The translations under genes were made by a program, and so were the position numbers. Shown piece by piece: positions 1 through 26,435 of a DNA stretch of 26,435 nt (position 1 is the first letter of the stretch; each line of letters starts with the position of its first letter). The notes below the pieces were generated by a model. The model searched no databases, had not been told where the DNA came from, and saw only the letters and a list, made by a program, of their open reading frames with translations. Source of the DNA: a virus; the IMG/VR virus record IMGVR_UViG_3300044681_000864, positions 1-26,435 of that record; one strand, written 5' to 3'.

Positions 1-221
<221 letters not shown>

Positions 222-231
222 TTCATAGGTT

Positions 232-303
232 GCCTCCTTAACTCAGGGGTAGAGTACCCGCCTTGTAAGCGGGTTGTCGTAGGTTCAAATCCTACAGGAG
301 GCT
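232..303 (+). tRNA. tRNA-Thr (anticodon TGT)
   Basis: A full cloverleaf can be folded: acceptor stem GCCTCCT/AGGAGGC, D arm with AGGGGTAGA, anticodon stem CCCGC/GCGGG around the loop CTTGTAA (anticodon TGT, reads ACA), and T arm GTAGG/CCTAC with loop TTCAAAT. The discriminator base is T and no CCA is encoded. It stands alone between katG and a leaderless gene. A tRNA beside a host-like gene could also be an attachment site, but no second copy of its 3' end was noticed in the window. Confidence 0.95.
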
Positions 304-311
304 CAAAGGAG

Positions 312-317
312 TATAAT
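312..317 (+). promoter_or_regulatory. -10 box (TATAAT) of a leaderless gene
   Basis: TATAAT ends 6 nt before the ATG at 324, so the predicted transcript start falls on the ATG itself. No usable Shine-Dalgarno lies between them. The -35 region would overlap the 3' end of tRNA-Thr and has no TTGACA-like match. Confidence 0.65.
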
Positions 318-323
318 TAAAAT

Positions 324-1004
324 ATGGAAGAACCACAAATTTTACATAATATGGATTATGATTTTGACATTTGGAATAAAACTAATGATCCAGTCTTTTC
401 TGACATAAGTTTAAAATCAAGATTGCCCAAAAAGTGGGTTGAGTTTAAATATATTCAGAAATATAAAAATTCAATCATAAAGCCTATAAATAGATATGTA
501 GAAAAACTCTGTCCACCTCCTAAACTAATATCTATAGAAAATAATATTGTAAGACTAAGGCAGGGTAATCATGCAGAATTTTTCTTATTGATTAATGAGG
601 ATGGATCATTCTATAATTTAGATAGGCCATGGATGAGGCAGTACTACAATACTGCAGGTCAAATAAAAGAGCCAAAAGATTGTTTTCCTGGGACATATAT
701 TTTTTACACCCCCTGGTATATTGATGCCGATGTGAAAATATTTTATGAAAAACCAGAAGAGGAGACTGCATTTTTTGTATATAATAATATTTCTATTCAC
801 AAAGAGATAACTGAAAAAGATCGTTATATAGAGCCAGACTTTATAAGGTTTCATTTTAAAAAAGAAGGGGACCATATGGATAGGCCAGGGTTTGGAAAGA
901 TACCAAGACAAACCCCAATGTTTGACATTGTTTTTGAATGCAATGATATAATGTTAAAGAGAATAAGGGAGTTTTATGAACAAAATAATGTTTTATCCAT
1001 TTAA
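324..1004 (+). CDS. Hypothetical protein, possible divergent IPDWYK-family relative
   Basis: A 226-aa soluble protein with no signal peptide or membrane segment, apparently translated from a leaderless mRNA. I do not recognise a catalytic motif. It overlaps by 29 nt the first of two clear IPDWYK-family genes. Its C-terminal part (FHFKKEG, then FGKIPRQTPMFDIVF) resembles in pattern the family signature IEKNFKGVIKQGTPLIQAIP, so it may be a strongly diverged paralogue. That link is weak and rests on a pattern seen by eye. Function unknown. Confidence 0.75.
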   Translation: MEEPQILHNMDYDFDIWNKTNDPVFSDISLKSRLPKKWVEFKYIQKYKNSIIKPINRYVEKLCPPPKLISIENNIVRLRQGNHAEFFLLINEDGSFYNLDRPWMRQYYNTAGQIKEPKDCFPGTYIFYTPWYIDADVKIFYEKPEEETAFFVYNNISIHKEITEKDRYIEPDFIRFHFKKEGDHMDRPGFGKIPRQTPMFDIVFECNDIMLKRIREFYEQNNVLSI

Positions 1005-1704
1005 TGCAAAAACAACAGATTTTGCACCAGCGCCGTATCCAGCATCAAAAAATATACCAGATTGGTATAAAAAACAACCAGGAACTGTTGCAGAAAAAGA
1101 AGAACAGTCGATGCTTAAGGGCGCAAGCACATCTACCATAAAAAGATGTATGCCAATATTTGACTTTATGACTGCGGGATATATTATTCCAGTTCCTATG
1201 GATATTTATATAGATGCAACAAATCCTGAAAAATTATCTTGGTCTGTTCCAATGGGCGTAAAACATTTCGGGATAGATATGGTTTCAAGTCATTCAAGAG
1301 AACAATATTCTCACTACCCAATTGATCTTGATAGATATCATAAAGATTTATTTAGAATAATGCCATTTTGGTTTGTTAAGACAGAGCCTGGATATAGTTG
1401 TCTTTATATGAACCCAATTCATAATGACTTAGTTCCATTTTGGACATTTGGCGGTCTGGTAGACACTGATACATTTATAACAGATGGCCACATATCTTTG
1501 CTTATAGAGAAAAATTTTAAGGGTGTAATAAAACAAGGAACCCCACTAATACAGGCCATACCTTTTAAAAGAGACGACTGGCAAATGGAATTAGTTTCTC
1601 CTGATATTGCCGATAAAGAACTTACTAAGCAAAGAACTTGGCTTAGAAGCACCTTTATAAATAGTTACAAGCATAAGTTTAGATCTAAAAAAACATGGAA
1701 TTAA
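976..1704 (+). CDS. IPDWYK-family conserved phage-type protein, copy 1
   Basis: A 242-aa member of a family found three times in this window. Shared marks, in order: NIPDWYKK near residue 27, KRCMPIFDFMTAGYIIP near 55-71, EPGYSCLYMNPIHNDLVPF near 138-156, and KNFKGVIKQGTPLIQAIPFKRDDW near the C-terminus. Related proteins occur in T4-like cyanophages; I believe this is the DUF6065 group, but that name needs checking. No catalytic triad or membrane segment is visible. It overlaps the preceding gene by 29 nt and the next copy by 10 nt, so translation is probably coupled. Function unknown. Confidence 0.85.
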   Translation: MNKIMFYPFNAKTTDFAPAPYPASKNIPDWYKKQPGTVAEKEEQSMLKGASTSTIKRCMPIFDFMTAGYIIPVPMDIYIDATNPEKLSWSVPMGVKHFGIDMVSSHSREQYSHYPIDLDRYHKDLFRIMPFWFVKTEPGYSCLYMNPIHNDLVPFWTFGGLVDTDTFITDGHISLLIEKNFKGVIKQGTPLIQAIPFKRDDWQMELVSPDIADKELTKQRTWLRSTFINSYKHKFRSKKTWN

Positions 1705-2462
1705 CTAATTTAATTAAATTTACACCAGGGTTTACGGGACATTCTGGTAGGTTAACGCTTCCAGTTCCAGCAATTAAAAATGTTCCAGAGTGGTATAAGT
1801 CTCTTGCTAAATTTGATAAGTCAAATGATGATATTACTTTAGGTGTAAAAAACAATATAGGCGTAGATGGCGCTCTTGTCTCTACTAAAATGTGTATGCC
1901 ATTTTTTGATGCTTTAACTGGAGGATATCATTATGTGCTAGAAGATGATGTTCATGTTAGTTTAGATAAAAATGGTAAGCCTACAATGACTTGGGGCGGA
2001 GATGTTATGATGGTAGACAAAAGGCCAATCATAGATATTCCAGTTCCAGATAATTGTCATCCAATACATTATGGTTGGCGTATGAATTGGTATTATGAAA
2101 CTCCGCCAGGATACTCTGTTTTAATAACACACCCCATGAATAGATATGATCTTCCGTTTTATACAATGTCTGGTATTGTAGAGTCGGATATATGGGGGCT
2201 GCCAGTTTTTACAGCATTTTTCTTAAAAAGAAATTTTATCGGAACAATTAAAAAAGGAACTCCAATATTTCAAATATTTCCATTTAAAAGAGAAAATTGG
2301 GAACTTGAGGAAGTTGAAACAGAAGAGTCATTAGACGAGCACGAGTTAAGGGCAGAAAATAGACGTTCTAGACTGTACGGATATTATAAACAAACGGCTT
2401 GGCGCAGAAAGATTTTTGGATTAAAAAATGTTTTTGATAAAGAGATCAGGCATGATGACTAA
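1695..2462 (+). CDS. IPDWYK-family conserved phage-type protein, copy 2
   Basis: A 255-aa tandem paralogue of the gene just upstream. It repeats the same marks: NVPEWYKS near residue 28, KMCMPFFDALTGGYHYVL, PPGYSVLITHPMNRYDLPFY, and KRNFIGTIKKGTPIFQIFPF. It has a longer, acidic and arginine-rich tail (residues about 205-255). The start overlaps the end of copy 1 and the stop overlaps the start of the glycosyltransferase-like gene, giving an uninterrupted co-transcribed block. Tandem duplication followed by divergence is the simplest origin. Function unknown. Confidence 0.85.
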   Translation: MELTNLIKFTPGFTGHSGRLTLPVPAIKNVPEWYKSLAKFDKSNDDITLGVKNNIGVDGALVSTKMCMPFFDALTGGYHYVLEDDVHVSLDKNGKPTMTWGGDVMMVDKRPIIDIPVPDNCHPIHYGWRMNWYYETPPGYSVLITHPMNRYDLPFYTMSGIVESDIWGLPVFTAFFLKRNFIGTIKKGTPIFQIFPFKRENWELEEVETEESLDEHELRAENRRSRLYGYYKQTAWRRKIFGLKNVFDKEIRHDD

Positions 2463-3321
2463 ACAAATAACTGTATGCATTTATACCTATAAAGGTAAAC
2501 AGATTAAGGATGTGCTTACATCTCTTTTTTCAAATGCCAATGATGTTTCAAAAATTAATGTTTTATTAATAGATCAAAATCCAATAGATAGAAAAAAGGC
2601 TTTAGCGAATGAATTTGATATAAACTATATTCATGTTTTTTGGGACTCCTTATATGGTCCATGTTTTCATAAATCAGTTGCTATTAATAATAGCGAGTCT
2701 GAATACTTTATGTTATTGGGAGAAAACTCTATACTATATAAAGACTGGGATATTAATTTTATAAATTTTTTAGAAAATAAAAATGCCGTATTATCAGATA
2801 ACAAAAAAATAAAAATTAAAAGTAAAAATATTTTTTATATTGAAAAAGAATATGAAGAGTCTAATAATTTTGAATTGAATAATTTTATATCAAGAGATTT
2901 TATTTTTGCCAAAACAGAAACCATAAAGAAAATTAATTATCCAGATTATTTAAAATATAATGGAGAAGAAGAATCTTTGTCTTTGCAATTTTTTACGGAA
3001 GGAATCGATATATATTCTATTCCAACAAATATGCTACATTGTAATCAAGATAAACCAATAACAAATACCTATACCCCATTTTCTTTAAATCACGAATATA
3101 ATGAAATAGTCGCACTATTTAAGTTTGGTCAAAATAAATATATTAACATAAAAAATAAAAATAGAACACTATTAGATTTTTCAAAATATCATAATTTTGA
3201 TTTTACGTCTTTATGCTATCTGCCATTTCAAACAAATGATATATCATATGATCCAGATCAATTAAATTTTAATCAAATAGATGCTAGGAAATTTGTTGCC
3301 AGAACAAAGGCAATTCATTAA
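2452..3321 (+). CDS. PF11397-like glycosyltransferase paralogue with degenerate metal motif
   Basis: About 289 aa. The chosen start is ATG 2452 or 2455, overlapping the stop of the preceding gene; an earlier in-frame ATG (2428) lies deep in that gene. The N-terminus (QITVCIYTYKG, NVLLIDQNP) fits the nucleotide-sugar fold of family A transferases. The C-terminal half matches the protein at 6044-7021 block by block: FIFAKTE, the GEEESLSLQF stretch, and LFKFGQNKYI. Where the paralogue has DAH, this protein has GEN (MLLGENSIL), so metal-nucleotide binding may be lost or altered. It probably acts in the cytoplasm on a glycan or protein. Family call moderate; activity doubtful. Confidence 0.7.
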   Translation: MMTKQITVCIYTYKGKQIKDVLTSLFSNANDVSKINVLLIDQNPIDRKKALANEFDINYIHVFWDSLYGPCFHKSVAINNSESEYFMLLGENSILYKDWDINFINFLENKNAVLSDNKKIKIKSKNIFYIEKEYEESNNFELNNFISRDFIFAKTETIKKINYPDYLKYNGEEESLSLQFFTEGIDIYSIPTNMLHCNQDKPITNTYTPFSLNHEYNEIVALFKFGQNKYINIKNKNRTLLDFSKYHNFDFTSLCYLPFQTNDISYDPDQLNFNQIDARKFVARTKAIH

Positions 3322-3324
3322 TGG

Positions 3325-3330
3325 TATAAT
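3325..3330 (+). promoter_or_regulatory. Internal -10 box (TATAAT) with short leader
   Basis: TATAAT lies 15 nt before ATG 3346, and the predicted start of transcription coincides with a good ribosome site (AGGAGG, 3336-3341). This gives the oxygenase and following genes their own promoter inside the plus-strand run, in the only clear gap (24 nt) between genes here. Confidence 0.55.
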
Positions 3331-3345
3331 AAAATAGGAGGAATT

Positions 3346-3942
3346 ATGCATAGAATAACGGTAATAGAAAATTTTATTTTGCCAGAAGACGCAAAAACAC
3401 TTATAGATCAGCAACTTGATCCAAACTCAGAAAGAAATCCATATCCAGAATACTACTCTGCCAGATATGGGGGAACTTCTTTACCCTACAATAAGATAGT
3501 TCAAGATATAATGATCAAATATGGACATAAGGCAAACTCTATGCACAAGTCTTTAAATGGTTATAAAAATGATATTTATGTGTTCAAGGGCTTTGGCTCA
3601 CATTGGACAACTGGATCAAAGGGTGGCCTACACATAGATGCTCAAGATCCAGAACCTTGGATTGAATGGAGCACTGTAATATATCTTAACCACGAATCAG
3701 AATATGATGGGGGACTAATATATTTTCCAAACCAAGAATTTGTTTATAAACCTAAGCAGTATTCTGCAGTATTTTTCCCAGGCGCTGGTAGCGAATACAT
3801 ACATGGAATAACAACTGTAACTCGTGGTAATAGGTTTACATCACTATATATGCACACAAGCGACCCAACACATGTAGATCCAGAGTATCATCCTGGTCAA
3901 AATAAATATAGAGCATTGGAGTTTCCTCTTGTCAGACAATAA
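3346..3942 (+). CDS. 2-oxoglutarate/Fe(II)-dependent oxygenase (1 of 6)
   Basis: A 198-aa prolyl-4-hydroxylase-like oxygenase. Iron ligands are H96 and D98 (GGLHIDAQD) and H153 (EYIHGITTV); R163 in GNRFTS is placed to bind the carboxylate of 2-oxoglutarate. YLNHESEYDGGLIYF corresponds to the conserved strand before the second histidine. Such enzymes hydroxylate proteins, small molecules or nucleic acids using O2 and 2-oxoglutarate; the substrate here is unknown. It has its own promoter and AGGAGG site and overlaps the next oxygenase by 14 nt. The sequence is only distantly like the other five in the window, so these are not recent copies. Confidence 0.9.
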   Translation: MHRITVIENFILPEDAKTLIDQQLDPNSERNPYPEYYSARYGGTSLPYNKIVQDIMIKYGHKANSMHKSLNGYKNDIYVFKGFGSHWTTGSKGGLHIDAQDPEPWIEWSTVIYLNHESEYDGGLIYFPNQEFVYKPKQYSAVFFPGAGSEYIHGITTVTRGNRFTSLYMHTSDPTHVDPEYHPGQNKYRALEFPLVRQ

Positions 3943-4603
3943 CTTACAGCATGAGGTGCTAGACCTAGGTCTTGTTTATTATAAAAATATACTAAAAAAT
4001 CCAAAAGAGTTGATAGAGCGTATTGAAAATTTAGATAAAAGATATCATGAAGAAAAGCCACAGGACTACGAAACATCTGTGCGCCCGTGGATACCTTGGA
4101 AAAATGATAATGGATCTGAAGAAATTTTTAATTATCAAAAGTTTATTCCACAAGTAAAACATATAGCGCCATGGGATAAATATAAAGACGAACAAAACTT
4201 TATTTCTTCAGAATTATTTGGGGCATTAGACATAACATTAGAGCACTACTCTACATCTTTATACCCCTTTGCTAAAAAAAATATAAAGTCTCGTGAACAA
4301 ACGATGCATTTACTTAGATATGACAAAACTGGTCATTTGCCAGCACATCAAGATCAAGGAGTAAGCACAAGAGTTTTATCAGTTCTTCTTTATCTAAATG
4401 ATGATTACGAAGGAGGAGAAATAGAGTTTAGACACTCTAATATAAAAATAAAACCAGAGCCAGGAAGCGTATTATTTTTCCCTTCTAACTTTTTATATGT
4501 TCACGAAGTATATCCTGTAACTAAAGGTCCTAGATACGCATTACCAAATTGGTATCACAATGTAGCGGGGGATCAATTTAGAAATTCGACTGGCCAAGAA
4601 TGA
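3929..4603 (+). CDS. 2-oxoglutarate/Fe(II)-dependent oxygenase (2 of 6)
   Basis: A 224-aa oxygenase of the prolyl-4-hydroxylase type. Ligands: H140 and D142 (PAHQDQG), H192 (YVHEV), R202 (GPRYAL). YLNDDYEGGEIEF is the standard subfamily strand. The start is a TTG: there is no nearer ATG, and GGAG at 3918-3921 lies 7 nt upstream, inside the preceding gene. The stop overlaps the start of the carbamoyltransferase (ATGA), so the three genes are likely translated together. Substrate unknown. Confidence 0.9.
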   Translation: MSDNNLQHEVLDLGLVYYKNILKNPKELIERIENLDKRYHEEKPQDYETSVRPWIPWKNDNGSEEIFNYQKFIPQVKHIAPWDKYKDEQNFISSELFGALDITLEHYSTSLYPFAKKNIKSREQTMHLLRYDKTGHLPAHQDQGVSTRVLSVLLYLNDDYEGGEIEFRHSNIKIKPEPGSVLFFPSNFLYVHEVYPVTKGPRYALPNWYHNVAGDQFRNSTGQE

Positions 4604-6051
4604 AAATTTTAGGAATTAATGAAACAACCCATGATGCATCCGTATCATTAATAGAAGATGGTAATATTTTGTTTGCTGGTCATGCTGAAAGATATAGCAA
4701 ACAAAAAAATGACTGGTTTACAAATGACGAACTTATAAATGAAGCGTTAAGTTATGGTATGCCAGATAAAATAGCATACTATGAAAATAGATTTCTTAAA
4801 AAAATACGAATTAAAACTAGAGGCGGATTTGGTGGGGGGAAGCCATACTTCTTAGAAAGAAAAGATTTAAAGTGGATACCAAGAGAATCATTTAGTCATC
4901 ATCATTCTCATGCTGCTGCTGGTTATTACACAAGTAATTTTAATGATGCCGTAGTTGTAGTACTAGATGCAATAGGTGAATTTAATACCTCCACCATCTG
5001 GGTGGGAGAAGGCGACAATTTAAAACGAGTTTATACAAAGAATTATCCATTTAGTTTTGGATTATTTTATTCGGCCTTCACACAGTTGGTGGGATTAAGG
5101 CCAAATGAAGAAGAATATATATTTATGGGTATGGCAGCATATGGAGATTGGACAAGATATTATCTTAAAGTAAAAGAATATTTTCCAGATATAAATACAC
5201 AAAAATATAATTTTCATAAAGGGATCATTGATTGGGGAGAACATATAGGATATAGGGAGCAGTTTGATATTGCTGCTGCTGTTCAGAGGGTATACGAAGA
5301 AAGACTAGTTAATTTTATGGCTATGGCTAAACAAATAACAGGCAAAAGAAATCTAGTATTCATGGGTGGATGCGCCCTTAACTGTGCAGCGAATACAATG
5401 CTCTGGAGGATGTTTGATGATGTCTGGATTATGCCAAACCCAGGAGATGCTGGATCGTCTCTAGGAGCGGCTGCAGCAGCCTATAACGGGCATTTAAAAT
5501 GGAAGCATCCATATCTTGGCCATGATTTAGGTGGGGAATATCCAGTAAAATCTATTATGGCAGAATTAATAAAAAATAAAATTGCTGCGGTAGCAACGGG
5601 CAGAGCAGAATACGGTCCAAGAGCATTAGGAAATAGATCAATTTTTGCTGATCCAAGGGACCCAAATATTAAAGATAAAGTTAATTTAATTAAAAAGAGA
5701 GAAATGTTTAGGCCATTTGCTCCAGTAATATTAGAGGAGCATGCACATGAATGGTTTGATATGAAATATACATCACCATATATGCAATATACCCCTAAAT
5801 GCTTAAAGCCTGATCTAATACCTTCAGTTGTTCATAAGGATGGAACTTCTAGAGTACAGACGGTAAATAAAGATCAACATCCAGGACTTTACAATTTACT
5901 TTCAGAATGGTATGATGTAACTGGTATTCCAGTATTATTGAATACAAGTTTGAACATAAAGGGGCAGCCCTTGATCAATGATTTATCAGACGTCTATGAA
6001 TGGCAAAATTCTTATAATGCTATAATTATAACAGGAGAAAATAATGTCTAA
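4600..6051 (+). CDS. Carbamoyltransferase, NodU/CmcH family
   Basis: A 483-aa protein with both halves of the family. The Kae1-like N-terminal part has the opening MKILGINETTHDASVSLIED, the metal-binding histidines in SHHHSHAAAGYY (residues about 99-110), and MGGCALNC. GDAGSSLGAA and GRAEYGPRALGNRS belong to the C-terminal half, with FRPFAPVIL further on. These enzymes use carbamoyl phosphate and ATP to carbamoylate a hydroxyl on a sugar or antibiotic. The length is somewhat shorter than cellular relatives (about 550-600 aa). Carbamoyltransferases of this kind are known in marine cyanophages. Start overlaps the oxygenase by 4 nt. The acceptor may be a glycan made with the neighbouring glycosyltransferases (inference). 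Confidence 0.92.
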   Translation: MKILGINETTHDASVSLIEDGNILFAGHAERYSKQKNDWFTNDELINEALSYGMPDKIAYYENRFLKKIRIKTRGGFGGGKPYFLERKDLKWIPRESFSHHHSHAAAGYYTSNFNDAVVVVLDAIGEFNTSTIWVGEGDNLKRVYTKNYPFSFGLFYSAFTQLVGLRPNEEEYIFMGMAAYGDWTRYYLKVKEYFPDINTQKYNFHKGIIDWGEHIGYREQFDIAAAVQRVYEERLVNFMAMAKQITGKRNLVFMGGCALNCAANTMLWRMFDDVWIMPNPGDAGSSLGAAAAAYNGHLKWKHPYLGHDLGGEYPVKSIMAELIKNKIAAVATGRAEYGPRALGNRSIFADPRDPNIKDKVNLIKKREMFRPFAPVILEEHAHEWFDMKYTSPYMQYTPKCLKPDLIPSVVHKDGTSRVQTVNKDQHPGLYNLLSEWYDVTGIPVLLNTSLNIKGQPLINDLSDVYEWQNSYNAIIITGENNV

Positions 6052-7021
6052 AATATTTATTTCTATAGCAGCATGGGAAGATAAACATTTACTGGACACA
6101 ATGAGGGATGCTATAAAAAATGCTAAAAATCCAGAAAACTTAGTTTTTGGTTTGGGATTAAAGTATGAAAATGAACCAAGTTTTGAAGAATTTTCCAACA
6201 CAATAAAAATTGTTAGGGATAAAGAAATTAATAGCGGAGTTCCAGGAATTATAGGAATAAGGCAAGCAATTAGAAATCTTATAACTGATGAAGAATATTT
6301 TATGGGGATAGATGCACATGCAGAGTTTTTAGAAAATTGGGATATAAAATTAAAAAATGATATAGAAGAGTTAAAACTAATAAATAACAAAACTATAATA
6401 TCAAGACAAGCGACTCCAAAGTTTCAGGGACAAATTAATACCTACACCAAATGGCACATGGGTGGAAGTTTAAATAATTTTAGAATAGGTGGCAATTTAA
6501 TAGATTCAAATACAGAAGATTATATTAATAAAAATGATTTTAATAATAAATATTTTAAAAACTATTATATTTCTTGTAATTTTATTTTTGCAAAAGTAGA
6601 AGATATTTTGAAAATAAGTTGGCCATCATATCATAAATATCCACATGAGGAGCCAGAGCAAAGCCTTGTAATATATTGTCAAGGATATAATGTAGTTAGT
6701 CCAAAATCTGGATATTTATATCACTTTACTGGAAATGATAGCAAGTATATATTTGATAATAAAAATGGATATGATGAAAAATGGTGGAACTTTTTGGGTG
6801 GAGATAGGTCTAAAAAAGAAAACTGGTCTAAGATTTGGATCTTAGATGATTACGAAATGATATTAGAAGTAAGTAAATTATTTATGTTTGGTAAAAATAA
6901 ATATTTTTCTTTGTTAGAAATGGAAAAAAACTATAAAACATTTTATGAGTTAGTTGATCTTAAAAATGAATATGATAGAATAGTTAAAGAAGAAATAAAT
7001 TATACTCAGGAGAAGGTGTGA
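6044..7021 (+). CDS. Glycosyltransferase, PF11397 (GlcNAc-transferase-like)
   Basis: A 325-aa protein. The start (ISIAAWED, then DTMRDAIKNAKNPENLVFGL) and the motif YFMGIDAHAEFLENWDIKL near residues 85-105 fit the PF11397 family, where the DxH triad sits in place of the usual DxD for metal and UDP-sugar binding. IFAKVEDI and HEEPEQSLVIYCQGYNV follow. It is a paralogue of the gene at 2452-3321 but keeps the DAH triad, so it is the better candidate for an active enzyme. GGAG lies just upstream of ATG 6044, inside the end of the carbamoyltransferase gene. Donor and acceptor unknown. Confidence 0.82.
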   Translation: MSKIFISIAAWEDKHLLDTMRDAIKNAKNPENLVFGLGLKYENEPSFEEFSNTIKIVRDKEINSGVPGIIGIRQAIRNLITDEEYFMGIDAHAEFLENWDIKLKNDIEELKLINNKTIISRQATPKFQGQINTYTKWHMGGSLNNFRIGGNLIDSNTEDYINKNDFNNKYFKNYYISCNFIFAKVEDILKISWPSYHKYPHEEPEQSLVIYCQGYNVVSPKSGYLYHFTGNDSKYIFDNKNGYDEKWWNFLGGDRSKKENWSKIWILDDYEMILEVSKLFMFGKNKYFSLLEMEKNYKTFYELVDLKNEYDRIVKEEINYTQEKV

Positions 7022-7239
7022 TGGAATCTAAAAAAAGAAGCCTATTGAAAACATTAAGTTGGGAGACATTCCACTTAATTGGAGTTGCTGGAGTGATCGC
7101 AGTAGTAACATACATGATAACTGGCGAAGTAGAGTATGAATATGCTACCTTGGGCGCATTGGCATATATTTTATGGGAAGCATTAGGTTACTTTTTACAC
7201 GAAAGAGTTTGGGCCAAGTTTGGCAAGGAGGTAAAATAA
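7021..7239 (+). CDS. DUF2061-like small membrane protein
   Basis: A 72-aa protein starting at the ATG that overlaps the preceding TGA; a GTG one codon earlier is also possible, and AGGAG precedes both. Two hydrophobic segments (about residues 18-32 and 42-58) are followed by YFLHERVWAKFG. The opening SLLKTLSWETFH, the T-G turn and the C-terminal HERVW box are the hallmarks of DUF2061, inner-membrane proteins of unknown role. Confidence 0.8.
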   Translation: MESKKRSLLKTLSWETFHLIGVAGVIAVVTYMITGEVEYEYATLGALAYILWEALGYFLHERVWAKFGKEVK

Positions 7240-7346
7240 TGAGAATTAAGATAATCAAATTCGTAGTAAAAATATTAGGATACGAATGGTCTGGCGATAA
7301 TGTTAATTTGCCAGTGTGGCAAGTCAAGGCTAAGAAAAAGAAGTAA
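7239..7346 (+). CDS. 35-aa basic hypothetical protein
   Basis: A short gene joined to its upstream neighbour by TAATG, with AAGGAGG about 9 nt before its ATG. The product starts MRIKIIKFVVKILGYEW and ends VKAKKKK, so it has a hydrophobic-basic N-terminal helix and a lysine tail. It sits in the gap between DUF2061 and the FmdB-like gene. Ribosome site and tight spacing support it; no family recognised. Confidence 0.6.
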   Translation: MRIKIIKFVVKILGYEWSGDNVNLPVWQVKAKKKK

Positions 7347-7348
7347 TA

Positions 7349-7534
7349 ATGCCAGCATATGAATATGACTGCATGTCTTGTGCGGTAAGATATACCAAAG
7401 TAAGAGGTATTCAAGAAAATGATCCAGGATATTCTTGTGATACTTGCAATAAGCAATTGGTTCGTGTATACTCTAATGTAGGGGCTGTTTTTAACGGCCC
7501 TGGATTTTATACAACTGATAATAGAAAGGTATAA
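7349..7534 (+). CDS. FmdB-like zinc-ribbon protein
   Basis: A 61-aa protein with two CxxC knuckles, CMSC (residues 8-11) and CDTC (residues 30-33), in the FmdB putative regulatory-domain arrangement. The AYEYDC start and the tail VGAVFNGPGFYTTDNRK match the family's usual ending. Such proteins are common in Actinobacteria and their phages; their role is unproven, but DNA binding or regulation is assumed. Confidence 0.85.
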   Translation: MPAYEYDCMSCAVRYTKVRGIQENDPGYSCDTCNKQLVRVYSNVGAVFNGPGFYTTDNRKV

Positions 7535-7536
7535 TT

Positions 7537-7791
7537 ATGTTCAAGATGTTGGAGCACAAAGAAGAGCAGGTGTGGCTACTTGACGCAACAGATCGCTGTG
7601 ACCGTTGTGCAGCACAGGCATACGTAAAGGTTATTGGTAAAAATAATAATGACTTACTTTTTTGTGGACATCACTATAATAAAATTATGGACAACGCTGT
7701 TGGCTATGATAAAATGATGAAGTTTGCCTTAGAGATTGTTGATGAAAGAGACAGACTTATAGAAAATAAATTAATTGGTAGTGAAAATTAA
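7537..7791 (+). CDS. DUF7455-like zinc-binding protein
   Basis: An 84-aa protein with DRCDRCAAQAYVKV (CxxC) followed by LLFCGHHYNK (CxHH), the pattern of a small actinobacterial zinc protein family that I know as DUF7455. The rest is helical (residues 50-84). It follows the FmdB-like gene by 2 nt and its stop overlaps the next start. No function established. Confidence 0.8.
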   Translation: MFKMLEHKEEQVWLLDATDRCDRCAAQAYVKVIGKNNNDLLFCGHHYNKIMDNAVGYDKMMKFALEIVDERDRLIENKLIGSEN

Positions 7792-8210
7792 TGTACGAAT
7801 ATAGAGTTAAAAATGTAACCAAAGTTGTAGATGGCGACACAATTGATGTTGATATCGATCTTGGATTTAATATATCTTATTCTCAAAGAGTTAGGCTTGC
7901 TGGAATAGACACACCAGAATCAAGAACTTCTGACAAAGCAGAAAAGGTTTTAGGTCTTGAATCTAAGGAATACCTTAAATATAAATTAAAAGATGCAAAG
8001 ATTGTTGTTATTAAAACTGAAAAGCCAGACTCTTCTGAAAAGTATGGTCGAATTCTTGGTTGGCTATATGTTGATGGCAACACTGTTTCTGTAAATGATC
8101 AAATGATTGAAGAAGGATATGCTTGGGGATACCTTGGAGATACTAAGGTAAAAGACTTTGCTGCACTTGCTGCACAAAGAGAAAAGGCAAAAAATGAACG
8201 AACCAACTGA
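7791..8210 (+). CDS. Staphylococcal-nuclease-like (thermonuclease) protein
   Basis: A 139-aa SNase domain without a signal peptide, so a cytoplasmic nuclease. Key marks: VVDGDTIDV (metal-binding aspartates), RVRLAGIDTPES (arginine and aspartate of the active site), and EKYGRILGWLYV (second arginine). MIEEGYAW closes the fold. The family cleaves DNA or RNA with calcium. It may degrade host nucleic acid, which I infer from family and context. TAATG overlap with the gene upstream. Confidence 0.92.
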   Translation: MYEYRVKNVTKVVDGDTIDVDIDLGFNISYSQRVRLAGIDTPESRTSDKAEKVLGLESKEYLKYKLKDAKIVVIKTEKPDSSEKYGRILGWLYVDGNTVSVNDQMIEEGYAWGYLGDTKVKDFAALAAQREKAKNERTN

Positions 8211-8514
8211 TATAGAAAAATTAATATTATCTGGCGCATTAGAGCCTGCAGCAATAGATAAAGATAGTGGAGAAGTTTTATATAGTTTTACTTCAAAATT
8301 AGAAGAGGTAAGTCCAGAACTTCATAATAAATTAATTAATTCTATTATGTCTGCAACCATGCACTTATGGGAATTAGGGTTTTTGAATATGGATTTAACT
8401 GATCCAGACCCTATAATTTCACTAACTGATAAGGCTTATGACGAAAATGAATTATCAAAACTAGATTATGATTTAAGAAGATTTTTAGAGGATGCACGAC
8501 AAGCCTTACACTAA
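8194..8514 (+). CDS. Hypothetical 106-aa acidic protein
   Basis: The start chosen is ATG 8194 because AAAGG lies about 6 nt upstream; an earlier in-frame start (8158) would extend it further into the nuclease gene. The product is helical, acidic and soluble (EKLILSGALEPAAIDKDSGE, then LWELGFLNMDLTDPDP and DLRRFLEDARQALH). It overlaps the nuclease gene by 17 nt. No family recognised. Confidence 0.7.
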   Translation: MNEPTDIEKLILSGALEPAAIDKDSGEVLYSFTSKLEEVSPELHNKLINSIMSATMHLWELGFLNMDLTDPDPIISLTDKAYDENELSKLDYDLRRFLEDARQALH

Positions 8515-8522
8515 CAAAGTAG

Positions 8523-8528
8523 TATAAT
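8523..8528 (+). promoter_or_regulatory. -10 box (TATAAT)
   Basis: TATAAT lies in the 23-nt gap after the preceding stop codon and 9 nt before ATG 8538. It would give a transcript with a leader of about 3 nt. A GTG immediately downstream (8529) lies upstream of the predicted transcript start and is therefore an unlikely initiator. Confidence 0.55.
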
Positions 8529-8537
8529 GTGTATACT

Positions 8538-8966
8538 ATGAAGTATTTAACTGGTTTTATACTGGCATATATTCTTTTATATGTTGTTTTTAAACTTCAA
8601 AATAAAAATAATATATTGAAAGAAGCAAAAATAAAACCTATTAGATATAGTCAAAGTCACCTACACTCTTTAATCTATCCACTATTGCCTAAAGATAAAA
8701 AAATAAAATCTAATAAAAAAACTCAATCTAGCATACACGAAGCAAAAAATAATATAAGAGTAATTATTATGAATAATGTGGCATATTGGATTAAAGATAC
8801 TGCTTTTTATATGGCTGATGTTAATCTCGATGGAAGTGTAAATAAAGATACGACAAAAAGAGTTGACACGGCCACCATGAATAAGGTACAATTAGATAAG
8901 ATGCTGTTCATTGTAGATAAACTTAGGGAAGGGACTTTTGATGATAGTGGGAGTGCAGGGAACTAG
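8538..8966 (+). CDS. Membrane-anchored hypothetical protein
   Basis: A 142-aa protein with an N-terminal membrane segment (residues about 4-20, LTGFILAYILLYVVF), a basic linker rich in lysine, and a C-terminal soluble part with NNVAYWIKDTAFYMADVNLDG. It overlaps the next gene by 26 nt. Orientation with the bulk in the cytoplasm is expected from the positive residues after the anchor. No family recognised. Confidence 0.7.
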   Translation: MKYLTGFILAYILLYVVFKLQNKNNILKEAKIKPIRYSQSHLHSLIYPLLPKDKKIKSNKKTQSSIHEAKNNIRVIIMNNVAYWIKDTAFYMADVNLDGSVNKDTTKRVDTATMNKVQLDKMLFIVDKLREGTFDDSGSAGN

Positions 8967-9291
8967 TAGTTTTAAAGACTATAATGTTTTCCTTAGAGCA
9001 ATGGGGGTTGCTCTTTCTAGTCTTCCAGAAAACGATAAATATTTTTATATTTATAGCGCTGGCCCAGCAGCAACCAACTCTATGGCTATGGAGTTTGTCA
9101 ACGTTTCTGAACGTAATATGAAATCACGTGGGATAAAAATAAAATTATATAAAGTTGCTCCTTCTTGGATTAGCGAGAATATGCATGAAGTAAATTATTT
9201 TGCTTTTTTATCAAATGAAAAAGAGCAGGTTTCAAAGTTAGTAAAAGATGCCGAACTTCAAAACATTGAAGTTGGAATATTTAGATACTGA
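8941..9291 (+). CDS. SLOG-like (YspA/DprA-type) nucleotide-binding protein
   Basis: A 116-aa protein starting MIVGVQGTSSFKDYNVFLRAM, typical of small phage proteins of the SLOG superfamily in which a glycine-rich loop after the first strand binds a nucleotide ligand. FYIYSAGPAATNSMAMEF supplies the second glycine-containing loop. GGGAAGGGA before ATG 8941 supports this start rather than the TTG one codon earlier. Family call is by overall pattern; the ligand is unknown. Confidence 0.6.
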   Translation: MIVGVQGTSSFKDYNVFLRAMGVALSSLPENDKYFYIYSAGPAATNSMAMEFVNVSERNMKSRGIKIKLYKVAPSWISENMHEVNYFAFLSNEKEQVSKLVKDAELQNIEVGIFRY

Positions 9292-9297
9292 GGGAAT

Positions 9298-9510
9298 ATG
9301 AATATCACATCAATTGAAAAAATGGAAACAATCGTAAATAACAACAAGTCCTTGTCTTGGGACGGCTGGACAGTTGTAAATAAATATAAAAGTGAAAAGG
9401 GTAGAACTTCTAAGTATGGCCAATATATTAATGGTATTTGGTATATGACTAGAAGGTTTGTGCCTGGAAAAAATGGATGGGAAATACCGCAAGGATTTAT
9501 AGATGCATAA
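9298..9510 (+). CDS. Hypothetical 70-aa protein
   Basis: Starts at ATG 9298 after GAGGGA. The product is rich in aromatic and basic residues (SLSWDGWTVVNKYKSEKGRT, then INGIWYMTRRFVPGKNGWEI), suggesting a compact beta-rich domain. It overlaps the WhiB gene by 8 nt. I recognise no family, but gene spacing and codon use fit the neighbours. Confidence 0.7.
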   Translation: MNITSIEKMETIVNNNKSLSWDGWTVVNKYKSEKGRTSKYGQYINGIWYMTRRFVPGKNGWEIPQGFIDA

Positions 9511-9793
9511 ACTTAAATGGAAAGATGATGCATCATGTATAGATTATGATACAAATATATTTTTTGAAAAATATGAAGATGACGAACCTCTAAGATCAGC
9601 AGTTGATAAACTTTGTTTTGGATGTCCAGTAGTTAAAACATGCTTTGCTGTGGGCGTATCAAGTAAAGAATATGGAGTCTGGGGCGGTATTTATTTAGAA
9701 GGCGGTAATATATCTAAAGAGTATAACTCACACAAAAAAGATTCTGATTGGTCAAATATTTGGCAACTTTTAACTTTAGATAAAGATAAATAA
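9503..9793 (+). CDS. WhiB-family iron-sulfur transcription regulator
   Basis: A 96-aa protein with the complete WhiB signature: four cysteines, C12, C38, C41 and C47 (LCFGCPVVKTC), to bind a [4Fe-4S] cluster, then the GVWGG turn (58-62). WhiB proteins are confined to Actinobacteria and their phages, so this is the strongest host clue in the window. Cellular and phage versions act with the principal sigma factor to alter promoter choice. The usual basic C-terminal DNA-contacting stretch is short here. ATG 9503 overlaps the preceding gene; the stop overlaps the next start (TAATG). Confidence 0.95.
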   Translation: MHKLKWKDDASCIDYDTNIFFEKYEDDEPLRSAVDKLCFGCPVVKTCFAVGVSSKEYGVWGGIYLEGGNISKEYNSHKKDSDWSNIWQLLTLDKDK

Positions 9794-10029
9794 TGTATAC
9801 AGAGGATATGAAAAAGGCATTTAGATCTTTGGATCATTTTTGTCCAAAGGGATTTGAACTGCAATTAGTAGATAATGAGCATTTTATTACTGTTCGTGCT
9901 CCAGAAAAAGCCTTCATGTCCCTGCTTGACACAGATAAGAGACGTGCTGTAGAATATATGATAAGGGTCAAAAAAGCCCTTGAAGACAATGGGGCAATTG
10001 TTTTATTAGTTCGTGAAGGCGGAAAGTAA
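9793..10029 (+). CDS. Hypothetical 78-aa protein
   Basis: A small alpha/beta protein (FELQLVDNEHFITVRAPEKA, KRRAVEYMIRVKKALEDNGA, ending IVLLVREGGK). It is joined to both neighbours by overlapping stop/start codons. The alternation of strands and an amphipathic helix looks like a real domain, but I do not recognise the family. Confidence 0.72.
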   Translation: MYTEDMKKAFRSLDHFCPKGFELQLVDNEHFITVRAPEKAFMSLLDTDKRRAVEYMIRVKKALEDNGAIVLLVREGGK

Positions 10030-10526
10030 TGCAAACATTTTTACCATCATCTAGATATAGTACTGCTGCCACAATGCTAGACAGCAAACGACTTAATAAG
10101 CAAATTTTAGAGGGATATCAGATACTAAATGTGCTATCTGGTAAGTCTCCTACTGGTGGATGGCGTAATCATCCTGCAGTGCTTATGTGGAAAGGTCATG
10201 AACGTGGTCTTTGGCGGTACATTCAGGCTATGATAGCAGAAGCAAAAACTCGTGGAATTAAAACTACCAATAATGAAAACAATCTTAATGCGCTATACAG
10301 TCAATGCTGGGAAAACTGGGGAGATAAAACTCCTGAATATTTTACTAATGAAACTAAAATGATGCGTATTATTACTACCCATCGTGCAAACCTATTTAAA
10401 AAAGATCCTTTATATTATATAGAGTATCAATATGCAGTAAATAGCCCATATAACGCTCCTTGCTGTCCAGATCGTAAAGAGCCTTGCAAATACTATTGGC
10501 CAACACATGAGGCTTCTAATGCTTGA
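10029..10526 (+). CDS. Pyrimidine-dimer DNA glycosylase-like protein (PF03013-type)
   Basis: A 165-aa protein opening MQTFLPSSRYSTAATMLDSK and continuing RLNKQILEGYQIL, then WRNHPAVLMWKGHERGLWRY. These are the conserved blocks of the MSMEG_6728/endonuclease-V-like dimer glycosylases seen in Actinobacteria and phages, where the early threonine and the arginine/histidine blocks line the active site. The tail has CCPDRKEPC, possibly a metal knuckle. It may repair UV damage in phage DNA, which would suit a surface-water phage. Confidence 0.82.
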   Translation: MQTFLPSSRYSTAATMLDSKRLNKQILEGYQILNVLSGKSPTGGWRNHPAVLMWKGHERGLWRYIQAMIAEAKTRGIKTTNNENNLNALYSQCWENWGDKTPEYFTNETKMMRIITTHRANLFKKDPLYYIEYQYAVNSPYNAPCCPDRKEPCKYYWPTHEASNA

Positions 10527-10923
10527 TTTGTTAATATTTATAGTGGTTGTTGTTGTAATCGTAGGCGCTGTATTAGAAAATATTAGATTGAAAAACAATA
10601 ATACAGAATTATTGTTTCTATTAGCCCAATCAAATATTGATAATTCTCTGATAAAGAAAAAAATAACAACAGATCAAGACATAGAAAAAGATCATTTGAT
10701 AAAGTTTTTATCAGATTCTAGAGATTCTTCATATCAATATATAGAAGATATTCAGGAGCAATTAAAAAACTTTAAAAATGATTTAAGCCGTCATGTTGCA
10801 TACTTCGATGCGTATGGAATGCTTGCAGAGCCACATGATGTTCATTATGATATGTCTGTAAAATTTGTGGAATATTATAAAAAATTAATTAATTTTATTC
10901 CAGAGGATGAAGATGACAGTTGA
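10507..10923 (+). CDS. Membrane-anchored coiled-coil hypothetical protein
   Basis: A 138-aa protein with an N-terminal hydrophobic anchor (LIFIVVVVVIVGAVLENIRL, about residues 8-27) followed by a long charged helical region with coiled-coil character (residues 30-95) and an acidic end. It overlaps the upstream gene by 20 nt. A role as a lysis accessory or membrane scaffold is possible but unsupported. Start at ATG 10507; ATG 10519 is an alternative. Confidence 0.65.
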   Translation: MRLLMLDLLIFIVVVVVIVGAVLENIRLKNNNTELLFLLAQSNIDNSLIKKKITTDQDIEKDHLIKFLSDSRDSSYQYIEDIQEQLKNFKNDLSRHVAYFDAYGMLAEPHDVHYDMSVKFVEYYKKLINFIPEDEDDS

Positions 10924-11119
10924 TTTTAGAGGAATACCAACAACTGCATGTCCAATATGTGGCTGCAAAATTTTTAATATAAAGGCAGAGTTTGACCCAA
11001 CAGATTATGAGATAGGATTGTACTATTTGGACGGGAATTGTTCACAATGTGGTACACTATTAACAATACCTACACCGCTTGATCATCCAAGCAGAAAGAG
11101 AAACTATGGACTGGAATGA
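10913..11119 (+). CDS. Zinc-ribbon hypothetical protein
   Basis: A 68-aa protein with CPICGC and CSQCG, two CxxC knuckles about 30 residues apart, forming a zinc ribbon. ATG 10913 is preferred over 10907 since AGAGG sits 6 nt before it. It overlaps both neighbours. No specific function can be assigned. Confidence 0.72.
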   Translation: MTVDFRGIPTTACPICGCKIFNIKAEFDPTDYEIGLYYLDGNCSQCGTLLTIPTPLDHPSRKRNYGLE

Positions 11120-11693
11120 ACTAGCAACAGGAATAGTTGTTGTAAATAATATTGGAAACGGTGCTAAGTATATAGAAGAAATTGAGTCGTATGTTTCTAG
11201 CGGATCCCTTTCTTGGGTACCACATAATCAAAAAAAGATAGACGAAGACCTTAATCGTAAGGCAATGAATACAATGTATATTAAAAATGTTAGGCGATGG
11301 GGTGTTGGTAAAATGCCTAGCGGAGAGCAGATGTTACATGAACAAATTTTTGATAGATTTGAAAGAGATTTTAAGTTGGTATATGAAAAATATATACAAG
11401 ACTTTAAAGTTCCTTGCTCACAAAAAGAAGATTATGAGATTTTAAAATATGGTCCAGGAAACTTTTTTATTGATCATATAGATGATGGTCTATTTATGAC
11501 ACGAAAAATTTCTATAGTTTATTATTTTAATGATGAATATACGGGCGGAGAAATGGTCTTTCCTAGGTTTGATTTAGAAATTAAACCGAAGGCAAATCAA
11601 CTACTTTTATTCCCTGCAAATTATATATATAATCATAATGTAAATGAGGTTACGGAAGGCACCAGATATTCTATGGTGAACTGGTTAAAATAA
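11106..11693 (+). CDS. 2-oxoglutarate/Fe(II)-dependent oxygenase (3 of 6)
   Basis: A 195-aa prolyl-4-hydroxylase-like oxygenase. Ligands: H124 and D126 (IDHIDDG), H177 (YNHNV), R187 (GTRYSM). YYFNDEYTGGEMVF is the subfamily strand. ATG 11106 is chosen because an upstream in-frame ATG (11079) would only add residues from inside the zinc-ribbon gene. Its stop overlaps the XapX start (TAATG). It lies among small housekeeping-like phage genes instead of other tailoring enzymes. Confidence 0.9.
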   Translation: MDWNELATGIVVVNNIGNGAKYIEEIESYVSSGSLSWVPHNQKKIDEDLNRKAMNTMYIKNVRRWGVGKMPSGEQMLHEQIFDRFERDFKLVYEKYIQDFKVPCSQKEDYEILKYGPGNFFIDHIDDGLFMTRKISIVYYFNDEYTGGEMVFPRFDLEIKPKANQLLLFPANYIYNHNVNEVTEGTRYSMVNWLK

Positions 11694-11851
11694 TGAAAGA
11701 TATATTGCTATCAATAATTACTGGATTTGGTTGTGGAATAGTTTTTGCAGCCTTTAAGTTGCCAGTTCCAGCCCCTCCAGTATTCGCTGGTGTTGCTGGT
11801 ATAATAGGGTTATGGCTTGGCTATGACATCATAACCAGAGTCATTTCCTAG
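11693..11851 (+). CDS. XapX-domain small membrane protein
   Basis: A 52-aa protein with two hydrophobic segments. KLPVPAPPVFAGVAGIIGLW is the core of the XapX (DUF1427) domain, and the N-terminal LLSIITGFGCGIVFAAF is also typical. These small bacterial membrane proteins have no firm function. The gene overlaps the oxygenase stop and is followed by a strong ribosome site for the next gene. Confidence 0.85.
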   Translation: MKDILLSIITGFGCGIVFAAFKLPVPAPPVFAGVAGIIGLWLGYDIITRVIS

Positions 11852-11860
11852 GAGGAAAAA

Positions 11861-12115
11861 ATGAATATGTTAAAAGAAGAACATAAGAAAATGCTTGCAT
11901 CATATGGACGATCTGTCCTTGCTGGTGTTGCAGCATTATATGTTGCTGGCGTGACTGATCCAAAAGAACTTTGGGCAGCACTTATAGCAGCCGTTGCCCC
12001 AGTGGCACTAAGAGCGTTGAATCCAAATGATCCAGCGTTTGGTCGTCTTCCTGCAGCAAAGGCTGTAGAAGAGGCAATGAAGGCAGTTAAGAAGCCAGTA
12101 AAGAAAAAGGCATAA
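11861..12115 (+). CDS. Putative holin-like or small membrane phage protein
   Basis: An 84-aa protein behind a strong ribosome site (AGGAGG). Two hydrophobic helices (about 14-30 and 37-53) are separated by TDPKELW, followed by NPNDPAFGR and a lysine-rich tail ending KKPVKKKA. One or two short membrane helices with a charged C-terminus is the usual layout of phage holins, but the evidence is topology alone, and no endolysin gene is adjacent. A terminator directly follows, so this is the last gene of the run. Confidence 0.6.
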   Translation: MNMLKEEHKKMLASYGRSVLAGVAALYVAGVTDPKELWAALIAAVAPVALRALNPNDPAFGRLPAAKAVEEAMKAVKKPVKKKA

Positions 12116-12120
12116 ACTGT

Positions 12121-12158
12121 TTTAAAAAAAATAGAGGGGCCGAAAGGCCCCTTTGTTT
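12121..12158. terminator. Bidirectional rho-independent terminator
   Basis: A 7-bp GC-rich stem, AGGGGCC (12135-12141) and GGCCCCT (12146-12152), closes a GAAA tetraloop. A T-rich tract follows on the plus strand, and the run of A upstream gives a T tract on the minus strand. It lies between the convergent ends of the holin-like gene and a minus-strand oxygenase and can serve both. Confidence 0.93.
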
Positions 12159-12814
12159 TATGCTCTTAAGAAATATTCTAAATTAACTTCATAAGGAAAG
12201 TCTGTTAATTCGTGTCGTCTTTCTCTTTCCTCTTCAGTTATCTCACATCCAAAGAACACTATAGTGTATCTAGTGTTTCCACCAGTCTTTGCATGTATCT
12301 TATGTTGATATGGATATGCTGATGGAAAACATAAAAACTGTCCAGCCTTCGGCTTATATTTAATTCCAAAATGAATAAACTCTAATTCTCCGCCTTCGTA
12401 ATCGTCATTAGGATAGTAAACAAAAGAAACAGTTCTTGGTGTTCCGTAAGAGTCGTCTGGATGCATGGAAAAAAATTCTCCATCTTCAAACTTTGTTATT
12501 CTGTACGACTCTCTTGTTTTGGGGGCAATATCCCACATTGAGCAATATGAGTCTACTATCTCTTCAAAGGCTTCTGTCATTTCTTTGCTTTGATAAATCC
12601 ATGTTGTACTTGCTTTTTTGCCTATTTCCTCGTCATAATAATCTTCTCTTTCAAACTTGCCAGAATCTTCTAACTCTTTCATTAGTTTCATTGAATCTGG
12701 AAATACGTTATCATAAACATGAATTGCAGGTCCAAGTTCTGTAAATTTAAACTCATTGCCCTTGCGACTTACTGTAATGCCACGGGCTTTTTGTTCCATT
12801 TTATTTTTGTCCAT
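12158..12814 (-). CDS. 2-oxoglutarate/Fe(II)-dependent oxygenase (4 of 6)
   Basis: A 218-aa prolyl-4-hydroxylase-like oxygenase. Ligands: H118 and D120 (SMHPDDS), H171 (YQHKI), R182 (NTRYTIVF). YYPNDDYEGGELEF is the subfamily strand. It stands alone on the minus strand with its own promoter (-10 at 12834-12839) and a leader carrying AAGGAG before the ATG. The promoter is divergent from that of the next plus-strand cluster and shares a palindrome with it. Substrate unknown. Confidence 0.92.
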   Translation of the reverse strand: MDKNKMEQKARGITVSRKGNEFKFTELGPAIHVYDNVFPDSMKLMKELEDSGKFEREDYYDEEIGKKASTTWIYQSKEMTEAFEEIVDSYCSMWDIAPKTRESYRITKFEDGEFFSMHPDDSYGTPRTVSFVYYPNDDYEGGELEFIHFGIKYKPKAGQFLCFPSAYPYQHKIHAKTGGNTRYTIVFFGCEITEEERERRHELTDFPYEVNLEYFLRA

Positions 12815-12833
12815 AGTTTCTCCTTATTTTTAA

Positions 12834-12858
12834 ATTATACCACAGGTTGTGGTATACT
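12834..12858. promoter_or_regulatory. Divergent promoter pair with a 9-bp palindrome
   Basis: TATAAT (minus, 12834-12839) and TATACT (plus, 12853-12858) point away from each other. Between and overlapping them is TATACCACA-GGT-TGTGGTATA (12836-12856), a perfect 9-bp inverted repeat with a 3-nt spacer. The minus promoter gives a leader with AAGGAG; the plus one lies 7 nt before ATG 12866. A dimeric regulator bound at the palindrome would block both directions. Confidence 0.7.
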
Positions 12859-12865
12859 TAATAAT

Positions 12866-13573
12866 ATGGATAATTTTGAAATATCAGAAGAATATAAGTC
12901 TATTGACCCATTAAAAGATCCTAGGCTTGGATCACTCAATATAAGAACTTTTGATCACAAAGAAGAATTAATTAACAGCATTCAAAATGAAGATTCGGTA
13001 CAAATAGGAAGGGACCCCTCATTTCCTATAACTGTTGCAGAATTAGTTATAGGTTTAATGATAATGTCATTACGTGGCCTTGGAGACTTTTATTTAAATC
13101 AAAAAAATAAAAAATGGAGTCATATTCAATATCAAACAGCACACAAAAAAAGAATTGGTATTATTGGCAATGGTGGGACTGGTATGAAAGTAAAAGAGTT
13201 TATTGCTAGATTTTATACATTGAGTGAAGTTTATGCATTTTCCAAACATGGCAAAAATCAAAGTTTTACAATGGACAAATTTGATGCCTTGTTGCCAAAG
13301 TTAGATGTTATAATAATAATTGTTCCGCCAACAGAAGAAACAAAAAATATATTTAATGCAGATAGAATAAGAAAAATGAAAGATGGAGCACTATTGATAA
13401 ATGTTAGTAAAGGTACATCTGTTGATCAAGAAGAACTTACAAAGCATTTATATGCTAAACGTATATATGCTGCAGTAGATCAAACCGATCCAATAGTTTT
13501 ACCAGAAAACCATCCTTTATGGGATGCTCCTAATTTCATAATGACTCCACATATTGGAATAAATGCGAGGTAA
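12866..13573 (+). CDS. Truncated D-2-hydroxyacid-dehydrogenase-like protein
   Basis: A 235-aa protein; family members are about 310-330 aa, so most of the N-terminal catalytic domain is missing. The Rossmann motif is RIGIIGNGGTGMKV, then VIIIIVPPTEETKNIFN, LINVSKG and the terminal TPHIGINAR. The family uses an Arg/Glu/His triad: the Arg of INxxRG is Lys here, the Glu of the PEPLP motif is replaced (DPIVLP), and the His of TPHIG is kept. It may therefore bind NAD(H) without normal turnover. Leaderless start at ATG 12866; a longer upstream frame would cross the promoter. First gene of a plus-strand cluster. Confidence 0.83.
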   Translation: MDNFEISEEYKSIDPLKDPRLGSLNIRTFDHKEELINSIQNEDSVQIGRDPSFPITVAELVIGLMIMSLRGLGDFYLNQKNKKWSHIQYQTAHKKRIGIIGNGGTGMKVKEFIARFYTLSEVYAFSKHGKNQSFTMDKFDALLPKLDVIIIIVPPTEETKNIFNADRIRKMKDGALLINVSKGTSVDQEELTKHLYAKRIYAAVDQTDPIVLPENHPLWDAPNFIMTPHIGINAR

Positions 13574-13575
13574 AA

Positions 13576-14250
13576 ATGGAAATTAAATTAGACCCTATTT
13601 CAGAAAAAATTGGAACTGGCATAAATAATATTAGAATTTTTAAAAACTTTATAGAAGAAGAAGACAGGCTTGCATTAATAGAATATTGTAATAGTAAGGC
13701 TACACAAAAAACTGGAAATATTTTTTATCCAATACCAAACTCAAATGAATTAAGGCACTTACATATAAAATATAGCAAAAAAATGTTTGCAAATATATCA
13801 GATTTTTATAATGATAAGTCACCAATTAGAAAACAAGATTTCCCAGAAAATGATTACGATACCTCTTGGAATCCAGATATGGAGAGTGGTAAGTATATTG
13901 CATCATTTCTGATTCACCCTACTGGATCCTTTATGTTTCCACACGTTGATATAGTTGGATATGTTCAAAAAGAAGGAGAGAATGTTCCCGATCATTTAAA
14001 TAAATGGTCTGGACATTTATCTTCAGTGATATACCTTAATGATAATTATGAGGGCGGAGAACTTTACTTTCCAGATCATAACCTTGAAATTAAACCAGAG
14101 GCTGGCGATTACATTACTTGGCCTGGAAATAGATGGTACCAGCATGGAGTAAAGGAAGTTACAGGTGGACTAAGATATACGTTATCCACATGGGTAAGAT
14201 TTGAAGAGGCATATGGAAAGGAAATATATTCATATGGCAGTGAAAAATAG
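13576..14250 (+). CDS. 2-oxoglutarate/Fe(II)-dependent oxygenase (5 of 6)
   Basis: A 224-aa prolyl-4-hydroxylase-like oxygenase. Ligands: H123 and D125 (FPHVDIVG), H190 (YQHGV), R200 (GLRYTLS). YLNDNYEGGELYF is the subfamily strand. GAGG lies 5 nt before its ATG, and the gene starts 2 nt after the dehydrogenase-like gene. It overlaps the RsmI-like gene by 17 nt, tying the oxygenase to a methylase/sulfotransferase group. Substrate unknown. Confidence 0.92.
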   Translation: MEIKLDPISEKIGTGINNIRIFKNFIEEEDRLALIEYCNSKATQKTGNIFYPIPNSNELRHLHIKYSKKMFANISDFYNDKSPIRKQDFPENDYDTSWNPDMESGKYIASFLIHPTGSFMFPHVDIVGYVQKEGENVPDHLNKWSGHLSSVIYLNDNYEGGELYFPDHNLEIKPEAGDYITWPGNRWYQHGVKEVTGGLRYTLSTWVRFEEAYGKEIYSYGSEK

Positions 14251-14965
14251 TGGAAAACTAATAGTAGTAGGAATGGACATTGGAAATGTAATGGACATTC
14301 CTAAAAGAACAGTAGAAGCATTATTTTTTGCAGATCTAATAGTTTCTGAAAATGCAGACTTTGTGCAATCTCACCTAGACAGAATAAATATAAAATATTC
14401 GTCTCCAATTTATAACTACTTGCCAGATTTAAAAGATAGAGAAGAGAGAATATCCTTTATTTGTGACAATATAGTAAATGGCAAAAAGGTTGTTTTACTG
14501 TCTAGTGAAGGTATGCCATTAATTCATGATCCAGGATATGAAATAGTTCAAAGAGTTAGGCATTTAAATTTACCAATAACGGTAATTCCAGGACCTTCTG
14601 CCCCCATAGCAGCACTGGCAGTATCTGGAATAGATTCTTGGAGATTTACCTTTGAATCTGATATTCCAACAGATAAGGATGAAAGGCTAAATTTATTTAA
14701 AAAAATATTGCATAGAGACAATACGACAATATATTTTGAAAAAGATTGGCAACTTTTGGACTCATTAAAAGAATTAGGTGGAATTGTTGGAACATCTAGA
14801 CCAATTGCAGTATGCATAAATTTAACAATGCCTGATGAGTTCATTTTTAGAGGAACAGTTGAGCAAGGAATAGATTATTTTACAAATAACATACTGTATA
14901 ATCCTCAACAAGAGGCAAATAAAATAGTTTTGGTGGTGGCTCATTATAATGAAAATTTTAATTAA
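14234..14965 (+). CDS. RsmI-like tetrapyrrole-methylase-family SAM methyltransferase, copy 1
   Basis: About 243 aa, starting at ATG 14234, where MAVKNSGKLIVVGMDIGNVM matches the usual N-terminus. Family blocks: KRTVEALFFADLIVSEN, VVLLSSEGMPLIHDPGYEIV, VIPGPSAPIAALAVSGI. These align with RsmI, which methylates the 2'-O of C1402 in 16S rRNA; its SDAGTPLISDPG block is changed here to SSEGMPLIHDPG. The family also includes enzymes acting on tetrapyrroles, diphthamide and peptides. Function in rRNA modification is only one option. A second relative lies two genes downstream. Confidence 0.85.
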   Translation: MAVKNSGKLIVVGMDIGNVMDIPKRTVEALFFADLIVSENADFVQSHLDRINIKYSSPIYNYLPDLKDREERISFICDNIVNGKKVVLLSSEGMPLIHDPGYEIVQRVRHLNLPITVIPGPSAPIAALAVSGIDSWRFTFESDIPTDKDERLNLFKKILHRDNTTIYFEKDWQLLDSLKELGGIVGTSRPIAVCINLTMPDEFIFRGTVEQGIDYFTNNILYNPQQEANKIVLVVAHYNENFN

Positions 14966-15605
14966 CTCTTATCCTAGATCAGGAACATCAACTTTTACGG
15001 ACGCTATTAGGCTTGCCTGCTTTAACAAAATATCTAGTTATGGAGAAGAATTTTTTTATAAAGATAATTGGATAGCAAAATCACATTTACCAGCATTATT
15101 TTTGGGAGAATTTTCCTCACCTATTGTAATTGGGTCTATTGCTAGAGATCCAGTAGATGCTATTTCATCTAACTCATTTAGGTGGTCTAAAGGATATACT
15201 GGAAATATGGTTAAGGGTCAATTAGTTGTAGATGCCAACAGGGCTTCTAAAGAGGCACAACTTGATAATAACTTAAAGGATTTAATTAATCATCAAATTG
15301 AACAATATAGATCATACTACGAATGTTTAAAAAATGGATCAAAAAATATAAAAGTATTTACTTATGAAGACACACAACAAAAAATAGAAAAGTGTATAGA
15401 TAGAATACTACTGTTTTCTAATGTAGAGATTAATGATTTAGATTATAACAGTGCAATAAATGTAGTTAAAAATCCTCCAATGCCTACGGGAGAAAGAACA
15501 AATTTATATTATGAAATAAGAAACTATATTAGTTCTTCAGATTCAATTAATATATGTTATTCTTTGTATAATGAAATATTGTCAAGAAAGGAAGTTATAC
15601 AATGA
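14949..15605 (+). CDS. Sulfotransferase-like P-loop protein
   Basis: A 218-aa protein with the PAPS-binding 5' loop SYPRSGTSTF (residues about 7-16) and the 3'-phosphate motif IARDPVDAISS near residue 66. Both are diagnostic of the sulfotransferase superfamily, which moves sulfate from PAPS to a hydroxyl or amine. It is shorter than most cellular enzymes (about 250-300 aa). It overlaps both RsmI-like genes (17 and 4 nt). A second sulfotransferase-like gene lies at 24042-24629. Acceptor unknown. Confidence 0.85.
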   Translation: MKILINSYPRSGTSTFTDAIRLACFNKISSYGEEFFYKDNWIAKSHLPALFLGEFSSPIVIGSIARDPVDAISSNSFRWSKGYTGNMVKGQLVVDANRASKEAQLDNNLKDLINHQIEQYRSYYECLKNGSKNIKVFTYEDTQQKIEKCIDRILLFSNVEINDLDYNSAINVVKNPPMPTGERTNLYYEIRNYISSSDSINICYSLYNEILSRKEVIQ

Positions 15606-16360
15606 AAAAATTTTATATAGGAGCAAGCCCAATAGGTGGGATTGATGATATAACAAAGAGAACTTTAGATGTTATTAAAAAAGCAGATTATATTGTCTGT
15701 GAACTAGAGCATGTTGTTAAACAAACAGCAAAAAATGGGAAATGGGAAACTAACGCTAAATATATAGGATATTGCGTTGACCACGTTGGAGACTCAGAGG
15801 GCAATAGAAATTCAGAATTTCAAAATCATGGAGAAATTAAAAATGGAATTCACGAGGAAATTTTGAAATTAATAAAAGAGGATAATCTAATGATTTATCT
15901 TCCAGAGAGAGGTTCTGTCGGCATCGAAGATCCTGGAGGAGATCTAATACAATTCCTAAAAGAAAATTACGTTGATGTAGTAATTTTACCTGGGGTAGAT
16001 TCAGTAACAGCATCTCTTATATCTTCTGGAATATGGCCCAACATGGAAAGCCATAGAGCCTTTACTTTTCAGCCATTAGTAGACTTAGATGTAGATGGAT
16101 TAGAAAAAATAATATCACAATATAAAGATTCAAAGAATGTGTTAATTTTTCAGATACATGATCCTGAAATGCTTGATGGATTAAAGTTAATGGAAAAATA
16201 CTATGGCAAAAATACTATAATTGCTATGTGTCAAAATGTAAGTTTAATGGATGAAAGAATTGAAAAAACAACTATTGGACAACTTATAGAAAAGTTTGAT
16301 CCTAAACTATATTATGAAAAATATACAACTATAGTAGTTGACGGTATACATAGATACTAA
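15602..16360 (+). CDS. RsmI-like tetrapyrrole-methylase-family SAM methyltransferase, copy 2
   Basis: A 252-aa paralogue of the gene at 14234. It opens FYIGASPIGGIDDITKRTL like RsmI (TPIGNLxDIT), then IYLPERGSVGIEDPGGDLI and VVILPGVDSVTASLISSGI. The central block departs further from RsmI than copy 1 (PERGSVGIEDPG), and an insert near residues 45-80 is rich in charged residues. The start overlaps the sulfotransferase stop (ATGA). Two divergent members in one operon argue for two positions on one substrate or a heterodimer rather than a simple RsmI copy. Confidence 0.82.
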   Translation: MKKFYIGASPIGGIDDITKRTLDVIKKADYIVCELEHVVKQTAKNGKWETNAKYIGYCVDHVGDSEGNRNSEFQNHGEIKNGIHEEILKLIKEDNLMIYLPERGSVGIEDPGGDLIQFLKENYVDVVILPGVDSVTASLISSGIWPNMESHRAFTFQPLVDLDVDGLEKIISQYKDSKNVLIFQIHDPEMLDGLKLMEKYYGKNTIIAMCQNVSLMDERIEKTTIGQLIEKFDPKLYYEKYTTIVVDGIHRY

Positions 16361-16367
16361 AATATGA

Positions 16368-16431
16368 TATAATTAATTTATACCTGCCCAAAGGGGGGTA
16401 TATTTTGAACTCGCTTAACAAGGAGGAAATA
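16368..16431 (+). promoter_or_regulatory. Promoter and structured leader of the hsp20 gene
   Basis: TATAAT (16368-16373) predicts transcription from about 16380. The RNA would begin with TATACCTGCCC, AAA, GGGGGGTATA (16380-16403), an imperfect hairpin at its extreme 5' end with TATACC/GGTATA closing the stem. An unstructured stretch and AAGGAGG (16419-16426 region) then precede ATG 16432. Unlike its leaderless neighbours this gene has a real leader. Confidence 0.6.
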
Positions 16432-16851
16432 ATGGTAAGTTCATTTGCATTGGATCTATTTAAGGATCCATTTTTTATTGGTTTCAACCGTGAGTTGGAC
16501 CGTCTTTCAAATATCCATCGTGAGGCAACTCGTCAATCATATCCACCGTATGATGTGGTAAAACTTGATGAGGACACTTACAAATTATCTTTGGCTATTG
16601 CTGGATTCAGCAAGGACGAAGTTGAGGTTTCTGTGGATAATGGAAGTCTAATTATCAAGGGTGAAAAAACCGAAGACGAGACAGAAAATGTCTTACATAA
16701 GGGTATCGCAACTCGCAAGTTCACACGCACCTTTGCTCTAGGAGAGTATATGGAGGTTGATCGTGCTGAAATGGCAGACGGTATTCTTAGCGTCATTGTG
16801 GAAAGAAACATCCCAGAAGAAAAGAAACCAAAAACAATCAAAATAAAATAA
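16432..16851 (+). CDS. Small heat-shock protein, Hsp20 family
   Basis: A 139-aa alpha-crystallin-domain protein. YPPYDVVKLDEDTYKLSLAI begins the domain, then GFSKDEVEVSVDNGSLIIKG, RKFTRTFALGEYMEVDRAEM, and DGILSVIVERNIPEEKKP; the GILSV pattern and KPKTIKIK tail are typical. The start at 16432 is fixed by AAGGAGG 6 nt upstream. It is an ATP-independent holdase that keeps proteins soluble. Hsp20 genes are common in T4-like cyanophages, where they are thought to aid virion assembly. Its higher GC and codon use suggest strong expression or recent acquisition. Confidence 0.95.
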   Translation: MVSSFALDLFKDPFFIGFNRELDRLSNIHREATRQSYPPYDVVKLDEDTYKLSLAIAGFSKDEVEVSVDNGSLIIKGEKTEDETENVLHKGIATRKFTRTFALGEYMEVDRAEMADGILSVIVERNIPEEKKPKTIKIK

Positions 16852-16976
16852 ACTGATATGATATAGTCAGGTCCCCTGCAGGACCTTGGGATGGATAGTT
16901 ACCTTCCTTTTATATTCGGCCTTCGTGCTTGATTTCCTGCGGGGGATTTATAATTTCCAGTATAATAATCCTATCT
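16852..16976 (+). promoter_or_regulatory. Non-coding gap with hairpin and -10 box
   Basis: About 125 nt between hsp20 and the HNH gene. It holds a 6-bp hairpin, AGGTCC/GGACCT, around CCTGCA (about 16869-16886) without a following T tract, and TATAAT at 16961-16966, 10 nt before ATG 16977. No convincing gene is seen in it. The hairpin could be mRNA-stabilising or a weak terminator. Confidence 0.4.
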
Positions 16977-17249
16977 ATGACAGACAAAGAACTTCATAGG
17001 CAAAAGCAGGCTTATAAACAAAGGCTGACAGAAATCAAACAGTCTAGTGGATGTGTAGACTGCGGAGAAAATAATCCAATAGTATTAGACTTTGATCATA
17101 TTAAAGATAAAAAATATAATGTATCCAGAATGATTCATGATGGTTTTTCTTGGAAATCAATAAAAAAAGAGATAGAAAAATGTGAGGTTGTATGTGCCAA
17201 TTGTCACAGGATAAGAACTCATAATAGATTTATAGAGCAAACAGCGTGA
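16977..17249 (+). CDS. HNH endonuclease-like protein
   Basis: A 90-aa protein. GCVDCGENNPIVLDFDHIKD gives the first CxxC and the DFDHI core, and CEVVCANCHRIRTHNRF gives the second cysteine pair and the asparagine/histidine of the HNH fold. A basic N-terminal helix precedes them. The start is taken at MTDKEL (16977), as a longer frame to 16929 reads through the promoter region. HNH proteins of this size in phages are free-standing nicking or homing-type nucleases. Confidence 0.88.
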   Translation: MTDKELHRQKQAYKQRLTEIKQSSGCVDCGENNPIVLDFDHIKDKKYNVSRMIHDGFSWKSIKKEIEKCEVVCANCHRIRTHNRFIEQTA

Positions 17250-17255
17250 TATAAT
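17250..17255 (+). promoter_or_regulatory. -10 box (TATAAT) of a leaderless gene
   Basis: TATAAT starts at the TGA of the HNH gene and ends 6 nt before ATG 17262, the same geometry as the other leaderless genes here. No Shine-Dalgarno lies in the gap. Confidence 0.65.
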
Positions 17256-17261
17256 AATTCT

Positions 17262-17915
17262 ATGCCTTATCACGTAGGAGCCAAGGGATCTCACGGCTGT
17301 TCTGGATACCCTGCCGTTAAAGACAGCACAGGAGAGGTTATGGGCTGCCATAAGACTCGTGCTAAAGCAGCAGCCCAGATCTACGCTATAAACCGTTCTG
17401 AGGGCAATATAGGCAAGGCTATGCCAGACCTTAAAGAAGGCGACTTCGCAGTAACCGCACATGGCGGAGATGAGTTTCATATTGGACAAGTAGTTCATGT
17501 TATGCGTGAAGGTATGCTTGGAATTCCTGGAGGAGAATATACTCTTGAGGCAACTGCAGAAAATCCTGCGGTATTGATTCAATTATTTGAACAAGAAGAA
17601 AACGGATTCTGGGAAGCAACAAGAGAATATTCTGCATGCATGATGTCTATGATGATGCCAATTGATCCACTTCCACAAGAACCAAAATTACAGGAAATGG
17701 AAACTGCAATGTCTGATGAAATGATGTATCCTAAATCAGAAGGTTGTTGTCCTGATGAATTAAAAAAGAAATCTCCATGCTGGGAAGGATATGTACAGCG
17801 TGGGATGAAAGAACAAGATGGCAAAATGGTCCCTAACTGTGTTCCAGTTGAAAAGACTTTATTTGAAAATTTTGGTAGGGCAGTTTCGAAAGTAAAAAGA
17901 CTTAAGGGTTGGTAA
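17262..17915 (+). CDS. Actinophage-type hypothetical protein with N-terminal MPYHV and C-terminal cysteine motif
   Basis: A 217-aa protein. The N-terminus (SHGCSGYPAVKDSTGEVMGC, then HKTRAKAAAQIYAINRSEG) is a short domain often seen at the start of actinophage structural or protease-linked proteins. Residues 55-115 (KEGDFAVTAHGGDEFHIGQV onward) look like a small beta barrel. Near the C-terminus SPCWEGYVQRGMKEQDGKMV and PNCVP form another recurring phage motif. Leaderless. It could be virion-associated, but no structural gene lies nearby, so I assign no function. Confidence 0.75.
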   Translation: MPYHVGAKGSHGCSGYPAVKDSTGEVMGCHKTRAKAAAQIYAINRSEGNIGKAMPDLKEGDFAVTAHGGDEFHIGQVVHVMREGMLGIPGGEYTLEATAENPAVLIQLFEQEENGFWEATREYSACMMSMMMPIDPLPQEPKLQEMETAMSDEMMYPKSEGCCPDELKKKSPCWEGYVQRGMKEQDGKMVPNCVPVEKTLFENFGRAVSKVKRLKGW

Positions 17916-17916
17916 A

Positions 17917-18057
17917 ATGTCATCTGGACAATATAAAACTCATAGAAAATTTAACCCAATTCAAATTAAAGACGGAATGGTTGTTCGCCTAAGAAAAGAT
18001 GGAACAGTTAAAGCAGTGCTTGGTAAGTATGGAGAATATAATAAAAAGAAAAATTAA
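17917..18057 (+). CDS. 46-aa basic hypothetical protein
   Basis: A short gene right after the preceding stop. The product MSSGQYKTHRKFNPIQIKDG continues MVVRLRKDGTVKAVLGKYGE; it is basic, probably a small beta-hairpin protein. Spacing and codon use match the neighbours. It ends 4 nt into a possible convergent peptide gene on the minus strand. No family recognised. Confidence 0.6.
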   Translation: MSSGQYKTHRKFNPIQIKDGMVVRLRKDGTVKAVLGKYGEYNKKKN

Positions 18058-18134
18058 TAAATATATTTAGATTTTTTCTTTAATTGTTTATTAATTTTTT
18101 TTATTTTGTACCATCTAATTATCTTTTTTATCAT
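18054..18134 (-). CDS. Possible 26-aa cationic peptide
   Basis: The ATG overlaps the stop of the SGNH hydrolase gene (ATGA), with GAGG 5 nt upstream. The predicted peptide begins MIKKIIRWYKIKKINKQLKK; about half its residues are lysine or arginine, alternating with isoleucine, leucine and aromatics as in amphipathic membrane-active peptides. It may also be chance in an A/T-rich intergenic stretch, since AAA codons arise easily there. Confidence 0.35.
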   Translation of the reverse strand: MIKKIIRWYKIKKINKQLKKKSKYIY

Positions 18135-19081
18135 AAAGACCTCGAAAAATCACCATCTAATATTGGACGCACGGGAGGATCGTATAAATTTTTTGGACCA
18201 TTGAGTATGTTGTTATTTGATAAATACTTTAAAAATTCATCTGCAATATATTTATGAAAAAAATTTCCCCTGTGAATCTTGTCTCTTCTAAAAACATCAT
18301 ATTTATCTGCATCATATTCTATGTTATCATTAAACTCAATTTTATATAATTTTAGAAAAGACTTTTGAAATAGATCTGTTCTAACTATATCTTCATTTTC
18401 AGGAATAGACCATGTGCTCCAAACAATCTTTATTCCAATAGAATTACAGAAAAGAATAAAATTATTTAAAGAAACCATTTTTGTAACAAATAAAGATGAG
18501 TATATATTAAAATATTCTTTATCCTTACGATTAGCAATCCAGTCAAAGTTTACTTTCCATATTCCTTCGTCTTCATAATAACTATAATTTCTGGGCATAT
18601 TTGGCAAAAGCATTATTATAATATCTGGCTTAGAATATTCGTTTATATATTTATTAATGTTTAACATAATATCTTCCCAGGTTGCACCAGGCCTTGCTAA
18701 GTTAAAGTATCCGCTTAGGTTGTTATTTTCTAAAAGTTTACTATAAACTCTATAACTCCAATTTTCTTCTATTGGCCCACCCTCTCCAAATGTTTCTGAA
18801 CAACCAGAAAAAATAACATGTGTTCCATCATGTTCTTTTTTAAATTGATCCGATCTAAAAGCAAAATTGTTTAGTTTATACTCAACTGGGTCATCAAAAA
18901 CCTTATTTGATTTAACCTCTGCATAACTTTTATCAAAAAAATGATACCCATCTTTGGAATAATAATTTGATTTATTTAAATATTGTAGATATCCTTCATG
19001 CTTATCATCTAGTACTGCATATGATAAAAAATCTTTAAATAACTGAAAACTAACGTCACCAAGTGCTGGCTTTCGCTTCAT
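18131..19081 (-). CDS. SGNH/GDSL-like hydrolase
   Basis: About 316 aa, started at the ATG overlapping the upstream stop (ATGA) with GGAG 7 nt before it; an ATG 12 nt earlier is possible. Block I is VIFSGCSETFGEG (nucleophilic serine), block II NLARPGATWEDIM (glycine), block III LLPNMPRN (asparagine), and block V RRDKIHRGNFFHKY (aspartate and histidine). No signal peptide, so probably cytoplasmic. Enzymes of this kind remove or transfer acyl groups on glycans and lipids. It pairs with a 2OG-like oxygenase in a short operon. Confidence 0.8.
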   Translation of the reverse strand: MKRKPALGDVSFQLFKDFLSYAVLDDKHEGYLQYLNKSNYYSKDGYHFFDKSYAEVKSNKVFDDPVEYKLNNFAFRSDQFKKEHDGTHVIFSGCSETFGEGGPIEENWSYRVYSKLLENNNLSGYFNLARPGATWEDIMLNINKYINEYSKPDIIIMLLPNMPRNYSYYEDEGIWKVNFDWIANRKDKEYFNIYSSLFVTKMVSLNNFILFCNSIGIKIVWSTWSIPENEDIVRTDLFQKSFLKLYKIEFNDNIEYDADKYDVFRRDKIHRGNFFHKYIADEFLKYLSNNNILNGPKNLYDPPVRPILDGDFSRSL

Positions 19082-19635
19082 TTTTTTCTCCATAAATGAT
19101 AATACTTTTCTTGCATATCTTTCATTTCTTCCCTCGTTAATATTTTTGGTTTCGGCTTAGTTCTATCTAAAAAATGAAAGTAAATCATTTTAACATATTC
19201 TGCATCAGAAAAAATTCTTTGTGGTCTCCAGTGCGCCTGAGAATTTACATTTATTGTTACAGCCTCATTATTTTTTAATAAAAAGGATATACCCTCAACA
19301 TAAACTTCCCAATCTATGTTTGCATCTAACTGATAGTCTATTGTAAAAACTGCAACTGTTTGATCAGTATGAATAGACAGTTCTGGCTTTCCATACTTCA
19401 AACTATATTCTGAATAATAGCATCCGCCAAATCTAAGATTTTTATTAAAATTTTGTGCTAACTCATTTATTCTTTTTACTATTGAAGGGTCTAATAAATT
19501 CTTGTCAATGTCATATCTAGTTCTACCCAATTGTGGTTCGTCTATTTTTATATCATTTTCTTTTTCTTTTAAAATGGCATATAGTGAATTGATTTGTTCT
19601 TCAGTGAAAATATTTTTTAATATTACATTATTCAT
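19078..19635 (-). CDS. 2-oxoglutarate/Fe(II)-like oxygenase, divergent (6 of 6)
   Basis: A 185-aa protein starting at ATG 19635 (overlapping the previous gene's stop); a TTG one codon earlier is the alternative. LSIHTDQTVAVFTIDY offers H89 and D91, and QAHWRPQR offers H135, as iron ligands. The usual arginine for 2-oxoglutarate is replaced by lysine (YVKMIYFHF, K149), and the D-Y-x-GGE strand of the other five is missing. It is therefore a different branch and its cosubstrate binding is less certain. Confidence 0.7.
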   Translation of the reverse strand: MNNVILKNIFTEEQINSLYAILKEKENDIKIDEPQLGRTRYDIDKNLLDPSIVKRINELAQNFNKNLRFGGCYYSEYSLKYGKPELSIHTDQTVAVFTIDYQLDANIDWEVYVEGISFLLKNNEAVTINVNSQAHWRPQRIFSDAEYVKMIYFHFLDRTKPKPKILTREEMKDMQEKYYHLWRKK

Positions 19636-19786
19636 CAATTACCTCGCATATTCTACTTATAATATTGTCATAATCAATGTCTAATATCATGTTTGATTGA
19701 TCGATTTTATGAATTTTTATTCCTCTAATACCCTCATGAATTATATTTTTTATATCACTAATTTGGTCATCACTAAGTTTTGCCAT
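19628..19786 (-). CDS. 52-aa hypothetical protein, first gene of a minus operon
   Basis: Starts at ATG 19786, 6 nt after a minus-strand TATAAT (19793-19798), so probably leaderless. The product begins MAKLSDDQISDIKNIIHEGI and ends DYDNIISRICEVIDE, small, acidic and helical. Its stop overlaps the oxygenase start. I recognise no family. The shared operon suggests a partner or regulator of the oxygenase/SGNH pair. Confidence 0.65.
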   Translation of the reverse strand: MAKLSDDQISDIKNIIHEGIRGIKIHKIDQSNMILDIDYDNIISRICEVIDE

Positions 19787-19792
19787 TTTTAA

Positions 19793-19812
19793 ATTATATC
19801 ATATGGTAAAAT
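19793..19812. promoter_or_regulatory. Divergent -10 boxes, 8 nt apart
   Basis: TATAAT on the minus strand (19793-19798) and TAAAAT on the plus strand (19807-19812) are separated by 8 nt that include the palindrome CATATG. Each ends exactly 6 nt before an ATG (19786 and 19819). RNA polymerase can occupy only one at a time. Confidence 0.65.
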
Positions 19813-19818
19813 TAATAT

Positions 19819-20415
19819 ATGAATGATGATATACAGCGATTTAAGCATATTGAAAATTATAAACTAGAAAATGCTAAATTATTTGGAGATAGATTTTCTG
19901 CAATACACTTTGTTGTGCCAGAAAATCCAAGGTACCTAGAAATAGGCGTTGGTGATGGTCATTATTCTCAACATATAGTAGACTATAAAAAGCCACAACT
20001 GATGCATTTACTTGATATATATAGTATGGGAGATCCGATATATGGGCATTATACTGCAGAAACGCATGAGCAATATATATTAAATAAGTTTGCTGGACAA
20101 AGTGTAAAAACAATAAAGGGGCATAGCACTAAAGTATTGTCTCAGTTGTCTGATAATAAATATGACTATATATATCTAGATGCTTCTACTGATTTTAACG
20201 GGGTATTATATGAATTAGAGATGGCTTCCAAGATGCTTGATACAAATGGTGTAATAGGAATCAATGACTATACATATTTTAGCCCAATTGATAAAATGGA
20301 ATATGAGGTAGTAGAGGCTACAAACATGTTCTTATTTAACAATCCAGAATGGTATGTATATGCATATCAATTGGGGCATAGGGGATATGCAGATATATAT
20401 ATTAAAAGAGATTAA
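19819..20415 (+). CDS. Class I SAM-dependent methyltransferase
   Basis: A 198-aa protein. Motif I is RYLEIGVGDGHYSQHIV (residues about 38-54), the acidic residue of motif II is in LLDIYSMGD, and motif IV is YDYIYLDASTDF near residues 114-125, followed by LDTNGVIGINDY. This is the Methyltransf_24-like layout used on small molecules and sugars in many gene clusters. Leaderless start. It converges on the CDGSH gene with a 4-nt overlap. Substrate unknown. Confidence 0.85.
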   Translation: MNDDIQRFKHIENYKLENAKLFGDRFSAIHFVVPENPRYLEIGVGDGHYSQHIVDYKKPQLMHLLDIYSMGDPIYGHYTAETHEQYILNKFAGQSVKTIKGHSTKVLSQLSDNKYDYIYLDASTDFNGVLYELEMASKMLDTNGVIGINDYTYFSPIDKMEYEVVEATNMFLFNNPEWYVYAYQLGHRGYADIYIKRD

Positions 20416-20633
20416 TGCAATCTTGAGTGAGTACCGTCACAAAATGGTGCTCGTCCAGAATGACCACAAACGCACTTCTTTTTCCATTTCATTTGATCTT
20501 TTGTTAAGACTACCAGAATTGGCTCTCTTAAAAGACTCACACTGAATTTATCCTCTTCTATTTTAATAATTTCGCCTGCTGCGCCATTATAGGTATCGTG
20601 GTTTTGTATTATTACGTATTCTCCAAGTTTCAT
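20412..20633 (-). CDS. CDGSH iron-sulfur protein with SH3/KOW-like N-terminus
   Basis: A 73-aa protein. Residues 54-69, CVCGHSGRAPFCDGTH, match the CDGSH signature fully: C54, C56, C65 and H69 should bind a [2Fe-2S] cluster. Residues 1-50 (GEYVIIQNHDTYNGAAGEII and following) look like a small beta barrel of the SH3/KOW kind. CDGSH domains act in redox sensing and cluster or electron transfer. Leaderless start 6 nt from a TATAAT. The combination of these two parts in a phage-like protein is unusual. Confidence 0.85.
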   Translation of the reverse strand: MKLGEYVIIQNHDTYNGAAGEIIKIEEDKFSVSLLREPILVVLTKDQMKWKKKCVCGHSGRAPFCDGTHSRLH

Positions 20634-20639
20634 AATTCT

Positions 20640-20659
20640 ATTATATCATCTGCTATAAT
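20640..20659. promoter_or_regulatory. Divergent -10 boxes, 8 nt apart
   Basis: TATAAT on the minus strand (20640-20645) and on the plus strand (20654-20659) are separated by 8 nt. They lie 6 nt before ATG 20633 (minus) and 7 nt before ATG 20667 (plus). The arrangement repeats that at 19793-19812. Confidence 0.7.
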
Positions 20660-20666
20660 AAAACAA

Positions 20667-21350
20667 ATGAATTTTGTATATACATGCAGAAATGGTGAAA
20701 ATGAAGAGTTAAGGTACTCCATTAGATCTTTATATAAAAATATCGAATCTCCTCAGATTTGGGTAGTAGGTGGAAGACCAAGTTGGTATATTGGTAATTA
20801 TATAAGGATAAATCAGCATCAGACTAAACATAAAAATGTAAGAAATAATATGAAAAAAATGACAACATCTCAAGAAATTCCAAATGATTTTATATTGATG
20901 AATGATGATTTTTTTATCATGCAGCCTATGGAAGATATACCATATTTTCATGGGGGTAAATTAATAAATAAAGTTAATAACTTTCAAACTCATGCGCCAA
21001 AGTCTCCATACACTAAGATGTTATCGGATACATATAAAAAATTAATATCGCTAGATATCAAAGATCCCCTTGATTATGCAATCCATGTTCCAATAAAGGT
21101 TAATAAAGAAAAATTAAGCAAAGTAATTTATCCAGCCTACTCCGTTAGGACAATGTATGGGAATATATATAATGTTGGCGGTACAAAAATGGAAGATATA
21201 AAGGTACATCAAGACAGGAAATGGGCAAAATCTTTTGATTTTTTAAATAAAAATACTATGTTTTTATCAAGCAATGATAATTCTTTTGAAACATTATTTA
21301 ATAGTATTTTTAAAGAAGAACTTAAACAAAAAAGTCCGTTAGAAAAATAG
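20667..21350 (+). CDS. Stealth-like glycosyl/sugar-phosphate transferase
   Basis: About 227 aa, leaderless from ATG 20667. NEELRYSIRSLYKNI and IWVVGGRPSW, then FILMNDDFFIMQPMEDIPYF, recall the conserved regions of Stealth proteins, which transfer hexose-1-phosphate in capsule synthesis; the NDDFF block carries the catalytic acidic residues. It is shorter than typical Stealth proteins (over 300 aa). Its stop lies just before convergent tRNA genes. A role in altering a surface polysaccharide is an inference. Confidence 0.72.
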   Translation: MNFVYTCRNGENEELRYSIRSLYKNIESPQIWVVGGRPSWYIGNYIRINQHQTKHKNVRNNMKKMTTSQEIPNDFILMNDDFFIMQPMEDIPYFHGGKLINKVNNFQTHAPKSPYTKMLSDTYKKLISLDIKDPLDYAIHVPIKVNKEKLSKVIYPAYSVRTMYGNIYNVGGTKMEDIKVHQDRKWAKSFDFLNKNTMFLSSNDNSFETLFNSIFKEELKQKSPLEK

Positions 21351-21423
21351 TACCCCTGGTTGGGTTCGAACCAACGCTTGCACGATTTTAAGTCGTGTGC
21401 CTCTACCACTGGGCTACAAGGGC
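21351..21423 (-). tRNA. tRNA with TAA anticodon (Leu), lacking a long variable arm
   Basis: Folded on the minus strand: acceptor GCCCTTG/CAGGGGT (with G-T and T-G pairs), anticodon stem CACGA/TCGTG with loop CTTAAAA, so the anticodon TAA reads UUA. T arm is GTTGG/CCAAC with TTCGAAC, discriminator A. It is only 73 nt: the variable loop is 5 nt (CAAGC), whereas bacterial tRNA-Leu normally has a long variable arm. No CCA encoded. Confidence 0.88.
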
Positions 21424-21427
21424 AAAG

Positions 21428-21501
21428 TAGAGCAGGTAGGACTTGAACCTACGATAGCCGAATTATGAGTTCGGGGCCTTGACCAACTTGGCTACTGCTC
21501 C
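21428..21501 (-). tRNA. tRNA with CAT anticodon (Met or lysidine-type Ile)
   Basis: Folded on the minus strand: acceptor GGAGCAG/CTGCTCT, anticodon stem CCGAA/TTCGG with loop CTCATAA (anticodon CAT), T arm GTAGG/CCTAC with TTCAAGT, discriminator A. The three G-C pairs of an initiator anticodon stem are absent. AUA codons are very frequent in these genes, so an Ile(AUA) tRNA is plausible, but elongator Met cannot be excluded. It is 4 nt upstream of the TAA tRNA, so they are co-transcribed. Confidence 0.9.
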
Positions 21502-21515
21502 CTATTATGTAATTA

Positions 21516-21545
21516 AGTATATAGCCTAGATGCTATATATGTCAA
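21516..21545 (-). promoter_or_regulatory. Sigma70-type promoter of the tRNA pair
   Basis: On the minus strand TTGACA (21540-21545), 18 nt, then TATACT (21516-21521), predicting a start about 8 nt before the first tRNA. It is the only clear -35 box noticed in the window; the protein genes have only -10 boxes. It overlaps the stop region of the upstream gene (21547). Confidence 0.78.
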
Positions 21546-21546
21546 G

Positions 21547-22215
21547 TTAGTTGAATTTTTTCTTTTGCCAAAATAATTTTCTATAGGCTCCAGGGAAATG
21601 TCCCTTAACTTCTTTTTCTCTTTTGTCCATTTCTTCTTGACTATATGTTTTAATATTAGAATTCCAATCAGATCTTTTTATTGGTATTAATTGATAAATT
21701 GGAGTCCCTTTTGGTATTACCCCTTCAAAATTATTATGTAAATAAAATGGAAAGTTTGCGGTAGTTCCATGATTATAGATATCAGCATCAATAATACCAG
21801 TTAATGTAGTAAATGGGAGATCAATTCTATTTATTGGATGTGTTAGCATAATACTCCAACCATCTGGCAATATTGGTTTCCATTGTAATTGCCAAACAAA
21901 CTCTATATCATAAAAAGTGTTATAAATTTTTGGAGAAACTTCTGGCCTACGCTTTATCATTTTTGGATTTGAGTTATCTATTACAATAGGCAAACCACCA
22001 TCATCTCTTTCTATAATAATATCAGACCATGTTTCCTGTATATATCCATGAGATAATCCATCAATAAAAGGAACACACTTTTTTAACTGTGATAAAGATT
22101 CTGAATTATTCTTAATGTCTTTATACCAATCAGGAATATATTTTTTTGCTGACTGTGGAGGTATTACGTTTTCTTCTGCAATTTTACTTATTGGGAAAAA
22201 AGATATATCTTTCAT
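21547..22215 (-). CDS. IPDWYK-family conserved phage-type protein, distant copy
   Basis: A 222-aa member of the family at 976 and 1695. It has KYIPDWYKDIK near residue 26, KKCVPFIDGLSHGYIQETWS, PDGWSIMLTHPINRIDLPF, and NNFEGVIPKGTPIYQLIPIK. It lies about 19 kb away on the other strand, 10 nt after the flavin monooxygenase gene, so the two are probably co-transcribed. No strong ribosome site precedes its ATG. Function unknown. Confidence 0.83.
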   Translation of the reverse strand: MKDISFFPISKIAEENVIPPQSAKKYIPDWYKDIKNNSESLSQLKKCVPFIDGLSHGYIQETWSDIIIERDDGGLPIVIDNSNPKMIKRRPEVSPKIYNTFYDIEFVWQLQWKPILPDGWSIMLTHPINRIDLPFTTLTGIIDADIYNHGTTANFPFYLHNNFEGVIPKGTPIYQLIPIKRSDWNSNIKTYSQEEMDKREKEVKGHFPGAYRKLFWQKKKFN

Positions 22216-22225
22216 TTAATAGCCA

Positions 22226-23047
22226 CTAATCTAATATGTTATTATTTTCTGTCATATATTTTACTAACTTTAATAGGTTATCAATATTTTCTTGATCAGT
22301 ATGTATCATAAATTCATTTATATTGTACTGAGTTGATATATCTTTTATTTGCCTTATTACTTCTTCAAAAGTTCCACTTATTGGATGATGGGGGTCCTTT
22401 TTAAATTGATAGTTATGATACTTTATTTCAGAAGGATCTTGACCAGGATTTAGAATTAGAGGATCTATTACTAATATTGGAGTCGAAGTTGTAATTTTAT
22501 CTCTAAATATCCAATCGGTTATGATTATATAGTCTGTATAAATATTTGCAATATTTATTGTTAAATCAGAAGATCCAACTACTGCTAATCTTGTATTAAA
22601 TGCATCAACGCTTCCTTTTCTTTTATTCATTATAAAATAAAATTTTTCCATCCAGCCCCTAGTCATCTTTACTCTTTTTTCATGACTGTCTATCTCTGAA
22701 GGATCTCTTGGATAATATTCCATGGCCATTTGTTGAAATTCTTCGCTATATCTACCAGCAACTAGGTTTAGGTCTAATCTATTTTTGCCATATTGTTGAG
22801 CAGAATGAAAAGACTTTGCTAAATATTCTGGAGTGACTGCATATGCGCCTACTGCAAGCATCATTCTAATTTTGTTAGTTGACCTAAAAACATCGGGCAT
22901 ATGTAATAAAAAATCTTGCCCTTCAGGCCCATAAGGCAAAAGCACTGAAGATACTCCCACATCTTCTAGTGTTTTAGCCATTATCGTTAAGCCCTCTGAA
23001 GTATTTGGCCAATGAATTCTTTGCATCCAATGAAATTCTATAGACAT
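22226..23047 (-). CDS. Luciferase-like (LLM class) flavin-dependent monooxygenase
   Basis: A 273-aa protein related to the alkanesulfonate monooxygenase SsuD branch: FHWMQRIHWP at the start, SSVLLPYGPEGQDFLLHM, LAVGAYAVTPEYLAKSFHSA, then RLDLNLVAGRYSEEF. It is shorter than SsuD (about 380 aa), and the cysteine in the GRSCED stretch of SsuD is glycine here (GPEGQD). Such enzymes need FMNH2 from a reductase; none is encoded nearby. Leaderless from ATG 23047. Substrate unknown. Confidence 0.82.
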   Translation of the reverse strand: MSIEFHWMQRIHWPNTSEGLTIMAKTLEDVGVSSVLLPYGPEGQDFLLHMPDVFRSTNKIRMMLAVGAYAVTPEYLAKSFHSAQQYGKNRLDLNLVAGRYSEEFQQMAMEYYPRDPSEIDSHEKRVKMTRGWMEKFYFIMNKRKGSVDAFNTRLAVVGSSDLTINIANIYTDYIIITDWIFRDKITTSTPILVIDPLILNPGQDPSEIKYHNYQFKKDPHHPISGTFEEVIRQIKDISTQYNINEFMIHTDQENIDNLLKLVKYMTENNNILD

Positions 23048-23053
23048 AGTCGT

Positions 23054-23059
23054 ATTATA
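23054..23059 (-). promoter_or_regulatory. -10 box (TATAAT) of a leaderless gene
   Basis: Minus-strand TATAAT ending 6 nt before ATG 23047. It overlaps the stop of the 76-aa gene upstream, so the monooxygenase and IPDWYK genes can be expressed separately from that operon. Confidence 0.65.
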
Positions 23060-23285
23060 CCCTGTATTTAGTTTTTATCCATGACCCTATTTTGCAGTTC
23101 ATTACCTTATCTCTTAGAATTTCTGCAAATGTAGGATGAGCAATCTCAGAACCTATATATTCTTGTCCTGTTTCTAAATCAACCAATTTCCATTTTCCAG
23201 GTGCTCTGGTGTGTATGATTAGATCTATTGGATGATCATAATCATTTACCTCTGATCCGTCCAAAAGTTTTCTTTTTTTATTCAT
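23055..23285 (-). CDS. 76-aa hypothetical protein, paralogue of 23604-23774
   Basis: Starts at the ATG overlapping the previous stop (ATGA). The core LIIHTRAPGKWKLVDLETGQ followed by EYIG resembles the core of the 56-aa protein two genes upstream (TLKTKCPEKYMLIDRQTGDV, then YIA), so the two are probably paralogues sharing a small beta-sheet domain. No family recognised. Confidence 0.7.
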   Translation of the reverse strand: MNKKRKLLDGSEVNDYDHPIDLIIHTRAPGKWKLVDLETGQEYIGSEIAHPTFAEILRDKVMNCKIGSWIKTKYRV

Positions 23286-23626
23286 TTATTAATTATCCTA
23301 AATGCATCGCCTGTCCATTCATCTTGAAAATCCCAGTCTGTCCACTTTTCCCAATATGGAATTCCATCTTCGTCATAATCATTCCATCCATCTCCACTCA
23401 TATCAAAACTCCACTCATAGAATGAACCAAACTTATAATATACTGGCCATGTGATCTTCCATATAAACGAATGTAATTTATACCGCCATCCAAAATTTTC
23501 TAATTCATCCTGATATGAGATACGCATAATTGACCATCCTGCAATTTCTCCACACATATTAGCAAACCACCGTAATGGTGGACGGGCTTTATCAATCTTA
23601 ATACTAGTTTCTATTTGGTCCACCAC
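23282..23626 (-). CDS. 114-aa tryptophan-rich hypothetical protein
   Basis: Starts at a GTG with GGGAG 7 nt upstream; there is no ATG nearby. It contains about a dozen tryptophans, with WSFDMSGDGWNDYDEDGIPY and WEKWTDWDFQDEWTGDAFR in the acidic C-terminal half. It overlaps its upstream neighbour by 23 nt and the next gene by 4 nt. No family recognised; overlap pattern and ribosome site support it. Confidence 0.7.
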   Translation of the reverse strand: MVDQIETSIKIDKARPPLRWFANMCGEIAGWSIMRISYQDELENFGWRYKLHSFIWKITWPVYYKFGSFYEWSFDMSGDGWNDYDEDGIPYWEKWTDWDFQDEWTGDAFRIINK

Positions 23627-23774
23627 GAACTAACTCCCATTCCCCTGTTTCTTTTGCAATATAAACATCTCCTGTTTGCCTATCTATAAGCATATATTTT
23701 TCAGGGCATTTAGTTTTAAGTGTAACCACAACTGGTTTTTCTAATTCTGCAAACTCAATAGACTTTCTACTCAT
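23604..23774 (-). CDS. 56-aa hypothetical protein, paralogue of 23055-23285
   Basis: The start is set at ATG 23774, where GGAG lies 7 nt upstream and the ATG overlaps the stop of the 50-aa membrane protein. The core is PVVVTLKTKCPEKYMLIDRQ then TGDVYIAKETGEW, similar to the 76-aa protein downstream. A longer frame begins at 23828 but has no ribosome site. Confidence 0.7.
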   Translation of the reverse strand: MSRKSIEFAELEKPVVVTLKTKCPEKYMLIDRQTGDVYIAKETGEWELVRGGPNRN

Positions 23775-23923
23775 ACTAATACTCCCAATAAAAACCCTAT
23801 GATTAAACAGCCAAGACCTACAGTCCAATAATATGTTCTCTGAATATAATCTTTTTCTATTTGCCTTTTAACACTGCGGGGAATGTCAAAATCAATATCA
23901 TAATCATCTAAGTACTCCTTCAC
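23771..23923 (-). CDS. 50-aa single-pass membrane protein
   Basis: Starts at GTG 23923, which overlaps the stop of the zinc-finger gene (GTGA), with AAGGAG 6 nt upstream. An acidic N-terminus (KEYLDDYDIDFDIPRS) is followed by a basic patch and a C-terminal membrane segment, VGLGCLIIGFLLGVLV. Both overlaps and the ribosome site argue for a real gene. Function unknown. Confidence 0.65.
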   Translation of the reverse strand: MKEYLDDYDIDFDIPRSVKRQIEKDYIQRTYYWTVGLGCLIIGFLLGVLV

Positions 23924-24027
23924 TTATGCTCCTTCATATGCCTATTAAGTGTATCATGTGCAAATATACCCCATCGTAACTCTATTTCTTTGTCACAATT
24001 ATCACATATAACAATTCTGTTTGACAT
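23920..24027 (-). CDS. 35-aa C2H2-like zinc-finger protein
   Basis: The product begins MSNRIVICDNCDKEIELRWG and ends with NRHMKEHK: CxxC followed by HxxxH, a complete C2H2-like finger in 35 residues. Its ATG is 6 nt after TATACT (24034-24039) on the minus strand, so the gene is leaderless and leads an operon of five small genes running to 23055. Confidence 0.68.
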   Translation of the reverse strand: MSNRIVICDNCDKEIELRWGIFAHDTLNRHMKEHK

Positions 24028-24033
24028 ATATAT

Positions 24034-24039
24034 AGTATA
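24034..24039 (-). promoter_or_regulatory. -10 box (TATACT) of a leaderless operon
   Basis: Minus-strand TATACT, 6 nt before ATG 24027, just before the stop of the sulfotransferase gene (24042). The sequence around it is an AT-alternating tract. Confidence 0.6.
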
Positions 24040-24041
24040 TA

Positions 24042-24629
24042 TTATTTATACAACTTTGTCAAAAGCATATTATATTTTTGATAAGATGGCTGTAAATCAT
24101 AAGACTCTAACTCTTTTAATACAACCCCATAAAATAGCGTATCCTTGCTGCTGCTAATTCTTCCATTTTCTATATCATCTGTAACTTCCGAAGAAACTAA
24201 TTTTTCAATGATATTAAAGTTAAATTTGGTGCATATTTTTAAAATACCTTCATGTGGATTTGCTATTAATTCTTTAAAGTCCAAAACTAAATTGGCAGAG
24301 TTATAGGCGTAATTGTAAAAAAGATCGTATTTTCTTATTGCCCCTTCAATATACAGTCTTATATTGTCATCTTTATATTTATCTTCAATATAATCAAAAT
24401 ATAAGCCCATAGCAACCCAAGACGTTATGCTTTCTTTTGGATCTCTTGCAACTGTTATTATATTATTTTTTTTATTAATTGGGGTTTTATGTGTATAACA
24501 AAAGTTTATGTCGATATTTTTTTCAATATGGTTAACTAAAAAATTGGCTCCAGATCTTGGGTATGTCGCTACAATAATGTCATATTTAGTATTGCGTAAT
24601 TCTTCAATTCCTACGGGCAATATATTCAT
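24042..24629 (-). CDS. Sulfotransferase-like P-loop protein, second copy
   Basis: A 195-aa protein with the 5'-phosphosulfate loop VATYPRSGANFLVNH (YPRSG at residues 23-27) and the 3'-phosphate motif TVARDPKESITSW (R61). LVLDFKELIANP is the usual later strand and helix. It is compact compared with cellular sulfotransferases. It shares only motifs with the gene at 14949, so the two were probably acquired separately. A -10 box (24638-24643) lies 8 nt upstream. Acceptor unknown. Confidence 0.85.
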   Translation of the reverse strand: MNILPVGIEELRNTKYDIIVATYPRSGANFLVNHIEKNIDINFCYTHKTPINKKNNIITVARDPKESITSWVAMGLYFDYIEDKYKDDNIRLYIEGAIRKYDLFYNYAYNSANLVLDFKELIANPHEGILKICTKFNFNIIEKLVSSEVTDDIENGRISSSKDTLFYGVVLKELESYDLQPSYQKYNMLLTKLYK

Positions 24630-24637
24630 TTGTATTA

Positions 24638-24643
24638 ATTATA
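24638..24643 (-). promoter_or_regulatory. -10 box (TATAAT)
   Basis: Minus-strand TATAAT ending 8 nt before ATG 24629, giving a leader of about 2 nt. No Shine-Dalgarno is present. Confidence 0.55.
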
Positions 24644-24737
24644 TCAGGTTTAAAGTTCGGCGCAAAATAGAAATGTTTAACACCCTATGACCTACACGGT
24701 CAATATAGTTTAATATTCTTAATATCTGCCGTTGCAG

Positions 24738-24869
24738 TCAGGACGGCTGTAGAGACTCATATCCACATCTAGCGCACAAAGTGCGGGTATATGAATTATC
24801 GTCTATTACAACCTCTATGACAGATACGAATGAAGTGTGTAAATGCACAGTAGGATATTTTACAACCAT
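24738..24869 (-). CDS. Possible 43-aa protein with one CxxC knuckle
   Basis: An open frame beginning MVVKYPTVHLHTSFVSVIEV and ending RTLCARCGYESLQPS. CARCGYE is typical of zinc ribbons, but a second metal pair is lacking unless the histidines near residues 9-11 serve. It lies in an otherwise empty stretch between minus-strand genes. No convincing -10 or ribosome site was found, so it may be a remnant. The remaining 24644-24737 shows nothing I can name. Confidence 0.4.
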   Translation of the reverse strand: MVVKYPTVHLHTSFVSVIEVVIDDNSYTRTLCARCGYESLQPS

Positions 24870-24888
24870 TTAATGTTACTGGTTAGTA

Positions 24889-24990
24889 TTAGATAAGTGC
24901 AAAAAATACGGCTGCTGCAACAATAATGGCTACTGAAAGAAGCAACTTAACCTTAACTTCTTTAGACCACTCTTTAGTATTTATAGCCAC
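24889..24990 (-). CDS. 33-aa single-pass membrane protein
   Basis: Starts at GTG 24990 with AGGAGA about 6 nt upstream. The product has a short charged start (INTKEWSKEVKVK) and one membrane helix (LLLSVAIIVAAAVFFALI) to the end. It follows the small zinc protein at 25000-25113 by 9 nt. Topology and ribosome site are good; function unknown. Confidence 0.6.
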   Translation of the reverse strand: MAINTKEWSKEVKVKLLLSVAIIVAAAVFFALI

Positions 24991-24999
24991 AAAAATCTC

Positions 25000-25113
25000 C
25001 TATCCTGCATGCATCCATGTGAAATGCTTTGGGCAGACATCAATGATCTTGCCAGTGTCTTTCTCTGGCTGTGTAAATTCTGCCTTTGCATCACAATAAT
25101 AGCATTTGTCCAT
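25000..25113 (-). CDS. 37-aa zinc-binding protein
   Basis: The product begins MDKCYYCDAKAEFTQPEKDT and continues to VCPKHFTWMHAG: a CxxC knuckle and a CxxH knuckle about 24 residues apart, enough for one zinc site. Its ATG lies 7 nt after a minus-strand TATAAT (25121-25126) inside the end of the preceding gene, so it is likely leaderless with its own promoter. Confidence 0.65.
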   Translation of the reverse strand: MDKCYYCDAKAEFTQPEKDTGKIIDVCPKHFTWMHAG

Positions 25114-25114
25114 A

Positions 25115-25225
25115 TTATTTATTATAACACATAGGGCATTCTAGAATATTAGATTTTCCTGATACTGCATAAAATGTTACGCCACAATTATGGCAGAGAA
25201 TCTTAATTTCTAATTTATTCGTCAT
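25115..25225 (-). CDS. 36-aa zinc-ribbon protein
   Basis: The product begins MTNKLEIKILCHNCGVTFYA and ends ILECPMCYNK, two CxxC knuckles around a beta hairpin, which is a minimal zinc ribbon. The ATG overlaps the preceding gene by 11 nt. A -10 box for the following gene lies within its final codons. Confidence 0.65.
   Translation of the reverse strand: MTNKLEIKILCHNCGVTFYAVSGKSNILECPMCYNK
25121..25126 (-). promoter_or_regulatory. -10 box (TATAAT) inside the preceding gene
   Basis: Minus-strand TATAAT, 7 nt before ATG 25113. It overlaps the last codons of the 36-aa zinc-ribbon gene, so a coding stretch doubles as promoter. Confidence 0.5.
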
Positions 25226-25349
25226 ATTCATTTAACTCTTTTAATATCTGTTCTGCCAACTCTTTGGCGATTCTGTCCTTATGCTTGCCTTTTAAATAGT
25301 CATAGATAATATCAGAAATAATATCAACCTTAGATTCACGAGATAGCAT
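25215..25349 (-). CDS. 44-aa helical hypothetical protein
   Basis: Starts at ATG 25349, 7 nt after TATAAT (25357-25362); an ATG three codons earlier overlaps the -10 box and so cannot be in the transcript. The product MLSRESKVDIISDIIYDYLK continues with KDRIAKELAEQILKELNEYDE, an amphipathic helical protein. It heads a run of tiny minus-strand genes. No family recognised. Confidence 0.62.
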   Translation of the reverse strand: MLSRESKVDIISDIIYDYLKGKHKDRIAKELAEQILKELNEYDE

Positions 25350-25356
25350 GATGTAC

Positions 25357-25385
25357 ATTATACGGGGTATTTGCGAGGGTATAAT
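25357..25385. promoter_or_regulatory. Divergent -10 boxes of two leaderless genes
   Basis: TATAAT on the minus strand (25357-25362) is 7 nt from ATG 25349, and TATAAT on the plus strand (25380-25385) is 6 nt from ATG 25392. This is the switch point between the long minus-strand block and the plus-strand genes at the right end. Confidence 0.65.
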
Positions 25386-25391
25386 AAAGCC

Positions 25392-25712
25392 ATGGACCCT
25401 ACCATCCTATATATAATATATCACCCCCAATATAATGCTATAAAGGTAGGAATAGGAGATATTTCTGGGAAAAGGTTTAAAGCCCATAGGACCAAAGGAT
25501 GGGAATTAGTAGCATATTGGTATTTTCAAAATCGGCGGGGAGCCAGAAGAGTAGAATCTATAGTAGTACAAACACTAAGGGACAAATATGGACATTTTCT
25601 AGATAAGAGCAATATGCCATATGGGGGATATACGGAGACATTTAATGCCAAGAAGATATCCAAAAAGAGATTAATGGCTATGGTCAATAAGGCTATAAAG
25701 GGTGTTTCGTAA
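25392..25712 (+). CDS. GIY-YIG-superfamily-like protein (T5orf172/MUG113 type)
   Basis: About 106 aa, leaderless from ATG 25392; an earlier frame start (25371) lies upstream of the promoter. ILYIIYHPQYNAIKVGIGDI gives the YII and VGI strands, KRFKAHRTKGWELVAYW the arginine helix, and RRVESIVVQTLRDKYG the catalytic-glutamate helix. GGYTETF is a common ending in actinobacterial relatives. Such domains cut DNA, but some phage versions are not characterised. Confidence 0.72.
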   Translation: MDPTILYIIYHPQYNAIKVGIGDISGKRFKAHRTKGWELVAYWYFQNRRGARRVESIVVQTLRDKYGHFLDKSNMPYGGYTETFNAKKISKKRLMAMVNKAIKGVS

Positions 25713-25738
25713 TCTTTTTATACCCCGATTTTTATAAA

Positions 25739-25758
25739 TATCCACAGGTTTATCCACA
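25739..25758 (+). promoter_or_regulatory. Two DnaA-box-like sites
   Basis: TATCCACA (25739-25746) and TTATCCACA (25750-25758) lie one helical turn apart in the same orientation. Both match the actinobacterial/E. coli DnaA-box core TTNTCCACA closely. They sit in an AT-rich gap just before repeats. Confidence 0.5.
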
Positions 25759-25785
25759 GAAAAATCTTACTGATTATATTTCTAT

Positions 25786-26016
25786 ATGGGGTTAAAGTGG
25801 AGTAAAGTGGAGGATAGTGGAGTATGGAGCGTTTTCGAAGGGGGCGCCGTAAAAACCATAAACCTTCAAACCTTATATCCTCATATACCATATATGCCCA
25901 ATATTGTCAAACCATATATTGTTGGGCATTATACATGCAATAAAATGGTTTGTCAAATTGGATATATGCATGAATATGCCCATAATGTTTCAGGGATTTT
26001 TATCGAAATATCGTAA
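25786..26016 (+). CDS. Possible 76-aa protein overlapping repeat region
   Basis: An open frame starting MGLKWSKVEDSGVWSVFEGG and ending YAHNVSGIFIEIS. TATATT lies 5 nt before its ATG, near the leaderless spacing used elsewhere. Against a gene: the first codons are made of the AGTGGAG repeats, the interior holds an inverted repeat, and no family is recognisable. Confidence 0.4.
   Translation: MGLKWSKVEDSGVWSVFEGGAVKTINLQTLYPHIPYMPNIVKPYIVGHYTCNKMVCQIGYMHEYAHNVSGIFIEIS
25796..25822 (+). repeat. Three AGTGGAG repeats, 10-bp period
   Basis: AGTGGAG occurs at 25796-25802, 25806-25812 and 25816-25822, exactly one DNA turn apart, with a fourth imperfect TATGGAG at 25823-25829. The sites begin 38 nt after the second DnaA-box-like site. 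Phased short repeats of this kind are typical of initiator binding sites. Confidence 0.7.
25894..25929. repeat. Inverted repeat ATGCCCAA/TTGGGCAT
   Basis: Perfect 8-bp arms at 25894-25901 and 25922-25929 with a 20-nt spacer. Another ATGCCCAT lies near 25975. It may be a cruciform or a dimer binding site; there is no T tract, so it is not a terminator. Confidence 0.5.
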
Positions 26017-26083
26017 TAAGTTTTAAATAAATCCAAAAAAGATTTAAAAGGTTTGAAAAAGTTTTAAAACCAAGGAATATGGT

Positions 26084-26305
26084 TTATTGTTTACTATTAG
26101 GGGTATTTGTGTTATGATCGTAATCTTTTTTATTCCCCGCCTGATGCTGCGCCCGCCATTCGGCCCTGTCAAAATTCGGCGGGGTAAAAGAAAAATACTT
26201 ACCTAATCCAATAGCCTTAGTAAAAGCAACAAAGGCATTATGTAAACCAATATCATCATTATTTGCTGCTTTTGGAAAATTCATTCTATAAAAATGTCTT
26301 GGCAT
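26084..26305 (-). CDS. Probable 73-aa hypothetical protein
   Basis: Starts at ATG 26305, 6 nt after TATGAT (26312-26317), the leaderless layout of this genome. The product begins MPRHFYRMNFPKAANNDDIG and contains FSFTPPNFDRAEWRAQHQAG, then a polar asparagine-rich tail. It is basic and soluble. No family recognised. It lies in the repeat-rich right end, so some caution is due. Beyond it, 26318-26435 shows only the second 33-bp repeat and no convincing gene. Confidence 0.5.
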   Translation of the reverse strand: MPRHFYRMNFPKAANNDDIGLHNAFVAFTKAIGLGKYFSFTPPNFDRAEWRAQHQAGNKKDYDHNTNTPNSKQ

Positions 26306-26311
26306 AACATA

Positions 26312-26317
26312 ATCATA
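26312..26317 (-). promoter_or_regulatory. -10 box (TATGAT) of a leaderless gene
   Basis: Minus-strand TATGAT ending 6 nt before ATG 26305. It is a weaker match than the TATAAT boxes elsewhere but has the same spacing. Confidence 0.45.
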
Positions 26318-26435
26318 ACACCATTTATATGGTTTGAAAATATTTCAGGGATTTCGTAATGTTCTTCGTAATAAGATATTTCAAAATTTGGATACCAAAG
26401 GTCCCTCGGGCGTTTTACTCTACCTCATCCTCGAA

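Follow-up and report, generated by a model that had tools for sequence, protein, structure and literature searches.

The window analyzed here, meaning the whole stretch of DNA under study, is a 26.4-kb virus record without a larger assembly. It harbors two neighboring tRNA genes on the minus strand, one of which carries a leucine anticodon on a body that lacks the long variable arm. The features of the locus are as follows.

21351..21423, minus strand: class I tRNA-Leu(UAA) gene, 73 nt (ARAGORN, Rfam, fold)
21351, minus strand: discriminator A73; the 3' CCA is not encoded
21376..21380, minus strand: 5-nt variable loop CAAGC (class I), with C48 opposite G15 as the Levitt pair (fold, covariation)
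21388..21390, minus strand: anticodon UAA (positions 34-36) in the loop C32 U33 U A A A37 A38 (sequence, fold)
21399..21414, minus strand: D arm with a 3-bp stem of G10-C25, C11-G24, and C12-G23 (fold, D-arm comparison)
21428..21501, minus strand: tRNA with CAU anticodon, annotated as tRNA-Met, directly upstream of tRNA-Leu(UAA) (ARAGORN, Rfam)
21516..21545, minus strand: promoter-like TTGACA-18-TATACT, 11/12, just upstream of the tRNA pair (consensus match only)

Structure of the tRNA gene and its surroundings

The original prediction had described a 73-nt gene with a UAA anticodon and a 5-nt variable loop, with which ARAGORN, Rfam, and the fold agree. ARAGORN predicts tRNA-Leu(taa) at 21350-21423 on the minus strand, and the Rfam tRNA model (RF00005) matches 21351-21423 with 61.5 bits (E 2.7e-11, cut-off 29 bits). 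The minimum-free-energy fold is a full cloverleaf with 7 bp in the acceptor stem, 3 bp in the D stem, and 5 bp each in the anticodon and T stems; the folding energy by itself is unexceptional (z -0.78). Past its stem, the D arm (21399..21414) takes on a C13/A22 mismatch, A14, and the bases G18 G19 U20 A20a G21. Stem pairing is kept across 48 distinct related virus genes, in which 97.4% of the cells are paired and 19 of the 21 pairs show two-sided changes, far exceeding shuffled and slid controls. The covariation is present in all stems and additionally in the Levitt pair 15-48, which is either A-U or G-C in these genes. The tRNA gene in the window is intact.

Class II tRNA-Leu is characterized by a variable arm of at least 10 nt, and the loop of 5 nt places the window tRNA outside of it. 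The 5-nt loop, the C12-G23 pair, the C13/A22 mismatch, and A73 fit the “class I tRNA-Leu lineage of phages and actinobacteria,” a group that is defined in the present analysis.

The tRNA with the CAU anticodon, which resembles the tRNA-Met of Microbacterium phages, is probably co-transcribed with tRNA-Leu(UAA). Further genes of the window encode glycosyltransferases, a Nol-like carbamoyltransferase, and several 2OG-Fe(II) oxygenases. One neighboring protein has matches that are confined to actinophages, another is matched chiefly in haloviruses, and the carbamoyltransferase finds its matches chiefly in cyanophages. An actinobacterial host would fit the actinophage-only protein and the Microbacterium-phage-like tRNA-Met, with the other genes pointing elsewhere. 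The terminase family PF03237 was looked for in relatives, and none was found. Within its 26 kb, the window harbors four or more genes for 2OG-Fe(II) oxygenases (3929-4603, 11079-11693, 12158-12814, and 13576-14250), which are accompanied by two sulfotransferase-like genes and the Nol-like carbamoyltransferase.

Class I tRNA-Leu(UAA) in viruses and bacterial chromosomes

More than 100 virus contigs carry class I tRNA-Leu(UAA) genes, as do cultured phages and bacterial chromosomes. A scan of IMG/VR with one pattern yields class I tRNA-Leu(TAA) in at least 120 virus stretches. Many such genes in related phages had been named in the original prediction as a finding that would speak against it, and other phages do carry many of them. 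ARAGORN, applied to the scan loci and phage records, reports at least 101 short Leu(TAA), at least 19 short Leu(TAG), at least 17 short Leu(CAA), and at least 4 short Leu(GAG) genes. In a second virus scan, the pattern was blind to the variable arm; among the 120 matches listed, the class I search had already yielded 73, and the 47 new ones contained 33 class II and 5 class I UAA tRNAs.

The cultured phages that carry a class I tRNA-Leu(UAA) infect Synechococcus/Prochlorococcus, Bacillus, and Rhodococcus. The gene is annotated as tRNA-Leu in cyanophage P-RSM6, the Synechococcus phages Sf-FR1 and S-CREM1, Bacillus phage P59, and Rhodococcus phage Trina, where it adjoins an 86-nt Leu(CAA). In S-SRM01 it is present but unannotated. 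Among the uncultured viruses, the contig IMGVR_UViG_3300031951_000060 (L065) harbors a tRNA that is nearly identical and has matching genes on its flanks; the carbamoyltransferase gene of this contig (L324) lies at about the same distance from the tRNA as in the window. An assembly artefact is ruled out by the near-identical genes on other contigs, among which L065 has matching neighbors. Short-loop tRNA-Leu(TAA) genes with a D arm that is class II-like or otherwise different were additionally observed in L266 (a 76-nt Leu-taa), L283, and L293, suggesting further independent losses of the arm.

A scan of GTDB genomes places class I tRNA-Leu(UAA) in bacterial chromosomes, chiefly of Actinomycetota and mostly as lone genes. 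The actinomycetotal carriers are Curtobacterium, Nocardioides, Lentzea, Saccharothrix, Actinomadura, Propionibacteriaceae, and Actinomycetaceae; the gene is also found in Myxococcales, Verrucomicrobiales, and others. The original prediction had assigned bacterial tRNA-Leu to class II, which is the textbook statement (PMC9976931), yet class I genes exist in bacterial chromosomes.

The two classes were counted in bacteria with a class-neutral pattern, GACRCG being too strict for actinobacterial class II genes. In 118 sampled Actinomycetota genomes, only class I was seen in 27, only class II in 59, both in none, and neither in 32. In the genomes picked for carrying class I, it is the only UAA-anticodon tRNA found in 74 out of 78, a tally that is a reading of match lists with many drafts and a pattern that can miss unusual D arms. 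Both forms are found in two of these 78 genomes (Aureisphaera galaxeae and an alphaproteobacterial MAG), and another two are ambiguous. The order sampled around one MAG displays the same split between class I and class II, with one genome harboring both. In many actinobacteria, no UAA-anticodon tRNA other than the armless one was detected, and this form thus appears to work as the normal UUA reader of these cells.

Several class I Leu tRNAs with differing anticodons are assembled in tRNA arrays on the bacterial contigs L135, L155, and L145/L158/L243, which belong to alphaproteobacterial, Mogibacterium, and Flavobacteriaceae assemblies. These arrays are probably mobile elements or phages.

Meaning of UUA and recognition by LeuRS

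UUA makes up 279 of the 596 leucine codons in the window (47%). The UUA sites were compared with homologs in 138 columns, counting only homolog residues that are not themselves UUA-coded. The strongly conserved columns at UUA consist of L (39), I (11), M (5), V (3), and K (2), and the best single residue for the sites according to BLOSUM is Leu. Of 21 UUA sites in the IleRS of class-I-only bacteria, the conserved ones are L (11) and F (1), and 65 of the 108 residues that align to UUA in the rpoB of such bacteria are Leu. The original prediction had considered that the tRNA might be charged with another amino acid, which would recode UUA. This is not supported by the comparison of UUA codons, which lie on leucine sites both in the window and in the IleRS and rpoB of class-I-only bacteria; recoding was rejected, and the genetic code is most simply read as unchanged. 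A screen of 250,000 genomes likewise describes no UUA reassignment in part of its published account (PMC8629427). The rpoB genes L398, L397, and L400, which stem from uncultured actinobacteria with class I only, strongly avoid UUA (1 per gene versus about 20 UUG) in spite of a GC content near 50%.

One class I body is found with the anticodons UAA, CAA, UAG, and GAG. For each TAA gene, the three closest bodies bearing another anticodon were taken; of the 256 counted, 219 are class I Leu. Four Leu anticodons on one body imply that the charging synthetase must ignore bases 34 and 36, a property of LeuRS, SerRS, and AlaRS. SerRS requires the long arm and disfavors A73, and AlaRS requires G3:U70. 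In the window tRNA, pair 3-70 is C3-G70. The window tRNA thus has A73 but neither a long arm nor G3:U70, which leaves LeuRS among the synthetases that are blind to 34 and 36.

The D arm carries a signature of its own. The set C12 C13 A22 A73 is present in 108 of 127 class I Leu versus 1 of 533 other class I tRNAs, with the TAA set having been picked by patterns in which some of the D arm is predetermined (positions 8, 13, 14, and 73 were left free in the virus TAA set) and the CAA, TAG, and GAG sets not being so fixed. Class I and class II Leu have the 13-22 mismatch with A22, U20-A20a-G21, A14, and A73 in common and are distinguished by C12-G23 in class I and G12-C23 in class II. In E. coli, LeuRS relies on A73, A15-U48, G18G19, and A20a of tRNA-Leu and can do without the variable arm, truncated armless versions still being charged (PMC9976931). 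The window tRNA harbors the E. coli LeuRS determinants A73, A14, G18 G19, and A20a; in place of A15-U48, it has G15-C48. Among the class I TAA genes of viruses, 28% likewise have G15-C48; L204 and L224, both bacterial, share it, and no other UAA tRNA was seen in their genomes.

In trees that were built without the anticodon and the variable arm, phage and bacterial genes are intermixed. The class I/II label changes 5 times on the tree, compared to a mean of 35.6 and a minimum of 30 upon shuffling, and the anticodon changes 30 times on the same tree (shuffled mean 38.2). In multi-isotype trees, the nearest other group of the window gene is class I Leu of other anticodons in 9 of 12 cases and class II Leu in 3 of 12; these masked trees do not place it with tRNA-Ile or tRNA-Met.

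A home-made isotype score that considers only the body (77% accurate in cross-validation, trained without class I Leu) assigns 8.6 bits to Ile and 5.0 bits to Met/Ile2 for the window tRNA, with Leu outside the top six. A clear Leu isotype score, also named in the original prediction as speaking against it, was thereby not obtained, the nearest isotypes being Ile and Met. The score recovers 74 of 80 held-out class II Leu, whereas the members of the class I TAA set are spread over Leu (48), Lys (44), Met (40), and Ile (29). Because no class I Leu entered its training, what it chiefly reveals is a difference between class I and class II bodies.

A host LeuRS that tolerates the armless form had been the other option of the original prediction. 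At the level of sequence, such tolerance is supported by the body that is shared by four Leu anticodons, by A73 and the D loop, by the trees, and by the bacteria in which the armless tRNA is the sole reader.

Proposed function and relation to known tRNAs

The window gene very probably encodes a functional phage class I tRNA-Leu(UAA) that is charged with leucine by the host LeuRS and reads UUA, leaving the code unchanged. In the proposed mechanism, the host LeuRS would charge the phage tRNA with leucine by using A73 and the geometry of the D loop and core instead of the variable arm. The charged tRNA would subsequently read UUA, with wobble on UUG, and would supply UUA decoding to an AT-rich phage in which 47% of the leucine codons are UUA. 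The supply of UUA decoding for this AT-rich phage is the most likely function.

An identity as an Ile- or Met-type tRNA is very improbable. The body-only score is nearest to Ile and Met, and A73, C4-G69, and C29-G41 of the window tRNA fit Ile, but it lacks U36, one of the main determinants of Ile. Positions 13 and 22 are moreover paired in Ile and most Met tRNAs, and none of these has C12 C13 A22 A73. Leu is the best explanation for the UUA sites in the window, and in bacteria with leucine UUA sites, no UAA tRNA was found apart from relatives of the window tRNA. A descent from tRNA-Ile or tRNA-Met via anticodon change, at which the body-only score had hinted, was ruled out by the D-arm signature and by the trees, which put the window gene with class I and then with class II Leu. 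A human gene gives a precedent for such a descent, as it is a Met-derived Leu-CAA gene that has a Leu anticodon without the long arm (PMC8450103). It differs from the window tRNA in being only seven changes away from tRNA-Met, recent, confined to a single locus, and probably silent, with no conserved family. Decay of a tRNA-Leu that lost its arm in the window phage and became non-functional would agree with the unexceptional single-sequence folding energy and with the one E. coli LeuRS position (A15-U48) that differs. It is nevertheless hardly to be expected of a gene with an Rfam match of 61.5 bits, strong covariation among 48 virus relatives, near-identical copies in other contigs (L065 with matching flanks), and a promoter-like site upstream of the tRNA pair.

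The remaining alternatives concern the reason for the armless shape. Phages might keep it to escape defenses or toxins that recognize the arm, and not for codon supply alone, which is improbable. To our knowledge, no defense cuts the arm of tRNA-Leu, and actinobacteria carry the armless form as an ordinary gene of their chromosomes, so that escape is not needed as an explanation. In favor of escape, Septu and retron-Eco7 cleave class II tRNA-Tyr in its variable loop, and a phage-encoded tRNA-Tyr whose variable loop differs is resistant (PMC13096335); MenT3 recognizes tRNA-Ser by its long arm (PMC11541572). A broader scenario, which we regard as rather unlikely, is that an armless lineage exchanged between phages and bacteria displaced class II as the sole UUA reader in many actinobacteria, the loss of the arm having been favored as an escape from arm-reading nucleases or toxins.

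Among the known tRNAs that come closest to the leucine-charged UUA reader proposed here is the bacterial class II tRNA-Leu(UAA), e.g., Streptomyces bldA. Both harbor UAA, A73, A14, G18 G19 U20 A20a G21, a 13-22 mismatch with A22, and a 3-bp D stem, and both read UUA. The class II tRNA has a long arm, G12-C23, and a purine at position 13, whereas the window tRNA has C12-G23 and C13. A Leu anticodon on a class I body is also seen in the short-loop tRNA-Leu(TAG) of the Mycobacterium mucogenicum group, which is located in a mobile tRNA cluster and exists beside a normal class II isoacceptor (PMC6582537). Unlike the window tRNA, it has the anticodon UAG, and the report devotes one sentence to it, with no analysis of identity or distribution (PMC6582537). 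Beyond this report, a search of the openly accessible literature found no other explicit report of a bacterial class I tRNA-Leu. In M. tuberculosis, tRNA-Leu-2, -3, and -5 have long loops (PMC11541572), which implies that other tRNA-Leu are without them there.

According to a review, tRNA-Leu is long-armed everywhere but in animal mitochondria (PMC9976931). The mitochondrial tRNA-Leu(UUR) resembles the window tRNA in its UAA anticodon, its missing arm, and its charging by LeuRS via A73 and A14 (PMC9976931). It differs in belonging to an organelle lineage with a weak anticodon stem, in which the arm was presumably lost independently. Arm and anticodon are also mismatched in the nematode nev-tRNAs, of which nev-tRNA-Gly is charged with leucine (PMC4033280). 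These are the mirror image of the window tRNA, as they carry a long arm on non-Leu anticodons and alter the meaning of the codon, whereas the window tRNA is armless and would keep it.

The armless tRNA-Leu family is widespread, barely described, and not unique to the window phage. Its genes are routinely annotated as tRNA-Leu and their sequences are known; the pattern seems to have gone unremarked in the literature searched. The results indicate that the long-arm rule for the UUA reader fails in about one quarter of the sampled Actinomycetota genomes and in many phages. Class I tRNA-Leu are natural substrates for probing the recognition of tRNA by LeuRS, and they bear on UUA-based regulation of the bldA kind. 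For isotype-based annotation, arm length alone is no proof of codon reassignment or of a pseudogene.

A mirror anomaly was observed in phage tRNA-Ile(TAT) genes, which are class II-like with an isoleucine anticodon, their variable arms spanning 22-25 nt and their D arms being odd (L009:6137-6228, L021:3681-3772, L024:216-307, L047:1406-1494, L072:2425-2516, L090:6556-6647, L095:3800-3890, L103:6252-6346, and L120:3669-3759).
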